Assembly: GCA_020438425.1 (NCBI GenBank)
Contig: JAGQUQ010000002.1
Coordinates: forward strand, 1-64,000
Reading direction: 5' to 3'
DNA length: 64,000 nt
Source of the DNA: Solirubrobacterales bacterium
GTDB lineage: Bacteria > Actinomycetota > Thermoleophilia > Solirubrobacterales > 70-9
Shown here: piece by piece, positions 1 to 64,000 of the stretch
Numbering within the stretch: position 1 is the stretch's first letter
Layout of the letters: every line of letters begins with the position of its first letter
The notes under the pieces: model-generated
Seen by the model: only the letters and a program-made list of their open reading frames with translations
What the model was told of the DNA's origin: nothing
Databases searched by the model: none
Position numbers and translations under genes: made by a program

Positions 1-2
1 CC

Positions 3-1871
3 GATCAGTTCGCCAAGCTCTCGCGCTACTCGGGCGGCGCCGGAAGTCCGACCCTTTCCGCACTGGGCGGCAAGAAGTGGCTGAACATGAGGGCCAGGGC
101 CCGTGACGCCGCCTCCGAGATCGCCGGCGAACTGGTCAACCTCTACGCGGAGCGAAAGACCCGCAAGGGCCACTCCTTTGGACCCGACTCCGAGTGGCAG
201 ATGGAACTGGAGGCGAACTTCCCCTGGCGGGAAACCGCCGACCAGGTCGAGGCGATCGAGGCGGTCAAGTCGGATATGGAGTCGGAGCAGCCGATGGACC
301 GCCTGGTCTGTGGCGACGTCGGATACGGCAAGACCGAGGTTGCGATCCGGGCCGCCGTGAAGGCCGCCTCGGATGGCAAGCAGGTGATGATCCTCGCGCC
401 GACCACGATCCTCGCCCAGCAGCATCTGGGGACCTTTCGCGAACGGCTGGCCGACCTGCCCTTCCGGGTCGACGGGGTCAGCCGGCTCCGGAAGCCGGCC
501 GAGGTGAAGCAGGTGATCGGCGAGTGGGGCGAAGGGAAGGTCGACGTCCTGATCGGAACCCACCGGCTGCTCTCGCGGGACGTACGGGCAAAGGACCTCG
601 GCCTGATCGTGGTCGACGAGGAGCAGCGCTTCGGCGTCAAGCAGAAGGAGCTGCTCCGCCAGATGAAGCTGAAGGTGGACGTGCTCTCGATGTCAGCGAC
701 GCCGATACCGCGCACCCTCCAGATGTCGATGTCCGGGCTCAGGGACATCTCGGTGATCGAAACCCCGCCCGAAGGGCGGCGGCCGGTCCGGACATATGTG
801 GGACCGTGGGACGAGCAGCTGGTCGAGCGGGCGGTCAAACGCGAGATTTCCCGCAAGGGCCAGGTCTTCTTCCTTCACAACCGGGTCGAAAGCCTCGACG
901 ATGCCGCCGAGAGCCTGAGGGCGCTGGTCCCCGGGGTCAAGGTTCAGGTGGCCCATGGCCAGATGGAGGACTCGGAGCTCGAGTCCGCCATGCTGAACTT
1001 CCTGCGCGGCGACGCCGACGTGCTGGTCGCGACAACGATTATCGAGTCCGGAATCGACATCCCGGCCGCCAACACCCTGATCGTCGACCGGGCCGATCAT
1101 CTCGGTCTGGCCCAGGCGTACCAGATCAGGGGAAGGGTCGGGCGATCCCGTGAACGCGCCTTCGCCTATCTGCTCTATCCCTCGGAGGAATCTCTCACCC
1201 AGGAGGCTTCGACCCGACTGGCAACCCTGGCCGATCACACCGAACTCGGCTCCGGCTTCCGCATCGCGATGCGTGACCTCGACATCCGGGGAGCCGGCAA
1301 CCTGCTCGGTGACGAGCAATCCGGACACGTCGCCGCGGTCGGCTTCGAGCTCTACTGCCAGTTGATCGACGAAGCGGTGGCAGAACTGGCCGGTCGGGAC
1401 GAGTCGGCCGCCGAGCCGGAGCCGGTCCGCTTCGACATCGGCATCGATGCCTACCTGCCGGCCAGCTACGTTCCTTTCGAGGCGGCAAAGATCGATATCC
1501 ATCGCCGGATTGCCGCCGCCCGCCGCCCCGGAGAGCTGCGTCAGGTCACCGATGAGCTGATCGACCGCTTCGGACCGGTGCCGGATGAGGTCGACAACCT
1601 GCTGACCCTTCAGCAGGCGCGGATCGACCTCGGTTCCACCGGGGCGGAGCAGGTTCAGTTCCGGGGCGGGAAGCTGACCGTGACCGGAATCGAGCTTGAT
1701 TCGGAGCAGGCCGCGAAGGTGCGGGACCAGGTGCCAGGAACGGTGTACGAATGGCGAACCCACGAACTTGCCGTGCGGGTTGACAACGACCCCGCGAAAC
1801 GGCTCGCAACGGTGTCCGAACTGGGTCGCTCACTGGCCGATATGGGTATGCTCCGCGAGTCGCGGACTTAG
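3..1871 (+). CDS. mfd: Transcription-repair coupling factor Mfd, C-terminal part (5' end outside window)
   Basis: Mfd displaces RNA polymerase stalled at DNA lesions and recruits UvrA. The frame is already open at base 3, and residues before the first Met (S-R-Y-S-G-G and L-G-G-K-K-W) match the polymerase-interacting/translocase junction of Mfd, so the start lies upstream of the window. Visible are the Walker A motif G-D-V-G-Y-G-K-T-E, the helicase II box D-E-E-Q-R-F-G-V, the motif S-A-T-P-I-P-R-T-L, the second RecA-like domain with motif VI around Q-I-R-G-R-V-G-R-S, then the C-terminal TRCF D7 domain (P-A-S-Y-V-P and later). About 620 residues of an expected 1,100 or more are present. A SurA-like gene follows 46 bases downstream on the same strand. 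Confidence 0.96.
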   Translation, partial: DQFAKLSRYSGGAGSPTLSALGGKKWLNMRARARDAASEIAGELVNLYAERKTRKGHSFGPDSEWQMELEANFPWRETADQVEAIEAVKSDMESEQPMDRLVCGDVGYGKTEVAIRAAVKAASDGKQVMILAPTTILAQQHLGTFRERLADLPFRVDGVSRLRKPAEVKQVIGEWGEGKVDVLIGTHRLLSRDVRAKDLGLIVVDEEQRFGVKQKELLRQMKLKVDVLSMSATPIPRTLQMSMSGLRDISVIETPPEGRRPVRTYVGPWDEQLVERAVKREISRKGQVFFLHNRVESLDDAAESLRALVPGVKVQVAHGQMEDSELESAMLNFLRGDADVLVATTIIESGIDIPAANTLIVDRADHLGLAQAYQIRGRVGRSRERAFAYLLYPSEESLTQEASTRLATLADHTELGSGFRIAMRDLDIRGAGNLLGDEQSGHVAAVGFELYCQLIDEAVAELAGRDESAAEPEPVRFDIGIDAYLPASYVPFEAAKIDIHRRIAAARRPGELRQVTDELIDRFGPVPDEVDNLLTLQQARIDLGSTGAEQVQFRGGKLTVTGIELDSEQAAKVRDQVPGTVYEWRTHELAVRVDNDPAKRLATVSELGRSLADMGMLRESRT

Positions 1872-1917
1872 TTACTTTGTGCGACTAGCCACTTGAACTT
1901 CTAGGAGGAGTCACTGC

Positions 1918-3195
1918 ATGAGCGGGGCACGTAAAGCCGGGTTGTTTGTTTTCGGAGCCATTCTGGTGGTTCTCTTCGCGGGCATCGCTGTTGCCCAGGG
2001 CATCACCAAGCCCTCCATCCCGAGCGGCGACATCATCTACGTGCAGGACGTTCCCGACGGCAAGGGCAACATCTCCGAGGACGACTACAACCGTTCCTTC
2101 GAGCAGACCTGGAAGCGCGGCGGATTGCAGGCTGCCCCGAAGGAGGGGGACGCCCAGTACGACCAGGTCCGGGAAGCGGCGATCAACGATCTGCTCGATC
2201 AGGCGTGGCTCGCCGGTCAGGCCCAGGAGATGGGCGTGACCGCGACCGACCTCCAGATCAACAACGAACTGGAAACCATCAAGTCGGATCAGTTCCCGAC
2301 TCCGGAGGCGTTCCAGGAGTTCCTCAAGACCAGCGGATTCACGATGGAGGAGGTCCGGGACCGGGTCGAGCTCCAGGTTCTGAGCCGCAAGATCCAGGAC
2401 CAGATCACCAAGTCGGTCACCGAGGTGCCGGACTCGGACATCGAGAACTTCTACGAGACTTCGAAGGAAAGCTTCACCACGCCGGAGTCGCGTGACATCA
2501 GGCTGATCGTCACCGACAAGGAAGCCGACGCCGACAAGGCGATCGCGGAACTCGGCGACGATCCCTCCGACGAGGACTTCGCCAAGGTGGCCAAGGACCT
2601 GTCGGTCCACGCGAGCAGCACCGAAGGCGGCAAGACCGTTGCCACCGAAGGGGCCTTCCCGGACCCGGCCGGCGCCGGAATCATGAGCGCCGAGGTCGGC
2701 ACGATCGAAGGTCCGGTCGAAGCCGGCAAGCAGTTCTACGTCTTCAAGGTGACCAAGGTGACCCCCGAGGAGACCAAGTCCCTCGACGAGGTCCGCGAGC
2801 AGATCACCCAGCAGCTGCTGCCGACGCTTCAGCAGCAGGCGATGACCGATTTCGTGGCCGACTACAACTCCACGTGGACCTCCCGCACCTTCTGCGAGGA
2901 CGAGTACACGGTGGCGCGCTGCGACAACTTCGAGAGTGACGGTCGCCTCGAGTCGGCCGATCCGAAGTGCTACGAGGCCGGGGCCGGCAAGAACCCCGAC
3001 CTGGCCTGCCCGGCTCCGATCGAGCTACCCAAGCCGATGGCTCCCGGTGGAGGCGCGGCTTCGAGCCCGCTGATGGGTCAGACCCAGAACCTGCCGCAGC
3101 GACCGGTCCAGCCTTCCGACGCGAACGCAGAAGACCCGGCGGCGGCCGGTGCCGGGGTCGACCTGAGTCAGCTCGGCGCCGCAGCCGGCCAGTAG
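1918..3195 (+). CDS. SurA/PrsA-like membrane-anchored peptidyl-prolyl isomerase
   Basis: Predicted extracytoplasmic foldase of 425 residues. The ATG is preceded by a clear GGAGGAG ribosome-binding site. Residues about 7-27 form a hydrophobic signal-anchor ending in A-V-A-Q-G. Next comes a SurA-type N-terminal chaperone region (acidic and helical, residues 40-170), then a parvulin/PpiC domain around residues 190-285 (T-P-E-S-R-D-I-R-L-I through V-F-K-V-T-K-V-T-P-E). The tail is rich in Pro, Ala and Gly and carries several Cys. The family is established; substrates are unknown. It lies between mfd and mazG, with only 4 bases to mazG, so co-transcription is likely. Confidence 0.9.
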   Translation: MSGARKAGLFVFGAILVVLFAGIAVAQGITKPSIPSGDIIYVQDVPDGKGNISEDDYNRSFEQTWKRGGLQAAPKEGDAQYDQVREAAINDLLDQAWLAGQAQEMGVTATDLQINNELETIKSDQFPTPEAFQEFLKTSGFTMEEVRDRVELQVLSRKIQDQITKSVTEVPDSDIENFYETSKESFTTPESRDIRLIVTDKEADADKAIAELGDDPSDEDFAKVAKDLSVHASSTEGGKTVATEGAFPDPAGAGIMSAEVGTIEGPVEAGKQFYVFKVTKVTPEETKSLDEVREQITQQLLPTLQQQAMTDFVADYNSTWTSRTFCEDEYTVARCDNFESDGRLESADPKCYEAGAGKNPDLACPAPIELPKPMAPGGGAASSPLMGQTQNLPQRPVQPSDANAEDPAAAGAGVDLSQLGAAAGQ

Positions 3196-3199
3196 GACA

Positions 3200-5156
<1,957 letters not shown>

Positions 5157-5189
5157 AGGAAATGACCGTCCGGCCTAGAAGGGTCGGAC

Positions 5190-5555
5190 GTGTCAGTGCG
5201 TGCCCAGACTTACGGCGATTCCCGGCGGCCACCGCGCCGCCGGCCCGCTCCCCGGCGGAGTGCCGGGCAACCCGGCGCGGGCAGGATCCAGTGGGATCGC
5301 CTTGGCCGGGTGGTCTTCGCGATCGTGTTCGTGGTGCTCGTGCTGGCGATGATCAAGCCGGTCTGGAACGCGCTTCACACCTACCGACTCGCCGGCCAGA
5401 CCAAGGAAAGGCTTCACCAGGCCCAGGCCGAACACGCGATGCTGGAACGTCAGGTCCGAAAGTCGACCAGTCCGCCCATGCTGACCCGCGAGGCCCGGCG
5501 TCAGGGCATGATCAGCCCGGAAGAAGAAGCCTGGGTCGTAAACGGCATCAAGTGA
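5190..5555 (+). CDS. DivIC/FtsB-like septum formation initiator protein
   Basis: Small bitopic division protein of 121 residues. A basic, Pro/Arg-rich cytoplasmic tail (residues 1-38) precedes one transmembrane helix (about 41-59, V-V-F-A-I-V-F-V-V-L-V-L) and a periplasmic coiled-coil (T-K-E-R-L-H-Q-A-Q-A-E, about 70-95), then a short C-terminal segment with a G-M-I-S-P-E-E motif typical of actinobacterial DivIC. The position directly after eno is the usual place for this gene in Gram-positive bacteria. GTG start at 5190; the codons upstream overlap the region after eno and have no Met start. Confidence 0.85.
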   Translation: MSVRAQTYGDSRRPPRRRPAPRRSAGQPGAGRIQWDRLGRVVFAIVFVVLVLAMIKPVWNALHTYRLAGQTKERLHQAQAEHAMLERQVRKSTSPPMLTREARRQGMISPEEEAWVVNGIK

Positions 5556-5577
5556 CCGGCGGGGCCGGGGGCCTCTC

Positions 5578-7737
5578 TTGAGCTTCGCCGAATTCAGCGC
5601 CGGACTCGTCCACATCACCCTGGTGGCCTGTTTCACCGGCTTCACGGCGTGGCGGCTCCGATCCCGGTTGTTGCCCGGCTGGAGCGGGTCCCCGGCCCGG
5701 CTGGTTGAAGCGGTGGCCGCGATCGGCCTGTTGCTTCTCGCCGCCGAACTGCTCGGGCTGTTCGGTCAGCTCAAGGTGTTTCCGCTGGTCATCCTGCTTG
5801 GCCTGGTCGCGGTCGCCTCCTGGCTCTGGCTCATGCCCCGGCCCGCCGGCCCGGGTGACTCCGTTCCACCTTCCCCGGCGGTTTCAACCGGAGCCCAGGT
5901 CCTGGCCTTCCTCGCTGCCTTCGCCGTGTTCGCCCAGTGGGGAGCCTTCACTTCCTACAACCTCGATCACGGAATCACCAACTTCGATTCGGTCTGGTAC
6001 CACATGCCGTTCGCTGCGGAGATCGCCCGCAGCGGATCGGTGACCGCCTTCTTCCATACCGAGACGGTCTTCCTCAACTGGTTCTATCCCCAGAACTCGG
6101 AGCTGGTCCACGCGGTCGGGATGGTCCTGACCGACCGCGACTTCGTTTCGATCTTCATCAACCTGGGCTGGCTGGCGTTCGGGCTGCTTGCCGGCTGGTG
6201 CGTCGGCCGACCCTACGACCGGCCTCACCTGACCATGCTCGGCGTCGCCGTACTGATGGCCACCCACACCCTGGTGGTGAGGGAGCCCGGCACCGGCAAG
6301 AACGACATCATGGCCGCCGCCCTGATTCTCGCTGCCGTGGCGATCATGCTGAACCGGTCCGCCTCGCGCCCGGATCCGCCCGGTCGGGTGTCTCCCGACT
6401 GGGCGATGGCGTTCGGCGGGCTCGCGGTCGGTCTTGCTGCCGGAACCAAGGTGACCGCGCTCGCGCCGGCCTTCCTGGTTACCTGCGCGGTCATCTACGC
6501 GACGGTGCCCGGCCGGCGTCTGAAGGCGACCGGGGTCTGGTTCGGAGCCGCCTTCGCCGGGGGCGGCTGGTGGTATCTGCGCAACCTGGTCGCGGCCGGC
6601 AATCCGCTGCCCCAGATCACGAAGATCGGACCGATTGACCTGCCCGGTCCGGATCGGCTCCAGATCGGTCGTCCCGATTTCCCGGTCGCTCACTACCTGA
6701 CCGACACCGGGGTCTGGAAGGACTACTTCATGCCCGGCCTCGACCAGGGCTTCGGTTCTGTCTGGCCGCTCCTTTTCGCCCTGGTGCTCGGCGGCCTCTT
6801 CCTGGTCATGCTCACCGCCCACGGCCGGCTGACCCGCACTCACGGTGCGGTGGCGCTGCTGGCGATCCTCGCCTACCTTGTCACTCCGCTGAGCGCGGCC
6901 GGTCCGGAAGGGGATCCAAGCGCCTTCGCGATCAACCTGCGCTTCCTGATTCCCGCCCTCGGGCTCGCCGTGGTGCTGATCCCGCTCTCGTCCTGGTTCG
7001 ACCGCGGCTGGCGCCGGACCGCCCTCGGGCTGATCCTGGTCGTGCTGTTCATCGGTACCAGCGCCACCGACCCGCTGCTCTCGGCCCCCGGCCGCAACTT
7101 CGGGCTGATGGTTGCCATGCTGTTCGTGGCTCTGCCCTTCATCTTCTGGCTCGGCAGGGAGCGGTTTCCCGGGGTTTCTTCGGTGCCCTCCCTGGCGGTT
7201 GGCGTCGGCCTTGCCCTGCTGGTCTTCGTCTTCCTGGCCTGGCCCCTCCAGAAGAGTTACTTCGACAGCCGCTACCGGGATTTCGAACAGGAAGAATCTT
7301 CCGGGCTCGCCCAGCCCTACCGCTGGGCCGACGGCATCAGTGACTCGAGAATTGCCCTGGCCGGGACCACGGCCGGCTTCAAGCAGTACGGCTTCTTTGG
7401 CCCCGACCTCTCGAACGAGGTCGTCTACGTGGGTCGTAACGCCCCTCACGGCGGCTTCGAGGCGATCGGCAATTGCGAGGAGTTCGCCCGGACCGTCAAC
7501 GAGATCGATCCCGACTACCTGGTCACCTCGCCCTTCCTGAACTTCAACGAGTACGAAGATCCGATCAGGTCCCCCGAAACGCTCTGGGCCCTCAACGATC
7601 GCTCGCTTCAGGTGGAGGTCCAGCCGATCCTCGACGCGGACCGGCCGGTGATCGTCTGGAAGGTGGACGAGCCGATGGACCCCGAACGCTGCCGTGCCCT
7701 CGAGCCCGAAGACGACTACATTCCCGGGCTCAAGTGA
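5578..7737 (+). CDS. Large polytopic membrane protein, GT-C glycosyltransferase-like
   Basis: 719-residue protein with a TTG start, roughly 12-14 hydrophobic segments and a soluble C-terminal domain (about residues 560-719). The first large extracytoplasmic loop has the acidic pattern N-F-D-S-V-W-Y-H near residue 135, resembling the acidic loop motif of GT-C enzymes that use lipid-phosphate sugars (PMT/ArnT superfamily), and P-G-T-G-K-N-D near residue 240. I infer transfer of a sugar to a cell-envelope acceptor; donor and acceptor cannot be read from sequence. It begins 22 bases after the divIC-like gene, and its stop overlaps the next gene. Confidence 0.6.
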   Translation: MSFAEFSAGLVHITLVACFTGFTAWRLRSRLLPGWSGSPARLVEAVAAIGLLLLAAELLGLFGQLKVFPLVILLGLVAVASWLWLMPRPAGPGDSVPPSPAVSTGAQVLAFLAAFAVFAQWGAFTSYNLDHGITNFDSVWYHMPFAAEIARSGSVTAFFHTETVFLNWFYPQNSELVHAVGMVLTDRDFVSIFINLGWLAFGLLAGWCVGRPYDRPHLTMLGVAVLMATHTLVVREPGTGKNDIMAAALILAAVAIMLNRSASRPDPPGRVSPDWAMAFGGLAVGLAAGTKVTALAPAFLVTCAVIYATVPGRRLKATGVWFGAAFAGGGWWYLRNLVAAGNPLPQITKIGPIDLPGPDRLQIGRPDFPVAHYLTDTGVWKDYFMPGLDQGFGSVWPLLFALVLGGLFLVMLTAHGRLTRTHGAVALLAILAYLVTPLSAAGPEGDPSAFAINLRFLIPALGLAVVLIPLSSWFDRGWRRTALGLILVVLFIGTSATDPLLSAPGRNFGLMVAMLFVALPFIFWLGRERFPGVSSVPSLAVGVGLALLVFVFLAWPLQKSYFDSRYRDFEQEESSGLAQPYRWADGISDSRIALAGTTAGFKQYGFFGPDLSNEVVYVGRNAPHGGFEAIGNCEEFARTVNEIDPDYLVTSPFLNFNEYEDPIRSPETLWALNDRSLQVEVQPILDADRPVIVWKVDEPMDPERCRALEPEDDYIPGLK

Positions 7738-8057
7738 CTTATCCGCTCGAGAATGCGCTGTTCAACTGGGAGGCCGGCATCGACCGGCTCCGCGAGCTCG
7801 AGAGGTCAGGCGAGCTGCGGGGCGACGATGTGACCGTGCCGGTCCGGGAGGAGCTCAGGCGGCGCCTCGGGGCGACCTTCACCGCCTCCGACCTGGCCAG
7901 CCTCTACGGCGAAGGCACTGACTGGGCGCTGTTGCTGGACGGCGTGGACCCGGGATTGCCGGATGTTCAGGAACTGATCGACGCCGCCTTCTGGCTTCAG
8001 CTCCAGGCCGCCGGAGACTTCGCCGGCGGTCGCATAGTCGAATTCGAGATCGAGTAG
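7734..8057 (+). CDS. Hypothetical protein coupled to the membrane glycosyltransferase-like gene
   Basis: 107-residue soluble acidic protein. I choose GTG at 7734 because it overlaps the preceding stop as GTGA, typical of translational coupling; the frame is open further upstream only as a shadow of the preceding gene. Short helical segments are seen (E-N-A-L-F-N-W-E, E-L-R-R-R-L-G, E-L-I-D-A-A-F-W-L), with no Cys pair or membrane helix. I do not recognise the family. A hairpin terminator follows its stop. Confidence 0.7.
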   Translation: MTYPLENALFNWEAGIDRLRELERSGELRGDDVTVPVREELRRRLGATFTASDLASLYGEGTDWALLLDGVDPGLPDVQELIDAAFWLQLQAAGDFAGGRIVEFEIE

Positions 8058-8069
8058 CCACCAAGCGGA

Positions 8070-8107
8070 GCCCTCCCATCCGTCGCTTGCTTCTGTGGGA
8101 GGGCAGG
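8070..8107 (+). terminator. Hairpin terminator after the 7734-8057 gene
   Basis: GCCCTCCCA (8070-8078) pairs perfectly with TGGGAGGGC (8096-8104) across a 17-base loop and is followed by AGGTTT. It lies between convergent genes. A very similar hairpin, with the same CCCTCCCATCC stem and loop start, occurs at 12974, so this is a repeated terminator type in this genome. Confidence 0.7.
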
Positions 8108-8136
8108 TTTCGCTTGAGGGGAGGCGAAGCCGAGCG

Positions 8137-8751
8137 TTAAACCTGCTCTTCTTCTTCTCCGGCTCGACGAATGATGATCTGATCGGCTTCGACGGTGACT
8201 GTGACGTCCCGCTTGCCGGCCCAGTTCTCGGTGTAGGCCTGAACGTCCTGGATCGAAGGGTCGAGCCAGAGGCCGTAACCCTCGTCACCGTGATCGAAGG
8301 TGCCTTCAAGCTTGTTGTTCGAGCCCCGGCCGCGGCGTCCGCGACGCCCGCGGCGGCGACGCCGGGGGCGTCCTTCCGCTTCGGAACCGTCGGTTTCGGT
8401 TTCCTCGCCGGAGTCAGCGACTTCGTCGCTTTCGCCGTCTTCGGTCTCGCCACGTGCTTCGCGTTCGGCCGCCTCGGCGGCTTCGGCGGCGGCAGCTTCC
8501 TCTTCGGCCTTGGCCCGGGCGGCTTCCTCTTCGGCGGCGGCAGCTTCGATCTCGGCTTCGATCTCGTCACGGAGATCGACTTCGGCGGCACCGTCGGCGT
8601 CATCGCCGGGCGCGAGGTCGTGCTGGCGACGGAACTCGCGGAGTTCCGAAGCGCTCACTTCGAGTTGATGGGCAATCCAGGCATCGGTGCGGCCCTGGTG
8701 AACCCAGGCACGAATCTGGTTGAGTTGGGGGCGTAGTGATCGACGAGCCAT
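8137..8751 (-). CDS. Arg/Glu/Ala-rich protein with predicted nucleic-acid-binding segments
   Basis: 204-residue protein. ATG at 8751 is preceded by GGGAG; an upstream Met is possible but lacks this site. The N-terminal 40 residues resemble a helix-turn-helix-like segment (Q-L-N-Q-I-R-A-W-V, D-A-W-I-A-H-Q-L-E-V-S-A-S-E-L). A long Glu/Ala-rich coiled-coil (about 60-110) and acidic linker follow, then a strongly basic R-R-R-R-R-G-R-R-G-R-R-G-R-G tract and a C-terminal domain of about 65 residues. The architecture suggests RNA or DNA binding. It is divergent from csrA, sharing a 130-base promoter region. Exact function unknown. Confidence 0.75.
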   Translation of the reverse strand: MARRSLRPQLNQIRAWVHQGRTDAWIAHQLEVSASELREFRRQHDLAPGDDADGAAEVDLRDEIEAEIEAAAAEEEAARAKAEEEAAAAEAAEAAEREARGETEDGESDEVADSGEETETDGSEAEGRPRRRRRGRRGRRGRGSNNKLEGTFDHGDEGYGLWLDPSIQDVQAYTENWAGKRDVTVTVEADQIIIRRAGEEEEQV

Positions 8752-8835
8752 AGCGGCTCCCGAGTCTATTGAACGCGCTTGGGAAGGCGCTCTGCGGGGT
8801 ACTTCTAGCCCAGTCGGTAACGCCATCGGGGCGAG

Positions 8836-8851
8836 TACCTATTATTAGGTA
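8836..8851. promoter_or_regulatory. Palindrome between csrA and its divergent neighbour
   Basis: TACCTA (8836-8841) and TAGGTA (8846-8851) form a perfect 6-base inverted repeat around TTAT, the most AT-rich patch of the intergenic region, 31 bases before csrA. It could be an operator or overlap a promoter -10 element. Inferred from sequence shape only. Confidence 0.4.
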
Positions 8852-8881
8852 GCGAACCGACCAAAAGTCGAATGGAGTCTG

Positions 8882-9064
8882 ATGCTGGTACTCACCAGAA
8901 AAAAGGAACAGAGCATCGTTATTGGCGAGAATGTCGAGATCATGGTTCTCGGTGTTTCCGGCGACAAGGTGCGTCTGGGTATTACCGCGCCACGGGAAGT
9001 CGATGTCTTCCGCAAGGAAGTGATTGACGAGCGCGGCGGGCAGGTAGAGACCGAGCAGTCCTGA
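8882..9064 (+). CDS. csrA: Carbon storage regulator CsrA
   Basis: 60-residue RNA-binding translational regulator that binds GGA motifs in mRNA leaders. The sequence has the complete family core: M-L-V-L-T-R-K at the N terminus, I-V-I-G-E-N-V-E-I, G-D-K-V-R-L-G-I-T-A-P, then the V-F-R-K-E-V helix. The conserved Leu/Arg residues of beta1 and the Arg of beta5 that form the RNA site are present. ATG is preceded by TGGAG, itself a GGA, so autoregulation is possible. No flagellar genes are nearby, although csrA in Gram-positive bacteria usually sits with fliW and flagellar genes. Confidence 0.96.
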   Translation: MLVLTRKKEQSIVIGENVEIMVLGVSGDKVRLGITAPREVDVFRKEVIDERGGQVETEQS

Positions 9065-9116
9065 GTCATTGGCGATCCGGGGGCTGTGGGGAGCCTCCGG
9101 AGGGCGGCTCTGCCGG

Positions 9117-9356
9117 CTAGCCCATGACCAGGAGCAGGGCCTCGAACATGGCGACGGTCACTACGACCACCGTCACGATCAGGCAAACGGCGAGCACGCT
9201 GAAGCGCACCTTGCCCTGCTGCTGGGAGCGCGACACCCTGCGGGCACGCGAACGATTCACAGCGCGGTGGCGAAGTTGCTCACGGCGACGCTGCTCGAGG
9301 ATCTTCTGCTGTTCGAAGGCGGCTTCGAACTGATTTGCGCTTTGACGCATTCTCAT
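9117..9356 (-). CDS. Small tail-anchored membrane protein
   Basis: 79-residue protein starting at M-R-M-R-Q-S. A basic, helical N-terminal half (Q-Q-K-I-L-E-Q-R-R-R-E-Q, R-S-R-A-R-R-V-S-R) precedes one C-terminal transmembrane helix (S-V-L-A-V-C-L-I-V-T-V-V-V-V-T), with almost nothing after it. The frame extends upstream to 9407, but M-R-M-R at 9356 looks the likelier start. Convergent with csrA. Function unknown. Confidence 0.6.
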   Translation of the reverse strand: MRMRQSANQFEAAFEQQKILEQRRREQLRHRAVNRSRARRVSRSQQQGKVRFSVLAVCLIVTVVVVTVAMFEALLLVMG

Positions 9357-9499
9357 AGTGGTTCGGCCCGGAGAAAGTCGCCTTTCAAAAACAGACCGTC
9401 CAGTCACCGTAGCAAATGATTGGCCAATCTCAAGTCTTCGCTCACATTTCTGTGTCCGAGATCACAGAAGGATTACGGGACCGGACGCCGGTTGGTTGA

Positions 9500-10075
9500 T
9501 CAGCAGGCCGACCAGAGGCCCCGGCCCGACTCCCGGGCCTCCCGCTCGAGATTCGAGAACTTCTCCGCGCGTGAGGTGTTCGGCGGCACTTCGATCGTGG
9601 TCGCGTACCCGCCACTGAGAAGCTCCGACTGCAGCAGGGTGGAGCCGGAGTACACATAGGCCAGCAATCGACCGTAGTGATCCCGCTTCTCCCGGTCGAA
9701 GACCAGCTTCACCTTGGGATTGCGGGCGAGCAACTCGGCATTTCGGTCGGTCGCCTGTGATGCGAAGCAGGACGGCTTTCCCTCGTCGTAGTTCATCTCC
9801 GGGGTGTCGATCCCGATGTAGCGAACCGACTCGGACTCTCCCTCGTAGAAGACCCTGGCCGTGTCCCCGTCGATGACCTGGTCGACCTTCACCGAAACAG
9901 AAGACCCCGCTTTCGCGGGGTCTTCATCAGATCCATCGTCCCTTTGCAGGTACCACCCGATCGCGATCCCGACGGCCAGGATGACCACCGGGATCAGGGC
10001 CCGCCGGAAGTGATCCGGAAAGAGATCTCCGGTCTGGTGCGGCGGACCACCCAGGGGCGCGTGTGGGTGGCTCAA
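9500..10075 (-). CDS. Membrane-anchored thermonuclease (SNase family)
   Basis: 191-residue nuclease. A TTG start at 10075 lies two bases after the aldolase stop; the longer open frame is a shadow inside the aldolase gene. One membrane anchor (I-P-V-V-I-L-A-V-G-I-A-I-G, about residues 27-42) precedes the SNase domain. Catalytic features of the staphylococcal nuclease fold are visible: V-I-D-G-D-T-A-R-V, V-R-Y-I-G-I-D-T-P-E (active-site Arg, Asp, Glu), D-H-Y-G-R-L-L-A-Y-V (second Arg), and the C-terminal G-L-W. It probably cleaves DNA or RNA outside the cell membrane. A strong hairpin lies inside its early coding part (9902-9927). Confidence 0.88.
   Translation of the reverse strand: MSHPHAPLGGPPHQTGDLFPDHFRRALIPVVILAVGIAIGWYLQRDDGSDEDPAKAGSSVSVKVDQVIDGDTARVFYEGESESVRYIGIDTPEMNYDEGKPSCFASQATDRNAELLARNPKVKLVFDREKRDHYGRLLAYVYSGSTLLQSELLSGGYATTIEVPPNTSRAEKFSNLEREARESGRGLWSAC
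9902..9927 (-). terminator. Perfect 11-bp hairpin with GAAA loop inside the thermonuclease reading frame
   Basis: On the minus strand, GAAGACCCCGC pairs with GCGGGGTCTTC around a GAAA tetraloop, followed by TGTTTC. It sits about 150 bases after the aldolase stop, inside codons D-P-A-K-A-G of the thermonuclease. It could act as an attenuator or partial terminator of aldolase transcripts; without a long U-tract this is inference. Confidence 0.45.
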
Positions 10076-10077
10076 AC

Positions 10078-10998
10078 CTAGGGGGTGCGCTTCACGTTGG
10101 CGAGCAGGGTCTCCTTGATCTGGGCGATGATCTCGAGGGCCTCGCTCCACTCGCGCTGCCAGACGTTGCGGCCGAAGATAACTCCGGAGCCGCCGGCGTC
10201 CATCACCGACTTGGTGTGACCGAGCACGGTCGCATCGTCGGTCTTCGATCCACCCGAGAGCACGACCAGTGAACGGCCGGCCGACTCGACGCACTGACGC
10301 ATCGCCTCTTCGGCGGTGACGTCGAACTCGTTGTACGGAGGCTGGGCGTTCTTGTCGTTTTCCGGGTCGATCTTCGGGTAGTTCAGCTTGACCACGTCGG
10401 CGCCCATCTCCATCGCCATCCGGGCCGCGTAATCGATCGCGTAGAACGAACCGGCGCCGCCCTTGGCGTCGATCGCCTCACCGCGCGGGTAGGACCAGAC
10501 GATCAGCGGCATGCCGAAGCGGTCACAGTCCTGGCGAACCTGGCGCAACTGGGCGAGATCCTCGTCCTGACGGGGCGAGCCGACGTAAAGCGTGTAGCCG
10601 ATCGCGTCGGCGCCGAGCCGGACGCCATCCTCGACCGTGGCGTTGCAGGTCGAAAGGGCCTTGGAGGAGCTGGGGATGTCGGTCTTGCCGTTGACCTTGA
10701 GGATCAGCGGCACCTCGCCGGCGTAGTCCGGGTAGTACTTCTCGGCCATGCCGATCTGGCAGGCGAGCGCGGAATAACCGGCTTCGGCGGCCAGTTTGAA
10801 CTGGTACTCGGGATCCTTCGAGGCCGGGTTCGGGAAGAAGTCCCGGGGGCCGTGCTCGATGCCCTGGTCGATCGGCAGCAGCATCAGGGTTCCGTTACCC
10901 GGGCCGAACTCGAAGAGCAGGCGGTGAAGCCGCGCGCGCTTGCCGGGAGGCAGCGTCGCGAGCAGTGACTTCTGTTCGGTCAGGGTGTTGGCTTCCAT
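10078..10998 (-). CDS. fbaB: Class I fructose-bisphosphate aldolase, DhnA/FbaB type
   Basis: 306-residue Schiff-base aldolase interconverting fructose-1,6-bisphosphate with dihydroxyacetone phosphate and glyceraldehyde-3-phosphate. It belongs to the archaeal-type/FbaB (DeoC-like) group, shown by L-P-I-D-Q-G-I-E-H-G, S-Y-P-R-G-E-A and A-D-V-V-K-L-N-Y-P, whose Lys forms the Schiff base, plus the phosphate-binding V-L-S-G-G-S-K and G-V-I-F-G-R-N-V-W-Q. ATG at 10998 is preceded by AGGAGG; the longer open frame lacks such a site. The thermonuclease gene follows 2 bases downstream. Confidence 0.93.
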   Translation of the reverse strand: MEANTLTEQKSLLATLPPGKRARLHRLLFEFGPGNGTLMLLPIDQGIEHGPRDFFPNPASKDPEYQFKLAAEAGYSALACQIGMAEKYYPDYAGEVPLILKVNGKTDIPSSSKALSTCNATVEDGVRLGADAIGYTLYVGSPRQDEDLAQLRQVRQDCDRFGMPLIVWSYPRGEAIDAKGGAGSFYAIDYAARMAMEMGADVVKLNYPKIDPENDKNAQPPYNEFDVTAEEAMRQCVESAGRSLVVLSGGSKTDDATVLGHTKSVMDAGGSGVIFGRNVWQREWSEALEIIAQIKETLLANVKRTP

Positions 10999-11090
10999 TT
11001 GCTTCTCGGTCCTCCTGGGGATTGGAAAAAGTCTCTGTGGGCAGTATGTCAATGCCGGAGCGGAGAAGGCGGCTATCCTCGGGTACGGCA

Positions 11091-11876
11091 ATGAGCGAGA
11101 CCGAACTCAATGTGGTCTGTAAGTCATGCGGGGCGGAAGTCAGCCCCTACGTGACCGAGTGCCCCTACTGCGGCGCCCGGGTGCGAAAACGTGCTCCCGA
11201 CCTCGAGCGGGGAGGCGACGGCGGGCTCGAACCAAAGCAGTCGCGCCGCGAGAAGCGCCGTGACGAGAAGGCACGCCAGAAGGCGGAGAGAACGGCCCGG
11301 CCGGCCCGCGCCGAATCGCTCGGCAACCGGCCCTGGGCGAGCATCGCGCTGATTCTGATCCCTGCCGTTGCGATGATCGTGCGGATCGCCACGGGCAGCC
11401 TGCTCGAGGACTTCGGCGGGGTCGTGGTTCCATTCGACGAGGAGTGGTGGCGCCTGATCACCGCGCCCTTTGCCTACCTCAGCGTCGGCTACCTGTTCGC
11501 GGTCGGCCTCGCGCTCGCGCTTTTCGGTTCGAGGCTGGAGCGCCGGCTGGGCACGGTTCCCGTCTTCGTGCTGCTGGTGGCATGCGGGGCGCTCGGGGTC
11601 CTGGCCGCCTCCGCCGTGGCCGACCAGCGGGATGTGGTCACGGTGATCGCCGGCGGCAACGGGATCGCCCTCGGGGCGATCGGCGCCTGGTTTGCCGCCA
11701 ACCGCGCCGCCCTCAAGGCCGAAGGCGAGTGGGTCGACCTGGCCGGCGTCCTGATTGCCGCCCTGGTCATCCTGCTGCTGCCGGTCGTGGTGCCGACCGC
11801 CGATTTCTGGTCCGGCCTGGCCGGCGGGCTGGTCGGGCTGCTGGCGGGGTTCGTGGCCGCTCGCTTCGCCCGTTAG
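11091..11876 (+). CDS. Zinc-ribbon fused to a rhomboid-fold membrane protein lacking catalytic residues
   Basis: 261-residue protein. The N terminus is a zinc ribbon (C-K-S-C-G and C-P-Y-C-G, about residues 9-30), followed by a basic linker and six hydrophobic segments with rhomboid landmarks: W-W-R-L-I-T-A-P-F, L-F-G-S-R-L-E-R-R-L-G, G-G-N-G-I-A-L-G-A-I-G-A-W and S-G-L-A-G-G-L-V-G-L-L-A-G. In active rhomboids the third motif is G-x-S-G and the last helix carries the catalytic His (A-H-L-G-G). Here Asn replaces Ser and the His is absent, so it is probably a pseudoprotease. Divergent from the aldolase; ATG at 11091 chosen. Confidence 0.8.
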   Translation: MSETELNVVCKSCGAEVSPYVTECPYCGARVRKRAPDLERGGDGGLEPKQSRREKRRDEKARQKAERTARPARAESLGNRPWASIALILIPAVAMIVRIATGSLLEDFGGVVVPFDEEWWRLITAPFAYLSVGYLFAVGLALALFGSRLERRLGTVPVFVLLVACGALGVLAASAVADQRDVVTVIAGGNGIALGAIGAWFAANRAALKAEGEWVDLAGVLIAALVILLLPVVVPTADFWSGLAGGLVGLLAGFVAARFAR

Positions 11877-11886
11877 GCTTGGCCGC

Positions 11887-12243
11887 GTGCCAGAGGAGAC
11901 CATCTCCGACGAGGAACTTGCCGCCGCGGTCGAGCGGCTGAGCGACCCCGAGCGATTCGGCGAAGCCGAGCGTATGGTTGCCCGGGCGGCTCCCGGCCTT
12001 CCGGCCGTGCTCGTAACCGCGCTCGGGCAGGGAGGGTGGTTCGGCGAGTCGCATCTTTCGGAGACCCTCAAGGCCGCGACCATCCCCGACGAGGATCAGC
12101 GTCTGACCGCGATCCGCGCTCTGCTCACCGAAGAAACCCAGATGGGGATGATGGTCGGAGTCGCGGTCGGCTGGGCGCTCCGGCAGGAACTTCAGGAAAG
12201 CGGTGCCAGCAGCACCCAGGAAAACGAAAACGAGGAGAGCTGA
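11887..12243 (+). CDS. Hypothetical protein
   Basis: 118-residue acidic soluble protein from a GTG start 10 bases after the rhomboid-like gene. Helical segments include E-E-L-A-A-A-V-E-R-L, A-E-R-M-V-A-R-A-A-P and I-R-A-L-L-T-E-E-T-Q-M-G-M-M-V-G; the tail is Glu/Asn/Ser-rich. I do not recognise the family. It is followed within 2 bases by the UPF0173 hydrolase, so probably co-transcribed. Confidence 0.65.
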   Translation: MPEETISDEELAAAVERLSDPERFGEAERMVARAAPGLPAVLVTALGQGGWFGESHLSETLKAATIPDEDQRLTAIRALLTEETQMGMMVGVAVGWALRQELQESGASSTQENENEES

Positions 12244-12245
12244 CG

Positions 12246-12956
12246 ATGGAGATTCGCTACCACGGCCATTCCTGCTTCGAGTTGAGCGAGGGCGAGACGA
12301 CCCTGATCGTCGATCCGTTCCTTGCCCCCAACAACCCGAAGGCGGATGCGACCGCCGACGACGTCTCGGTCACCCACCTGGCCCTGACTCACGGGCACGC
12401 CGACCACGTGGCCGACGCGGTCGCGGTCGCCACAAAGAACAAGCCCCAGTGCGTGGCCATGGTCGAGGTCGCCAACTGGCTCGAGATGCAGGGAGTGGAG
12501 AACGTCTCCGACCCGAACCTCGGCGGCACCGTCCGCTTCGACGACCTTTCGATCAAGCTGGTGCCGGCCTGGCACACCAACACCCTGCCCGGTTCCGAGG
12601 AGCGTCCCTTCAGCGCCGAACTCGGAACCCCGATCGGCACACCGGCCGGGCTGATCATCGAGATGGGCGGCCTGACCATCTATGACGCCGGCGACACCTG
12701 CCTGTTCGGGGACATGGAACTGATCGGCAAGCGCCACGGGGTCGATGTGGCCCTGTTGCCGATCGGCGGTCACTACACGATGGACCGCGAGGACGCGGCC
12801 TACGCTGCCGGCTTGATCGGGGCCAAGCGCGTGATCCCGATCCATTACGACACTTTCCCGCCGATCGAGACCGACGCCCAGGCCTTCGCCGACGATCTCA
12901 AGTCAAAGGGAATCGAAGGAATAGTCCTCGAACCCGGCCAGAGCTCCGAGCTCTAG
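12246..12956 (+). CDS. UPF0173 metallo-beta-lactamase-fold hydrolase
   Basis: 236-residue protein of the MBL superfamily, UlaG-like UPF0173 subgroup. It has the N-terminal Y-H-G-H-S-C-F, the metal site L-T-H-G-H-A-D-H-V, P-A-W-H-T-N (third ligand region), Y-D-A-G-D-T (bridging Asp) and the final I-P-I-H-Y-D-T-F-P. The substrate of this subgroup is not established; a phosphodiester or lactone is likely. ATG lies 2 bases after the previous stop, preceded by GAGGAG. Confidence 0.92.
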   Translation: MEIRYHGHSCFELSEGETTLIVDPFLAPNNPKADATADDVSVTHLALTHGHADHVADAVAVATKNKPQCVAMVEVANWLEMQGVENVSDPNLGGTVRFDDLSIKLVPAWHTNTLPGSEERPFSAELGTPIGTPAGLIIEMGGLTIYDAGDTCLFGDMELIGKRHGVDVALLPIGGHYTMDREDAAYAAGLIGAKRVIPIHYDTFPPIETDAQAFADDLKSKGIEGIVLEPGQSSEL

Positions 12957-12973
12957 AAGCACCCGAAACGAGA

Positions 12974-13017
12974 GCCCCTCCCATCCATCGGTTAATGGAG
13001 GTAGGAGGGGCGGGTTT
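12974..13017 (+). terminator. Hairpin terminator after the UPF0173 gene
   Basis: GCCCCTCC (12974-12981) pairs with GGAGGGGC (13004-13011), followed by GGGTTT. Its stem and first loop bases closely resemble the hairpin at 8070-8107. Confidence 0.7.
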
Positions 13018-13022
13018 CCGTG

Positions 13023-13046
13023 GTCATCCGGCGAAGACCGGATGAC
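13023..13046 (-). terminator. Hairpin between the UPF0173 and sigma-factor genes, probably ending the sigma gene
   Basis: GTCATCCGG (13023-13031) pairs with CCGGATGAC (13038-13046), loop of six bases (TCTTCG on the minus strand). It lies just beyond the stop of the minus-strand sigma gene. There is no strong U-tract. Confidence 0.55.
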
Positions 13047-13052
13047 ATGCAG

Positions 13053-14552
13053 TTAGTTAACCGGGGCCTGCGGTGTGGTCGGCGTGTCCGGCATCGGGGC
13101 CGGGCTCGGCGAGGTCGGGACCACCGGAGTGGCCGGATCGACCGCGACCGGGGCGGACGGGGTCGAGCCCGGGGTCTGCGGCTCGGTCGGGATCTCGGTC
13201 GGGACCGTGGCCGGACCGTCGTTCACGATCTCGTCGGGCGGGTAGGTCGTGTGACCTTCGAAGCCGTCTCCACCTTCATCGGTGGCCGGACCGGGGGCGG
13301 TGCCCTGTTCGACCGGCTGGGCGGCCAGGTCCTCCGGATGGGTGACCGGCGGAACCGTCTCGGTGCCCGTCTCGGGGGTCACGGCCTCAACCGGATCGGT
13401 TGCCGGAACCTCGGCCGAAGCCTTGTCCAGCTCCGGCTCGGGGGCCACTTCGGTCGCGGGGACCGCGGCGTGGAGCGGCTTGGCCGGATCGGTGGCCGCC
13501 AGGGTCTTGCTCTGGGTGCCGGAGTTGCTGTCAACCGGGCTGGTGGACACCTTCTCCTTGACCTCGACCGCACCGGCGGTGATGACCGCAGCGGTGACGA
13601 CACCGGCCAGGGCCTTGGCGCCTACCGCGCTGGTCACTGCGCCGATGCCCGAAGCGGCACCTGCGCCGGCGCTCACGGCGGCGGCTCCGCCGGCGGCACC
13701 GGCTCCGGCACCTGCGGCACCGGTTCCGGCGGCACCGCCACCGAGACCGAGCTTGGCCGCGATCGCACCCTTGAGGGCGACCAGGGGGCCGATCGGCATC
13801 AGAGCCGCGAGGGCCTTGTTGTCATTGCGAAGCTGTTTGCGGAAGGCCGAGCATTCCTCGCAGTCACGGACGTGACGGCGAACCGGCCCGGAAGCCTTGG
13901 CCAGGCCTTCGGCGGCCTCGGCCAGCTCGACCCGGACTTCGCCACAGGTCAGCATGCGGGCCTGGCTGGCTTCGGCCAGCGAGATGCGGGCCCGAACCAG
14001 CAGCGACTTGACCGAGGGCACGGTGGTGTCCATCGCCTCGGCGATCTCCTCGTAGGAGAGAGCGTCGATCTCACGCAGGAGCAGGGCGGCGCGCTGGGTT
14101 TCCGGAAGCTTGGTCACGTCCTGCAGGAGCTGACGGAACTCCTCGCGGTTGTGGACCTTCTCCGCGGTGCCGGCTTCGGCAACCATCGGAACCATGTCCA
14201 TTGACTCCTGGGCGACGGCCCTGGGCCGGCGCAGGTGATTCAAAGAGCGGTTGCGGGCGATCCGGTACAGCCAGGGACGAAGGTTGATCTCCCGGTTGTC
14301 CGCCATCATCGCCTTGTAGGCGTTGACGAAGACTTCCTGAAGAACATCCTCGGCGTCCTCGGTCGAGCCGATCATCTGCCGACAGAAACCGAGCAGACGG
14401 GCCTGGTACCGATCGACGATCGTGTCGAAGGCTCCCGCGTTGCCGGCTCGCACCATGGCGACCAGCTTCTCGTCGCCTTGAAGCTTCAGCAGGGGCGACT
14501 TGCGGGCGAGAAGGCCTCGTCGTGCCGCGTGATTTAGTGCTGATGCTTCCAA
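13053..14552 (-). CDS. ECF sigma factor fused to zinc-finger anti-sigma-like domain, membrane segment and Pro/Thr tail
   Basis: 499-residue fusion. Sigma region 2 is at about residues 35-105 (A-F-D-T-I-V-D-R-Y-Q-A-R-L, D-A-E-D-V-L-Q-E-V-F, R-P-W-L-Y-R-I-A-R-N) and region 4 at about 145-200 (L-P-E-T-Q-R-A-A-L-L, L-S-Y-E-E-I-A-E-A-M, V-K-S-L-L-V-R-A-R). Then comes a zf-HC2-like module (C near 210, H-V-R-D-C-E-E-C near 235), an Ala/Gly-rich hydrophobic stretch (about 265-345) that probably crosses the membrane, and a 150-residue Pro/Thr/Glu-rich tail likely outside the cell. Normal ECF factors are about 180-200 residues. I infer self-inhibition relieved by an extracytoplasmic signal. Confidence 0.88.
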   Translation of the reverse strand: MEASALNHAARRGLLARKSPLLKLQGDEKLVAMVRAGNAGAFDTIVDRYQARLLGFCRQMIGSTEDAEDVLQEVFVNAYKAMMADNREINLRPWLYRIARNRSLNHLRRPRAVAQESMDMVPMVAEAGTAEKVHNREEFRQLLQDVTKLPETQRAALLLREIDALSYEEIAEAMDTTVPSVKSLLVRARISLAEASQARMLTCGEVRVELAEAAEGLAKASGPVRRHVRDCEECSAFRKQLRNDNKALAALMPIGPLVALKGAIAAKLGLGGGAAGTGAAGAGAGAAGGAAAVSAGAGAASGIGAVTSAVGAKALAGVVTAAVITAGAVEVKEKVSTSPVDSNSGTQSKTLAATDPAKPLHAAVPATEVAPEPELDKASAEVPATDPVEAVTPETGTETVPPVTHPEDLAAQPVEQGTAPGPATDEGGDGFEGHTTYPPDEIVNDGPATVPTEIPTEPQTPGSTPSAPVAVDPATPVVPTSPSPAPMPDTPTTPQAPVN

Positions 14553-14731
14553 GGGACTCCTTTTGACTGGGGACCTTGCGGTCCGGGTTTCCTCCTGTGC
14601 TTACGGAAACACCGTACCCAGCCAAATGTAGCGGTCTCTAAACGGGAATATTCCAGTTTCTAAAGATTGGGCTTACGTCCCCATTCTACCCCTGTTTGCC
14701 CGCTTACAACCGCAGGTTCTACCCTTCAGGG

Positions 14732-14816
14732 GCCCGGATGGCGGAATGGTAGACGCAGCGGCCTTAAAAGCCGCAGTCCTGAAAGGGGCGTGCGGGTTCG
14801 AGTCCCGCTCCGGGTA
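14732..14816 (+). tRNA. tRNA-Leu(UAA)
   Basis: 85-base class II tRNA with a long variable arm. The acceptor stem pairs GCCCGGA (14732-14738) with TCCGGGT (14809-14815), the first pair being G-U, with A as discriminator. The anticodon stem GCGGC/GCCGC encloses CTTAAAA, anticodon TAA. The T arm has GGTTCGAGTCC. CCA is not encoded. Confidence 0.95.
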
Positions 14817-14912
14817 TTTCCTCCATTAACCCGAAGGATGTGAAGCGGCCGCCGCGGGTTAGGGCTAGGCTTGCGACATATTGGCGCGTCAGATCAGAAG
14901 GGGAGTAGCGAG

Positions 14913-16328
14913 TTGACCAAAGAACGTCCGCATCTCGGTTGGGTTCGTTTCATCACGATTCTGGCCGGTTTCTTCACCGTGCTGGCGATTCTCTCCACCT
15001 GGGTCGACCGTCAGGTCTTTGACACCCAGGAGTGGGGCGACACCTCACTGAAGCTCCTGCAGAACCCCGAGATCCAGCAGCAGGTCGCTACCTACGCGGT
15101 GGATGAGCTCTACGCCAACGTGGACGTGCAGGGCGAACTCGCGAAGGGCCTCGACGAACTCAACTCGAATCTCGGTGACACGCTGGCCGGGCCGTTGGCC
15201 GGAGCGGCCAGGCAGGGCGCCGACAACCTCGCTCTCCGGGCCCTCGAAAACGACAAGGTCCAGTCGGCCTGGCAGTCCGCCAACATCGCCGCCCATCAGA
15301 CCTTGATCGACGTGATCGAGGACAAGGGCGAGTTCACCAGCACCAGCGAGGGACAGGTCGAGCTGAAACTGAAGCCCCTGATCATCGAGATCGCCGATCA
15401 GGTCGGGCTCGGTGACCAGGCGAGAGACAAGATCCCCGACTCGGTCGGCAACGTCAAGATCGTCGAGTCGAAGGAGCTTTCCCAGGTCCAGACGGTCGCC
15501 CAGTTGATTCACGGCCTCGCGCTGGTCTCGGGGCTGCTGGCCCTCGTCCTGATCGCCCTCGCCGTCTGGCTGTCACCCGGATACCGCTGGCTGACCCTGT
15601 TCTGGCTGTCCGTCGCCCTGATCCTCGCCGCCCTGATCGTCCTGGTCCTGCGTTCGGTCGCCGGCAACGTCCTCGTTCCCGAGCTGGCGGATCCGGATAT
15701 TCAGCCGGCTGCGCATGCGGCCTGGGACATCGCAACCGAACTGCTCAAGTCGGTTGCCTGGGGGGTGATCTGGCTCGCGGTCGTGCTGCTGGTCGTCGCC
15801 TGGGTAATCGCCCCCACCAAGCCTTCCGGGAAGGTCCGGGAGTTCCTCGCGGTTCCCTTCGGCCAGTACCCGGCCGCCACCTTCAGCCTGCTCGGGCTGG
15901 CCGCATTCATCTTTCTGATCATGGGCGCCGGAGACGGCCGCGAGTTCCTGATCCGGCTGGTCATTGTGCTGATGGCCGGGGCCGGGTTCTGGTTCTTCCG
16001 GCGACAGATCATGCTCGAATTCCCAGACGCGGACTATTCGGGCCTGAGGGAGTTCGGCGAGCGAACCCGCGACAAGGCGAAGAACGCCTGGGCCGGGAGG
16101 CCGAAGAACATCCAGATGCCCAAGCTCGGGGGCAAGGATGGCGACGGCGGCGCTCCCGGAGGCGCGTCGCAGCCCGAAGCGGAGACCGCAGTTCTCGGGT
16201 CCACCCCGGCTGCGTCCGAGGAGAGCCGGCTCGATCAGCTCGAGAAGCTCGGCAAGCTCAAGGACGCCGGCATCCTCGACGACGAGGAATTCGCGGCCGA
16301 GAAGAAGAGGATTCTCGGAGGCGATTGA
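14913..16328 (+). CDS. Polytopic membrane protein with C-terminal SHOCT domain
   Basis: 471-residue protein. I place the start at TTG 14913, which has GGGAG seven bases upstream; the frame is open from 14871. The first membrane helix is near residues 9-32. A long extracytoplasmic helical domain (about 35-190, with V-D-V-Q-G-E-L-A and D-K-I-P-D-S-V-G-N) is followed by about five to six transmembrane helices, a basic linker (R-D-K-A-K-N-A-W-A-G-R) and a C-terminal SHOCT module (L-E-K-L-G-K-L-K-D-A-G-I-L, E-E-F-A-A-E-K-K-R-I-L). SHOCT domains are thought to mediate oligomerisation. Function unknown. Confidence 0.85.
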   Translation: MTKERPHLGWVRFITILAGFFTVLAILSTWVDRQVFDTQEWGDTSLKLLQNPEIQQQVATYAVDELYANVDVQGELAKGLDELNSNLGDTLAGPLAGAARQGADNLALRALENDKVQSAWQSANIAAHQTLIDVIEDKGEFTSTSEGQVELKLKPLIIEIADQVGLGDQARDKIPDSVGNVKIVESKELSQVQTVAQLIHGLALVSGLLALVLIALAVWLSPGYRWLTLFWLSVALILAALIVLVLRSVAGNVLVPELADPDIQPAAHAAWDIATELLKSVAWGVIWLAVVLLVVAWVIAPTKPSGKVREFLAVPFGQYPAATFSLLGLAAFIFLIMGAGDGREFLIRLVIVLMAGAGFWFFRRQIMLEFPDADYSGLREFGERTRDKAKNAWAGRPKNIQMPKLGGKDGDGGAPGGASQPEAETAVLGSTPAASEESRLDQLEKLGKLKDAGILDDEEFAAEKKRILGGD

Positions 16329-16331
16329 GCG

Positions 16332-16813
16332 ATGCGGGCCGCCGGGTTCACCTTTGGCCCGGGAATCGTCTGCGGCCTGCTTTTCGCTCTTGTCCCGTCG
16401 GCGGGCGCATCGATGTCCGCCTCCAGCTATGTCCACATCGAGCGGATGAAAGCCGACTTCGGTGCGGTCGATAACGGGGTGTCCGGAGACTGGTTCGGAA
16501 TCCTCCTGGAACTCCAGGGTGGGCCGACGCAGGTTCTTTGAAGGGAAGCGACGGCAGCTGCGAACTGGTCAACGGAAGCGCCGGGTTCCTGGTCATTTAC
16601 CGGACCGGAGGTCGAACCCGGGCTGTCGGCTTGAACGGCCCCAAGTTCAAACTGCTGCCAGTAAAGTCGATCGTGCTCAGGGCAAAGTCCTTCCCCTGGC
16701 TGATCGGTCCGCTTAGGTCGGCTTCGAACCGCAGGATCACGGTGACCGTGTCTCTGCCGGACGGAGCCGGAAAGACGACGAAGGCCGAACGCACTTCGCC
16801 GCTGAAGTTCTAG
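16332..16813 (+). pseudogene. Probable secreted protein split by a frameshift, or two overlapping small ORFs
   Basis: Frame 1 (16332-16541) starts with a signal peptide (G-I-V-C-G-L-L-F-A-L-V-P-S-A-G-A-S) and a short mature part. It stops at 16541, where a second frame (TTG at 16538, ending 16813) continues with beta-strand-like sequence (C-E-L-V-N-G-S-A-G-F-L-V-I-Y, R-I-T-V-T-V-S-L-P). The two parts read as one small secreted domain if one base is shifted near 16536-16541. Alternatively they are coupled by the TTGA overlap. Family not recognised. The end overlaps the convergent ppx stop by 4 bases. Confidence 0.45.
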
Positions 16814-17763
16814 TGCCGGTCAGCGGCGGCCGTTATCGCGCAGCCGTAGAGGATGTCGTGTTCGGAGACCTCGATCTCCAGCAGGTCGAAGTTGCGCATG
16901 ATCTCGATCAGGATCACAACCCCGGCGACGATTGCCTGGGCCCGGTCCGGATGAAGGCCCGGAACCCGCTTGCGTTCTTCCAGCGGGATCGAAGCAAGGC
17001 GGGAAAGCCACCACTGAACGGTGCCAAGCGGCAAACGGTGGCCCTCGACCGCCATCGGGTCATAGGGCTCTAGCTCAAGGTCGATCGCGGCCAGTGAGGA
17101 GGGGGTGCCGGCGACCGCGATGGCGCGGTCGATTTCCAGCAGCTCCGCACCTTCGAGCGCCGACTGGACCAGTTTGCTGATGTCCTTGGCCAGGGCTTCG
17201 AGTTCGGCCGAGTCGGGCGGGTCGCCGGTCAGGAGTCGTTCCGTGTGGCGGACCACGCCGGCCTGGAGCGAAGTGTGGAAGACCGGCTCGGAGCCGCGGC
17301 CGACGATTATTTCGGTCGACCCGCCGCCGATGTCGATGACCAGCAGATTCTCGTTCGGGTCCCGCCCCGAGGAGGTTCCGAGGTATGTGAAGTTCGCTTC
17401 CTGGTCCCCGTCGATCACCCGGCACTGGATCGCGAACCGTTCCCTCAACTCGGCCACGAAGGCGTCGCCGTTCTCGGCGTCCCGGACCGCGCTGGTCGCG
17501 ATGACGAGCATTTCTTTCGCTTCCTCCTCGGCGACCAGGGTCACGTAGCTCCCGATTGCCTCGCAGACCGCTTCGATCCCTTCGGCCGAGAGCTGGCCGG
17601 AATGATCGACGCCGCGACCGAGTCGGGTGACCCTGCTTTCGCGGTAGATCTCATCGACTTCGCGGCCTTCGACGTCGGCGATCAGGAGCCGGGTCGAGTT
17701 GGTGCCGATGTCGATTACCGCGACTCGCACTGACGACGCGCTCTTGGGGAGGGTGGCGGCCAA
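16810..17763 (-). CDS. Exopolyphosphatase / guanosine pentaphosphate phosphohydrolase (Ppx/GppA family)
   Basis: 317-residue ASKHA-fold phosphatase acting on polyphosphate or pppGpp. Signatures are V-I-D-I-G-T-N-S-T-R-L-L (phosphate 1), V-I-A-T-S-A-V-R-D-A-E-N, I-D-I-G-G-G-S-T-E-I-I (phosphate 2), A-G-T-P-S-S-L-A-A-I and a C-terminal H-P-D-R-A-Q-A-I-V-A-G. It is the short actinobacterial form without the C-terminal HD domain, so Ppx and GppA activity cannot be told apart. Confidence 0.93.
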   Translation of the reverse strand: MAATLPKSASSVRVAVIDIGTNSTRLLIADVEGREVDEIYRESRVTRLGRGVDHSGQLSAEGIEAVCEAIGSYVTLVAEEEAKEMLVIATSAVRDAENGDAFVAELRERFAIQCRVIDGDQEANFTYLGTSSGRDPNENLLVIDIGGGSTEIIVGRGSEPVFHTSLQAGVVRHTERLLTGDPPDSAELEALAKDISKLVQSALEGAELLEIDRAIAVAGTPSSLAAIDLELEPYDPMAVEGHRLPLGTVQWWLSRLASIPLEERKRVPGLHPDRAQAIVAGVVILIEIMRNFDLLEIEVSEHDILYGCAITAAADRH

Positions 17764-17824
17764 GGTTCAAGAATATGCGCCGGGGATATTCTCGGGGCGA
17801 ACGGCAAGCAACCGGAGGACGAAT

Positions 17825-18586
17825 ATGGCGGACAGACTCGAAGGTGCGGCGGTGCTGGTGACCGGGGCGAGCAGCGGGATCGGCGAGGCGACCGCCCGGG
17901 CGCTGGCCGCCCGGGGAGCCAAGGTCGCGCTGGTCGCAAGGAGGACCGACCGGATCGAAAAGCTGGCCAAGGAGATCGCTGCGGGCGGCCACGTGGCGCT
18001 GGCGATCGAGGCCGACGTGACCGATCAGGAGCAGGCGATCGCCGCGGTCGAGCGAACCGCCGGTGACTTTGGCCGGCTCGACATCGTGGTCAACAACGCC
18101 GGTGTGATGCTGCTCGGCCCGATCCACGGAGCGCCGACCGAGGAGTGGGACCGGATGATCGACGTGAACCTCAAGGGCCTGCTCTACACGACCCACGCCG
18201 CCCTGCCGCATCTCTTCGCTGCCACGCAGGATTCACCCCGCAAGGTTGCTGACGTGGTGAACATCTCGTCGGTTGCGGGACGGGTCGCCTCGGCCGGGGC
18301 CGGCGTCTACAACCTGACCAAGCACGGGGTCGGGGCGGTTTCCGAGGCGCTCCGTCAGGAGGCAAGCAGACACGGCGTCCGCGTAACGATCATCGAACCG
18401 GGCTTCGTCGAGACCGAACTCCAGAGCCACAACCGGCCCGAGGTTCACGAGAAGCTGAAGGAACGGACCGCGAAGATCGAGCCGCTCAGCGCGCATGACA
18501 TCGCCGACGCGATCGAGTACGCGGTCACCCGTCCGGCTCGCGTTTCCCTGAACGAGCTCTTGATCCGCCCGACCACCCAGCCCTGA
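17825..18586 (+). CDS. Short-chain dehydrogenase/reductase (classical SDR)
   Basis: 253-residue NAD(P)-dependent oxidoreductase. Cofactor motif T-G-A-S-S-G-I-G near residue 16, N-N-A-G-V-M near 90, catalytic Ser in V-N-I-S-S-V-A-G and Y-N-L-T-K at about 160-165. Arg residues after beta2 (V-A-R-R-T-D-R) suggest NADP(H). C-terminal P-G-F-V-E-T-E is typical. The ATG at 17825 follows an A/G-rich stretch; upstream codons overlap the ppx promoter. Substrate unknown. Confidence 0.92.
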   Translation: MADRLEGAAVLVTGASSGIGEATARALAARGAKVALVARRTDRIEKLAKEIAAGGHVALAIEADVTDQEQAIAAVERTAGDFGRLDIVVNNAGVMLLGPIHGAPTEEWDRMIDVNLKGLLYTTHAALPHLFAATQDSPRKVADVVNISSVAGRVASAGAGVYNLTKHGVGAVSEALRQEASRHGVRVTIIEPGFVETELQSHNRPEVHEKLKERTAKIEPLSAHDIADAIEYAVTRPARVSLNELLIRPTTQP

Positions 18587-18657
18587 GCCCGGGCTTTCGG
18601 GCGCTGAAGGAGTCGATTGCTTCTTCTTGGCCGGGAATGCTATTTGCTTCAGGTGGT

Positions 18658-20448
18658 TCAGCCGCGTTTGATCGTGAAGCTGCTCCGGACCTTTCCGGAA
18701 CTGTTTCCGGCGGGATCCGTAGCTTGCGCCGCCAGCCGGTATCGGCCCGGCTTCAGGCTCCTGCCACCGACCCGGCCGGTGAACCGGAAGAAGTTGTCGC
18801 CCGCGGCGGCCTCCCGGATGAATGAGCCACGTACCCGGGTGATTCTGGTGCATGGTTTCTTCTTACGGTTGGCCCGGGTTGGCTTGAGACAGCGCTTTCC
18901 CACTTTCCGGCCGGGCAGCAGGCGTTCGACCGTGAACATGACAGTTGCCGCTTCGCTCGAATTGAACGAGACCCGGCTCCGCCCCGAGGCGGCCACGCTT
19001 GGTCCCTTCTTCGCCGATTTGAACCTGGCTGGCGTGAGCTTCAGCGAAGTCATGACCGGTGCCTGGGTGTCCTGGGTGTCTGGTGTTCGCGGTTCCCGGT
19101 CGAAGACCAGTACCGCGCTGGCGAAGACGCTCGCCACATAGAGAGAGTTGCCGTCCGGCGAGAGGGTCAGATCACCCAGACCGTAGAGCTCGTGGCCGGT
19201 CACACAGTCGGCCTGGGGATCCTTGGTTACGCAGCCGGAGCTTCCCGGTTTCTGGGTGATCGACCCGTCAGCGCTGCGGTCGAACGTGAGAATCGCCTGG
19301 GCGTTACCGGTGATCCCGTAGAGGCTGCCGCCATCGGGCGAGATTCGGGTTCTGTAGGTGCCGTCCATCGCCCTGGCCTGGGCGCAGCCTTCGGCAGCCG
19401 TGGCCGCGACGCAACCCGCGGTTCCTTCCCTCTGGGTGAGCAGACCGTTGGGCGAGCGGTCGAAGATCGCTATCGCATCGCTTTCCCGTCCCGACACGTA
19501 GACCGTCTCGCCGTCGGCGGAAACGGTCACGCCCGCGGCACCGTCGAGTCCCCGGCCAGCGGTGCAGCCCCCGGCGCCCGCGGCCGAAACACATCCCGCG
19601 GGAAGCGCCTTCTGGATCAAGGTGCCGCTGGAATCGCGGTCAAAGATGGCGATCGCGTCGCTTTCCACCGAAGCGACATAGACGCTCCTGCCGTCCGGTG
19701 AAATGGCGACCTCGGCGGCGCCATCGAGGTGGTTGGAGAAAGTGCAGGTGAGCGTGCCCACCGGCTGGAAGCAGCCGGAATCGCCGATTCCCTGAGTCAG
19801 GGCACCCGTGTTGTCGCGATCGAAGATGGTTAGAGAATCGGCGATCGGATCGGTGCGAAAGACCTGGCTGCCGTCAGGCGAAATCGCCAGCTGACCCCCT
19901 CCGAATCCGGAAGACATCGCCTCGCCGGGAGTGCAGCCCGACAGAGTCGAGACGCAGCCGGGGTTCCCCGCCTTCTGGGTAATGGAGCCGTCCTCACTGA
20001 TGTCGAATACGGCGATCGAGCTGTCGCTCGCGGCGTAGAGATTCTCGCCATCGCCGCTGGCCACGAGCCCCCGCGTGTTGGAGACCATCCGGGCCGGCGC
20101 GCAGCCTGTCGCGACGGTCTGCGATTCCAACACGACACAGCCGGCTGGCAGTGGCTTGGCGAGCAGTGAGCCGTCGCTGCTTCGGTCAAAGACCATGAGG
20201 CCATCGCCGGCGGTCGCGTACAAGCGGGAACCGTCCGGACTGACTTCCACGTTGGCAGCATTGGGCAAGGACGGCGCGGGCAGGCAGTCGGAAACCGAGC
20301 TGTAGCAGCCGTTCGAACCCGGCTTCTGGGTGATCTGCCCATCTTCGGCCGCAGCCGTGCCGACAACCGGACCGCAGACCAAAGCAGAGGCAACCACGGT
20401 CAGTGTGAACGCGACCAGCCTGCGCGGAACAGAATCCCCAGCCCTCAT
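18658..20448 (-). CDS. Secreted beta-propeller (lactonase-like fold) protein with C-terminal Ig-like domain
   Basis: 596 residues from ATG 20448. Signal peptide (L-V-A-F-T-L-T-V-V-A-S-A-L-V, cleavage near T-A-A-A-E) followed by about seven repeats, each containing S-P-D-G-x-x-L/V-Y followed by I-x-x-F-D-R-x-x-x-G-x-L/I-x-Q-K and a Cys-rich loop (G-C-V). This is the blade pattern of 6-phosphogluconolactonase-like propellers, probably without enzyme activity. From about residue 475 comes a basic beta-sandwich domain (F-T-V-E-R-L-L-P-G-R-K-V-G, A-T-D-P-A-G-N-S-S) common in soil actinobacteria of this kind. Likely surface or extracellular; ligand unknown. Confidence 0.85.
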   Translation of the reverse strand: MRAGDSVPRRLVAFTLTVVASALVCGPVVGTAAAEDGQITQKPGSNGCYSSVSDCLPAPSLPNAANVEVSPDGSRLYATAGDGLMVFDRSSDGSLLAKPLPAGCVVLESQTVATGCAPARMVSNTRGLVASGDGENLYAASDSSIAVFDISEDGSITQKAGNPGCVSTLSGCTPGEAMSSGFGGGQLAISPDGSQVFRTDPIADSLTIFDRDNTGALTQGIGDSGCFQPVGTLTCTFSNHLDGAAEVAISPDGRSVYVASVESDAIAIFDRDSSGTLIQKALPAGCVSAAGAGGCTAGRGLDGAAGVTVSADGETVYVSGRESDAIAIFDRSPNGLLTQREGTAGCVAATAAEGCAQARAMDGTYRTRISPDGGSLYGITGNAQAILTFDRSADGSITQKPGSSGCVTKDPQADCVTGHELYGLGDLTLSPDGNSLYVASVFASAVLVFDREPRTPDTQDTQAPVMTSLKLTPARFKSAKKGPSVAASGRSRVSFNSSEAATVMFTVERLLPGRKVGKRCLKPTRANRKKKPCTRITRVRGSFIREAAAGDNFFRFTGRVGGRSLKPGRYRLAAQATDPAGNSSGKVRSSFTIKRG

Positions 20449-20592
20449 TAGTTCAACATAGCCTCGCCCCGCCCACATCGCAAGCCCTTTGGACACTGCG
20501 ACGGCAACGGCGAAGCGAGCTCGCAAGAACCAGGCCCACGCGAACCGGCCGAAACGACGCCAGCCCGATGAGTGCTAGACTTGGCGGTCCGC

Positions 20593-22331
<1,739 letters not shown>

Positions 22332-22335
<4 letters not shown>

Positions 22336-22556
22336 CAGATCACCGAAACTTCCGTGACCGTTGCCCGGTCCACGAGCTCGGTCGCGGCCAGCCAAGTGAG
22401 ACCTGACCCGATCTCCACCAGATACGCCACAACCGCCTCCCGGGCCTGTACAGCGGACCTACACATGACCGTGAAGGTCGGGCCACTTACAGGTCCGAGG
22501 TCCACAGACCAGGCTTGGGCGCTCGGAGGGGGTACTTGTCGCGTCGTGTCAACCAT
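22332..22556 (-). CDS. Small hypothetical protein coupled to the recombinase
   Basis: 74 residues from ATG 22556; its TGA overlaps the recombinase GTG as GTGA. Sequence W-S-V-D-L-G-P-V-S-G-P-T-F, then A-V-Q-A-R-E-A-V-V-A-Y-L-V-E and a final T-E-V-S-V-I-W. It could assist recombination directionality, an inference from position only. An inverted repeat lies immediately before its start. Confidence 0.5.
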
Positions 22557-22590
22557 CGAAAATTCGGGATGAAAACACAGGGAATTTTCG
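22557..22590. promoter_or_regulatory. Inverted repeat upstream of the recombinase operon
   Basis: CGAAAATTC (22557-22565) and GAATTTTCG (22582-22590) are perfect reverse complements separated by 16 bases, abutting the start of the small gene before the recombinase. Candidate operator or early recombination-protein site. Confidence 0.45.
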
Positions 22591-22617
22591 AGCACAACCA
22601 TCGTTCGCACGAGACGG

Positions 22618-22863
22618 CTAACCGCGGAGACGGAGCATGAAGGCCTGAAGAAGCAGGGCAACCTGGGGGTCCTTCATGGCGGCAATCTCATAAATGTCGA
22701 AGTAGCGCACGGTTGCTTCGCTCAAGCTGATGTTGAGTTCAAAGGCGAGGTGCTCAACGAGGTTGCTCGGTTCGTATCCGATCCGTTCGAGGATCTTTCC
22801 TATCGCCTGGGCAGTGGCGCGCTGTTCTTTGGTGAGTGGGAGGTCCGGAACCGCGTTACGCAT
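22618..22863 (-). CDS. Small helical protein downstream of the DUF3631 ATPase
   Basis: 81 residues, starting with M-R-N-A-V-P-D and overlapping the upstream ATPase gene by 8 bases. Predicted helical throughout: E-Q-R-A-T-A-Q-A-I-G-K-I-L, N-L-V-E-H-L-A-F-E-L, D-I-Y-E-I-A-A-M-K-D. Reminiscent of a small DNA-binding or replication accessory protein; family not recognised. Confidence 0.6.
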   Translation of the reverse strand: MRNAVPDLPLTKEQRATAQAIGKILERIGYEPSNLVEHLAFELNISLSEATVRYFDIYEIAAMKDPQVALLLQAFMLRLRG

Positions 22864-23944
22864 CGTTGTCCTCCTTCAGTGCGTAGCGACGCCACGCGTC
22901 TTCGAACTGGCTGCGGTGGTAGCCCTTGGCGGTGCTTCCGTTGGCAACGCGAATCGTCTTCGGTCGAATCCCGTAGGGGCGCAGCAGCCTTGCCAGGTCA
23001 CGGGGGTTGAAACCGGGCTTCGGGCGGTCCTTGCCCCAGTTCCTCCAGGGCCTGTCTTCGAGCAGCCCCAGGTTGGAACAGACATTCGCCGACGGCATGG
23101 TGTGGGTGAGTTCATCAGTCCAGGACTCCCGAATATCGGCAAGAAGCTGCGTGCCCCATGAGGCTTCTTCAAGGTCTTCCTCGGAGGAAAGATTGATGGC
23201 TGCTTTGCGTGCCCTCGCGGCAATCTCCTCGCCTAGGCAGTCGGCGATCGCAAAAATGGGCTCCCAACCCTCAGCTGCCCGATCATTGATCTCGGTAGGG
23301 ATCTCAGGCATGGCGTCGGTGAGTGCCTCCAGGTGGGTTTCGGCCCACTCTGCGATCTCGGCTGTGATCGCTTCGGCCTCTTTCTGGACGGTCCGGAAGC
23401 GAAACCGTTCGACCGGTTCGTCGACTTTGCGATGAAGTCCGATCGGTACGGCGCGATCACGAATCGTGTCTGGGAGGTTCGACGTTGCGATGCCCGCGAG
23501 GCACTTGGGGCAGAAAACCGAGAAGTCAACGACGTCGTGGTTCGGGCCCACACAACGCGAAACTGTGCTCCCCCGACGACTACCTGCGTTGATGACACCC
23601 CGGATCGGTTCTGTCTTCTCCTGGTAGGTGCCAAACACAGCATCGAGCTCGTCGAAGAGCAGGGTGACTCTCCTCTGGTCAATCTTGCGAAACAAAACAG
23701 CCTCCGAAACTCCAGCTACCCGCCAGCCGTCAGCAACCAGAAGTTCGAGCACCTCCAGCAGACGCGTCTTGCCCGAACGCTTCTCCGGGCTCGTTATCAG
23801 CATGTAGGGGGTGGCATCTGCCGCGTCGATGGCGTAGGTGTGGAGCACCCAGAGCGTCAGTGTCAGCACCTGATCGTCGTCGACGAACACGACGTAGCGG
23901 CGAAGCAGGTTCGAGACCGCCTCAATGATCTCCGGGCCGGTCAC
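22856..23944 (-). CDS. DUF3631-type NTPase of integrative elements (replication-associated)
   Basis: 362 residues from GTG 23944, overlapping the preceding small gene's stop. It has a P-loop-like S-P-E-K-R-S-G-K-T-R-L-L-E near residue 52, Walker B-like T-L-L-F-D-E-L-D-A-V-F near 93, a sensor-like A-G-I-A-T-S-N-L-P and an Arg-rich stretch, followed by the DUF3631 C-terminal part (L-L-A-D-I-R, D-L-A-R-L-L-R-P-Y-G-I, W-R-R-Y). Such proteins sit in actinobacterial integrative elements and phages where a primase-helicase would be. Here no primase part is present, so it may act with a host or missing partner. Confidence 0.85.
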   Translation of the reverse strand: MTGPEIIEAVSNLLRRYVVFVDDDQVLTLTLWVLHTYAIDAADATPYMLITSPEKRSGKTRLLEVLELLVADGWRVAGVSEAVLFRKIDQRRVTLLFDELDAVFGTYQEKTEPIRGVINAGSRRGSTVSRCVGPNHDVVDFSVFCPKCLAGIATSNLPDTIRDRAVPIGLHRKVDEPVERFRFRTVQKEAEAITAEIAEWAETHLEALTDAMPEIPTEINDRAAEGWEPIFAIADCLGEEIAARARKAAINLSSEEDLEEASWGTQLLADIRESWTDELTHTMPSANVCSNLGLLEDRPWRNWGKDRPKPGFNPRDLARLLRPYGIRPKTIRVANGSTAKGYHRSQFEDAWRRYALKEDNDA

Positions 23945-24093
23945 TGGTCCGAACCCTTCACAGACAGGAGGGCAACCAGCGCCTGGAGCTGACCGGAAAG
24001 CCGAGACCTCCCGCCGCCCTCGCAGGCGGGTTCGACGTTCAGTCGGTGGGTGGCCTCAAGAGATTCGGATTTCGAATTGATGGATCGGGACAT
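23941..24093 (-). CDS. Small ORF translationally coupled to the DUF3631 gene
   Basis: 50-residue ORF. ATG at 24093 is preceded by AAAGGAA, and its TGA overlaps the GTG of the next gene. Sequence is hydrophilic with a C-terminal amphipathic L-Q-A-L-V-A-L-L-S-V-K-G. Possibly a coupling leader or small regulator. Confidence 0.5.
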   Translation of the reverse strand: MSRSINSKSESLEATHRLNVEPACEGGGRSRLSGQLQALVALLSVKGSDQ

Positions 24094-24237
24094 ACGAGTT
24101 CCTTTTGTTGCCGCTCATTGCGCGGTCTTATTGGAACCCGTGACCTCGATATCTGCCGAAAAGGCGGGCCTTCCGTCGGGCCCCCCATGGATGGGGGTAC
24201 AAGCAAGCTAACAGAAACCCCACGGAAGTCAACGCTG

Positions 24238-24615
24238 TTACCGCTTCAAGTTGCGGTGGCGTCCGCTCCTGGCAGCGCGCCGGGAAGCGCCCCGGTTCAT
24301 ACCCTCTCGCTTTGGGTTGAAGGAGTAAGAGTCGCTAAGCAGTCTGGCGCGAAACTCGCGTGCCTCGGCCGTGTCGGCGGCTCCCAGTAGACGGAATCCA
24401 GCCCATTGCTCTATCGATTCCGGGAGATGGTGGCGCGATCCGGTTTCGTTGCTGCGAGGAAAGAAATGCAGTGCCTCTGCGGCGAGAATCTCATCAGGGA
24501 TCCTCTCGTCAGGGCGGAGCCCGATCACGTAACGGGCCATTGCGACCCCGCTCAAGATCTCTTGTTCCCACTCGGCGTTCAAACGCGCGCGTCGCGCAAG
24601 TCGGGCATTACTCAT
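24238..24615 (-). CDS. Hypothetical island protein with basic termini
   Basis: 125 residues from ATG 24615 with GAAGGAG in front. N-terminal A-R-L-A-R-R-A-R-L-N-A-E-W-E, a central helical region (A-R-Y-V-I-G-L-R-P-D-E-R, W-A-G-F-R-L-L-G-A-A-D) and a basic tail (R-R-A-A-R-S-G-R-H-R). Divergent from the MerR-like gene, sharing about 40 bases. Family unknown. Confidence 0.6.
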   Translation of the reverse strand: MSNARLARRARLNAEWEQEILSGVAMARYVIGLRPDERIPDEILAAEALHFFPRSNETGSRHHLPESIEQWAGFRLLGAADTAEAREFRARLLSDSYSFNPKREGMNRGASRRAARSGRHRNLKR

Positions 24616-24656
24616 TTGATACTCCTTCAATGGTGGTGCAAAGTAGGGTGTTGGAT

Positions 24657-25067
24657 ATGGAGGCCAGTTCAAGCAGCGCAGATCGGATCTCGACGGTGCG
24701 CTCTGAGGCCGGTAGACGGGGAGCGCAGACAGTGAAAGCAGCGTTCGGGGCTGCGATTACAAGGCGTAGGCTCGCTGAACTGGTCGGGGCATCGCCCTCA
24801 ACGATCAAGCGGTGGGAAGGTTTGGGAGTCATTCGACCCAAGTTCGATGTGATCCTGGGAAGCACCACAGCGGTCTTCGAGCCCGAGGACGTTGCATTTG
24901 CGCAGCGGCTGATCGTGCTGCTTAGAGACAAGAACGGTGAGATCACGGTTCAAGATGCTGCGGCCGAGGTTCGCGGTAAGGGTGGTGGCGGCCGTAACGA
25001 ACGTCACACCGGCGACAGAGAGCGAGGAACGGACGCCTCGCCATCCGACACTGTGACGTCACCGTGA
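24657..25067 (+). CDS. MerR-like helix-turn-helix regulator
   Basis: 136 residues from ATG 24657 (another ATG at 24630 is in frame). A winged HTH of MerR type is seen: R-R-L-A-E-L-V-G-A-S-P-S-T-I-K-R-W-E-G-L-G-V-I-R-P, with a D-V-A-F-A-Q-R-L helix and a charged tail. Its 3' end contains a tandem GTGACGTCAC palindrome, a possible autoregulatory or replication-control site. It probably controls the element's divergent genes. Confidence 0.72.
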   Translation: MEASSSSADRISTVRSEAGRRGAQTVKAAFGAAITRRRLAELVGASPSTIKRWEGLGVIRPKFDVILGSTTAVFEPEDVAFAQRLIVLLRDKNGEITVQDAAAEVRGKGGGGRNERHTGDRERGTDASPSDTVTSP

Positions 25068-25081
25068 CGTCACTGTGACGG
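25053..25081. repeat. Tandem GTGACGTCAC palindromes with 11-base period
   Basis: The 10-base palindrome GTGACGTCAC occurs at 25053-25062 and 25064-25073, with a third half-copy (GTGACGG) at 25075-25081 in the same phase. Further GTGACGG words follow near 25117-25131. It overlaps the end of the MerR-like gene. The periodic arrangement suggests an iteron-like origin or multimeric operator. Confidence 0.6.
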
Positions 25082-25131
25082 CGAGGTTCGTCCGCCATCG
25101 GCTCTACCGCTCGTTGGTGACGGTGTGACGG

Positions 25132-25371
25132 CTACTTGGTGGGCAGGACGCCAACGTCTTCCGGGCTGACACCGACGACCGTCGAAATTTCGTCGGTCGG
25201 AAGAGTGACGATCCGCAGGTCGGCAGTACGCAGCTTGACGACGCCAACGTCAGCTTCGTAGGCAGCGTCCAGTTCGTCTGCCACATCCAGAACGGCGCCG
25301 ACTATTAGGTACTGGCGCCGGTCTGACATGGTCACTATTGAGCGTTCGTATGTGCGCTGGAACTTGAACAT
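25132..25371 (-). CDS. Small hypothetical protein
   Basis: 79 residues from ATG 25371 (M-F-K-F-Q-R-T-Y-E-R), with AGGAA upstream; a shorter start at 25329 is possible. Beta-rich, acidic: Y-L-I-V-G-A-V-L-D-V-A-D-E-L-D, V-V-K-L-R-T-A-D-L-R-I-V-T-L. Its promoter region (to 25657, 286 bases) contains no other gene I can support. Function unknown. Confidence 0.55.
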   Translation of the reverse strand: MFKFQRTYERSIVTMSDRRQYLIVGAVLDVADELDAAYEADVGVVKLRTADLRIVTLPTDEISTVVGVSPEDVGVLPTK

Positions 25372-25657
25372 TTTCCTGGTTCCTCTCTTGGGAAATTTTC
25401 TACTACTTGTATGTAGCCTCGAGCTCCGCGCCTCTCTAGCCCCCCGACCACGCAAAACGCTGCATATGGTGTTTTGCCGCAGAAATATTCCTCGGAAAGG
25501 CCGGAATTCGTCGGTCCAGCCCGAATCGAGGCTGGATCGGACGTGCCAGAGGTGTCACAAAGAGGTCGTCGAACTGAAGCCCGGCGGCCCACACCGAGCG
25601 CCTCGCGTCTGTCCTGTGGCCCCCTATGACACCGAGGATGGCGGGGGATCTCCGTCG

Positions 25658-26326
25658 TCAAACGTGGGGATCGTCTAAGGCAGCTAGGAGTTCGCGGGCG
25701 TCGGTTTCCTGGTCGCCTTCTTCTTCGAGTTCGATCGCCCGCTCAAAAGCCTTTCTCGCCTCGGTGATCTCACCGATGTCTCTGGCAGCTTTGCCGAACC
25801 AACACCAGTTCCAACTTCCACAGGGTGCGATCTCGGTGTAGTGGCGGAGGTGTCGGTAGGCCTCTTGGTTTCGGCCTAGTTCGTGGAGGGTGTAGCCGAG
25901 ACCAAAGTGTGCCATCGCATCTCCGGCTTGGAGGCACGCGAGCCAGTAGGTGAGGGCCTGTTCTCCTTCAGCTCCGGTTGCGGCGTCGAAGAACTTTCGG
26001 TTGATTGTGCTGTCGGTACCGAAAAGGGCGCGGGCAGCGAGGGTGATCTCGCCGGCGTTGGCTTGGGTCAGTCCGAGTACCGGAGCGTTGAACTGGGGTC
26101 CGTTCCAGATTTCGGCGTGTTCCTTGGCTTCGGGATCGAACTGGGAGAAGTCAAGGATCTTGAAGCCGACTTCCCGGCCGCCTGGCTTGTCGCATAGGAA
26201 TCCGAATGACTCGCTTACGCCACGCCAGTTCTCGGGTGGTTGGGCGTCGTCGACTCGTCCAAACTCGAGTGCGATGAGCCAGTCGAGGTCAGCGATGAAG
26301 TTGAGGTAGAGGCGAGGAAGGGTCAT
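25658..26326 (-). CDS. TPR/Sel1-like repeat protein
   Basis: 222 residues. The C-terminal half has tetratricopeptide-like units: A-M-A-H-F-G-L-G-Y-T-L-H-E-L-G-R, W-F-G-K-A-A-R-D-I-G-E-I-T-E-A, A-F-E-R-A-I-E-L-E. The N-terminal 100 residues are unrecognised and have acidic and aromatic residues. Such proteins usually mediate protein contacts. It is the last of three minus-strand accessory genes and lies 49 bases from the DUF429 gene. Confidence 0.65.
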   Translation of the reverse strand: MTLPRLYLNFIADLDWLIALEFGRVDDAQPPENWRGVSESFGFLCDKPGGREVGFKILDFSQFDPEAKEHAEIWNGPQFNAPVLGLTQANAGEITLAARALFGTDSTINRKFFDAATGAEGEQALTYWLACLQAGDAMAHFGLGYTLHELGRNQEAYRHLRHYTEIAPCGSWNWCWFGKAARDIGEITEARKAFERAIELEEEGDQETDARELLAALDDPHV

Positions 26327-26375
26327 GAATCGTGGGTCGCAGACGGCGGTTGATTCTGACGTGAGTCCGAAGGGT

Positions 26376-27176
26376 TCACATGGAAATCAGGTCGTCCCGA
26401 AGGCTCGGTCCACACGGCACCCTGATCCAACCTTCGGCCTTCAGCTGCTTCGGTGTTGGACCGGCCGGAATTGGTTCGCACCGTCCTTGCGCCATCGCCC
26501 GGGCTACGAGCGCCGCTACAAAGGCGTCCACGAGGTCATCGCCACCTTTTTCCTCGCACCTAGCTACGAAGTCGGGCGGCATGTTCACGACCGATTCGAG
26601 TTCCTTGACCAGAACCTCAGCCAGGTTTCGCCTTCGTCCGACTGCCTTAGCCTTCTCGCCTTTGTACCCGCCGGGATCTTCAGCCAGGTCGGCAGGACTT
26701 ATCCCCCAAAGCTTCAGTGAAGCAGCGGGGTAGACCTCGACGAAGCAGCTTTCTCCTAGTCGAGCCGACTCGACATCCTCGCCCCGTGCTTGGCGTGCCA
26801 AGAGTCGGGCACTACGTCGCGTTACCCATGACAGGTTGCCAAGAGATGAACTGAGGGGCGTCGCCCCGAGCAGCTCCTTGATGTTCAGTTCCGTCGCGCG
26901 AAAGCGCCCGAAGTCCTCGGTGTAGCCGTCCTTCGGCCACGTCCCGTTCTTGCTCGAGGCTGAGATCGCGGCCACGTACTCGATCGGCCAGCCGAACGGG
27001 GCATCAACACCGATCCGTTCGATTGAGGGGTCGCTCATCACTTCGATCAGCCTTTCGTCAGTCCAACGCGATCTTTCCCACTCCTCGATCTTCGCGGCCT
27101 TCTCGACACCCCAGTCAATCACGCACACAGCAGTTTTCGATGGTTTCGATGCGAGGTCGATACCGGCGGTAAGCAA
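26376..27176 (-). CDS. DUF429 predicted RNase H-fold nuclease
   Basis: 266 residues. Family marks are the N-terminal T-A-G-I-D-L-A-S (first acidic strand), I-G-V-D-A-P-F-G-W-P, W-V-T-R-R-S-A-R, V-E-V-Y-P-A-A and the final D-D-L-V-D-A-F-V-A-A. The conserved Asp residues fit an RNase H-like active site. DUF429 proteins are predicted nucleases of unknown target, often in accessory regions. Confidence 0.82.
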   Translation of the reverse strand: MLTAGIDLASKPSKTAVCVIDWGVEKAAKIEEWERSRWTDERLIEVMSDPSIERIGVDAPFGWPIEYVAAISASSKNGTWPKDGYTEDFGRFRATELNIKELLGATPLSSSLGNLSWVTRRSARLLARQARGEDVESARLGESCFVEVYPAASLKLWGISPADLAEDPGGYKGEKAKAVGRRRNLAEVLVKELESVVNMPPDFVARCEEKGGDDLVDAFVAALVARAMAQGRCEPIPAGPTPKQLKAEGWIRVPCGPSLRDDLISM

Positions 27177-27210
27177 GGAACGGCTCCTTCCAAAAAGCTA
27201 GACATGCCTA

Positions 27211-27516
27211 GTGGCTTCTTCGCGTTCTGTGTTCGACGCTTACGGGCCATGCCCTTTCGCCTCATCTGTGTCCGTGACTCGTCACCGGACTGAGCCCGAG
27301 CCCGTTGCCAAAGTGTTTGGTGACGCGGTTCGTCGGGAGCGAAAGGAGTTAGGTCTCACCCTTGAGCAGCTAGGCGAGCGGTTTGGACGCCCGGACGGCA
27401 AGTACCTGGGAGAGATCGAACGGGGCTTTCACTCACCCACGATCACGATGGCCAAGCAGATCGCCGACGCCCTTGGCCTGCCGCTGGCGATGCTGGTTGC
27501 CGATCTTGACAAGTAG
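27211..27516 (+). CDS. XRE-family helix-turn-helix regulator
   Basis: 101 residues if GTG 27211 is used; GTG 27268 or 27274 gives a shorter protein starting just before the domain. The domain is F-G-D-A-V-R-R-E-R-K-E-L-G-L-T, L-E-Q-L-G-E-R-F-G, Y-L-G-E-I-E-R-G-F-H-S-P-T, then A-K-Q-I-A-D-A-L-G-L-P-L. It is likely a repressor of the adjacent divergent genes. The HD phosphohydrolase starts 37 bases downstream. Confidence 0.82.
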   Translation: MASSRSVFDAYGPCPFASSVSVTRHRTEPEPVAKVFGDAVRRERKELGLTLEQLGERFGRPDGKYLGEIERGFHSPTITMAKQIADALGLPLAMLVADLDK

Positions 27517-27553
27517 CCGCAAGGATGTCCGGGCTCGCTGATTTGCTTGACGA

Positions 27554-28132
27554 ATGTCCGAGCATCCCGAGACTGCGATCAACACTCGATCAGGTTTAGT
27601 TCTCGACTTTGCCGCCCCGTCGCCTGAGTCGATCAGGATCGAAGACATCGCAGGAGGTCTATCTCTTGCCCCTCGATTCGGCGGGCAAGCCACAAGGTTT
27701 CGGTCAGTCGCCGAGCATGCGATTTGTGTGGCCAATCTTGTCGAAGCTATGGGACACCAAGACCTTGCCCTCGCGGCCCTACATCACGACTCGCACGAAG
27801 CCTACGCGTGCGACATACCCAAACCACTCAAGCGTCTCCTGGAACCTGAATACACCGACATCACCGACCGACTCGACCGGGCAATCGCGGCTGCTCTGGA
27901 GTTGCCGGTCTTGGACCTCGAGGACGAGCGGGCTCGCCCGGTCAAGGATGCCGACGACGCGATGCTGGTTCTCGAGGCAGAGGAGTATCTCGCGGGCGAT
28001 CCTCCGGATAAGGACTTGCCTACCGGGTTGCTTGACCTCGCCAGGGTCACAGTTGACGTGAAGAGCTCGATGACGCCCGACGAAGCGAGAGACGCCTTCC
28101 TCGCATTCCACGAACGCCTTACGCAGCCGTAA
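27554..28132 (+). CDS. HD-domain phosphohydrolase, YfbR-like nucleotidase
   Basis: 192 residues. Metal-binding pattern: R-F-R-S-V-A-E-H (first His), A-L-H-H-D-S-H-E-A-Y (His-Asp) and a later Asp in D-A-D-D-A-M-L-V-L-E-A-E. This is the layout of YfbR-type 5'-deoxynucleotidases and phage HD hydrolases. It may act on deoxynucleotide monophosphates. A truncated second copy lies at 37226-37627. The convergent 250-residue gene follows 11 bases after it in both copies. Confidence 0.82.
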   Translation: MSEHPETAINTRSGLVLDFAAPSPESIRIEDIAGGLSLAPRFGGQATRFRSVAEHAICVANLVEAMGHQDLALAALHHDSHEAYACDIPKPLKRLLEPEYTDITDRLDRAIAAALELPVLDLEDERARPVKDADDAMLVLEAEEYLAGDPPDKDLPTGLLDLARVTVDVKSSMTPDEARDAFLAFHERLTQP

Positions 28133-28143
28133 CCCACTGTGGC

Positions 28144-28896
28144 CTACACCTCCGGCGGCGACAGTGGCTCTAGCAATTCCCGGGCGTCGATTGGCTGGTT
28201 TCGCTCGAACCACGCGTCGAGCGAGGTGCGGGTCAACCGTTGCTCGGCAGCGGCCCTGCGGGGTTGGTGTGGCCGTTCGCCAGGCGAGACACCTCGATCC
28301 GGGTCCAGCAATTCGGCGTCAGCGCGATCGCAGAGATCCCCGAGGGCTATCCGGGCGGTGCTGTCGGCGCTGAATGCGGGTGGCAGGACGAGGGCGAGGG
28401 GTCGGGCGAATTCGGCTCTGAATCCTTCCGGGTAAAGCTCGATCCGGCCCCAAGCTTCAACCACGCCGGTCACATAGAGATCCTGGTTTGCTGGTTTGTC
28501 GCCGCTCCATAGGTACCACGGGGGCACTAGCCAAGGGTGGTAGGCGCGAAGGCCACATTCACAATCTTTGCCAGGGGGTTCATGAAGTTCGGACACATCC
28601 GAAAGACAACGAGCCTGGGTGACACTTCCGTCTATTTCCCAACTCGGCGAACTTGCCTTGATGGTCCGGAGGGGTTTGAGCTCGTCGAGCGATTGGGGTA
28701 CTAGCCACTGCCGGACTCCCAGAATCGCCCCCGTGAACTGCGGAGTTGTCTCGTCGCGACCCGCATCTCGATCTTCCGAAACCGGATCAAGGCTCCAACG
28801 GACGTCTCGACGGGAACTAGCCTGCGGTTCGACGAGGATGGTGCGGGATGGGCTGTGGGCCCCGATGCGGGTCCCGAGCGTAAGCGGGTACGTCAT
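28144..28896 (-). CDS. Island hypothetical protein with C-x-C-G motif (copy 1)
   Basis: 250 residues from ATG 28896, preceded by GGAGGA. Motifs T-G-A-I-L-G-V-R-Q-W-L-V, C-E-C-G-L-R-A-Y-H-P, T-G-V-V-E-A-W-G-R and A-L-G-D-L-C-D. The Cys pair followed by A-Y-H suggests a metal site. A close paralogue is at 37640-38413, and both are convergent with an HD gene. Function unknown. Confidence 0.72.
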   Translation of the reverse strand: MTYPLTLGTRIGAHSPSRTILVEPQASSRRDVRWSLDPVSEDRDAGRDETTPQFTGAILGVRQWLVPQSLDELKPLRTIKASSPSWEIDGSVTQARCLSDVSELHEPPGKDCECGLRAYHPWLVPPWYLWSGDKPANQDLYVTGVVEAWGRIELYPEGFRAEFARPLALVLPPAFSADSTARIALGDLCDRADAELLDPDRGVSPGERPHQPRRAAAEQRLTRTSLDAWFERNQPIDARELLEPLSPPEV

Positions 28897-29211
28897 GCGT
28901 ATTCCTCCTTTCAGATGGCTGTCCGAGACGGAGGGCCGAGTCGGAAAGCTATAGACGGGCTTCCTCTCCCGTCGTCCCTACGGACGACAATGGGACGATC
29001 CCGTTGCCGCCTCCTCGCTCGCACCTGGCTCGGCAGCCCGAGAACGTGACCGTTCGTGGATGTTGACGGGAGACTTCGGACGAATCCGGGAAGCCGTTCG
29101 GCTATTCGAATGGTCGAGGAAGCCAGGAGAGCCTCGGAGATACCTTCCGTGGCCTTGGAAGCGTATGTCCGGCATCGAATGAAAGATCGGACAGGTCTAC
29201 ACACGGTCGGG
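28897..29211. other. Intergenic region without a supported gene
   Basis: Overlapping open frames on both strands here look like shadows. It holds a 21-base sequence (29133-29153, CTCGGAGATACCTTCCGTGGC) that recurs exactly at 34656-34676 within a longer imperfect match of about 45 bases. In both places one frame reads R-R-Y-L-P-W, so it may be a relic of a small gene. Confidence 0.5.
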
Positions 29212-29670
29212 TTAGCCCTGCGAGAACTTTCGCAAGTCCTCGACTTCCTCGGCCGTGAGCTCCAGACCAGGTTCATCACCGTCTTCGGCTACGCCAGCGA
29301 TTAGGGGCCAAGTCATGCTCTCCCTGATTTCCTGCGAAACCCAGCCGACCAACTCCGCATCAGAACCTGCGGCTTTGCCCTTGCCGAATCTGCTTCCAGA
29401 TTTCGCTTTCAGGGACCGCCACTGGGCGGTCGCCGCACACGCTTGAGCCCGGGTACGAGGCGGCACTGCCTCGGAGCCATCCGCACCAGAGGTTTCCGAA
29501 ACTGTTCCTTCAGAGCACCAATAATGGACCGCGGAAACTGCTGCCTCGATCGCCTCTTCCAGCGGCATGCCGTCTTCGAAGTACATCTGCTTCGCCAGCC
29601 GCTCCATATAGGGAGGAAGGGAACCTGTCCCTTTGAGCCAGGACTCGGGGTGAAGCTCCGGCTCGGTCAC
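29212..29670 (-). CDS. Phage-type hypothetical protein (P-P-Y-x-x-R-x-A-K domain)
   Basis: 152 residues from GTG 29670. The N-terminal unit L-P-P-Y-M-E-R-L-A-K-Q-M followed by A-I-E-A-A-V-S-A-V-H-Y-W-C, then R-A-Q-A-C-A-A-T-A-Q-W-R-S-L-K-A-K-S, resembles a small module seen in actinophage and integrative-element proteins, which I recall without a confirmed function. The start overlaps the stop of a 28-codon ORF. Confidence 0.6.
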   Translation of the reverse strand: MTEPELHPESWLKGTGSLPPYMERLAKQMYFEDGMPLEEAIEAAVSAVHYWCSEGTVSETSGADGSEAVPPRTRAQACAATAQWRSLKAKSGSRFGKGKAAGSDAELVGWVSQEIRESMTWPLIAGVAEDGDEPGLELTAEEVEDLRKFSQG

Positions 29671-29753
29671 TCCGTGCCTGCCGCGACCTGTTCACCGGAC
29701 AGATACGTCTCGAATGCGCCTCGAGTTACATCCGAATACCAACTCGCAGTCAT
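29667..29753 (-). CDS. Very small coupled ORF (28 aa)
   Basis: ATG 29753, 28 residues beginning M-T-A-S-W-Y-S-D-V-T, with its TGA overlapping the GTG of the following gene and its start 5 bases after the previous tiny ORF. The tight chaining supports translation; the product is unknown. Confidence 0.4.
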   Translation of the reverse strand: MTASWYSDVTRGAFETYLSGEQVAAGTE

Positions 29754-29757
29754 CGGA

Positions 29758-29877
29758 CTACGCCTCGACTCTCCAAATGCAGTTTTCGGTGTCGCAGGCC
29801 CCGGAGACTGGCAGGCGTTCGGTGTCCTCAAATCTGCGGTCGTTGCGCCTGGCGGCCACTATCCTGAATGTCTTCAT
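29758..29877 (-). CDS. Very small ORF with good ribosome-binding site (39 aa)
   Basis: ATG 29877 preceded by GAAGGGAG. 39 residues, basic N terminus (K-T-F-R-I-V-A-A-R-R-N-D-R-R) and two Cys (G-A-C-D-T-E-N-C). First of three chained minus-strand ORFs. Confidence 0.45.
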   Translation of the reverse strand: MKTFRIVAARRNDRRFEDTERLPVSGACDTENCIWRVEA

Positions 29878-30276
29878 GGCGCTCCCTTCGTTCTCCGTGG
29901 GCAAATCTTGGCAATCTCGACTGGCGGCCTGGGGACGGAATCATCCCTGGACATTGCTTGTCAAGTGCGCCGGACAGGTAATCCACACGAAACCAGTCGG
30001 GGAGCTCGAGGTCAGGTGGAGCCCGTCGACTAGGGCTTTACGCTCAACTCCGGGGATCACGGCTGGTTGATCTAGACGGTCTTCCACTGGCATCGAGCTA
30101 CAACCAGACTCCCGCCGGGCTACGGTCCAGAAGGTCAGATTGTTGCCCCCAGATCGCGATGCGGTTGGGCACCGGTTGACTCTCCGGCTGTCGGCAGTCC
30201 ATGGTGAAAGCAGGTGAAGATTAGTCTTGGACCGGAAGCGTGGCCTCGTCCGACTCCGTCCGTAGTATCGAGCGTC
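29878..30276. other. Promoter region between the small-ORF operon and the methyltransferases
   Basis: No supported gene. It must hold divergent promoters. A TAGTAT hexamer eight bases before GTG 30277 is a candidate -10 for a leaderless methyltransferase transcript. Confidence 0.45.
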
Positions 30277-31434
30277 GTGGTTGGTGAAGCGGGAACAAGC
30301 AAAGTAGTGGCGGTGGACCTCTTTGCCGGGGCAGGAGGCTTAGCCGTCGGGGCTGAGCAGGCAGGGTGCGACGTTCGGCTTTCGGTCGACAATGACCGGT
30401 GGTCCTGCGAGACCCTGCGTGAGAACCATTCCCATGAGGTTTGGAACGAAGACATCACTGCGATTCGTGGTCGAGATCTGCGCGAGGCGTTGGACCTATC
30501 GGTTGATGAAAACCTCGTTATCTTGGGAGGGCCACCGTGCCAGCCGTTTTCAAAGGCGGCCTACTGGGTCGACGAGGGCAAAGAGGCGGCGTTTCGGCGT
30601 GCTCGGGCCGCTGGTAAGACAGTTGATCGTCCATCCGAGAGTCCGGAAGTTCGTCCGGATGAGCGGAGGAGTCTCGTCGACGAGTACTGGCGGCTCGTAC
30701 TTGAATCTAAGGCCGACGGGTTCGTCTTCGAGAACGTGCGCAGCATTACTCATCCGAGGCACCGACCTGTCTTGGAACATCTCATTTCCGAAGCCAATCG
30801 AACTGGGTACGAAACTACGCTGTTCTTTGCGAACGCCGCAGAGCACGGAGTGCCGCAGCGACGGCAGAGGGTCTTTCTCATGGGTTCGAAGATCTCGAAG
30901 CCCGCGGCTCCGGCAAAGTCTCATGCGCCAGCGGAGAAGTCAGACGAGTTGGAACTCCTGTCTTTTGAGCCAGTAGGTCCTGCGCTCCAACCATTCGCTG
31001 GTAAGGAGTATTTCGAGCCCGAGGAAGTCGTTACGGGAAAGTGGGCCGAACACTTGAGAACCGTTCCGCCTGGCTGGAACTACAAGGCTCACACAGCGTG
31101 GGGTGGACACCCCAATCCGACTTGGGAAACCGAGACCAGATTCTGGAACTTCCTCTTGAAACTCGATCCAGACTTGCCATCATGGACGATTAACGCGAGT
31201 CCCGGACCTTGGACGGGACCATTTCATTGGGATTCGAGGCGCCTCAGGGTTCCCGAGCTCGCGGCTCTTCAGACTTTTCCGCCGGGTTATCAGTTCATTG
31301 GCCCTCGCCGCGAACGAGTCCGGCAGATCGGCAACGCAGTTCCGCCCTTGCTGGGTGAAGCCGTGGTCAGAGGGGTGGTGGCAACGTTTGGCGCTGAAAG
31401 ATCGGCAGCCGCCCCTGAGCTTGTGTCGGCATGA
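30277..31434 (+). CDS. C5-cytosine DNA methyltransferase 1
   Basis: About 385 residues from GTG 30277 (GTG 30214 would add 21 residues lacking family similarity). SAM motif I V-D-L-F-A-G-A-G-G-L; catalytic motif IV G-G-P-P-C-Q-P-F-S-K; motif VI F-E-N-V; motif VIII Q-R-R-Q-R-V-F; motif X near I-G-N-A-V-P-P. The target-recognition region holds F-L-L-K-L-D-P-D-L-P-S-W-T-I, shared with the next gene. It overlaps the second methyltransferase by ATGA. Modifies cytosine at a specific site; the sequence recognised cannot be deduced. Confidence 0.93.
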   Translation: MVGEAGTSKVVAVDLFAGAGGLAVGAEQAGCDVRLSVDNDRWSCETLRENHSHEVWNEDITAIRGRDLREALDLSVDENLVILGGPPCQPFSKAAYWVDEGKEAAFRRARAAGKTVDRPSESPEVRPDERRSLVDEYWRLVLESKADGFVFENVRSITHPRHRPVLEHLISEANRTGYETTLFFANAAEHGVPQRRQRVFLMGSKISKPAAPAKSHAPAEKSDELELLSFEPVGPALQPFAGKEYFEPEEVVTGKWAEHLRTVPPGWNYKAHTAWGGHPNPTWETETRFWNFLLKLDPDLPSWTINASPGPWTGPFHWDSRRLRVPELAALQTFPPGYQFIGPRRERVRQIGNAVPPLLGEAVVRGVVATFGAERSAAAPELVSA

Positions 31435-32498
31435 AGCTGAAGGCAGTAAGTCTTTATTCGGGTTGTGGTGGTCTCGATCTCGGGATGCATGAAGCAGGAT
31501 TCGACGCCGTAGTTGCGTCTGATCTGGACCCGTATTGCGCGAAGAGTTACGAGAGGAACTTTCCGAGGGTCCCTTTCATCTGCGGCGATGCTGCAGACTT
31601 GGACGGGAAGAGCCTGGCGAAAGCCTCGGAAGGTGCCACTACCGAATCGATTGATCTCCTCGTTGGCGGCCCTCCGTGTCCGCCGTTTTCCAAATCGCGT
31701 TTTTATCGTAAGGACAAACCGCGAGCGTTGGAAGATGCTGTGGGCGATAGGACGATCCGCGCGTACTTAACGGTGCTGGAAGCCGTTCGTCCCCGTGCAT
31801 TTCTGCTCGAGAATGTTGCCGGACTCGCTTACAAGGTCCACCAAAGTGCTCTCGAGTTGATTTTCCAGACGGCACGAAATCTGGGGTACTCGATTAATTC
31901 CGAAGTCTTGAATTCGGCTGACTACGGTGTCCCTCAGATGAGGCAGAGATTTTTCGTGGTGGGAACTCTGGACGGAGAGTTCGAGTTCCCCAGCCCCACT
32001 CACGCAAAGCCGGGGTCAGATTCGGACCTTCCGGCTTGGGTCACCGCGGGCGAAGCTATCGGAGACCTGGATACTGAGGAGAACGCCGATGACAGCGGTC
32101 ACTTTGCTGGCGGGAAACACCACGAGCTCCTGAAACAGATTCCTCCGGGGGACAATTACCTCTACTTCACCGAGAAGCGGGGGCACCCAGATCCCATTTT
32201 CAAGTGGCGGTCTCGCTACTGGTCGTTCTTGCTCAAGCTGAGTCCGGACCTGCCGTCCTGGACGATCCAGGCGAGGCGCTCCAACAACATGGGTCCGTTG
32301 CATTGGAGAAACCGAATTCTGAGGATCGAAGAAGTGAAGAGGCTTCAAACGTTTCCTGACGATTGGTATTTGGAGGGGAATGTAGAGCGGCAGTGGCGCC
32401 AGATCGGCAACGCCGTGCCGCCGCATCTCGCCCGGCAACTCGGGGTTAGCCTTGCAGATCACCTTCTGGCTACACGTTTCGAAAGGCGAGCCGCGTAG
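31431..32498 (+). CDS. C5-cytosine DNA methyltransferase 2
   Basis: 355 residues. Motif I S-L-Y-S-G-C-G-G-L-D-L-G; motif IV G-G-P-P-C-P-P-F-S-K, where Pro replaces the common Gln after Cys, as in some Dcm-like enzymes; motif VI L-L-E-N-V; motif VIII P-Q-M-R-Q-R-F-F; motif X I-G-N-A-V-P-P-H-L. It shares the F-L-L-K-L-S-P-D-L-P-S-W-T-I segment with the first enzyme, suggesting related target recognition. Two C5 enzymes in one system are typical when the recognition site is asymmetric and each strand needs its own enzyme. Confidence 0.93.
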   Translation: MKLKAVSLYSGCGGLDLGMHEAGFDAVVASDLDPYCAKSYERNFPRVPFICGDAADLDGKSLAKASEGATTESIDLLVGGPPCPPFSKSRFYRKDKPRALEDAVGDRTIRAYLTVLEAVRPRAFLLENVAGLAYKVHQSALELIFQTARNLGYSINSEVLNSADYGVPQMRQRFFVVGTLDGEFEFPSPTHAKPGSDSDLPAWVTAGEAIGDLDTEENADDSGHFAGGKHHELLKQIPPGDNYLYFTEKRGHPDPIFKWRSRYWSFLLKLSPDLPSWTIQARRSNNMGPLHWRNRILRIEEVKRLQTFPDDWYLEGNVERQWRQIGNAVPPHLARQLGVSLADHLLATRFERRAA

Positions 32499-32516
32499 TC
32501 ATGGAGCCGGTGGTCA

Positions 32517-33974
32517 ATGAGGGAATGGATTTCGATGGCATCAGATAGCCGTCCGAAGCTTCCAGCGGCGAACGAGTTCACGCCAGGGCAACTTGGCGGG
32601 GCGGAAGCCGTGTTCGATCTCCTCCAGATCATTGTGGATCAAAAGGGAGATCGAGCAGCGATAGCGGAGCAAATACGACAGAAGTGGTTTCTCGCTAGCG
32701 CACAGGAGCGAAAGGACCCCGCTGAACGAGAGGAGCAGCAAATCAAGCGGGCGCTCAATGTAGTTACGGGTATGAGGCAATACGGCTTGCTCGAGGCTTC
32801 GACTGATCCGCTTGTGCTCTCTTCCCTCGGCAAGGAGATCCTCGGCCACAAAGGAAAGCAACAGGAGGCGCTTCGGATCTTCGCGTCCTTCTTGCTGAGG
32901 GAGCGAAATGGGCTAGAACTCGCCGAGGTTGCGAGGTCGGTCGGGGCCAGAGACGGGATCGTGACCAAGAAGTCGGTTGACGCCGAGTTGCGCAGCCGCG
33001 GTTTTCGGGTCCCGACAAATAGTTCTTATTCAGGGAAACTCCGGCAATGGCTGGAGGCTGCCGCCGTTGTTGATGGCAGTTGGAACGTGGACGAAGAGCT
33101 TCTCGAAGACCTTTCGGGTGTCGCTCCATCTGAGTTGGACGCGTGGCGAGCGTTGACCGATGAGCAGAAGGCCACCCTAGAAGTTCTGAGAGTTCGGGCC
33201 GAAGGCGACCTGACACCGATCCCGTCCAGCCAACTGTTGGACCTCCTGGACCAGCGAGGAGTTGAGTTCGACCGAGGCCAAGTCAGGAAGAAGATCTATG
33301 ACCCTCTCAAGGAAGCGGGCTGGATCGAACACGAAGTGGGTTCGAGCGGGAGAGGCGGCAAGGGCGGGCTCATAACTCCGACTCAAAAGACTCTCGAACT
33401 AGACGCCGAGTTTCTCGGCGCTCTCCAGCTAGGAGATCTACCAGCCGATTTACAGAAGCAGCTGGATACGCCCACCGAGAAAATCATCAAAGGGCTTGGA
33501 TCCAAGGCCACCGGTAAGAAGGGGATCGCCCTTGAACTGCTCGCACTCAGACTCGCCTCAGACATTGGGCTGCTCCCAGTGGAATTGAGGCAGAGGGGCG
33601 TGCAGACCGGTGGCGCAGAGGTTGATTTGGTCGCAGAAGGGGCGCATCTCCACTTTTCGCGGTGGCTGTTCCAGTGTAAGAACCAAGTGTCTAACGTTGG
33701 CCTGTCCGTCTTGGCGAAAGAGGTTGGAATGGCCACCCTGCTGAAGGCTCAGGTTGTTGTCATCGTCACGACAAACAAGTTCGCTGGTTCTGTCCGGGAA
33801 TTCGCAAAGCAGGCTGCGGAGAGTTCCGCCATCCAGATCATCCTCCTGGACGGCGGTTCCTTGGACGCCTATAGGGCAAAGGGACCGAAGGCCCTTCGCG
33901 ATGAGTTGCACGGATACGCTCGGCAGGCGCTAACCCTGAAGCGAAACCAACTCCACGAGGTCCCCACGGAATAG
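32517..33974 (+). CDS. Mrr-like restriction endonuclease of the two-methyltransferase system
   Basis: 485 residues; ATG 32517 used, with ATG 32535 as an alternative. The N-terminal half is helical and likely winged-helix DNA-binding (A-E-V-A-R-S-V-G-A-R, L-L-D-L-L-D-Q-R-G-V-E-F). The C-terminal half is a Mrr-type PD-(D/E)XK fold: G-I-A-L-E-L-L-A-L, T-G-G-A-E-V-D-L-V (catalytic Asp), F-Q-C-K-N-Q (Gln-x-Lys), then V-V-I-V-T-T-N-K-F. It follows the methyltransferases by 18 bases. The likely role is cleavage of unmodified DNA as a type II-like partner. Confidence 0.85.
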   Translation: MREWISMASDSRPKLPAANEFTPGQLGGAEAVFDLLQIIVDQKGDRAAIAEQIRQKWFLASAQERKDPAEREEQQIKRALNVVTGMRQYGLLEASTDPLVLSSLGKEILGHKGKQQEALRIFASFLLRERNGLELAEVARSVGARDGIVTKKSVDAELRSRGFRVPTNSSYSGKLRQWLEAAAVVDGSWNVDEELLEDLSGVAPSELDAWRALTDEQKATLEVLRVRAEGDLTPIPSSQLLDLLDQRGVEFDRGQVRKKIYDPLKEAGWIEHEVGSSGRGGKGGLITPTQKTLELDAEFLGALQLGDLPADLQKQLDTPTEKIIKGLGSKATGKKGIALELLALRLASDIGLLPVELRQRGVQTGGAEVDLVAEGAHLHFSRWLFQCKNQVSNVGLSVLAKEVGMATLLKAQVVVIVTTNKFAGSVREFAKQAAESSAIQIILLDGGSLDAYRAKGPKALRDELHGYARQALTLKRNQLHEVPTE

Positions 33975-34011
33975 TCTGACTCCGTCGCGGACAGAAATAG
34001 CTGGCCTCTAA

Positions 34012-34051
34012 TGCGAGCGCACCTCAGAAACGGGAAGCGGGCCGGGTATTC
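34012..34051 (+). repeat. Island repeat A (att-like)
   Basis: Imperfect copy of the island repeat after the restriction gene: CTCAGAAACGG, then AAGCGGGCCGGGTATTC. On the minus strand it reads Y-P-A-R-F-P-F-L-R-C-A-R-I, a decayed version of the tail peptide. Confidence 0.5.
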
Positions 34052-34134
34052 ATGGCCAGGGTGACTAGGTTGATCCGTCGTCTGCTAGCCATGCTCTTCC
34101 TCGATTTGGAAAGCTAGTTCACGCTTGCCTAGGT

Positions 34135-34398
34135 TCACTCGGAAGAGGTCCACCAAGATTTCTTCGGGTTTGGCAGGGGCTTCAGGGGGATAGCCTCGAT
34201 GCCGACGATCTGGGTGGCGTTGATTGGTACCGCCTGACCCTGAGCGTCCGTGAGACGAAAATGACCGTGAAGACGGACGCCTTCGATCTCAGGGCCGCTA
34301 TACGACGTGGCGATCGCATCTGCGATTTCCTGAGGGCTTTCACGAACCTCGTGGGTCTCCTCGTAGCCATCCGATCTTCGAATAGTGATCCGCGTCAT
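34135..34398 (-). CDS. Small hypothetical protein
   Basis: 87 residues from ATG 34398. Beta-rich (T-R-I-T-I-R-R-S-D-G-Y, V-R-L-H-G-H-F-R-L-T-D, T-Q-I-V-G-I-E-A-I-P-L) with a Trp-rich end (K-S-W-W-T-S-S-E). It sits alone between repeats A and B, a one-gene module. Family unknown. Confidence 0.55.
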   Translation of the reverse strand: MTRITIRRSDGYEETHEVRESPQEIADAIATSYSGPEIEGVRLHGHFRLTDAQGQAVPINATQIVGIEAIPLKPLPNPKKSWWTSSE

Positions 34399-34463
34399 CC
34401 TTTGATCATGACTGACCGAGACACTGGTCGCGCGAAACACCTACTTGGGAGTCCTAACGCCAC

Positions 34464-34514
34464 CCGCTCCAGTATCCGGGCGTCCCCCTGAGAGACGAAG
34501 CGGGCCGGGTAGTC
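34464..34514 (+). repeat. Island repeat B (att-like)
   Basis: Closest to repeat C: CCGCTCCAGTATCCG is identical in both, then GCGTC and TGAGAGACGAAGCGGGCC. The core ends GGGTAGTC instead of CCCGCTAT. Minus-strand reading gives Y-P-A-R-F-V-S-Q-G-D-A-R-I-L-E-R. Confidence 0.7.
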
Positions 34515-34764
34515 GTTTCCAGGGAGACCGTCTGTCAGAGCGGAGTATTCGAAGGTACCGTCCCTATTCGCCCAGTTGTCTCAGGGCGACACGAGCCCTT
34601 CCTTGAGTCTTGAGGGTTTCTCGGGTATTCGAGTATTTCGAGAGCAAGGAGGAGGCTCGGAGATACCTTCCGTGGCTTCGGGAATGCCTTCGGAAATCGA
34701 GGCGGTGGCTTGAATCGCTGTTACGATGCTCCGTAGTCAGCGTTGCCTATGGGAAGAGGACAGG
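34515..34764. other. Region with relic of a short repeated sequence
   Basis: No supported gene. It contains the second copy of the 21-base repeat (34656-34676) found at 29133. One frame reads F-E-Y-F-E-S-K-E-E-A-R-R-Y-L-P-W, possibly a remnant small protein. It also provides the leader of the secreted-protein gene. Confidence 0.4.
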
Positions 34765-36849
34765 ATGTCACTGGTACGCAGGGAGAATTTGAGGTCCGGG
34801 ATCGTGGCCGCTCTTGTGGTTGCGGGAGTGCTGTGTGTCGGCCTTGCGGGCGCGACGGCTCAGGCTGACGCAGCTTCGAAGCCAAAGGTGAGCGCGTCGT
34901 TTGGTGTCGCTGGCTCGCAGGTGAAGGTGTCGGGCACAGTCTCGAAGGGCGCCCCCAGGAAGGCTCCGCCTCGTAAGAAGTGGAAGGCGGCTCTGGAGCA
35001 GCAGGTCGGAAAGCGTTGGGTGAAGCGCAAGACCGGCAAGTTGTCGAAGGGCAGGAAAGGTTCGAGCAAGTACCGGCTCGCCTGGAAGGCCCCTAGCTCC
35101 TTGAAGTCGGGCAAGTTCCGGGTGAGGTTGTTTGCCGGGAAGCGCACGATCTCGTCTTCGAAGGTGAAGAAGCTGACTTTCAGTTCTCAGGTTCCGGCTC
35201 CGAAGGTCAGTGAAGTTGTTTCGTCTTCGGTTCAGAAGCTCCCCTCGCAGGGCGATATGACTCTCGTGCTTTCCGGCAACCGCAATTTCAAGGCTGGGGA
35301 GTATCTGGCGGCAGCTCCGGGTGACAGTGCCCCGGATGGCTTTCTGCTGAAGGTGGTGAGTTCGAGTAGTTCTGGCGGCCAGACGACGGTGAAGGTGAAG
35401 CCGGGTTCGCTTTATGACGCGGTCCCGAACGGACAGCTTGCGCTTGCCACAGGCGATCTTCAGGCGGCGACCCCGCAGAACGGTGACGCGAAGAAACTCC
35501 TCCGAGCACTCGACACAACCGGCGGCGCTTCGAACTACGCGAATGTTCCGTTTTCGAAGCCGGTGACCTGTACCGGCTCAGGGTCGATGACCCTGGACGG
35601 CAACTTCGATGCGAGCCTTGCCCCCAACTTTGATTTGAAGTGGAGCAAACGGTTCGGAATCCCCACCGGAATCGATTCCGCCAGGGCCACGGTTGATGCG
35701 AGCCTGTCCGCTGATGCTTCAGCCGAGCTTTCAGCCGCGGCCAGCTGCACCCTGACGCCAATCACGCTCCTCTCACCAAAGTTCACTTTCGTGGTCGTGG
35801 TGGGACCGGTCCCTGTTCCGGTCACGGTCTCTCTGCCAATCGTTCTCGAGGCATCGGCCTCGGTGAGTGGGTCGGTGACGATCTCGGCTGACGCGAGCGT
35901 TCAGGGATCCATCGGTCTTGACTACCGCGATGGGGATGTGTCAGCGGTCAAGGAGTTTTCTTCGGACGCGAACCTGTCCCATGAGGTTGAAGCCCAGGCC
36001 AACGCCGAAGCCTTGATCGGCCCGGACATCGAAGTTGAAGCGGGCTGGAAAATCCCCGTGATTGGCGGGGTCGCGGCCGAGGTAGAGATCAACGCTAGAA
36101 CAGGCCTCCGACTTGAATACGTGCTGGGCAACTCACCACCAGGGAAGCTCTGCGTACCCTTGAAACTTGGCGGCGAAGTCGAATTCGATACACCGATCGG
36201 TGACATCGAGAAGGGGCTGCCTGAATACAGCACCGACATTAAATGCGTTGAGTTTGGTGGATCTACCTTCAGTATCCAAGGGAGTATCGATGCTCATGGA
36301 GACTATTCGTGGCCTGGCGTCAATACAACTGTAGGAACGAATGATGCAAGTTGGACCGTTGACTCTTCAGTACCTACGGGGACTGATTCAAACTACTACG
36401 TCCTAGGACATTCTTCTGAGTGGAATGACTTCTATCGGACCACATCGGCGTGCGGATTCAACCCCGACAGTTGGAGCGAGAGAAGCTCGAGCGGATCTCA
36501 AACGGTACTCAGTGGCGAAGGTAACATTGGTGCCAACCCCGTTGACTCGACTCTTGGCATGGCGAGAGGTTCAGACGGCTACGTTTTCCACTTGGGCACA
36601 TCGCCTGGAGTAGAGAACCAGAGGGGATCCGTCTGCGGATTCCCGGAGACGACTGCTTCAGGAACAGGATGGTCATACATCGCAGGTTCGATAGGAAATA
36701 CGGGTGCTCCGGCCGTCTACGACGGAAGTGGGCATTTGTCTGGATCCAGAACCGGGTACGTAGACCACATGGATTACGAAATATCATGGGAATTTGAATT
36801 GGAGTGTCCGTCGGGCGACCCACCAACCGTCAACTGGCTTTGTCCTTAG
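34765..36849 (+). CDS. Large secreted protein, Ser/Ala-rich beta domains (island cargo)
   Basis: 694 residues from ATG 34765 (GAGGACAGG upstream). A signal peptide (I-V-A-A-L-V-V-A-G-V-L-C-V-G-L-A-G, cleavage near A-Q-A-D-A) precedes a Lys/Arg-rich beta region (to about 150), a long Ala/Ser/Val-rich region alternating hydrophobic residues (A-T-V-D-A-S-L-S-A-D-A-S-A, E-A-S-A-S-V-S-G-S-V-T), and a C-terminal domain with several Cys (C-G-F-N-P, V-C-G-F-P-E, L-E-C-P). Codon use becomes more AT-rich in the last 250 codons. Possible adhesin or surface protein; no known family recognised. It is alone between repeats B and C. Confidence 0.75.
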   Translation: MSLVRRENLRSGIVAALVVAGVLCVGLAGATAQADAASKPKVSASFGVAGSQVKVSGTVSKGAPRKAPPRKKWKAALEQQVGKRWVKRKTGKLSKGRKGSSKYRLAWKAPSSLKSGKFRVRLFAGKRTISSSKVKKLTFSSQVPAPKVSEVVSSSVQKLPSQGDMTLVLSGNRNFKAGEYLAAAPGDSAPDGFLLKVVSSSSSGGQTTVKVKPGSLYDAVPNGQLALATGDLQAATPQNGDAKKLLRALDTTGGASNYANVPFSKPVTCTGSGSMTLDGNFDASLAPNFDLKWSKRFGIPTGIDSARATVDASLSADASAELSAAASCTLTPITLLSPKFTFVVVVGPVPVPVTVSLPIVLEASASVSGSVTISADASVQGSIGLDYRDGDVSAVKEFSSDANLSHEVEAQANAEALIGPDIEVEAGWKIPVIGGVAAEVEINARTGLRLEYVLGNSPPGKLCVPLKLGGEVEFDTPIGDIEKGLPEYSTDIKCVEFGGSTFSIQGSIDAHGDYSWPGVNTTVGTNDASWTVDSSVPTGTDSNYYVLGHSSEWNDFYRTTSACGFNPDSWSERSSSGSQTVLSGEGNIGANPVDSTLGMARGSDGYVFHLGTSPGVENQRGSVCGFPETTASGTGWSYIAGSIGNTGAPAVYDGSGHLSGSRTGYVDHMDYEISWEFELECPSGDPPTVNWLCP

Positions 36850-36910
36850 CCCTCAATCACCGAATTCGGAGTCCAACTCAGGGCGGCCTTCTCCGCGCGA
36901 AATTCTAGAT

Positions 36911-36974
36911 TCAGGCTGCCAACCGCTCCAGTATCCGAGCGTCTCCTTGAGAGACGAAGCGGGCCCCCGCTATG
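36911..36974 (+). repeat. Island repeat C (att-like), junction of two elements
   Basis: Contains CCGAGCGTC, TGAGAGACGAAGCGG and the full core GCCCCCGCTATG, which matches tRNA-fMet and its first following bases. The minus-strand reading gives I-A-G-A-R-F-V-S-Q-G-D-A-R-I-L-E-R and a stop at 36911-36913. Its left part is the right end of element 1; its right part starts the recombinase remnant of element 2. Confidence 0.8.
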
Positions 36975-37218
36975 TTCGTCAGGGTGACGGTGTCGCCCTT
37001 CGCGAATAGGTCCTCGGAGTTGTTTAGTGCCTTCGCGATGTCCTCTGCGATGGTCGCGGAAATCTCTACGCGGCCTTCCCGTTTATCGAAGGCGATTTGA
37101 AGGTCGAAGGCCTCGTAGACCTGCCGTCTGATTTGCGGGGATGCGTTTCGGAGGCTCTGGCTGAGGTCCGGGAGGGATTCGAGGCGGGCGACTAACTCCG
37201 CTTCTTCGGTGTCGTCCC
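36911..37218 (-). pseudogene. Serine recombinase remnant (C-terminal ~100 codons)
   Basis: The minus-strand frame reads L-P-D-L-S-Q-S-L-R-N-A-S-P-Q-I, then Q-V-Y-E-A-F-D-L-Q-I-A-F-D-K-R-E and V-E-I-S-A-T-I-A-E-D-I-A-K, clearly homologous to the last 80-100 residues of the recombinase at 20626-22335. The remainder is deleted. The tail differs: I-A-G-A-R-F-V-S-Q-G-D-A-R-I replaces the tRNA-encoded G-F-E-P-A-T-F-G-L. At about 37219 the remnant is joined to a truncated HD gene. Confidence 0.85.
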
Positions 37219-37225
37219 GTGCGTC

Positions 37226-37627
37226 GCCCTAGTTGTCGAGGCTATGGGGCACCAAGACCTCGCCCTGGCGGCGCTTCATCACGATTCGCACGAGGCTTAC
37301 GCATGCGATATCCCCAAACCACTCAAGCGTCTCTTGGAACCTGAATACACCGCCATCACGGATCGACTCGACCGGGCAATCGCGGTCGCGCTGAACTTGC
37401 CGATCTTGGACCTCGAGGACCAGCGGGCTCGTCCGATCAAGGACGCCGACGACGCCATGCTGGTTCTCGAGGCAGAGGAGTATCTCGCGGGCGCTCCTCC
37501 GGATAGGGACTTGCCTACCGGGTTGCTTGACCTCGCGAGGGCCACAGTGGAGGTGAAGGCTTCGATGGCGTCCGACGAAGCGAGAGACTCCTTCCTCGCG
37601 TTCCATGAGCGCCTTACGCAGCCGTAA
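37226..37627 (+). pseudogene. Truncated second copy of the HD phosphohydrolase
   Basis: Near-identical to residues about 60-192 of the HD protein at 27554-28132 (A-M-G-H-Q-D-L-A-L-A-A-L-H-H-D-S onward). The N-terminal third, including the first His-bearing segment R-S-V-A-E-H, is missing and replaced by the recombinase remnant. A start at ATG 37244 gives 127 residues retaining only the His-Asp pair, so activity is doubtful. Confidence 0.85.
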
Positions 37628-37639
37628 CCCGAGTGAGTT

Positions 37640-38413
37640 CTACATCTCCGGTGGCGACAGTGGCTCAAGGACCTTCTGATCGGTGCTTGATCGGTTTCGC
37701 TCGAACCAGTCATCGAGGACGGTCCGGGTCAACCGTTGCTCGGCAGCGGCCCCGCGGGGTTGGAGTGGCCGTCCGTCAGGCGGGACACCCTGGTCTGGAT
37801 CGAGCAACTCGGCGTCAGCGTGATCGCAGAGATCCCCGAGTGCTATCCGGGCGGTGCTGTCGGCGCTGAATGCGGGTGGCAGGACGAGGGCGACGGGTCG
37901 GGCGAAGGCGGCTCTGAACCCTTCCGGGTAGAGCTCGATTCGGCCCCAGGCTTCGACCACGCCAGTCAGGTAGCGATTCCCGTTTGCTGCCTTGTCGCCG
38001 CTCCAGAAGTACCACGGCGGCATCAGCCATGGGTGGTAGGCACGAAGGCCACATTCACAGTTCTTGCCAGGGATTTCATGAAGTTTGTTCACGACCTTCA
38101 TACAACGAGCTCGGGTGGCACTCCCGTCTATCTCCCAGCTAGGCAAATTCAACTTGAGCGATCCGAGCGGCTTGAGCTCGTCCAGGGATGGAGGCACGAG
38201 CCACTGCCGAACGCCCAGGATTGTTCCAGTGAACCGCGGGGCCAGGTCGTCGCTCCCCTCGACTGGACCTTCGGTCTGATCTCCCGATGCCGGTTCGAGG
38301 CCCCAACGGGCTTCTTCTCGATCGGAACCGGCGCTTGGTTCGACGAGGATGGTGCGGGATGGATCGCGTGCCCATATTCGGGTTCCGAGCGTACGCGGGG
38401 GACTCACAGGCAT
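37640..38413 (-). CDS. Island hypothetical protein with C-x-C-G motif (copy 2)
   Basis: 257 residues from ATG 38413 with GGAAGGAGG upstream (a further upstream Met exists). Homologous throughout to the 28144-28896 protein: T-L-G-T-R-I, T-G-T-I-L-G-V-R-Q-W-L-V, C-E-C-G-L-R-A-Y-H-P, T-G-V-V-E-A-W-G-R. It remains intact although its HD neighbour is truncated, which suggests it is useful alone. An IS3 element begins about 120 bases upstream. Confidence 0.75.
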   Translation of the reverse strand: MPVSPPRTLGTRIWARDPSRTILVEPSAGSDREEARWGLEPASGDQTEGPVEGSDDLAPRFTGTILGVRQWLVPPSLDELKPLGSLKLNLPSWEIDGSATRARCMKVVNKLHEIPGKNCECGLRAYHPWLMPPWYFWSGDKAANGNRYLTGVVEAWGRIELYPEGFRAAFARPVALVLPPAFSADSTARIALGDLCDHADAELLDPDQGVPPDGRPLQPRGAAAEQRLTRTVLDDWFERNRSSTDQKVLEPLSPPEM

Positions 38414-38562
38414 TCCTCCTTCCGAGGTTCGGTCCGATTCGGAACGATTGAGACGGGGCACCGCACGAAATCAGATGCAGGCCTCTCGCATAGTCGCACC
38501 CTCGTGACCACGCCCTCGGACGCGGTCTGAATGATTCGCCCCGGGTTTTGTGGAGACGGTTT

Positions 38563-39464
<902 letters not shown>

Positions 39465-39466
<2 letters not shown>

Positions 39467-39788
39467 ATTTCCCCGGTGGACGCGGGTCGAGCTCCCGCGC
39501 GAAAAAAGCCGAAGCCGCCTTCAAAATCTCGTTGGCGCGCCTCAGCTCCCGGTTTTCACGTTTCAGGTCCTTGATCTCCTGCCTCTCAGCCGTGGACTCG
39601 CCAGCCCTCGATCCGTGATCGATCTCGTGCTGCCTAACCCAACGCCTGAGAGTTTCCGGGGTCATCCCCGACTTGCCCGCCACCGACTCAATACACGCCC
39701 ACTGCGACGAATACTCGCCCTGGTGCTCGAGCACCAGGGCGACCGTGCGCTCCCTGATCTCCCGCGGATACCTCTTCGAACTTGCCAT
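39465..39788 (-). CDS. IS3 orfA transposase DNA-binding subunit
   Basis: 107 residues from ATG 39788. HTH_Tnp_1 domain (Y-P-R-E-I-R-E-R-T-V-A-L-V, T-P-E-T-L-R-R-W-V-R-Q) then a leucine-zipper-like coiled coil (I-K-D-L-K-R-E-N-R-E-L-R-R-A-N-E-I-L-K). It ends where orfB should begin. Intact, but its partner is broken. Confidence 0.9.
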
Positions 39789-39913
39789 ACGACCGATCCT
39801 CTCAAACAGAATGGCCTCCAACAAACCCGGGGCGAATCAATCTTCGTCATCGCTGCTTTGTCGGGAACCACTTGGTCGAGTGAGTCTGCCCCAACCAACC
39901 CTAGGGGGTCTGG

Positions 39914-41233
39914 TCACTTCCGATAATCAATCTCATACGGAAGCAGCTCTTCTCCCAAGGCGGAAAGCATGATGTTGAGTGCGGTCCGCACCTCTCCCAC
40001 CAAATCGCCATCTTCGTCGAGCTCGACGGCTTCCTCCCAGTTCCAGAATCGCCCCATCCAGAGGCCTTGGCGGAGGTAGATTGTCTTTCGATCGCTAGCC
40101 CCTCCCACTCTGCGAATGAACAAATCAAGCTCTTCATCGGTGGGACGTTCCAACAGGCCTTGTTCGGAAAGCCAAGGCAATAAGTTGCCGTGCAGTTCAT
40201 CTGGGCTGAAGGCTCGATTTCGATTTCTACCTTCAGGGGAGATCCAGAGGTCTATATACCGATCGAGGGGAAAGCCTTCACTGAAGCTGATCCCCGCCCG
40301 CCCGCCGTTGTCGTAGCGAAAGCCGAGTCGACCGTTTGTTTTGATCGCGAAGCCGGGCTCATCCGCTAGATCTCTCAGCCGACTAGCTCGTACTTCGTCG
40401 TCGTAGAGGTACCGCGTCTCATCCTTAAGTTCTCCGGGCCAAATCGAAAGTCGAACACCATCGGCATCTCGCGCCAGCCGGGCGAGCTTCACCGACTTGG
40501 CGCAATCAAGGACGACCTCCGAGTAACCAGAATCTTCAGATGCCTGAAGTACGGTTGCCTTCCCAAGCACTGAACGAAGCCTTCGTTGCTGGCGTACGAC
40601 GTTGGAACCGGCTCTCTTTAGTGTGGTGAAAGGCAGTAGGTCCGCAAAGTGCTCTTCCGCCATCAGGAAGAAGTCTTCTATAATGAGGAGTTCGCTTGGA
40701 GCTAGAAGTCCTTCTTCGCTGAGAACTAACCACCGCTCGAGTAGATCGTGCCACGGGACACCTACTACCGGCCTGAGTTCCTTCTCGAAAGTGATCCCAT
40801 GGGGCGAGAGGTAACGAGCCTGCCCGTCCCATTGACCGGGTTGAATTTTACTCTCGATGGCGATAATGAGTCGCCTGCCGTATCTGATCAAACCATCGAG
40901 TCGCTGACCGCGCTCTCTGAGTTCCACTCGACCTTGCTCGTAGCTCTCGTCAGGAGTAAGAAACACGCTCACGAGCTCCTCCACATGCGCGTCTTCTATA
41001 CCTGTACGTTCTGACTCGGTTCGATCAATAAGCTCAACTCTCTGGGTATCGAACTCGCCGCGTGGCAGGACACCGAGATCTAGGTTAGATTCGGGGACAG
41101 CGAGGCGTAGGAACGCATCTTGGGCGAGAGGCACCAGTCGCATGACGATGAGAGCTGCGCGGGTCAGTCGATCTTCATGGCCATCCTGTGCGCTTTCGTA
41201 GGGTCGAAAAAGGTTCATGTGAGGGTTCGCCAT
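39914..41233 (-). CDS. Stand-alone PD-(D/E)XK nuclease-like protein
   Basis: 439 residues. Near residue 110-130 it has R-L-D-G-L-I-R-Y followed by I-A-I-E-S-K-I, the D-x(n)-E-x-K core of PD-(D/E)XK nucleases, after a helix with E-D-R-L-T-R-A-A-L. The 300-residue C-terminal part is unrecognised (W-P-G-E-L-K-D-E-T-R, R-Y-I-D-L-W-I-S-P-E-G). It lies just outside the IS3 right end and may be a solo defence nuclease. Codon use is less GC-rich than the core genome. A short region (41234-41428) separates it from the zinc-ribbon gene. Confidence 0.65.
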   Translation of the reverse strand: MANPHMNLFRPYESAQDGHEDRLTRAALIVMRLVPLAQDAFLRLAVPESNLDLGVLPRGEFDTQRVELIDRTESERTGIEDAHVEELVSVFLTPDESYEQGRVELRERGQRLDGLIRYGRRLIIAIESKIQPGQWDGQARYLSPHGITFEKELRPVVGVPWHDLLERWLVLSEEGLLAPSELLIIEDFFLMAEEHFADLLPFTTLKRAGSNVVRQQRRLRSVLGKATVLQASEDSGYSEVVLDCAKSVKLARLARDADGVRLSIWPGELKDETRYLYDDEVRASRLRDLADEPGFAIKTNGRLGFRYDNGGRAGISFSEGFPLDRYIDLWISPEGRNRNRAFSPDELHGNLLPWLSEQGLLERPTDEELDLFIRRVGGASDRKTIYLRQGLWMGRFWNWEEAVELDEDGDLVGEVRTALNIMLSALGEELLPYEIDYRK

Positions 41234-41428
41234 ATGTTTCTCCTATGTCACGGCCAGTTTCAGGACCGATAAACGGGGTTCGGTCAACACCCCTATGGCA
41301 TCTATTCTTGCGGACGAGTGGGGGCCGGGCTCGATGGTCACACCCGGATCGGCCTGTACGGTGATTGCGGAAAGCTCGAGGATGGTGAGCCGTAACCCCG
41401 GCGGGGACTCATCGCCGGTCGGTCTGTG

Positions 41429-42043
41429 TCAGCAGGCGTCGAGTTCGTACTCCCAATTGATGAGGACCGCCGAGCTCTCCAGGATGGTTCCGAGTCGACC
41501 GGTTTGGTCTTCAAGCCAAAGGCCGAGCAGGAGCTTCAGTTTCGACTCGCGTTCCAGACAGTCCTGAGCAAGCAGTTGCGTGACCCGGGCGCTGACCTGG
41601 TTCGTCAGTCCGACGAGGGCAGCGTCGAGGCCGATGTCCGAATGGTCAACGTTCAGTTCGAGCAGCGAGGCCTCCCATCGTCCGATCGTTGGGGATTTGT
41701 GGCTCCCGAACGCTCTGACCTCCACGTGGACATCCAGTTCTCCGGCCAGTGCCGCAAGGTCTTGATGTCGGATCAGCACCGAATCTTCGACCTCCTGTTT
41801 CACCAGCCGGGGCATCAGATCGGGATCGAGCTGTCTCGAGGCCTGAAGCCTCATTTCATCAAACGGTGGTCTGATCTCCCGAAGGCCGAAACCTGCGGGT
41901 TCAGACGTGACTGTCTCCGGGAGCTCGATCAAGTCCGATCCGCAGTAGGTGCACGCTTGCCCGGTCAGGGTTCCTTCCTCCCCGAAGTAGTCGAAAGCGG
42001 CGCAACAATAGAGGCACTGTAGACTGGAGGAAAGCACGAACAC
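41429..42043 (-). CDS. Zinc-ribbon hypothetical protein
   Basis: 204 residues. The N-terminal zinc ribbon is C-L-Y-C-C and C-T-Y-C-G (residues about 10-35), then L-R-E-I-R-P-P-F and a long helical domain (A-L-A-G-E-L-D-V-H-V, A-R-V-T-Q-L-L-A-Q-D) with a C-terminal W-E-Y-E-L-D-A-C. After the TGA the same frame stays open for 61 codons. Upstream lies repeat D. Function unknown. Confidence 0.65.
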   Translation of the reverse strand: MFVLSSSLQCLYCCAAFDYFGEEGTLTGQACTYCGSDLIELPETVTSEPAGFGLREIRPPFDEMRLQASRQLDPDLMPRLVKQEVEDSVLIRHQDLAALAGELDVHVEVRAFGSHKSPTIGRWEASLLELNVDHSDIGLDAALVGLTNQVSARVTQLLAQDCLERESKLKLLLGLWLEDQTGRLGTILESSAVLINWEYELDAC

Positions 42044-42085
42044 ATGTTCGCATACATTTCGGACGAGTCAAGGGGTCAGGCAGAT

Positions 42086-42150
42086 TCAGGCTGGGAAGTT
42101 GCCGCAAATTCGGGCGTCACCCTGAGAAACGGATCGGGCCCCCGCTATTC
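42086..42150 (+). repeat. Island repeat D (att-like)
   Basis: ATTCGGGCGTCACCC, TGAGAAACGGATCGGGCC and the core CCCGCTATTC. The minus-strand reading I-A-G-A-R-S-V-S-Q-G-D-A-R-I ends with a stop at 42086-42088 in the same relative place as repeats C and F. Confidence 0.8.
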
Positions 42151-42157
42151 ACTGAAA

Positions 42158-42180
42158 GCCCCGCTGATTGCGGGGTTTTC
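42158..42180 (+). terminator. Rho-independent terminator beside repeat D
   Basis: CCCCGC (42159-42164) pairs with GCGGGG (42170-42175) around TGATT, followed by TTTTC. Reading in + direction it would end transcription coming through repeat D. Confidence 0.65.
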
Positions 42181-42234
42181 TCATGAAGAGTCAGCGCTGG
42201 TGAATCAAGAGGTGGTTGCCGAGCGGAGATCGAC

Positions 42235-43476
42235 TCAAGACCACAGCCCTCTTGCCGGTACGGCGGCGAGGCGATCGCCGAACGGGAGCGTGTCGGCACC
42301 GGTGTACAGAACCACGCCGGCTTTGAAGCGGTCGCCGAGCTTGTCGCGGAGGTAGCGCAGTCCGGCGAAATCCCGGGTCCCAGGGGTTGCTCCGGCCTTG
42401 ACTTCGACGCCGACGATTTCGCCGCTGCGGCGCTCCAGGATTACGTCCACCTCGCGCTGCTGCTTGTCGCGGTAGTGGAAGAGCTGGACGGGTTCGTCCG
42501 CCCAGTCGGCCTGGCGCAACAGCTCCATCGCTACGAAGCTCTCGAACAGCGGTCCGGCGAGGTCACCATCTTCTGTGATGCGGCGTTCGTTCGCACCGAT
42601 CAGATACGCCATCAGACCACTGTCTACGATGTGCAGCTTGGGACTCTTGATCTGACGGCTGCCCAGATTGACATGCCACGGTCTGAGCTGGCGGACGAGG
42701 AATAGATCTTCAAGGACTTTGGTGTGGGCACGGGCTGTGTTGGTGTCAACTCCGAGATCGGTGGCCATGCCATGGAAACTCGCCAGACCACCCGACCGCG
42801 AGGCGATTACGAAGAGCAGACGCTCTACGTTCCCGGTGTTGCGGACATTTGCGATGTCGTCGAGATCGCGGCCGATGATCGACGCGACATAGCTGGCGAA
42901 GAAGCGGGATCGGCCGCGGGAGCTTCGTCCTTGCAGTTCCGGATAGCCACCGGTGACCAGCATTTCGGCTAGGGCGCCGCGGCCAACGTCCGATCCGGTG
43001 ACTTGCGGGAAGCGGCCGTTGAACAATTCGTCGATGAACGTCTCGGAATGGTTGTGTAACTCACCCTGCGATAGCGGCCAGAGGTTGAGGTACTCGATCC
43101 GTCCGGGAAGCGCGTCCGCAACGGTCGGGAGTGTGAGGATGTTCGCCGATCCCGTGAGCAGGAACTGGCCTCGGGAGGGGTCGTTGTCGAGGCGCTGTTT
43201 GATGGCGAGGAGTAAGCCGGGTGCTCGCTGCACCTCGTCGATCACCGCAGGCCCGGAGATCCCGGCGACAAAGCCGGTCGGATCCTCCCTCGCGGCGTTT
43301 GCGGTGGCTTCGTCATCAAGGCTGATGAGATGAGCCGGGTATGCGTTGGAGGCCAGGTCAGTAGCGAGAGTGCTCTTGCCGACCTGCCGTGCGCCCAGCA
43401 GCGCGACGGCGCGACTCTCGGCCAGTGCCTCCAGAAGAAACGGGCGGAGATGGCGGGCGTGGAGTTTTGGGGCCAT
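42235..43476 (-). CDS. AAA ATPase with DUF4143 nuclease-like domain
   Basis: 413 residues from ATG 43476 (an ATG-preceded frame extends to 43497). Walker A G-A-R-Q-V-G-K-S-T-L near residue 30; Walker B V-I-D-E-V-Q-R-A-P; sensor L-L-T-G-S-A-N-I. The C-terminal DUF4143 domain has I-V-D-S-G-L-M-A-Y, F-E-S-F-V-A-M-E-L and the PD-(D/E)XK-like R-E-V-D-V-I-L-E with V-E-V-K-A. The family is common in accessory DNA; a toxin or defence role is often suggested but not established. A single-gene module between repeats D and H. Confidence 0.9.
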   Translation of the reverse strand: MAPKLHARHLRPFLLEALAESRAVALLGARQVGKSTLATDLASNAYPAHLISLDDEATANAAREDPTGFVAGISGPAVIDEVQRAPGLLLAIKQRLDNDPSRGQFLLTGSANILTLPTVADALPGRIEYLNLWPLSQGELHNHSETFIDELFNGRFPQVTGSDVGRGALAEMLVTGGYPELQGRSSRGRSRFFASYVASIIGRDLDDIANVRNTGNVERLLFVIASRSGGLASFHGMATDLGVDTNTARAHTKVLEDLFLVRQLRPWHVNLGSRQIKSPKLHIVDSGLMAYLIGANERRITEDGDLAGPLFESFVAMELLRQADWADEPVQLFHYRDKQQREVDVILERRSGEIVGVEVKAGATPGTRDFAGLRYLRDKLGDRFKAGVVLYTGADTLPFGDRLAAVPARGLWS

Positions 43477-43505
43477 GCTCTCGACCCTAGCAACCAAGCC
43501 GGACG

Positions 43506-43538
43506 GATTATGAATATCAGGGTAGACAGATTATGAAT
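43506..43538. promoter_or_regulatory. Direct repeats GATTATGAAT before the DUF4143 ATPase gene
   Basis: Two copies of GATTATGAAT at 43506-43515 and 43529-43538, 23 bases apart. The second is part of the near-palindrome AGATTATGAATCT. On the minus strand each offers CATAAT, a plausible -10. Candidate operator/promoter. Confidence 0.45.
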
Positions 43539-43576
43539 CTAAACGTGGTCATATTGTGTTCGTGGCATAACTGGCC

Positions 43577-43617
43577 CATAACCCGAAGGTCGCCGTTTCG
43601 GGACGGGCCGGGTATTC
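43577..43617 (+). repeat. Island repeat H, partial tRNA-fMet 3' half
   Basis: Starts with 17 bases CATAACCCGAAGGTCGC identical to tRNA-fMet 20628-20644, then a degenerate T-arm-like part and GGGCCGGGTATTC. The minus-strand reading includes A-T-F-G-L, as in the recombinase tail. This is the copy retaining the most tRNA anticodon-arm sequence. Confidence 0.8.
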
Positions 43618-43677
43618 GGTTTCAGGTGACCCAGTCGGGAGCGAGATTCTCGAGGGTTCGTCCCGTTCCTCCTGGAA

Positions 43678-45012
43678 ATGAAAGGGGGACGCGATCTGTC
43701 CAGAGCGCACTCTGACCGGTTCTGTCAGATCGGGGGTCTTGGCGCGACTCACCCCAAGGTGAAAGCGAGAATCCACAGGGGAGCTTCGGAAGTGGGTGGC
43801 TCTACAGTCGAGCTTGAGGCTGGCGGTCAGCGCCTCGTCCTCGATGTGGGACTTCCCCTCAGCCCATCGAAGGTTCGCTACCGGGACCTGCTTCCCGACG
43901 TCCCTGGACTATGGGCCGAAGGCGATGGGTCTCTACTCGGCGTCCTGGTCTCTCACGGGCATCTCGATCATTGTGGGCTGGCTGACTTGGTCAGGCCGGA
44001 GATACCCGTCTTCATGAGTGAAGCCGGACGGCGCGTCCTCGAGCAGGCGGCTTTCTACAACACGAGATGGCAGCCCCCAAAGCAAACTCGTTCGCTCCCT
44101 CTTGATTGTTCATTCGATTTAGGCCCTTTCAGGATCACCACTTTTCGGGTCGACCACAGTGCTTACGACTCCCGCGCCTTTCTGATCGAGGCTGCCGGAA
44201 AGCGCCTTGTTTACTCGGGTGATCTGCGCGCACACGGTAGGAAAAGTGGCTGGTTGGAGAACCTGATCAAAGTCGCCTCCGGGTCCGACTGCCTTCTTCT
44301 TGAAGGGACCAATGTCGGCCGAGAAGTCGCGCTCGAAAGGAATTCTTCAATGCAAGATGAACTCGCGGTTGAAGAACGCTGCTCCGAACTCTTTGCTCAC
44401 CATGAAGGGTTGGCCCTAGCCTTTTTCTCGGCCCAGAACACCGACAGGCTTGTTTCGGTGCGAAACGCAGCCCGCCGCGCCGGACGCCACCTGATTCTCG
44501 ATCTCTACGCGAACGACCTCGCGAAGGCGACGAACGACCCTACCGTTCCCAGCGCTATGGACGACGGCGTTCGGGTCTATGTCACAGAAAGTCAGCGCCG
44601 CCGGGTGCTTCGTTCGGGTGAATTTGACCGGGTGAACTATCTAGGTAGATCACGCATATTTCGCGACGAAATCGCTGAAGATCCCGGCCGTTGGGTGATG
44701 CTCACTAGGAACTCAATGCTTGGTGAGTTGGCCCGCGATCAGTGTCTGGTCGGGGCTCGATCTGTCTGGATGTCGTGGCCGGGATATCTCGAACCGGAGT
44801 TCGGAAGTTCCGGTCAGGAACTCGCCCAGCAAGGGCTTAGTCCCGAGTTCGTCCACACCTCCGGCCACGCCCGGGTATTCGATCTCCAGTGTCTCGCCAC
44901 CGCCCTCGCCCCGGATAGAGTGATCCCGATCCACACGAACGAACCGAACGCATACGCCGACCTGTTCGAAGGGGTTGAAGTCAAAGACGACAACGAGTGG
45001 TGGGAGGTTTGA
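43678..45012 (+). CDS. MBL-fold/beta-CASP hydrolase (RNase J/CPSF-like), first gene of a three-gene operon
   Basis: 444 residues from ATG 43678; GTG 43759 would start just at the domain (A-R-I-H-R-G-A-S-E-V-G-G). The metal site is S-H-G-H-L-D-H-C-G near residue 100, with Y-S-G-D-L-R (bridging Asp) near 185. The beta-CASP insert has L-A-F-F-S-A-Q-N-T-D-R and L-D-L-Y-A-N-D. The C-terminal S-G-H-A-R-V-F-D-L and I-P-I-H-T match the C/H motif layout. Proteins of this class process RNA as endo- or exonucleases, some acting on DNA. Gene 2 begins 1 base later. Accessory location argues against a housekeeping RNase J. Confidence 0.85.
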   Translation: MKGGRDLSRAHSDRFCQIGGLGATHPKVKARIHRGASEVGGSTVELEAGGQRLVLDVGLPLSPSKVRYRDLLPDVPGLWAEGDGSLLGVLVSHGHLDHCGLADLVRPEIPVFMSEAGRRVLEQAAFYNTRWQPPKQTRSLPLDCSFDLGPFRITTFRVDHSAYDSRAFLIEAAGKRLVYSGDLRAHGRKSGWLENLIKVASGSDCLLLEGTNVGREVALERNSSMQDELAVEERCSELFAHHEGLALAFFSAQNTDRLVSVRNAARRAGRHLILDLYANDLAKATNDPTVPSAMDDGVRVYVTESQRRRVLRSGEFDRVNYLGRSRIFRDEIAEDPGRWVMLTRNSMLGELARDQCLVGARSVWMSWPGYLEPEFGSSGQELAQQGLSPEFVHTSGHARVFDLQCLATALAPDRVIPIHTNEPNAYADLFEGVEVKDDNEWWEV

Positions 45013-45013
45013 G

Positions 45014-45919
45014 ATGGATTTCAGCAAGGGTGGTGGCAAGCCAAAGGTGCCGGTCAACCCTATGGGTCGGCGGTACGTCGAAATACACCAGAAGGCGAGC
45101 GCCGACTCAGGCCCTCGCCCTCGTGGATCAAGGGCGAAGGCCCAGCTCAAGCTCGCGGAGAAGGCAGTGGCGGACGCTTCAGTTCTCGCGCGCGACTTCC
45201 AGGAAAGCGTCGACAAGCTCGAGAGGGAGTACATGCCACGCAAGGAGCCTTTCCACCCACGTCGTTCAGAAGAGGCGACCTGGCAAGCGAAATACATCGA
45301 AGAGTACGTTCCGGACGAGGTCGTTACATCGAATATCGCGGCTCGGGCCCGAAAGAGCGGCCTCTTTCTCGAAGGACACGGCAAGATCAAATACGTGGAC
45401 CGCGAAATCAAACCGGTGAGAACGACGAAGGGCATCAAACAGAAGAAGGGTTCAGGCATCGACTTGCGTCTGGACCTGCTGCTGGCTCAGGGTGATCGCC
45501 CGATCGTTGCCGAAGTGAAGTGTCGTGGGGACGAAAACGCCTACTACGCGCTAATACAGAGTCTTGCGGCAGCGGCCCAGTTGTCTCCCAAGCTTCAGCG
45601 CAAGAGGCTCACCTGGGCTTACGGTGAAGGCCGAGCCAAAGAAGAAAAAGCTGTCGATTTGAGCGAGACCAATGCGATCGCCGTGTGGATCATGCTTTGC
45701 CGGCACAACAGCAGAGGAGAAGAAAAGCGAGAGATGTTCGATCTGACACGCCGGATCTCGCAAGAGCTCATGGGGGGTACAAACTTCAAGAGGTATGTGT
45801 CTGAAATTCGATGCGTCTGGATCGCCGACTTGGAGGAAGGGCCGGTCAGACTCACCGAAGAACCAGCAAAATTCAAGGGCAAGTCCGACGATCGCCTCAG
45901 GGGCTGGTGCGCAAAATGA
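45014..45919 (+). CDS. PD-(D/E)XK nuclease-like protein paired with the MBL hydrolase
   Basis: 301 residues from ATG 45014 with GGGAGG upstream. A long charged N-terminal helical part (K-A-Q-L-K-L-A-E-K-A-V-A-D-A, S-V-D-K-L-E-R-E-Y) precedes a nuclease core L-R-L-D-L-L-L-A-Q followed by V-A-E-V-K-C-R-G-D, the D and E-x-K of PD-(D/E)XK folds, at about residues 155-180. Then Y-A-L-I-Q-S-L-A-A-A-A-Q-L and a beta strand with C-R-H-N. It overlaps the third gene by ATGA. Confidence 0.75.
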   Translation: MDFSKGGGKPKVPVNPMGRRYVEIHQKASADSGPRPRGSRAKAQLKLAEKAVADASVLARDFQESVDKLEREYMPRKEPFHPRRSEEATWQAKYIEEYVPDEVVTSNIAARARKSGLFLEGHGKIKYVDREIKPVRTTKGIKQKKGSGIDLRLDLLLAQGDRPIVAEVKCRGDENAYYALIQSLAAAAQLSPKLQRKRLTWAYGEGRAKEEKAVDLSETNAIAVWIMLCRHNSRGEEKREMFDLTRRISQELMGGTNFKRYVSEIRCVWIADLEEGPVRLTEEPAKFKGKSDDRLRGWCAK

Positions 45920-46269
45920 GCATCTTTGAGGGCGAACTCAGGGTGGCTACCGGAAGGTTGCCGACGGACCTTCGAACCTGGATGCGACGGGCCCTTGACT
46001 CGGGGTGGTTCGACATCACCTCCGGCAGCTACGACTCACGGGGCGTAGGCCGATGCCCGGTCGGCGCAGCGGCGGCCTTGGCCGGAGTCTGGGTCAACGG
46101 AGGCATCACCGGAAAGCCCGAATGGGGAACTCCCGAGGAGCCCGGTCCCCAAGTCGAGAACTTTGCGGCCTACTTCGACCTTGTATCAGAAGACATAGGC
46201 CTCGACGCGGCAATCGCGATCGTGACACAAGACCTCGGTGTAAACCCAGAAATGGCGGTAGCAGCGTGA
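45916..46269 (+). CDS. 117-aa protein, third gene of the MBL/PD-(D/E)XK operon
   Basis: 117 residues from ATG 45916, overlapping the upstream stop. Helical N terminus (L-P-T-D-L-R-T-W-M-R-R-A-L), Gly/Ala-rich C-P-V-G-A-A-A-A-L-A-G-V-W, and an acidic C-terminal helix region (E-D-I-G-L-D-A-A-I-A-I-V). I do not recognise it. Its strict coupling suggests a partner or regulator of the two enzymes. Confidence 0.65.
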   Translation: MSIFEGELRVATGRLPTDLRTWMRRALDSGWFDITSGSYDSRGVGRCPVGAAAALAGVWVNGGITGKPEWGTPEEPGPQVENFAAYFDLVSEDIGLDAAIAIVTQDLGVNPEMAVAA

Positions 46270-46272
46270 CGT

Positions 46273-46334
46273 CTATTCAGCTATTCGTTCGACAACTCGG
46301 GTGTCACCCCGAGAAACGAATCGGACCGAGTATT
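46273..46334 (+). repeat. Island repeat E (att-like)
   Basis: ACTCGGGTGTCACCCC, GAGAAACGAATCGG and a diverged core ACCGAGTATT. Minus-strand reading R-F-V-S-R-G-D-T-R-V-V-E-R-I-A-E then stop at 46273-46275. It starts 4 bases after the operon's last stop. Confidence 0.75.
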
Positions 46335-46405
46335 GGGCGCCCCGGCCAACGATCGTAGAGGCCAAGGGTCGGCTGCATTTCTACGGGATGCCCAAGAGGG
46401 AGACG

Positions 46406-46795
46406 ATGATGTCCAACGAAACCACGGAAGAAGCTACCAGCCTCCAGCCGGGTCGCCACGACGAGAACAACGACACCGTCGCGATCCGGAAAGCAACGCT
46501 TGCGACCATCTTGGCCGGAGTGGCAGTGGCGGTCGTGTTAGGCATTGGGGGTTACCTGTTCGGGAAGAACAGCGGAGAGGACCTCGAAGCGGCGCGAGCA
46601 ACCGGAACCACTGCAGGCCGGGCCGTTGGGGAGAAACGTGGCGACATTCGAGGCTTTCGAGCAGGCTTCGCGAAGGGCAAGTCCCTCGGCTTCGCCGTCT
46701 CCTATAACCAGGCCTACAAAATCGCTTACCTGGATGCTTGGGAAGAAGCGGGTCTAGATGCACCTCCCAAGAAGGATGTCAAGGTAAGTCGATGA
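46406..46795 (+). CDS. Small single-pass membrane protein A of a tandem pair
   Basis: 129 residues from ATG 46406 (AAGAGGGAG upstream; a second Met follows directly). Cytoplasmic N terminus, one transmembrane helix (A-T-I-L-A-G-V-A-V-A-V-V-L-G-I-G-G-Y-L-F-G), then a long extracytoplasmic region with regularly spaced Gly and Arg/Lys (G-T-T-A-G-R-A-V-G-E-K-R-G, F-R-A-G-F-A-K-G-K-S-L-G-F). Coupled to the next gene by ATGA. Function unknown. Confidence 0.65.
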   Translation: MMSNETTEEATSLQPGRHDENNDTVAIRKATLATILAGVAVAVVLGIGGYLFGKNSGEDLEAARATGTTAGRAVGEKRGDIRGFRAGFAKGKSLGFAVSYNQAYKIAYLDAWEEAGLDAPPKKDVKVSR

Positions 46796-47238
46796 GCAAA
46801 CGAACACCGATCTCGATTGCCGCGGTGATTCTGGTCGGTGTCGTCGCTGGACTCGGCGGCTACTTGCTGGGCCATGGCGAGGCCCCCACCATGGACGATG
46901 CCCGGACGGAGCAACGGGAAGCTTTTCGCGTCGCGTTCAGATCTGCTTTTCCCGATGCGCTGGACCGCGGCGAAGACAGAGGTCGCAAGCTCGGCTTGAA
47001 GCGAGGCCAACGGAAAGGTACGAGGCAAGGAACCAAGCGCGGCAACACAGTTGGGTCCGAGGACGTATCCGAAGAGCAAGCCCGTCTTGCGGCCGCAGCG
47101 GCCGCGGCTGCCGAAGAAGCGGCAGCCCAGGCCGAGGTCTTGCCTCCAATCCCAGATGGAGCGGATGAACCTAATCCGGCTGAGCTATGTGAGGCGGCGC
47201 CTACTTCCGCCGCCGAGTTCGGCTACTCCTGTCCCTAG
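46792..47238 (+). CDS. Small single-pass membrane protein B of a tandem pair
   Basis: 148 residues from ATG 46792. Similar layout to protein A: a transmembrane helix (I-A-A-V-I-L-V-G-V-V-A-G-L-G-G-Y-L-L-G), acidic segment, Gly/Lys/Arg repeats (G-R-K-L-G-L-K-R-G-Q-R-K-G-T-R-Q-G), then an Ala/Glu coiled coil and a Cys-containing tail. A and B look like diverged duplicates, perhaps forming a heteromer at the membrane. The module is bounded by repeats E and F. Confidence 0.65.
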   Translation: MSKRTPISIAAVILVGVVAGLGGYLLGHGEAPTMDDARTEQREAFRVAFRSAFPDALDRGEDRGRKLGLKRGQRKGTRQGTKRGNTVGSEDVSEEQARLAAAAAAAAEEAAAQAEVLPPIPDGADEPNPAELCEAAPTSAAEFGYSCP

Positions 47239-47284
47239 ATTGCCGCTTCGGCTGCTGGTCCGTGCCACATTGGTAGGAAGAGAT

Positions 47285-47349
47285 TCAGACGGCCACTCGC
47301 TCCCGAATTCGGGCATCACCCCGAGAAGCGGATCCTGCCCCCGCTATTC
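47285..47349 (+). repeat. Island repeat F (att-like), best match to the tRNA 3' end
   Basis: Includes 16 bases (47332-47347) identical to tRNA-fMet 20652-20667, preceded by GGGCATCACCCCGAGAAGCGG. Minus-strand reading I-A-G-A-G-S-A-S-R-G-D-A-R-I-R-E-R-V then stop at 47285-47287. Confidence 0.88.
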
Positions 47350-47402
47350 CCCCATTTGCGACTGGATCGGCCTTGGCAGGCGCCTCGCGGTCTCCCCTCG
47401 TC

Positions 47403-48293
47403 CTATCCAGACTTCTCCCAGCGTTGAATCTCTGGTTCCCAGGTCCCGGCCGGGACCTCGCCGCTCAAGATCGGGTCCAGTAAGGCGGCTGCAGCCCGAT
47501 GACCACCGGTGACCTTGTTCGGTATCCCCACCTCGCTGGCCAGGTGCTGGAACGGCTGATCCCACTCCGGTGGCGGGGACGGCACCGAGTACGGGACTGG
47601 GTGAGTGCCACGTGAGGTGAAGACTTCCTGGATCTCTCGCTTGAGACTCTCGGCATCGAGGCTGGACAGGGTGGAGATCAAAACGATGTCCACCAGATCC
47701 TTGGTGCGGGTGCTGGTACGACCGCCCTCGTAGGTTCGGGTGAGGGCATGAAGCTTCTCGGCGACCTGGACCTCTAGGGCGATGGCTTCGACCTCGACCG
47801 GCTCGATTCCAGCGAAGGTGAGGAGGTCATCGGTGCGCAGGGTCTCAGACCGGATTTCCTGAGTCTCTCGGTGCCCGACATCGAGCACGAACGATTCGAA
47901 CGGGCGACCGGCCAGGGAGGTGCTCACTTTGAATCGGTGGCTCCCGCCGAGACGATCCTCAGGCGCGTCCGTTCCCTCGATCGTAAGGACGAAGAAATCG
48001 CCGGAGTCGTGGGTCGCCGCGTCGAGGAGGATGTCAAGCAACGCTTCGTCCTCGGCTCGCCACTCGATGTCGACATCCTTGGTGCTCCTTGCTCTGGCTG
48101 AGAGACGAAGGTCGAGCGCGATTCCTCCTTTCAACAGCCACTGCTCGCGGGCGACCGCGGCTAGACGAACCAGCAGACGGTCGAAGGCAACACGCTTGCG
48201 TATCCGTGCCAGAAGCGCCCCGTCGCCGTCGGCCCGATCCTTTAGCCGCTGTTCGAGCGCTTGGCGAAACGACGCTGGATCCTGGTACTTCAT
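47403..48293 (-). CDS. AbiEii-type nucleotidyltransferase toxin
   Basis: 296 residues. DNA polymerase beta-like nucleotidyltransferase core: W-L-L-K-G-G-I-A-L-D-L-R-L, R-S-T-K-D-V-D-I-E (metal Asp pair), then V-A-E-K-L-H-A-L and R-T-K-D-L-V-D-I-V-L. AbiEii toxins are abortive-infection effectors using nucleotides (MenT-type relatives modify tRNA 3' ends). The overlap with the AbiEi gene (ATGA) is the classic operon order, antitoxin first. Confidence 0.9.
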   Translation of the reverse strand: MKYQDPASFRQALEQRLKDRADGDGALLARIRKRVAFDRLLVRLAAVAREQWLLKGGIALDLRLSARARSTKDVDIEWRAEDEALLDILLDAATHDSGDFFVLTIEGTDAPEDRLGGSHRFKVSTSLAGRPFESFVLDVGHRETQEIRSETLRTDDLLTFAGIEPVEVEAIALEVQVAEKLHALTRTYEGGRTSTRTKDLVDIVLISTLSSLDAESLKREIQEVFTSRGTHPVPYSVPSPPPEWDQPFQHLASEVGIPNKVTGGHRAAAALLDPILSGEVPAGTWEPEIQRWEKSG

Positions 48294-48892
48294 CGGGACG
48301 CTCCCTCGATGCTGGCTTCAACGAACCTGCCCGCTCGCTCGGAGCTAGACGACGCTGCCGCCCGCAGTCGCCGGGGCGTTGTCATTCCTCGTTCGAGGGC
48401 CTGATGGATGGCCATCTCGACTTGCTCGGGTTGAGTTCCGCCCTTGATCGCGTCGACGATGGTTCGCTCCGGGTTGGTCACAGGAAGCCCCTGTACTTGC
48501 CTGATTTCCTCTTTCGCGGGATCGTTGTTTGGGAAGTGGAGCTGGATCCCGTCGCGGCGTCTCTGACCTCGCTCCGAGCGGGGGAGAGTCATGTGAACGG
48601 TATTGGGGATCACATCCGAAAGCTCGAGCAGCTCGAGAGCGCTCTCGTGCGAGACCACGGCGCCGGCATCGCGGAGCGGTAGCCAGGCGGCCATCACGTG
48701 CTCGTGGGGGCTGGAGGGAAAGTGGCGCAGGCGAAACAGGCCGCGCCGGATCCGTTCGTAGCGTCCGCCGCGGCGCGCGTGGTGACGCAGGGTGCTGCGA
48801 TCCATGCCCGACCCGATCGCCTGCTGGGCGGTGAAGTACCCGGCTTGTGACTCCGCCAGCTGGTATAGCCTCTCGTGATATCCGTCAGACAT
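48290..48892 (-). CDS. AbiEi-type antitoxin/repressor
   Basis: 200 residues from ATG 48892. N-terminal winged HTH: A-G-Y-F-T-A-Q-Q-A, G-S-G-M-D-R-S-T-L-R-H-H-A-R-R-G, Y-E-R-I-R-R-G-L-F-R-L. Then the AbiEi C-terminal antitoxin region (H-V-M-A-A-W-L, V-S-H-E-S-A-L-E-L, G-L-P-V-T-N-P-E-R-T-I-V-D-A). It autorepresses such operons; a perfect palindrome lies 8 bases upstream of the start. Confidence 0.9.
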   Translation of the reverse strand: MSDGYHERLYQLAESQAGYFTAQQAIGSGMDRSTLRHHARRGGRYERIRRGLFRLRHFPSSPHEHVMAAWLPLRDAGAVVSHESALELLELSDVIPNTVHMTLPRSERGQRRRDGIQLHFPNNDPAKEEIRQVQGLPVTNPERTIVDAIKGGTQPEQVEMAIHQALERGMTTPRRLRAAASSSSERAGRFVEASIEGASR

Positions 48893-48899
48893 TTGGGTT

Positions 48900-48916
48900 A
48901 TTTTACCACCTAAAAT
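48900..48916. promoter_or_regulatory. Palindromic operator of the AbiE operon
   Basis: ATTTTA and TAAAAT form a perfect 6-base inverted repeat around CCACC, 8 bases before the AbiEi start. Highly AT-rich in a GC-rich region, as expected for an autoregulated promoter. Confidence 0.65.
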
Positions 48917-49140
48917 GCTGACAAAGCCAAAAAAAACGAGTCGATTCCAAGGCCATCCCGTCGATGAAAGGATGCGCCAAATCAATCGATGGAAAGTTCT
49001 GGGTGTGGGAGGTCAGTTGAGTTTTGCCAGGCACTTCGTGGTGCGGTGGGCTACGGACTTGCGCCGGTCGTTGGTGAGGCGATCACGCCGGTGCGTAGCG
49101 ATCGGGCGAGCTTTGGATCTGGGTCGGCCCAAGGCAGGAA

Positions 49141-49365
49141 CTACTCTTCTTGCTGCCGGCAGACCTTCTCCAATCCGTCTCCCGCCCGCATACGGACCAA
49201 CTCGTCGGGGCTTTCGAGGCAGGCGAATAGCTCGTCGAGTCGCGTCCTGTCATCGACCACGATCCCCACGACCTCCTCGGTGCGTCCGAGCGAGTTGGGG
49301 TGACCACCGGTGAGCATTTCGGCAAACGGTTCACTCAATGACCGACATCCTTGCAGTTTCGGCAC
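49141..49365 (-). pseudogene. Truncated HEAT-repeat protein
   Basis: 74 residues. The centre, L-T-G-G-H-P-N-S-L-G-R-T-E-E-V-V, L-D-E-L-F-A-C-L and V-R-M-R-A-G-D-G-L-E-K-V-C-R, matches the N-terminal unit of a HEAT-repeat protein family of about 200 residues known in many bacteria. It stops at 49141, losing the other repeats. Probably a gene fragment left by island rearrangement. Confidence 0.6.
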
Positions 49366-49509
49366 GAGCTGCCCGCAGCCTGTTCCACGCTCGGGTCAGG
49401 CATCAGTTACTTGCCGCGCGGAGTGGAGATCGCTCATGGCCAAGATGAGCCAGGAGCCTGCCGCCTCCATCGGGGGGGCGAATTACGTGTGCTGGATCCG
49501 TTAAGGGGC

Positions 49510-49914
49510 ATGGACAATAGAAGCAGGTCGCAACGTAATCGTCGTTCCAAGCCGCAGGGGAAAGGGCGCCCCCCGGCCCGAGGACCCGAGTGGAGCAGGG
49601 ACCCGACCGAGCGATTCGAGAGAAATGACGCATGGGCCCTGACCCTCGCCTTGATCAAGGCAGGAATATTCGTCACTGAAACTCTCGGCAACTTGATCGA
49701 CATCCTTCCGGAGGATGCGTACCCGGGCGAGGATCCGGGCGAGGTCGTCACCGAAATGGCTGCTGGATCGATCGTGCCTCTGGTCAACAGGGTTGGCCGA
49801 AAGCAATGCCGCGAGACAATCGAACTGATCGATTCCGTAGTGGAATCGATTCTGAGGGAACTCAGCCTCGCGGCGGAAATCGCGGGTAGGCGCGAGAAGG
49901 GCTACACGGTCTAG
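49510..49914 (+). CDS. Hypothetical protein with basic N terminus
   Basis: 134 residues from ATG 49510, with AAGGGG immediately upstream. Very basic first 40 residues (R-S-R-S-Q-R-N-R-R-S-K-P-Q-G-K), then helical sequence (A-W-A-L-T-L-A-L-I-K-A-G-I-F-V, E-L-I-D-S-V-V-E-S-I-L). Not recognised. Confidence 0.55.
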   Translation: MDNRSRSQRNRRSKPQGKGRPPARGPEWSRDPTERFERNDAWALTLALIKAGIFVTETLGNLIDILPEDAYPGEDPGEVVTEMAAGSIVPLVNRVGRKQCRETIELIDSVVESILRELSLAAEIAGRREKGYTV

Positions 49915-49937
49915 AGCGCCTCGCGAGTTGAGCGCCA

Positions 49938-50885
49938 ATGCGGCCGTCGCAGGCTAGTATCCGGCAGATCGACCAGTCCACTTTCCCCCCGACGTCAGAA
50001 TCCTCCGTGGTGGAGGGCGAGGTGACCACCACTGTTCGAGTGATCAGGCTCCTGATCACCGGACTCGTATTGGCTGCCGTGGTCGCGGGCATCGTGCGTG
50101 GCCTCACCACCCCGGATTCGGGCGAGGGGGCCGTAGTCAGCGGCCTCTACCTGACCCAGGTGATGCTGGCCGCGATCCTGATTCTGCTCGGCGGCTTCGT
50201 CGAAGGCTTCGGCTTCGGGCTCTCGCTGGGAACCAATTGGCCGTATACCAGCAACATCTGGGTGCTCTTGATCAAGGGCGACCCGGAGGCGGCCCACCGG
50301 ATCGTCGCCACATTGGTCGGCCTGATCGGTCTCGTGCTGGTGACCCTGGCCCCGAACTCGGCAACGATGAACGGCCTGATCCTGATCGTGTTGACGGCTG
50401 CGCTGGGGATGGGGACGCTCCATGTGCTCTCCGGCCAGCTTCCCTCTTTCGTGCATGGTGTTCACGGGCTTCTCGCCTACGGCGTGTTCATCAGTTACCT
50501 GATGACCATCTATCAGCCAGGAGTCGACTTCTGGTCCTACTTGAGTGACACGCCTCCGCTCTGTGTGGTGCTCTTCGCTGTGCTTCTTGGTGGCATGACC
50601 ACCGGCCATCGCGGCTTCGGTAAGCCGATCGGAGCCTTCTCCTGGCCGCAGCGCGCCCCGCAGGTGGTGATGATCATCCACCTGTTCGCCGCCTTGATCG
50701 TGGTGGCTGCCCTGGGGAGCGTGATGCCGGATTACCCGTTGGCGTTCTACCTGGCCGTCGCCCAGGTGGTCGTGGGCTTCTTGCTTTTTCACGCGGTGAA
50801 TCTCAAGCCGAAGACCCCCGGCGTTCTCGTTGCCATCCACCAATCCGTGGTGCTCGCCATAACCGTGGCCATCGTGGCCGCGTAG
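49938..50885 (+). CDS. Polytopic membrane protein, CtaA/COX15-like (putative haem A synthase family)
   Basis: 315 residues from ATG 49938 (GTG 50022 possible). About eight transmembrane helices. His residues sit in helices as in CtaA: A-A-H-R-I-V-A-T-L-V-G-L, V-H-G-V-H-G-L-L-A-Y, M-I-I-H-L-F-A-A-L and A-I-H-Q-S-V-V-L-A. CtaA oxidises haem O to haem A; here similarity is by layout only and the family call is tentative. It is the last gene before repeat G. Confidence 0.5.
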   Translation: MRPSQASIRQIDQSTFPPTSESSVVEGEVTTTVRVIRLLITGLVLAAVVAGIVRGLTTPDSGEGAVVSGLYLTQVMLAAILILLGGFVEGFGFGLSLGTNWPYTSNIWVLLIKGDPEAAHRIVATLVGLIGLVLVTLAPNSATMNGLILIVLTAALGMGTLHVLSGQLPSFVHGVHGLLAYGVFISYLMTIYQPGVDFWSYLSDTPPLCVVLFAVLLGGMTTGHRGFGKPIGAFSWPQRAPQVVMIIHLFAALIVVAALGSVMPDYPLAFYLAVAQVVVGFLLFHAVNLKPKTPGVLVAIHQSVVLAITVAIVAA

Positions 50886-50890
50886 CTTCG

Positions 50891-50940
50891 ATTGCCACAT
50901 CGCGTGTCACCCCGAGAGACCGATCAGGTCCCCGCTATTC
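50891..50940 (+). repeat. Island repeat G (att-like), probable right end of island
   Basis: GCGTGTCACCCCGAGAGACCGATCAGG followed by the core TCCCCGCTATTCACCG, shared with repeat D. The minus-strand tail frame is interrupted by a stop, consistent with greater age. Beyond it lie genes without island traits. Confidence 0.75.
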
Positions 50941-51001
50941 ACCGAAGGTCAAGCCCGCGATCTTTCGCTCATGCGGCGGTAGCCGGAGGCTTCGGCTGGC
51001 T

Positions 51002-52639
51002 CTACTTTGAGAATGCAGGCGAGCTCGCCCTGGGACCGCCGCGGCGTGCGGGTATGGGATCCATAGCGCGTTCGACTAGCGCGGTGATGGTCAGTGAGGG
51101 GTTGACGCCGAGATTGGTGGGCAATACCGAGCCGTCACAGATCATGAGGTTCTCGTAGCCATGCACTTTGAGGTCAGCGTCGACGACCCCTTGGTCGGCA
51201 GTGGCGCCGATCACGGCGCCACCGAGGAAGTGGGCTGTCACCGGCGTGCACGCCATGGCTTCGAACACCGAGGCCTGGGCCGTGCCACCCATCCTCTCAG
51301 CCAGGCGACGGGCGACATCGTAGGCGGCCGGAATCGGTTGCGGGCGCGGTGAGCCGGGGTCCGGTTCGGTCTGTAAAAGCACCGTGCCGTCGCGTAGCCG
51401 CCGCCACGGGCGCAGCCGGATCGACGAGTCGAGCGATTGCATGACGATGAAAAGCAGCGTCCGGCGCGACCAGTGGCGCGGATTGCTTGCCCGCAGCAGC
51501 GTGCGGGGATTGCGCAGCGCCGCGGTGGCGAAACGCAGGGGCTGTTTTCCCCGCGACCCCGGATCGACCAGGAGCGAGAACATTGAAGAGTTGAAGTCTC
51601 CGCCGGTCCCGTAAACCACCGGCTCCACATGCGTGTTCTCATCGAGCCAGATGCTCGATGAGATACAGACCGAGTCGGAGAGGTCGAAACGATCGTCCGG
51701 TGCGGTCACGGCCAGCACCGACTCGGAGTTGGTACGCACCTTCTCGCCCAGGCGCGGTGACAGAACATTGAGCGACCCGTTGAGCCTGCAACGCTGCAGC
51801 AACTTGTTGGTTCCCAAGGTCCCGGCCGCGACGACGACGGCGCGTGCATTCACCGTCCGGCGATTGCGCATCAACACGTTGCCCGGGGTGACGCTCGTGA
51901 CCGCGAAGCCCTCGCTCCCGTCCCCGCTCAGGCCGAGCGGGCGGATGTCGGTCGCCAGGCGCTCGGGCAGGATTCGCACCCCGAGGCGCTCGGCGAAGTA
52001 GAGGTAGTTCTTGGTCAGGATGTTCTTCGCTCCCACCCGGCAGCCGACCATGCAGTTACCGCAACGTGTACAGCCGGTGCGCGGCGGCCCGTCGCCATCA
52101 AAATAGGGGTCTTCGACCGTCTCCCCGGGTGCGCCCAGGAAGGCACCGACTGTGGGCTTCGAGTAGGTGTCGCCGACGCCGAGGTCGTCGGCTACGTCCT
52201 TCAGCAGCCGGTCGCCGACCCCGTCCCGTTCGTATCGCATGACGCCCAGCATGCGCTCGGCCTCGTCGTAGTGGTCCGGCAGCTCGGCCCGCCAGTCGGC
52301 GAGTCCCGCCCACTGCGGGTCATCGAAGGTGCGGTCCGGCGGGCGCAGCAACACCATCGAGTACACGAGCGACCCGCCGCCGACACCCGAGCCCGACAGC
52401 ACCGTTATGTCCTTGAACGGCGAAACGCGCAGCATGCCTCTGAGCTTCAGCATCGGCAGCCAGAAAGCCCGCGGGATCTGCCAGGTCGCCTCGGGCATGT
52501 CCGCGTCCTCGTATCGGCGGCCACACTCCAGCAAGGCCACGCTGTAGCCCTTCTCGGCCAGACGCAGGGCGGCGGTGCTGCCGCCAAATCCGGACCCGAC
52601 GACGACGTAGTCGTAGTCGTAGCGGGTCATCAGGCTCAC
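51002..52639 (-). CDS. GMC-family FAD oxidoreductase with Cys cluster
   Basis: 545 residues. FAD motif V-V-G-S-G-F-G-G-S near residue 14, T-V-L-S-G-S-G-V-G-G-G-S, A-V-V-V-A-A-G-T-L-G-T, and a C-terminal G-S-V-L-P-T-N-L-G-V-N-P-S-L-T-I with GMC_oxred_C His/Asn features. C-T-R-C-G-N-C-M-V-G-C at about residue 195 resembles a ferredoxin-like cluster site found in cholesterol-oxidase/long-chain alcohol oxidase relatives. Overlaps the aldehyde dehydrogenase by ATGA, implying alcohol to aldehyde to acid oxidation. Confidence 0.9.
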   Translation of the reverse strand: MSLMTRYDYDYVVVGSGFGGSTAALRLAEKGYSVALLECGRRYEDADMPEATWQIPRAFWLPMLKLRGMLRVSPFKDITVLSGSGVGGGSLVYSMVLLRPPDRTFDDPQWAGLADWRAELPDHYDEAERMLGVMRYERDGVGDRLLKDVADDLGVGDTYSKPTVGAFLGAPGETVEDPYFDGDGPPRTGCTRCGNCMVGCRVGAKNILTKNYLYFAERLGVRILPERLATDIRPLGLSGDGSEGFAVTSVTPGNVLMRNRRTVNARAVVVAAGTLGTNKLLQRCRLNGSLNVLSPRLGEKVRTNSESVLAVTAPDDRFDLSDSVCISSSIWLDENTHVEPVVYGTGGDFNSSMFSLLVDPGSRGKQPLRFATAALRNPRTLLRASNPRHWSRRTLLFIVMQSLDSSIRLRPWRRLRDGTVLLQTEPDPGSPRPQPIPAAYDVARRLAERMGGTAQASVFEAMACTPVTAHFLGGAVIGATADQGVVDADLKVHGYENLMICDGSVLPTNLGVNPSLTITALVERAMDPIPARRGGPRASSPAFSK

Positions 52640-54237
52640 ACCCGGGGGATCCGCCGCAAGGCCCGCAAGCCGAAAGTCATCACCGCCGCGTACGGCGCGG
52701 CCGGGGTTCCCGCATCCGGAGTCAGCGGCAGCAGGCTCTGCGCTGCGACGGTCTGGGCCTCGGTGTACTTGAGGATTCCCTGCGCGCCGTGACGGCGCCC
52801 CACCCCGGACTGCTTCATGCCACCCATCGGCGCGTCGATCGAGCCGAACGCGGCCGCGTACGGCTCGTTAATGTTGACCGTGCCTGCCTTGATCCGCGGT
52901 GCGAGCGCACGGGCGGAGGAGATGCTCCCGGAAAAGATGCTCGCGTTGAGACCGTAATCGGAATCGTTGATCAGCTTGATCGCCTCGTCGACATCTTCGT
53001 ACGGGTAGACCTCGAGCAGCGGCCCGAAAGTCTCGCTGGCGTGGCAGTCCATGTCGGGTGTGACGCCGACGAGCACGGTCGGTTCGAAGAACAGTGGTCC
53101 CGCCTCCGGCTGCGGCTGGCCACCCGCGATGACCGAGGCACCCTTGGCGACGGCGTCCTCGAGGTGGGCGGTTGTCGCCTCGAGTTGCTTGCGGGAGATC
53201 ATCGACCCGATGTCGCTATTCCAGTCGAGGTCGCCCCCGAGCTTCAGCTTGCCGACCTGCTCGGCCAATCGGCTGACGAACCCGTCGAAGAGGGAACGGT
53301 GCACATAGATGCGCTCCATTGAGATGCAAAGCTGACCGGCGTTGCCGAAGGAGCCACTGATAGCTCCCTTGACGGCGCGTTCCAGGCGGGCATCCGGCAG
53401 CACCAGCATCGCGTTCTTGCCGCCGAGTTCCATCGAACAACCGATCAGTCGCTCGCCGCAGCGGGCGGCGAGCTTGCGGCCGGTCGCGGTCGAGCCGGTG
53501 AACATCAGGAAGTCGGCGAGCTCGACGATCGCGCCGCCGACCACCGGGCCGTCTCCGGTAACCACCTGAGCCAGACCCGGCGGCAGTCCCGCCTGCTCGA
53601 GCAGCTCGAAGGCCCAAAGGGCCGCAAGCGGCGTCTGGGCATCCGGCTTTACGACCACGCCGTTCCCGGCAACCAGCGCCGCCAGCGCGTCGGTGACTCC
53701 CATCGTCAGGGGATAGTTCCAGGGCGTGATGAACCCACACACCCCGACGGGGACATGGTGCTCCCAGGCCCTCGTGAGCACCGGGGTCGCGCCGGCCCGG
53801 CGCCGGACCCGCAGATGCGCCGGCGCGTGCTTGCCGTAGTAGCGCGCGGTTGAAGCGGTGGCCATCACTTCTTCGAACGCATTCAGGCGCGACTTGCCGC
53901 TCTCCAGCTGGATCAGATCGAGCACCTCGCGCTGACGGGCGAGCAGCAGGCTGTGGAAGCGAAGCAGCACCCGCGCCCGGCGGCGTGCGGACCAGCGCGC
54001 CCACTCGGTCTGAGCCTGTTGCGAACGCTGCACCGCCGCCTCGACATCCGGCACCTCGCAGGCCGGCACCGATGCCACCAGCTCACCGGTCACCGGTGAA
54101 CGGACCTCAAGCCTCTCCGCATCGCTGTCGGCCACACCGATGCGTCGTACGAGACGGGCGATCTGCTCGGCGCGTTCTCCGGTGAGTAACCGGCTGGTCA
54201 ACTCATCAACAGAAGCGGGAATCGGACTCGCGTCCAT
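52636..54237 (-). CDS. Aldehyde dehydrogenase, succinate-semialdehyde dehydrogenase-like
   Basis: 533 residues from ATG 54237. Rossmann and catalytic features: F-I-T-P-W-N-Y-P-L, F-T-G-S-T-A-T-G-R-K, E-L-G-G-K-N-A-M-L (general base Glu), G-Q-L-C-I-S-M-E-R-I (catalytic Cys), F-G-P-L-L-E-V, and P-M-G-G-M-K-Q-S-G-V-G-R. Closest to GabD2-type SSADHs. NADP is likely but the substrate is uncertain. First gene of the two-gene operon with the GMC enzyme. Confidence 0.9.
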   Translation of the reverse strand: MDASPIPASVDELTSRLLTGERAEQIARLVRRIGVADSDAERLEVRSPVTGELVASVPACEVPDVEAAVQRSQQAQTEWARWSARRRARVLLRFHSLLLARQREVLDLIQLESGKSRLNAFEEVMATASTARYYGKHAPAHLRVRRRAGATPVLTRAWEHHVPVGVCGFITPWNYPLTMGVTDALAALVAGNGVVVKPDAQTPLAALWAFELLEQAGLPPGLAQVVTGDGPVVGGAIVELADFLMFTGSTATGRKLAARCGERLIGCSMELGGKNAMLVLPDARLERAVKGAISGSFGNAGQLCISMERIYVHRSLFDGFVSRLAEQVGKLKLGGDLDWNSDIGSMISRKQLEATTAHLEDAVAKGASVIAGGQPQPEAGPLFFEPTVLVGVTPDMDCHASETFGPLLEVYPYEDVDEAIKLINDSDYGLNASIFSGSISSARALAPRIKAGTVNINEPYAAAFGSIDAPMGGMKQSGVGRRHGAQGILKYTEAQTVAAQSLLPLTPDAGTPAAPYAAVMTFGLRALRRIPRV

Positions 54238-54492
54238 GAGAGCAAGTCTACCCAACGAAACTGTGTCTCCATACCGGGGCCGATCTGTTCTCGACGGTGT
54301 CGAGGTCGAGTCGCAAGTTCGGATCAAGCCCCCTCAGGCTACGAAAGCCAGGGATATCGGAGATTTCTCGTTTGCTCTTGGCTTGAGCCCGGCGGAGATT
54401 CGCTCTGCCCTTGTTTTGGTGCCCGGAGGCTGGCGGGAAGTCTGCCCGGACCTACGACCGGGGCGGGGACCGAGGTCGGGCCGGGCTGCTGG

Positions 54493-54876
54493 TCAGAGTT
54501 TCTGGGCGAGGCCGATCAGGAGGTTTTCCGGTCCGCGGATGCGGCAGAGGGCGTTGCGGCGGTCCGGGGTGAGCATCATGGCGATCTCGACCCGCTGGTC
54601 GCCGAGCCCGGTGACCCGGCCAGCCCATTCACCTTCTTCCCGCGAACTCACGTTGTGGGCGAGGACGATCCCGCTCCAGGTTGCCCCGTTGTCAGCGATT
54701 CCCATGTCTACCGCGAGCTCCTCGCGCGCCCAGAGGACGAGGACAACCCCGTTCGCCTGGTAGAAGGCGGTCTCTTCGATCTCCCGGGCCGGCTTCCATC
54801 CGAGCACCGAGTAGAACGCCTTCGCTCGTTCGTAGTCGCCGACCCCTAGGGTCACCAACGCGATGCTCTGATTCAT
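54493..54876 (-). CDS. VOC/glyoxalase-fold protein
   Basis: 127 residues. N-terminal V-T-L-G-V-G-D-Y-E-R-A-K-A-F-Y-S-V-L-G-W is the signature of VOC proteins, followed by F-Y-Q-A-N-G-V-V-L-V-L-W and a second beta-alpha unit. Metal-binding residues are only partly conserved, so a binding rather than enzymatic role is possible. Confidence 0.85.
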   Translation of the reverse strand: MNQSIALVTLGVGDYERAKAFYSVLGWKPAREIEETAFYQANGVVLVLWAREELAVDMGIADNGATWSGIVLAHNVSSREEGEWAGRVTGLGDQRVEIAMMLTPDRRNALCRIRGPENLLIGLAQKL

Positions 54877-55274
54877 CGGTGCGCCGGGCGCATCCTGGCC
54901 GCAATCTACAAGCTCACCTTCAGGGTGATATCAGGCAACGCCGCCGCCAGGTCCGCCACCAGGACGGGCATCGTCGGTCGTACCGAGGTGCTGATCGGCA
55001 CCGTCCGTACCGAGATCGGCCCGGCCATGCCCCAGATCAGCGGGCAGCCGATCGTCTTCGAGATGACAGTCAAGCCGAGCGGCGGCTCATCCGGCGTCGA
55101 CGGGATGACCGACGAACGCGGCCAGGGCCGCGGCTCGTTTGAAGCAGGCGAAGTAGTCAAAGAAGGCAGCAGCACGCAAGCAGTCGGCTAGGGCGCGCAA
55201 GAATGCGAACAAGGCCAAGGAGGCGCTCCGCCGTTCGCGCGTCGCCGCCAAGGCCGCCTGCGCATGACCGGGAC
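54877..55274. other. Intergenic region with a Lys/Ala-rich relic
   Basis: No intact gene supported. In one + frame, a Lys/Ala/Arg-rich stretch (A-R-A-A-A-R-L-K-Q-A-K, stop, S-K-K-A-A-A-R-K-Q-S, ending at TGA near 55266) resembles a histone-H1-like tail interrupted by an in-frame TAG. The other open frames look like shadows. Confidence 0.4.
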
Positions 55275-55934
55275 CTAGGTCGGGTCGAGCGGGGTGGGGC
55301 CGAGGCCAGCTTCCCTGGCCTTGGCGATTGCGGCGGCCCGGTCGGGGACCTGGAGTTTGTTGAAGATGCTGCTGACGTGATTGCGGACCGTCTTCAGGCT
55401 GAGGACCAGCCGGTCGGCGATCAGCATGTTGGTCTTGCCCTCGGCGATGAGTTCGAGGATCTCCCGTTCGCGGTCAGTCAGCTCGGGGAAAGCCGACCGG
55501 GGCGCGGTCGCGAAGAACTCGATCATCCGGGCAGCGATCCCCGGGCCGAAGATCGCGTCGCCGTTTCCGACCGCATGCACCGCCCGCAGGATGTCCTCGC
55601 CCTCGGCGCCTTTGAGGAGGTAGCCGCGGGCACCCGCCCGCATCGCCGCGAAGACTGAATCGTCGTCCTCGAACATGGTCAGCACGATCACCCTGGCCTC
55701 AGGCTGCCGGGCGAGCAGTTGGCGGGTGGCCTCGATGCCGTTGAGTTCCGGCATCCGCAGGTCCATCAGAACCACGTCGGGCCGATGCTCCGCCGCCAGC
55801 TCCAGGGCCTCGACCCCGTTCGCGGCTTCGCCGACCACGGCGATATCGCCACGATTTTCGAGCATCAACCTGAGTCCGTTCCGGAAGGTCGGGTGGTCAT
55901 CCGCGATCACCGCGGTGAGCGGCATATCGGTCAC
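55275..55934 (-). CDS. NarL/FixJ-family response regulator
   Basis: 219 residues. REC domain with A-D-D-H-P-T-F, phospho-acceptor Asp in V-V-L-M-D-L-R-M-P, Thr in V-L-T-M-F, Lys in L-L-K-G-A. LuxR-type HTH: L-T-D-R-E-R-E-I-L-E-L-I-A-E-G, S-L-K-T-V-R-N-H-V-S-S-I. Overlaps the kinase gene by ATGA. Confidence 0.95.
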   Translation of the reverse strand: MTDMPLTAVIADDHPTFRNGLRLMLENRGDIAVVGEAANGVEALELAAEHRPDVVLMDLRMPELNGIEATRQLLARQPEARVIVLTMFEDDDSVFAAMRAGARGYLLKGAEGEDILRAVHAVGNGDAIFGPGIAARMIEFFATAPRSAFPELTDREREILELIAEGKTNMLIADRLVLSLKTVRNHVSSIFNKLQVPDRAAAIAKAREAGLGPTPLDPT

Positions 55935-57994
55935 ACTTCCTCCAGGGGAAACCCGGCGCGCAGAGTCGTGCCGCCGGAGGCGCGGGGCCCGATCGCGAAG
56001 TCGCCGCCAAGCTCGTCCGTGCGTTCGCGCATCGAGCGCAGCCCCACCCCGTGGGCGGCGGTGGTTTCGATCCCGACGCCGTCGTCCTCGACGGTGACGC
56101 TCACTGGGCCATCGACCGAGATGTTCACCTCGCAGGAACTCGCCCCCGAGTGTCGGGCCGCGTTGGTCATCGCTTCCAGTGCGATGCGGTAGACGGCGAC
56201 TTCGATCGCTGCCGGCAAGGCCGGCATCTCCTCCGGCGCCTGAACCGAGAAGGCGGTCGCCTCGCTTGACATGCGCCGGGCCTGTTCGGAGAGCCCGCTG
56301 ACCAGGCCGTACTGGTCGAGCGCGGGTGGTCTCAACTCGTAGACGAGCCGGCGGATGTCCACGATCGCCTCCTGGGCCTGGGCTCCGAGCTGTTCGACCA
56401 GTGCTTCATCCTCTTCGCTCACCCGTCCCCTGAGGACTTCGAGTTGAAGCGACATCGCCGCCAGCGAAGGACCGACCCCGTCATGCAGGTCGCGGCGAAG
56501 ACGCCGGCGCTCCTCCTCGCGGGCGGTCACGAGTTCCTTGCGGGAAGCCAGCAGGTCAATGGTCAAGCGCACCGACTGAACGGCCGCGCCGACGTGACCG
56601 GCCAGCTGGTCGAGCAGGCGCCGGTCGGATTCGGACAGCGGCCGGGCCTTCGGAATCTCGACCACCAGCGAGCCGACATGCTCGCCACGATGCCAGAGCT
56701 CGCGCCTTTCGAGGGTGCCGCTGCCGCGGGCGCCGTATGCGGCGATGGTCATGCCTTCACCGTCGCGATCGAACTCGACCGCGCTCCAGGGCAGGCGCAG
56801 CGACTCCGCCACGGAATCGACCACCGCCTGCACCGCCTCCTCCGGGGCCTGGGTTTCTTTCAGCCGGTCATCGAGCCGCTGCAGGGCCGCGTAGGGGTCG
56901 GAACGGTCACCGAAGACCCAGCGATCGACCCTTCGCTGGAGCCGGGCGTGAACCGGCTGGACCATCACCGCGACGGCCCCTGCGCCGAGCACCCCGGCCG
57001 CGGTCGAGCTGCCGAACAGCGCCGCGAACGCAGCAACGATCGCCGCGTAAACCGCTGCGATGATCAAGGAGAGGGTCCCGTAGACGAGGGTGCGGCTGAT
57101 CACCACCTCGATGTCGAAGAGGCGGTAACGCAGGATGCCGATGCCGATCGCCAGCGGCATCATCGTTGCCATCAGGAGCAGAGCGATCTGAGTCAGGACG
57201 CCCTCGCCACCAGCCGCACCAAATACGAGGCCGTCGAAGAGACAGAGCATCAGGTTGGCGGGGATCCAAATCGCCGCCCAGGCGAGCCACAGCATCTGGA
57301 GGCGCCGGTCGCCCGTCGAGGCCCTCAGTCGCGCCCGGACCGCGAAGGCCGCTGCGATGAGGGAGGAGAGACCGACCAGCAAGAGCGGCCAGAGGATCAT
57401 GTCGGGGGAGGTGAAAGGCGCCACCGCCAGGGGGTTGTCAACTGCCTCATACGGGGGTTCGAAGCCGCTTGGCGCGAAGATCTCGAGTGTCAGGAAGACC
57501 ACGACCGCGGCTGCCCCGGTTAGTCCCCAACGTCGGTACTTCCGGTTGAAGAACCTCCCGTCGGGGAAGACATAGGCGATACCCGCGAAGCCGACGAACA
57601 TGAGCGGCCAGAGGCTCTGAGACCAGAGCACGGCGAGCTGCTCGGTGAAGGATGCCGTGGGACCGTGAGCGATCGAGTCGTGGGCCGGCTGGTCGCTCAG
57701 GACCATCAGCGATAGGACCATGCCCTCGGTCAACAGAAGCCAGCCGACGGCATTGCGGGGCTGGGCTCTGGCCAAAAGCAGCCCAAAGATGACCGGCATC
57801 AGGACCACCGCGGTCGCGATCAGGAACTCAAGCGGCGAACTGGCCTCGAATTCGGTGGTCAGCCAGGATACGGCCAGGGTGACGACCACCGCCAGTCCAA
57901 GGAGCCAGGCGAACAGATCGACCTTGCTTGGCCGACCGGCCGGGCCTTCTGCGGATCCGACGTCCCCTTCGATGCGCTCGTCCATGCCCACCAT
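55931..57994 (-). CDS. NarX-type sensor histidine kinase with membrane and GAF-like domains
   Basis: 687 residues from ATG 57994 (ATG 57985 also possible; the longer frame has no site). About eight or more transmembrane helices (residues 25-330), a GAF-like cytoplasmic domain, then HisKA_3 with R-R-L-R-R-D-L-H-D-G-V-G-P-S-L and HATPase motifs A-L-E-A-M-T-N-A-A-R-H-S and V-E-D-D-G-V-G-I. Partner of the response regulator. The stimulus is unknown; the membrane part resembles 7TM-type sensors. Confidence 0.93.
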   Translation of the reverse strand: MVGMDERIEGDVGSAEGPAGRPSKVDLFAWLLGLAVVVTLAVSWLTTEFEASSPLEFLIATAVVLMPVIFGLLLARAQPRNAVGWLLLTEGMVLSLMVLSDQPAHDSIAHGPTASFTEQLAVLWSQSLWPLMFVGFAGIAYVFPDGRFFNRKYRRWGLTGAAAVVVFLTLEIFAPSGFEPPYEAVDNPLAVAPFTSPDMILWPLLLVGLSSLIAAAFAVRARLRASTGDRRLQMLWLAWAAIWIPANLMLCLFDGLVFGAAGGEGVLTQIALLLMATMMPLAIGIGILRYRLFDIEVVISRTLVYGTLSLIIAAVYAAIVAAFAALFGSSTAAGVLGAGAVAVMVQPVHARLQRRVDRWVFGDRSDPYAALQRLDDRLKETQAPEEAVQAVVDSVAESLRLPWSAVEFDRDGEGMTIAAYGARGSGTLERRELWHRGEHVGSLVVEIPKARPLSESDRRLLDQLAGHVGAAVQSVRLTIDLLASRKELVTAREEERRRLRRDLHDGVGPSLAAMSLQLEVLRGRVSEEDEALVEQLGAQAQEAIVDIRRLVYELRPPALDQYGLVSGLSEQARRMSSEATAFSVQAPEEMPALPAAIEVAVYRIALEAMTNAARHSGASSCEVNISVDGPVSVTVEDDGVGIETTAAHGVGLRSMRERTDELGGDFAIGPRASGGTTLRAGFPLEEV

Positions 57995-58141
57995 TCTTAC
58001 GCCGCCGGACCGCCCCGGAGCGTGGTTCCCGGGTATTTCCCGGTTCGGTCGGGAACGCGCCCCTTGTTTGCGGGAACGTCCCGGAGGAAGGTCAAGGCGT
58101 CCAATCCAACGTCTTCGGTCTCTGACCAACAAGGAGAGCAA

Positions 58142-58798
58142 GTGCACAACGACAGATTCCACCGGCTATTTCCAATCGCGGGCATCCTCTCTGCCCTGCT
58201 GCTCGGCGCCGCGATACTCGTCCCCGGGTCGGTGCCTCAGGTCGAGAAGTCCAACCACGCCGAAGTGGTGAGCTTCTACCACGACCACGCGACTTCGATC
58301 ATGGTCGCCAACATCCCGTTGGCCCTGCTGTCGGCCTTCTTCCTGGCGGCGCTGCTGGTCGAATTGAGAGCCACACTCCGCTCAGGGGAGGCCGGTGAAT
58401 CCACGTATTCGTCGATGGTCGCCTTTGGCGGCACGCTTCTCGTGATGGGAATCGCGGTAATGGGAATGGTCACCGCCGCGGCCGCCGGGGCGGCGGAAGC
58501 CGGTCTCAGTGACGATTCGCTGCTCACCGCCGCGATAGTCGCGGACTATGCGTGGATGCCCTGGCTGGTCGGTTCGGCACTGACGCTTCTGGCCACCGGC
58601 ATCGGCGGGCTGCGCACCGCGACCCTGCCTAAGTGGATCGCCTGGGTTTCGGTCGTGATGGGTGGCCTTTGCCTGACCGGCGTTGGCGGAATCCTGGTCT
58701 TCATGCTGATGCCGCTCTGGATCCTTGCCATTTCGGTTGTCCTGCTCCGTCGGCAAATGGCCGAGACAACTGGTGCCGCCGACCCGCTGACGGCCTGA
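58142..58798 (+). CDS. Integral membrane protein, DUF4386-like
   Basis: 218 residues from GTG 58142 with GGAGA upstream. About six transmembrane helices: G-I-L-S-A-L-L-L-G-A-A-I, I-P-L-A-L-L-S-A-F-F-L-A-A, G-T-L-L-V-M-G-I-A-V-M, W-I-A-W-V-S-V-V-M-G-G, and M-L-M-P-L-W-I-L-A. The family is of unknown function. Divergent from the histidine kinase, sharing about 150 bases, so it may be a target of that system. Confidence 0.75.
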   Translation: MHNDRFHRLFPIAGILSALLLGAAILVPGSVPQVEKSNHAEVVSFYHDHATSIMVANIPLALLSAFFLAALLVELRATLRSGEAGESTYSSMVAFGGTLLVMGIAVMGMVTAAAAGAAEAGLSDDSLLTAAIVADYAWMPWLVGSALTLLATGIGGLRTATLPKWIAWVSVVMGGLCLTGVGGILVFMLMPLWILAISVVLLRRQMAETTGAADPLTA

Positions 58799-58877
58799 AA
58801 CGGGTGGCGTCTTGAACTGGAAGCCGGTTGGCAATAGGTTGAAGAACAGGTTATGGCCAACTGATGGGGGGATGGGA

Positions 58878-60359
58878 ATGAAGAAGTGGCTGGCGGGTGT
58901 CGTGGCTGTGCTCTCGGGACTGGCTCTGGTTCCATCGGCAGGGGCGACCGTGATTACCGTTGACACGACCGTTGACGGTTTCGGGGGAACGAACTGTTCG
59001 CTCAGGAATGCCTTCATCTCGGCGGATGACGACAACCCGGCGGGCACCTGTCCTCGCGGGGACGGGGACGATGTCGTACTGGTGCCCGGGGGCCACTACA
59101 AGCTGACTCTTGGCGGCGCCGGCGAGAAACGCGGCCTGACCGGGGACCTGGATGTGATCGGCGCCGGATCGCTGACGATCAGGCCGGCCGGACCAGGAGA
59201 GAAGGTGACGATCGACGGGATCGGTTCGGATCGGATCTTCGATCACGTCGACGAGAACGCCGGTCCGCTCATCCTCGAGAACATCAGTCTGGTTGGCGGT
59301 CACAGCGAAGGGTCCGACCAGAACGGCGGGGCGATCCGGCATAGCGTCGGAATACTCGAGCTCGACGGGGTGACGATCTCCGGCAGCGACACGACCGGCG
59401 ACGGCGGGGCCATTCACACCTCCGGTTCCTCGACTCTGAAGATGCTGAACTCCACAGTCAGCGGCAACAATGCGAACGGCTCGGGCGGTGGCGTCTACGT
59501 CGGCGGTTCGGCCAGCGCGGACCTTCGCAGCATCACCGTGGCTGGCAACGGTGCCGACGAGAACACCGACGGCCTCGGTGGTGGCGGAGGTATCGCCACC
59601 GGAACCGGCAGCGTCGGTCTGGTCAATTCGATCCTGGCCGACAACACGGATAAGTCACCGGAACCTTTCACTTCGGAGCCCGATTGCCAGTCCGGGCCTT
59701 CGTTCATGCCGCGGTTCGTGATCAGCACCCAGGCACTGGGCGCTGGCAACTGCCTGATCGGGTTCGACCCGGGCAGCCTCACCTCGCCGGCCGACGCCCA
59801 GGTCGGGGCGCTCGCGGATAACGGCGGACGGACCCCGACCGTTTCGATCGGTCCGGGGAGCCCGGCGATCGACGCGGCCGGATCTGTTGCCCCCGACCTC
59901 TGCCCGCCGGTGGACCAGCGCGGAGTCACCCGTCCGGCCGGTAGTTGCGACCTCGGAGCCTTCGAGTTCGACCCGAACGGAGCGCCGCCACTGCCCCTGC
60001 CGGGAATCGCCCGACCCAGCACCACGACAGCGTCCTTCGACGGGACGAACCTCTACCTGATGATCGTCTGTCCCTCGAAGTTCAAGCCGAAATGCTCTAT
60101 CGAGGCGACCCCGGTGACTGCCAGGTCGAACGGAAAGCCGATGGCCAACACGGTCAAGGCGACCGTCGCTTCCGGGAAGCAGAAGTTCGTCAAGTTCACG
60201 GTCAAGCCGGCCATCCGGGAGAAGGTCGAGGCAATGACTTTCCAGGCTTCGGCAAAGCTGATCCTCAAACTCAGGATCAAGTCGAAGAAGGTCGGCAAAC
60301 GCAAGGCGAAAAAGCCGGCCACGGTCTTCCGGAGCCTGAAGGTGAGGAACCGGATCTAG
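58878..60359 (+). CDS. Secreted right-handed beta-helix protein with CSLREA-like N terminus
   Basis: 493 residues from ATG 58878 (GGGGGG upstream). Signal peptide G-V-V-A-V-L-S-G-L-A-L-V-P-S-A-G-A. Then T-N-C-S-L-R-N-A-F, a CSLREA-type motif, and beta-helix coils with choice-of-anchor Q-like repeats (N-G-G-A-I-R-H, G-D-G-G-A-I-H-T, N-S-T-V-S-G-N-N, V-N-S-I-L-A-D-N), ending N-G-G-R-T-P-T and G-S-P-A-I-D-A-A. The basic C-terminal part (S-K-K-V-G-K-R-K-A-K-K-P) may bind the envelope. Confidence 0.85.
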   Translation: MKKWLAGVVAVLSGLALVPSAGATVITVDTTVDGFGGTNCSLRNAFISADDDNPAGTCPRGDGDDVVLVPGGHYKLTLGGAGEKRGLTGDLDVIGAGSLTIRPAGPGEKVTIDGIGSDRIFDHVDENAGPLILENISLVGGHSEGSDQNGGAIRHSVGILELDGVTISGSDTTGDGGAIHTSGSSTLKMLNSTVSGNNANGSGGGVYVGGSASADLRSITVAGNGADENTDGLGGGGGIATGTGSVGLVNSILADNTDKSPEPFTSEPDCQSGPSFMPRFVISTQALGAGNCLIGFDPGSLTSPADAQVGALADNGGRTPTVSIGPGSPAIDAAGSVAPDLCPPVDQRGVTRPAGSCDLGAFEFDPNGAPPLPLPGIARPSTTTASFDGTNLYLMIVCPSKFKPKCSIEATPVTARSNGKPMANTVKATVASGKQKFVKFTVKPAIREKVEAMTFQASAKLILKLRIKSKKVGKRKAKKPATVFRSLKVRNRI

Positions 60360-60396
60360 ATCCCGGGTCTTCGCCGGCCTGACAAAGTACCCGTCG

Positions 60397-61447
60397 ATGG
60401 AACGGGTGGCGATTATCGGGGCGGGGCTTTCTGGCATCTGTGCTGCGGCGCGGCTGCGGGAGGCCGGGATCGAGGATTTCGTGATCCTGGACCGGGGCGA
60501 GGAGCATCGCCGGTACCGGGGCCTCGGCGGTCCAGTTCGTTCCCGAGATCGCCGGCGAGGTGGAACACCTGACCGTCTTCCAGCGCACCGCCCACTGGGT
60601 TCTGCCGAAGCCCGATCGCCGGATCTCCGGATTCGAGCAGAACCTCTACCGCCGTTTCCCGTTCACCCAGCGGCTCGCGCGGGGCCTGATCTTCAATCTG
60701 ACCGAACTCTTCAACCGGGCGATGCACCACCCGCGGGTGATGAACCGGTTCCAGCGGCTCGGTGAGAAAAACATCGGGCGGGCGATCACTGACCCCGGGA
60801 AACGGGACGCGCTGACGCCGCGCTACACGCTCGGATGAAAACGGGTGCTGATGTCCAGCAACTGGTACCCGACCCTGGCCCGGGAGAACGTGACCGTGGT
60901 CCCCCGGGCGGTGACCTCGGCTGGGCCGGATGGCGTGACCGACAGCGACGGCAACTTCCACGAGGTCGACGTGCTGATTCTCGGGACCGGGTTTCAGATC
61001 CTCGACATGCCGGTCGCCGGGATCGTGCGCGGGGCCGACGGGCGCAGCCTGGCCGAGACCTGGGACGGCAGCCCCAGGGCCTATCTCGGGACCGCGGTCG
61101 CCGGTTTCCCCAACGCCTTCCTGATGCTCGGCCCCAACATCGGCATCAACACCTCGGCGACCGTGCTGATGGAAGCCCAGACCGAGTACATCGTGGCGGC
61201 GATCAAGGCGATCGGCGACGGGGTGGGGGAGGTTCGCGGCGAGGCGCAGGACGCTTTCAACGTCACGGTCGACGAGGCTCTGGCGGGAACCGTCTGGAAC
61301 AACGATTGCGGCTCGTACTTCATCGACAGCAAGGGTCGAAGCGGCTTTTCGTATCCGTGGAGCGCCCGGGACCTGAAACGCCGGCTTGGCGCGTTCCGCG
61401 AAGACGAGTTCATCGTCCGGAGCGTCCCCGAGCCGGCCCGGCGTTAG
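60397..61447 (+). pseudogene. Flavin-containing monooxygenase/BVMO, degraded
   Basis: N terminus with the FAD motif I-I-G-A-G-L-S-G-I (60397 onward) leaves frame after D-R-G-E-E. A deletion removes roughly 100 or more residues including the FMO/BVMO fingerprint. Sequence resumes in another frame at V-F-Q-R-T-A-H-W-V-L-P-K, and an in-frame TGA at 60836-60838 interrupts L-G-x-K-R-V-L-M-S-S-N-W-Y, where relatives usually have Cys (TGC to TGA). The remainder (D-V-L-I-L-G-T-G-F, L-M-L-G-P-N) to 61447 is normal. Confidence 0.85.
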
Positions 61448-61456
61448 CCGGCGTTT

Positions 61457-61981
61457 CTATTCCCAGCGGATCTCGACCGGGACCTGCTCGAGTTCGGCGA
61501 AGGTCTTCTGCTCGAGCCGGTAGGAGGCACCGCGGATGAAGCGGCCGGCCGGTCCCCAGAGGGCCACCCAGGCGATCACCACGAAGGTCTGGGAGAACAG
61601 AGTCTCAACGCTGTCACCGTCGGTACCGCTGCTGATCAGGACCGAGATCACCATCGCGACGAAGAAGACCAGGAAACCGATCCGGCTCTCTCTAGCGGTG
61701 AAACTGCGACGAATCCAGCGATAGCGGCTGTCGAGACGGGTCTCTTTCATGTCGAAGCGGAAGGCAGCCAGGATCGAATCCCCTAGCCCCTCCTTGCGTT
61801 CGCTTTCCGGCAGGACCAGGCAAAGCCGTTCGGGAGACTGCCGGCCTTTCTTGCCCTCCGACCAGGCGTCGAGGATCCGTTCCCGCGCGTCGTCGTCGAG
61901 CGGCCTCCGCTCGAGCGGCTCGGCACTCCACTGATCGAACAGGCTCCCGATCGACGGCACCCTGAGTGCGACTTCCTCCAC
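61457..61981 (-). CDS. Membrane protein of unknown function
   Basis: 174 residues. Soluble N-terminal half (R-I-L-D-A-W-S-E-G-K-K-G) and two transmembrane helices (G-F-L-V-F-F-V-A-M-V-I-S-V-L, T-F-V-V-I-A-W-V-A-L-W-G), then a short C-terminal part with V-P-V-E-I-R-W-E. It follows the monooxygenase pseudogene convergently. Family not recognised. Confidence 0.65.
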   Translation of the reverse strand: MEEVALRVPSIGSLFDQWSAEPLERRPLDDDARERILDAWSEGKKGRQSPERLCLVLPESERKEGLGDSILAAFRFDMKETRLDSRYRWIRRSFTARESRIGFLVFFVAMVISVLISSGTDGDSVETLFSQTFVVIAWVALWGPAGRFIRGASYRLEQKTFAELEQVPVEIRWE

Positions 61982-62006
61982 AGGGCAACCCTAATGCCAC
62001 CGGGAG

Positions 62007-62597
62007 TCAGCGCCGGTAGACGAGGTGGGTGACCCAGGGGGTGCTGCGGCTGCTGTGAGGCTTCAGATCGAGGTCCCTGACGCCGTCGAAGATCCGCTCG
62101 CCGCCCCCGGCCAGAAACGGACTCACGTGAAGGCGTAGCTCATCGACCAGTCCCGCGTCGAGGTACTGGTTGAGCACGCTCGGTCCGCCGGCGATCGAGA
62201 CCGTCCTTTCACCGGCCGCTTCGCGGGCCCGCTCCAGGGCGGCTTCGATTCCGTCGGTGACGAAGTGGAAGGTGGTGCCGCCTTCCATCTCGATGCTGGC
62301 TCTGGGACGGTGGCAGAGCACGAAGGTCGGGGCGTGGTAGGGAGGGTCCTCGCCCCACCAGCCGGTCCACTCGAGATCCCATTCGCCTTCCTCGGCCGAG
62401 AACATCTTGCGGCCCATGATGTAGGCACCGGCCTCGGTGATCGCCTCGGCTTCCACCCGGTTTTCGTCGCGGTGATCGAACATCCAGCCGTGAAGGCGGT
62501 CCGTGTCCATGTCACCGAACGGCTTCTCCCGGCTCTGGCCACGACCGCTCGCGTAGCCGTCGAGGGTGATTGTCATGTCGGCGGTCACTTCTGGCAT
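62007..62597 (-). CDS. RibD C-terminal/dihydrofolate reductase-like protein
   Basis: 196 residues from ATG 62597. D-M-T-I-T-L-D-G-Y-A-S-G at the N terminus, A-Y-I-M-G-R-K-M-F, F-V-L-C-H-R, V-S-I-A-G-G-P-S-V-L-N-Q-Y and L-R-L-H-V-S-P-F-L-A-G-G-G-E are standard for the YwjB/DHFR-like group. Probably an NADPH-dependent reductase of unknown substrate. Confidence 0.9.
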   Translation of the reverse strand: MPEVTADMTITLDGYASGRGQSREKPFGDMDTDRLHGWMFDHRDENRVEAEAITEAGAYIMGRKMFSAEEGEWDLEWTGWWGEDPPYHAPTFVLCHRPRASIEMEGGTTFHFVTDGIEAALERAREAAGERTVSIAGGPSVLNQYLDAGLVDELRLHVSPFLAGGGERIFDGVRDLDLKPHSSRSTPWVTHLVYRR

Positions 62598-62658
62598 GTG
62601 GCTCCTTCGGGATTTGAATGGAAGGCCGGGGTGCCCGGGCCGGCCCTGGTTGGCGATT

Positions 62659-63063
62659 ATGTCGGTTGTGCCGAAGCTGGCCCTCAACTTCCTCCCGCCG
62701 ATCGCCCTGATGGGGGTGATCTTCGTGCTTTCTGCCCAGCCCGATCTTTCGACCGGACTGGGTTTCTGGGATCTGCTTTTGCGAAAGCTCGCTCACCTGA
62801 GCGTCTACGCCCTGCTGACCCTGCTCTGGTGGCGGGCGCTGGCGCCGGTCACCCGGAACCCGCTGGCCTGGGCCGCGCTGATCGCCTTTCTCTACGCGAT
62901 CAGCGACGAGTTCCACCAGACCTCGGTGGCCGGCCGGCACGGCAGTCCGGTCGACGTCGCGATCGATTCAGCCGGCATCGCTGCCGCGATCCTGCTGGCC
63001 CGCTCGGCTTGGTTCCGGCGGCGGGTTGCCCGTCCGTTCGCGACGACTCCCGCGGGACGCTAG
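62659..63063 (+). CDS. VanZ-family membrane protein
   Basis: 134 residues from ATG 62659. L-P-P-I-A-L-M-G-V-I-F-V-L-S-A-Q-P, then R-K-L-A-H-L-S-V-Y-A-L-L and the signature Y-A-I-S-D-E-F-H-Q-T-S-V-A-G-R, with four transmembrane helices. VanZ relatives influence teicoplanin resistance; the biochemical role is unknown. Its stop overlaps the convergent SulP gene by 4 bases. Confidence 0.9.
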   Translation: MSVVPKLALNFLPPIALMGVIFVLSAQPDLSTGLGFWDLLLRKLAHLSVYALLTLLWWRALAPVTRNPLAWAALIAFLYAISDEFHQTSVAGRHGSPVDVAIDSAGIAAAILLARSAWFRRRVARPFATTPAGR

Positions 63064-64000
63064 GCGTCGTTCGGGACCTCGTCGCGCTTGCTCTCGATCG
63101 CGGCGAGCGCGGCTTCGATGGTCGGGTAGAAGTTCTGGCGATCGACCGAATCCATCAGTCCGTACTGACGGGTCAGGTCCTGCAGGCGTTTGCGCATCTC
63201 GACGAAGGCAAGGTGAATGCCGGCCGAGTTCAGCTCGAGGTCGAGCTGCTCGATCATTTCGGCCGCGGTCACGTCCACGTCGGTCACCGCCTCACACTGG
63301 ATCACGACCCAGCCCGGCTGGCGCTCCTTGACCAGTCGCCTCACCTCGTCACGGAACCGGCTCGCGTTGGCGAAGAAGAGCGGGGCCTCCCAGCGGTAGA
63401 TGACTACACCGGGCGTCTCCTTCGCGTCCAGGAAGTCGGTGACATCCTGCCAGCCCTCGCCGTCACTTCTATGACCGAGCACGGCGCCATGCGGCCACCA
63501 GTTGCGACGGAAGAAGAGGATGATCGCCAGGGCGACCGCGATCACGATGCCCTGCAGGACGCCGAGGAAGATCACGCCCGCGGTGGCGACCAGCGACACA
63601 CCGAGCGCGCTGCGGCGAACGTCGAAGTAGCGGCGAAGCAGCCCGAGGTCCATCAGCGAGAGCGCGGCGGCGATCACGACTGCGGCCAGGGCGGTCTGGG
63701 GCAGGTCGGCCAGCAGTCCGTTCAGGAAGAGCAGCAGCAGGGCCACGAGACCCGCCCCGACCAGGCCGGTCAACTGGGTCCTCGCCCCGGACTGCTCGGC
63801 CACGGCGGTCCGCGAACCGCTGGTCGAGACCGCGAAACCCTGAAAGAGGCCGGCCGCGATGTTTGCGGTGCCGATGCCGATCATTTCCTGGTTTGCCTTG
63901 ATCTCCTCACCGCGCCGATTGGCGAAGGCGGTGGCGGTGGCGATCGTGTCGGTTAGCGAAACCAGGGCGATGCCGAAGGCGGCGATCAGGAGCGGCACAA
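63060..64000 (-). CDS. SulP-family anion transporter, C-terminal part with STAS domain (runs off window)
   Basis: About 313 residues; the N-terminal half lies beyond 64000. Last transmembrane helices of the SulP fold (A-V-S-T-S-G-S-R-T-A-V-A, L-P-Q-T-A-L-A-A-V-V-I, G-V-L-Q-G-I-V-I-A-V-A-L) and a STAS domain (W-E-A-P-L-F-F-A-N-A-S-R-F, V-D-V-T-A-A-E-M-I-E-Q-L). It likely imports sulfate or bicarbonate; specificity unknown. Confidence 0.93.
   Translation of the reverse strand, partial: VPLLIAAFGIALVSLTDTIATATAFANRRGEEIKANQEMIGIGTANIAAGLFQGFAVSTSGSRTAVAEQSGARTQLTGLVGAGLVALLLLFLNGLLADLPQTALAAVVIAAALSLMDLGLLRRYFDVRRSALGVSLVATAGVIFLGVLQGIVIAVALAIILFFRRNWWPHGAVLGHRSDGEGWQDVTDFLDAKETPGVVIYRWEAPLFFANASRFRDEVRRLVKERQPGWVVIQCEAVTDVDVTAAEMIEQLDLELNSAGIHLAFVEMRKRLQDLTRQYGLMDSVDRQNFYPTIEAALAAIESKRDEVPNDA

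What the first reader, a model, noticed from the sequence alone, without database searches (positions are those of the whole stretch)
13053..14552. Sigma factor, anti-sigma zinc finger and extracytoplasmic tail in one polypeptide
ECF factors with C-terminal extensions exist, but here an H-x(3)-C-x(2)-C module, a hydrophobic segment and a 150-residue Pro/Thr tail make a complete membrane-tethered switch. Release would need proteolysis, unlike the usual two-protein system.
Basis: partly seen in the sequence, partly recalled or inferred. Interest (0 to 1): 0.52.

Follow-up and report, generated by a model that had tools for sequence, protein, structure and literature searches.

The report
Sigma factor tethered to its inhibitor
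One bacterial protein joins a gene-switching sigma factor, a zinc-binding inhibitor-like domain, a probable membrane anchor and a long tail; the design is known from related bacteria, but here it is conserved across an order and has its own dedicated promoter.

Summary
The 499-residue ORF (TTG start, good ribosome site) is an ECF sigma factor followed by C..H-x3-C-x2-C, an Ala/Gly linker, a weakly hydrophobic conserved segment and a 167-residue Pro/Thr tail. It is no chimera: 40 distinct Solirubrobacterales proteins keep all four zinc ligands; 111 of 121 related genomes have a match. The Ala/Gly stretch is not a membrane span; the V/A/I segment after it (311-331) is the candidate, with marginal hydropathy. 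The layout matches the published ECF52 (SCO4117), ECF48 and ECF53 designs, for which proteolytic release was already proposed, so the architecture is not new. It differs from ECF52 in sigma clade, spacing and lack of a carbohydrate-binding ectodomain. New here: a bipartite ECF-type promoter, conserved with fixed spacing across the order and nearly exclusive to this gene (17 of 19 exact matches in 31 genomes), implying autoregulation; a sister group with segment and tail but no zinc domain; 11 zinc-fused sigmas among 52 sigma matches in one relative; a TAGA motif at the segment's outer end that could be a signal-peptidase-type first cut (hypothesis).

The parts
13053..14552 (-). ORF, 499 aa: ECF sigma factor fused to zinc anti-sigma-like domain, membrane-like segment and Pro/Thr tail
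14226..14417 (-). sigma region 2 (residues 46-109)
   Evidence: Pfam PF04542 8.9e-17; model matches solved sigma2 domains up to Z 14.3, rmsd 3.1, 93 aligned
13983..14117 (-). sigma region 4 (residues 146-190)
   Evidence: Pfam PF08281 1.4e-14
13752..13946 (-). anti-sigma-like zinc domain (residues 203-267): C203, H227, C231, C234; predicted helices 203-214, 222-230, 232-251, 255-267
   Evidence: ligands 40 of 40; four helices; profile match to the zinc domain of ECF52-like proteins, probability 93.7, E 1.8e-7
13629..13751 (-). Ala/Gly linker (residues 268-308), not hydrophobic enough to span a membrane
   Evidence: best 19-residue KD mean 1.23
13560..13622 (-). candidate membrane segment (residues 311-331), conserved K..AGVVTAAVITAGAVEV
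   Evidence: low-confidence predicted helix 311-326
13569..13577 (-). A-G-A at the outer end of the segment (residues 326-328), signal-peptidase-like site (hypothesis)
   Evidence: T325, G327, A328 in 37 of 37 rows that reach it (3 of 40 rows end before); A326 in 36, V in 1
13056..13556 (-). Pro/Thr-rich acidic tail (residues 333-499), presumed extracytoplasmic
   Evidence: composition; residues 336-499 have mean identity 0.24 to the window protein
14557..14564 (-). ribosome binding site AAAAGGAG
   Evidence: sequence, conserved in close relatives
14608..14633 (-). bipartite ECF-type promoter CGCTAC-N11-TACGGTGTT, probable autoregulatory promoter

Best explanation
It is a one-protein ECF sigma switch. 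Shown: an ECF sigma factor (sigma2, sigma4) is continuous with a C..HxxxCxxC domain, an Ala/Gly linker, a conserved uncharged segment and a Pro/Thr tail, and this arrangement is conserved across Solirubrobacterales. Inferred: the zinc domain is a class I anti-sigma domain that holds sigma2 and sigma4 in cis (helix 1 on sigma4; helix 4, residues 255-267, on sigma2); the Ala/Gly linker joins this unit to a membrane anchor at 311-331; the tail stands in the cell wall. An envelope signal exposes the outer end of the anchor, a first protease cuts there (perhaps a signal peptidase at the TAGA motif), an RseP-type protease cuts in the membrane, and the freed sigma directs RNA polymerase. A conserved ECF-type promoter in front of its own gene suggests positive autoregulation; few if any further targets are visible at that stringency.
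For: Domains; 40 of 40 zinc ligands; 111 of 121 relatives with a match at E<=1e-30. Four predicted helices after sigma4, agreeing with the class I anti-sigma layout of three helices plus a linked helix 4 that binds sigma2 (PMC7406223 passages). Same layout, Ala/Gly linker included, in an ECF52-like protein with an NPCBM ectodomain, with a profile match of the zinc domains. A paralog tail ends in an SH3_3-like domain (5.4e-6, 26.9 bits, just under the cut-off of 27), as expected of an outer tail; another tailed sigma of the same genome has a clear membrane segment (KD 2.55). Two M50 protease matches in the genome, one in an ORF with an HEAGH motif. Promoter: 23 of 25 upstream regions score >=12 of 15 at spacing 11, at most 11 of 25 at any other spacing from 6 to 17; 17 of 19 exact genomic matches lie at this gene (one search read).
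Against: Hydropathy of the segment is marginal and not above composition shuffles. The models are weak (pLDDT 65.8 and 71.3), and the sigma4-zinc-domain model matched no solved structure well (best Z 3.8). The zinc domain is not reached by Pfam in the window protein, nor by a profile search of the PDB at E<=10. No adjacent active protease was found: the neighbouring rhomboid-like protein lacks the catalytic Ser in 18 of 18. No evidence that the sigma factor itself reads the promoter. A sister group lacks the zinc domain yet keeps a membrane-like segment and tail, so the zinc domain may not be the sole inhibitor.
Confidence: 0.62

Rival explanations
1. Soluble one-component redox or zinc sensor: the C..HxxxCxxC domain senses thiol stress in the cytosol, and the Ala/Gly, V/A/I and Pro/Thr parts are a disordered cytosolic extension that is not in the membrane.
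For: Marginal hydropathy: 1544 of 2000 shuffles reach it and 13 of 35 orthologs fall below 1.6; low confidence beyond residue 268; soluble class I anti-sigma factors more often bear the zinc motif (PMC7406223 passages).
Against: Invariant borders (K313, TAGAVE) of an uncharged segment; ECF52-like and paralogous proteins of the same layout carry clearer membrane segments or a cell-wall type SH3 domain; tail without Cys or Arg, net charge -22.
Confidence: 0.2
2. Membrane sequestration without an intramolecular anti-sigma clamp: the tether keeps sigma from RNA polymerase or lets it work at the membrane, and the zinc domain is structural or binds a partner.
For: A sister clade (100/97 support) keeps sigma, membrane-like segment and Gly/Ser tail without the zinc motif; zinc motifs in membrane anti-sigma factors may be structural (PMC7406223 passages).
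Against: Zinc ligands invariant in 40 of 40, and the domain aligns with the ECF52-like zinc domains over 59 columns.
Confidence: 0.15
3. Artefact: chance fusion of two genes, sequencing error or mis-called ORF.
For: High-GC sequence with long spurious ORFs on both strands.
Against: Same continuous ORF in 40 distinct proteins from many assemblies, with a conserved start, promoter and synteny.
Confidence: 0.02

Closest known systems
ECF52, SCO4117 of Streptomyces coelicolor (PMC5826349)
   Same: sigma - zinc finger - membrane segment - Pro-rich extension in one protein, in Actinomycetota; an ECF52-like homologue seen here also has the Ala/Gly linker; proteolytic release proposed.
   Different: No carbohydrate-binding module; sigma domains fall in a separate clade (ECF52-like rows 99/99); HxxxCxxC about 28-31 residues after sigma4 against about 35-41 in ECF52-like rows (end points of sigma4 set a little differently); one origin of all fusions not rejected (p-AU 0.372). 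SCO4117 itself was not compared.
ECF48 and ECF53 groups (PMC8999054)
   Same: Described as C-terminal fusions with a zinc finger (likely ZAS) and one or two membrane helices, expected to be proteolysed.
   Different: No member sequence was at hand; group assignment could not be tested.
IutY, ECF243, Pseudomonas putida (PMC8999054 passage)
   Same: Sigma fused to a membrane anti-sigma part and processed by Prc and RseP; experimentally characterised, which makes the mechanism realistic.
   Different: Iron-starvation system of a Gram-negative; no zinc motif or Pro/Thr tail described in the passage read.
RsiP and RsiV anti-sigma factors (PMC8844934 passages; RsiV papers by listing only)
   Same: [quoted passage not shown] the A-G-A here has the form of such a site.
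   Different: Separate anti-sigma proteins; cleavage here is untested.

Membership tests
ECF sigma factor (TIGR02937) | sigma2 and sigma4, above the curated cut-off | tested here: met
   86.9 bits against 42.9; PF04542 and PF08281 above cut-off
ECF52 | zinc finger after sigma4 | tested here: met
   C..HxxxCxxC in 40 of 40; profile match to ECF52-like zinc domain
ECF52 | membrane segment followed by Pro-rich extension | tested here: inconclusive
   Pro-rich tail met; segment conserved but hydropathy marginal
ECF52 | carbohydrate-binding module | tested here: not met
   Pfam at E<=1 shows none in the full protein
ECF52 | sigma domain groups with ECF52 | tested here: not met
   19 ECF52-like rows form their own clade at 99/99; the label rests on one NPCBM-bearing homologue, not on SCO4117, and a wider clade of all fusions is not rejected
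ECF48 / ECF53 | membership by the published group profiles | not testable with these tools
   no group models or member sequences held
class I anti-sigma domain (ZAS / zf-HC2) | sequence profile PF13490 | tested here: inconclusive
   3 of 26 members, best E 0.024
class I anti-sigma domain (ZAS / zf-HC2) | three-helix bundle plus helix 4 with C..HxxxCxxC ligands | tested here: inconclusive
   four helices predicted, but no fold match
regulated intramembrane proteolysis substrate | site-1 and site-2 cleavage | not testable with these tools
   A-x-A motif conserved and M50 proteases present; cleavage needs experiment

The most novel reading that the evidence does not exclude
Solirubrobacterales carry a lineage-specific, expanding repertoire of single-protein membrane-tethered sigma factors outside the ECF52 clade. 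The window's factor self-amplifies from a private promoter and is freed by a signal-peptidase-type cut at the TAGA motif; a sister clade has dispensed with the anti-sigma domain, so that the membrane tether alone is the anti-sigma factor.
Probability: 0.2. Interest if true: 0.66.

Novelty: new variant of a known kind. Interest (0 to 1): 0.42.

Why it matters
Fused sigma/anti-sigma proteins are hardly studied: among ECF48, ECF52 and ECF53 the passages read name SCO4117 as the best understood, and its release mechanism is unproven. A near-universal version in one order, with a private conserved promoter as a ready reporter and a natural zinc-domain-less sister group for comparison, makes it testable whether the anti-sigma domain or the membrane tether does the inhibiting. 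The envelope signal that it senses is unknown.

Tried and rejected
The neighbouring rhomboid-like gene as the release protease: rejected as an active protease, since all 18 compared lack the Ser of the recalled GxSG motif. Stronger structural proof: two AlphaFold jobs were weak; the sigma4-zinc-domain model gave no match above Z 3.8, and a PDB profile search with the zinc domain gave 0 matches at E<=10. No anti-sigma chain can be claimed or excluded from that. Ala/Gly stretch as membrane segment: rejected. Regulon search: in the window's genome only two sites with at most one mismatch, the second inside what looks like a ribosomal protein gene and likely chance; the reversed control pattern also gave two. 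Independent origin from ECF52: not shown (p-AU 0.372). A script stopped on an error half way and was repeated for the remaining loci; the attempt to read upstream regions of the zinc-less paralogs printed one locus only and was dropped. Literature: Solirubrobacter with ECF, sigma factor and zinc finger gave 0 papers; Thermoleophilia with sigma factor and anti-sigma gave 2, neither on fused ECF factors by title.

Rows dropped before counts: one search kept loci with tblastn bits >=180 and collapsed identical proteins (40 left, 5 of them short of a full tail; L062 looks frameshifted in its tail). One search used 26 rows (window and 25 of the 26 close loci; L062 left out). One search scanned 22 of the 26 loci L037-L062; searches used L037-L061 (25 loci) and the window plus 24 loci. 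Tree: 57 rows; only 5 of 20 ECF52-like loci reached the profile cut-off and two canonical rows were too short. Tree: 69 rows, 19 of 20 ECF52-like loci; L229 and L203 taken out by me.

Full report
Observation. The ORF at 13053-14552 (minus strand) is genuine: 499 codons from a TTG start with AAAAGGAG four bases upstream, and the aligned position is a start codon in all 20 upstream regions compared. It carries sigma70 regions 2 and 4 and passes the ECF model TIGR02937. After sigma4 come C203, H227, C231 and C234, an Ala/Gly linker (268-308), a conserved uncharged segment (about 311-331) and a 167-residue tail with 20% Pro and 15% Thr.

Conservation. The genome is a 2.57 Mb assembly (250 contigs, 82.8% complete) whose nearest named relatives are Solirubrobacterales. 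111 of 121 genomes searched (the own one included) have a match at E<=1e-30. In 40 distinct orthologous proteins all four ligands are invariant. Mean identity to the window protein is 0.81 in sigma2, 0.88 in sigma4, 0.75 in the zinc domain, 0.66 in the membrane-like segment and 0.24 in the tail. The locus is syntenic: tRNA-Leu(TAA) was found in 20 of 22 loci scanned (one of the two without it starts inside the sigma gene), and the rhomboid-like, metallo-hydrolase and PPX-like (by its look) neighbours recur. This excludes an assembly or frameshift artefact.

Membrane segment. The following segment is only marginal: best 19-residue mean 1.64-1.75 in the window protein, at least 1.6 in 22 of 35 orthologs, and composition shuffles reach 1.64 in 1544 of 2000 trials. 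Support for insertion is comparative: sharp conserved borders (K313, then TAGAVE); a tailed paralog in the same genome with a strong segment (2.55); an ECF52-like protein with the same order of parts; a paralog in another genome whose tail ends in an SH3_3-like domain (5.4e-6, 26.9 bits, just under the cut-off of 27). The T-A-G-A at the outer end is present in 36 of the 37 rows that reach it, T-V-G-A in one, which fits the rule of small residues at -3 and -1 for signal peptidase sites given in PMC8844934 (passages). That it is cut is a hypothesis; paralogs mostly have Gly at -3, so the motif is strict only among orthologs.

Zinc domain. Pfam misses it in the window protein; zf-HC2 appears in 3 of 26 orthologs at best E 0.024. 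A profile comparison aligns it with the zinc domains of ECF52-like proteins over 59 columns (probability 93.7, E 1.8e-7), and with a separate anti-sigma protein of the same genome over 30 columns (probability 44). The predicted model has four helices there, in the order that PMC7406223 (passages) describes for class I anti-sigma domains. Confidence is low and the fold search of the second model was negative, so the fold is not established.

Relation to known groups. PMC5826349 (passages) describes ECF52 as sigma, zinc finger, membrane region, Pro-rich extension and carbohydrate-binding module, and reports the earlier proposal of proteolytic release. PMC8999054 (passages) extends this to ECF48 and ECF53. 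The window protein shares the plan but lacks the carbohydrate-binding module, has its zinc motif nearer to sigma4 (28-31 residues against about 35-41, with slightly different end points) and belongs to another sigma clade. A single origin of all the fusions is not rejected (p-AU 0.372). Which published ECF number applies could not be tested.

Promoter. Upstream of the gene lies CGCTAC-N11-TACGGTGTT (14608-14633). The same bipartite element with spacing 11 scores at least 12 of 15 in 23 of 25 upstream regions across the order; other spacings from 6 to 17 give at most 11 of 25. The motif was derived from these same regions, so the shuffle test there is partly circular. It stays with the sigma gene although the tRNA points the other way in some loci (L050, L052, L054, L056, L057). 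Searched in 31 genomes, the pattern has 19 exact matches, of which 17 lie just before this gene (places read); the other two are in G003 and G018, and many of these genomes overlap with those from which the motif came. AAC-N17-GTC/GTT has the look of ECF promoters (recalled). Positive autoregulation is the likely reading; recognition by this very factor is untested.

Repertoire. The window's genome has 11 sigma region-2 matches: two are sigma-zinc-membrane-tail proteins and one (contig 21) has membrane segment and Gly/Ser tail without zinc motif; that type occurs in 17 of 51 genomes at E<=1e-40. In a single-contig relative, 21 of 52 sigma matches have extensions of at least 150 residues, 11 of these carry HxxxCxxC and 8 of the 11 also a segment at or above 1.6.

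Verdict. A real, conserved one-protein sigma switch of a known architectural kind, in a distinct clade with a dedicated promoter. Membrane insertion and proteolytic release are inferred.

Noticed in passing
window 11091-11876 (+): Zinc-ribbon plus rhomboid-domain protein (PF01694 3.8e-16) whose catalytic Ser position is Asn or His in 18 of 18 compared; a conserved pseudo-rhomboid near the sigma gene.
   Followed up: partly
L002:1456-2910 (genome contig 21): Sigma factor going straight into a membrane-like segment and a Gly/Ser-rich tail, with no zinc domain; found in 17 of 51 genomes at E<=1e-40.
   Followed up: partly
L003:1486-2913 (genome contig 240): Second sigma-zinc-membrane-tail protein of the genome, with a strong membrane segment and zinc spacing like ECF52-like proteins.
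   Followed up: partly
G053 loci, e.g. L186-L190, L204-L260: One relative has 52 sigma region-2 matches; 11 carry a fused HxxxCxxC module, a striking expansion.
   Followed up: partly
L189:884-2389: Paralog whose tail ends in an SH3_3-like domain, which suggests cell-wall binding.
   Followed up: no
window 14732-14816 (+): tRNA-Leu(TAA) beside the sigma gene through most loci of the order, with its orientation flipped in some lineages.
   Followed up: no
window 13020-14204 (+): 394-codon ORF antisense to the sigma gene; probably a by-product of high GC.
   Followed up: no
window 14904-16328 (+): Membrane protein with a C-terminal SHOCT domain (6.5e-8), a conserved neighbour in close relatives.
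   Followed up: no

Follow-up and report, generated by a model that had tools for sequence, protein, structure and literature searches.

An integration-dependent C-terminus predicted for a large serine recombinase whose attachment site overlaps the end of its own gene

Described systems with attachment sites inside genes

The closest known system is DsiB of the Dehalococcoides ssrA islands, a serine recombinase whose gene overlaps attL with its 3' end (PMC3146451). A companion small serine recombinase, DsiA, and a conserved integration module of six genes also belong to this system. The islands occur in tandem, some of them without an integration module, and DsiB alignments are divergent in the 3' portion; in 2011 the authors raised the question of whether only the circle or a neighboring island gives the full 3' end (PMC3146451). 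The locus analyzed here lies in a 64,000-nucleotide stretch of a Solirubrobacterales genome (contig JAGQUQ010000002.1 of GCA_020438425.1, positions 1 to 64,000), hereafter the window. As with DsiB, the recombinase overlaps attL at a structural RNA gene and the modules are tandem, but the target is tRNA-Met instead of ssrA (tmRNA), and the excised-state tail is codon-constrained, coincides with a mirrored half-site, and ends like a degron.

The classic example of a C-terminus changed in this way is IntP/Int of the Myxococcus phage Mx8 (Tojo 1996, Magrini 1999; PMC6070905), in which attP lies in the integrase gene, and integration gives a new C-terminus. The recombinase studied here also has attP in its reading frame, so that integration would rewrite its C-terminus, but a changed activity was shown for Mx8, whereas the present case is known from sequence alone. 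Mx8 is listed in the Islander paper among the tyrosine integrases extending across attP, and our protein has serine recombinase domains; therefore, it would work like the Mx8 type without being a member of it. In mycobacteriophage BPs and its relatives, attP lies within the repressor gene, and the excised form carries an ssrA-like tag that is removed by integration (PMC4557955, PMC8092301). Experiments with BPs showed that the tag, present in the excised-form repressor only, causes degradation and that the A135E substitution near the end stabilizes the protein (PMC4557955). The likeness consists of attP within a gene and may extend to the tag: tag-like ends, resembling the LAA end of the host tmRNA tag, are enriched here, although not present on every tail. 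In BPs, however, it is the repressor that is switched, and integration is carried out by tyrosine recombinases, whereas here attP lies at the end of the recombinase gene itself, and degradation, demonstrated in BPs, would be an extrapolation.

Serine recombinases acting at tRNA genes were called rare in one report (PMC3218068) and not known in another (PMC4383910). For phiRSM1 and the Mycobacterium AICEs, serine-recombinase integration into a tRNA gene was described, at the 3' end for phiRSM1 (PMC3218068, PMC3816273). phiRSM1 differs from our case in having a small serine recombinase and attP between two genes, and the passages compared describe no C-terminal swap. As far as the compared literature goes, three features are new: the excised-state tail is under measurable coding constraint, it overlaps a mirrored half-site, and its end is degron-like.

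Recombinase genes and attachment-site arms in the window

The tRNA-Met (CAT) gene was found by ARAGORN at 20593-20666 on the plus strand; its 3' part represents the attB half retained at attL. The 3' end of an intact large serine recombinase gene (20626-22395, minus strand), encoding 589 aa in the integrated form, is located inside the tRNA complement. The protein has the C-terminus IAGAGFEPATFGL and reads ...VVPKDIAGAGFEPATFGL followed by a stop codon; the 3' end within the tRNA complement gives ...GLAVVPKDIAGAGFEPATFGL and a stop. The tRNA call and the translation confirmed the original prediction that the integrated recombinase ends in GFEPATFGL encoded by the complement of tRNA-Met. The protein contains PF00239 (Resolvase, residues 27-174, E 5.7e-23) followed by PF07508 (Recombinase, residues 212-327, E 1.1e-20), the order of domains expected of large serine recombinases. 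The zinc beta ribbon PF13408 scored 21.7 bits, which is under the curated cut-off of 25.3.

The P' arm of this recombinase, TGTCCTTCGGGACCACCGCC (20667-20686, plus strand), doubles as its codons ...VVPKD. In a mirror test, no mirrored partner for the P' motif TCGGGACCAC was found among the window P arms tested, so that repeats A-F were rejected as its attP partners; a full att site matching this motif is present in the relative G003. Since repeats A-F are unlike the P' arm, the proposed rebuilding of attP by joining repeat A, B, or C to the recombinase gives a hybrid and not a demonstrated attP. Joining to repeat A produces a longer tail without the AA end, and therefore repeat A should not be taken as the native attP. 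The own attR arm of the intact recombinase was either displaced or replaced by later insertions or is located elsewhere.

Searches of IMG/VR and of phages revealed no circular form or close relatives, a plasmid search yielded distant relatives only, and a scan of genome contigs found just one relative, with 26% identity. The distant recombinases of Alphaproteobacterial plasmids (Haematobacter, Paracoccus, Bradyrhizobium, and Novosphingobium; L048-L051) also end in the tRNA-Met complement, with GFEPVTFRL, GFEPTTFRL, or GFEPMTFRL, indicating that this architecture is widespread. L048 additionally contains a nested att-like repeat within its C-terminal codons. In the relatives G002 and G003 (L034, L035, and L045), the recombinase adjoins only the 3' half of tRNA-Met, starting from the anticodon loop, with unrelated sequence in front; this half is possibly an att copy from another element targeting the anticodon loop.

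A second recombinase gene is represented by a 3' remnant at 36956-37279 (minus strand), a pseudogene with one internal stop and 55% identity to residues 476-582 of the intact protein. It is in frame with a tail, and the reading at 36911-37220 (minus strand) terminates in IAGARFVSQGDARILERLAA and a stop; the remnant reads ...VTLTNIAGARFVSQGDARILERLAA, and its stop codon is the complement of 36911-36913. The peptide originally read here, A-G-A-R-F-V-S-Q-G-D-A-R-I-L-E-R, was right but omitted the final LAA (...ILERLAA). The excised-state tail codons, ARFVSQGDARILERLAA plus TGA (36911-36964, minus strand), are simultaneously a P arm with its motif at 36941-36950. The attP-like inverted repeat at 36941-36988 consists of GTCTCCTTGA (36941-36950), a core with CCCCGCTA at 36965, and TCAGGGTGAC (36979-36988). 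Inverted-repeat arms around a core are the expected attP layout of a serine integrase. Because the anatomy of 36911-37218 fits this layout, we infer that it is a P.P' junction of tandem modules, comprising the right-hand P arm of one module and the decayed recombinase gene of the next.

Five further P arms were found on the plus strand. The arm at 42093-42147, with the tail ARSVSQGDARICGNFPA, is joined to a terminator-bearing flank (CCCCGCTATTCACTGAAAGCCCCGCTGATTGCGGGG) and is a probable attR. The arm at 46280-46333 has the core GACCGAGTATT and the tail VRFVSRGDTRVVERIAE, and that at 47292-47346 has the tRNA core and the tail AGSASRGDARIRERVAV. Repeat A (34459-34530) departs from the others in its core (GGCCGGGTAG) and is mirrored on the right by the arm CCAGGGAGAC, and the arm at 50903-50937 is decayed, with the tRNA core. 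Repeats B-F had originally been read as encoding the alternative tail, with the stop at a similar place in C, D, and F. The stop is exactly 17 codons past the core in the copies at 36918, 42093, 46280, and 47292, but not in repeats A and F (34459 and 50903): the former reads through this position, and the latter has lost the tail to an in-frame stop at its start (AGT*SVSRGDTR). The window sites scored 25-62 versus 6.9 for the best match in the shuffled contig, with a matrix trained on these and related sites.

The cores of copies 34459 and 46280 differ from the tRNA core (GGCCGGGTA and GACCGAGTA). These sites belong to a second att-like class, also present in G003, G213, G049, and G020, which has the same P arm and tail, the cores GGCCGGGTATTCG, GGCCGCCGATTCG, and GGCCACCTATCGG, and the right mirrored arm one base nearer. 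In several of them, the flank is non-coding but conserved, and a stop immediately precedes the core; the class may represent attP of recombinase-less modules. The possibility that sites with the cores GGCCGGGTA, GGCCGCCGATT, and GGCCACCTATC are ends of another coding gene was rejected because the core is directly preceded by a stop in several cases.

DNA and protein constraint on the excised-state tail

Each repeat is one attachment-site arm. Where a site is complete, whether in the window or in a relative, its arms form an inverted repeat with GGGCCCCCGCTAT at the center, as in GTCACCCTGA...TCAGGGTGAC, GTCCCCCTGA...TCAGGGGGAC in G002, and TGGTCCCGA...TCGGGACCA in G003. The arms fit their own partners better than the partners of other sites, both for sites with the tRNA core (p = 0.002) and for the rest (p = 0.001). 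In relatives with the recombinase at attL, the farther arm is mirrored at 11 of 12 bases in G086 (p = 0.002), 10 of 12 in G227 (p < 0.002), and 9 of 12 in G036 (p = 0.03).

A DNA-only profile of the P arm matched about 100 sites, distributed over 37 of the 232 genomes of the order and often arrayed in the same orientation, and 70 arms from about 20 related genomes were read in detail. The codon-level constraint that the original prediction expected across homologues was tested in two ways. For codons 9-13, a set of 58 sequences selected with a filter on two translated positions had a dN/dS-like ratio of 0.38 in frame versus 1.2 and 1.8 off frame. Since this set was chosen partly on translated residues, a third-position test was run on 51 indel-free arms chosen by DNA score alone. 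Third codon positions varied most, both in codons 0-14 (p = 0.0005) and in codons 9-14, outside the mirrored DNA motif (p = 0.0014); these p values ignore the relatedness of sites, and the column comparison stays within one sequence set. An in-frame stop at codon 17 or 19 was found in 45 of the 70 sites (TGA in 33, TAG in 8, and TAA in 4), and the other frames were without any such stop position. At several junctions in different genomes, recombinase codons ending in [DN]-I-A-G continue into the tail without a change of frame; at G002:C152, the open frame before the tail extends over 232 codons. Thus, in-frame readings on both sides of the crossover place attP inside the recombinase reading frame, as judged from genomic sequence and not from an observed circle.

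The codon, stop, and frame tests rule out chance or a translation artifact, and the third-position excess, the stop clustering, and the in-frame junctions together indicate that protein constraint acts on the arm in addition to DNA constraint. That the excised form would encode a longer conserved tail, swapped by integration, is supported by the codon constraint and the junctions; we regard this C-terminal swap as very probable and selection acting on the excised-state tail as nearly as well founded.

The tails have two main lengths, both mostly ending in aliphatic-Ala-[Ala/Val/Thr]. Of the 25 short tails, 12 have the end [VLIMF]AA, as do 9 of the 18 long ones; among 516 long ORFs of the same contigs, the share is 1.2%. 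Once arms less than 15% different had been removed, the end was present in 13 of 24 tails. All four Ala codons are in use at the tail end, and in most long tails the aliphatic-Ala-Ala end lies beyond the search-profile match. Among the tails whose stop is at codon 17 or 19, roughly one in two has this end, and about half are without AA. The tmRNA tag of the host genome is GDEHSYALAA, and that of most examined relatives is ADHEFALAA; more distant tRNA-Met recombinases end otherwise (ADLAL and VRELHER). These ends tentatively suggest that the excised-form tail is a ClpXP-type, ssrA-like degron removed by integration, an interpretation to which we give slightly less than even weight. Because the C-terminus is degron-like, stability is a likelier guess than activity for any switch.

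The tail could instead serve recombinase function, for example, in synapsis or in distinguishing attP x attB from other pairings, so that the integrated ending would change how active or how specific the enzyme is, as was reported for Mx8 Int, and degradation would play no part. This is consistent with the conservation of R-I-[LV]-E-R inside the tail, besides its last residues, and with the report that the altered Mx8 integrase stays active with changed specificity (PMC6070905). It leaves the aliphatic-Ala-Ala end at two tail lengths unexplained, and we consider it a minority possibility. An explanation by DNA constraint alone, in which the arms are kept as attP half-sites and the common peptide and stop merely follow from this, is already disfavored and appears improbable. 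It accounts for the mirrored, pair-specific arms, and much of S-Q-G-D is already specified by the motif TCAGGGTGAC; however, the third-position pattern extends past the mirrored motif, the stops cluster at two positions with three different stop codons in the coding frame only, and the same kind of end occurs at two tail lengths. The conserved peptide, predicted as a coding signal, is upheld by the codon constraint but in part reflects DNA recognition, since the arm is half of an inverted-repeat attP. Least probable is a neutral by-product, with attP just overlapping the gene end and neither C-terminus of importance: the annotated catalytic and DNA-binding domains do finish well ahead of the core, and unrelated lineages also have tRNA-complement endings, but the codon constraint indicates that at least the excised form is selected.

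A C-terminal swap with dual-coded DNA, for which a degron is the likeliest role, is thus the interpretation we moderately favor.

Tandem modules and the proposed exchange of tails

The window would accordingly contain mobile modules in an array, brought into the tRNA-Met 3' end by a large serine recombinase with an attP that extends over the last part of its gene. As the sequence shows, the P' arm and crossover core are the last common codons of the recombinase, and the P arm past the core is both a mirrored DNA half-site and the codons of a conserved tail of 17-19 residues. In the integrated state, the tRNA gene replaces the P arm, giving the enzyme its GFEPATFGL end. Newcomers may insert beside the tRNA or at P.P' junctions, and a displaced recombinase gene would then borrow the P arm of its neighbor as a tail. 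Such borrowing is needed because the arms of other-core sites are codon-constrained as well, though little or no recombinase reads into them; P arms would stay coding even in recombinase-less modules if the recombinases of neighbors borrow them. The enzyme made from the circle may be short-lived owing to the aliphatic-Ala-Ala degron, and that made after integration more stable. For the array with borrowing, we see the chances as balanced.

One small module, at 34507-36964, lies between two P arms, with its boundaries deduced from the att arms. It contains no recombinase and one long gene (34726-36849; 707 aa) without a Pfam match, and appears to be non-autonomous.

Several other features of the array were observed. 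A gene pair is present in two direct copies (27725-28932 and 37220-38443), which come after the modules of the intact recombinase and of the remnant, respectively. The copies are 72-88% identical, indicating that the two modules are related elements of different age. A probable IS3-like insertion sequence (38529-39842), in which 40-base inverted ends with 78% complementarity flank overlapping transposase-like ORFs, is located inside the older module. The module adjoining the intact recombinase also has a probable restriction-modification cargo (30214-33974), made up of two C5-cytosine methylases and, after them, an Mrr_cat-domain protein. Another array module encodes an ATPase-like protein (42235-43497) with a strong match to the candidate defense family PDC-S01 (PADLOC, E 1.7e-160).

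The broadest reading, which we offer as speculative, is that the half-sites are exchangeable C-terminal degron cassettes: the state of the element (circle, tRNA-proximal, or displaced) would set the stability of the recombinase, and every module, even a recombinase-less one, would be selected to carry a coding half-site. The results provide comparative evidence for the suggestion left open for DsiB in 2011, that an overlapping serine integrase acquires the complete tail solely in the excised or displaced state, and they present one stretch of DNA under DNA-binding and protein-coding constraint together. Should the tail be a degron, the lifetime of the integrase would depend directly on its integration state, a form of regulation known for phage repressors. 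Annotations of serine-integrase genes that come from integrated elements, with GFEPATFGL or a similar end, may miss the native C-terminus, which matters for rebuilding these enzymes as tools.
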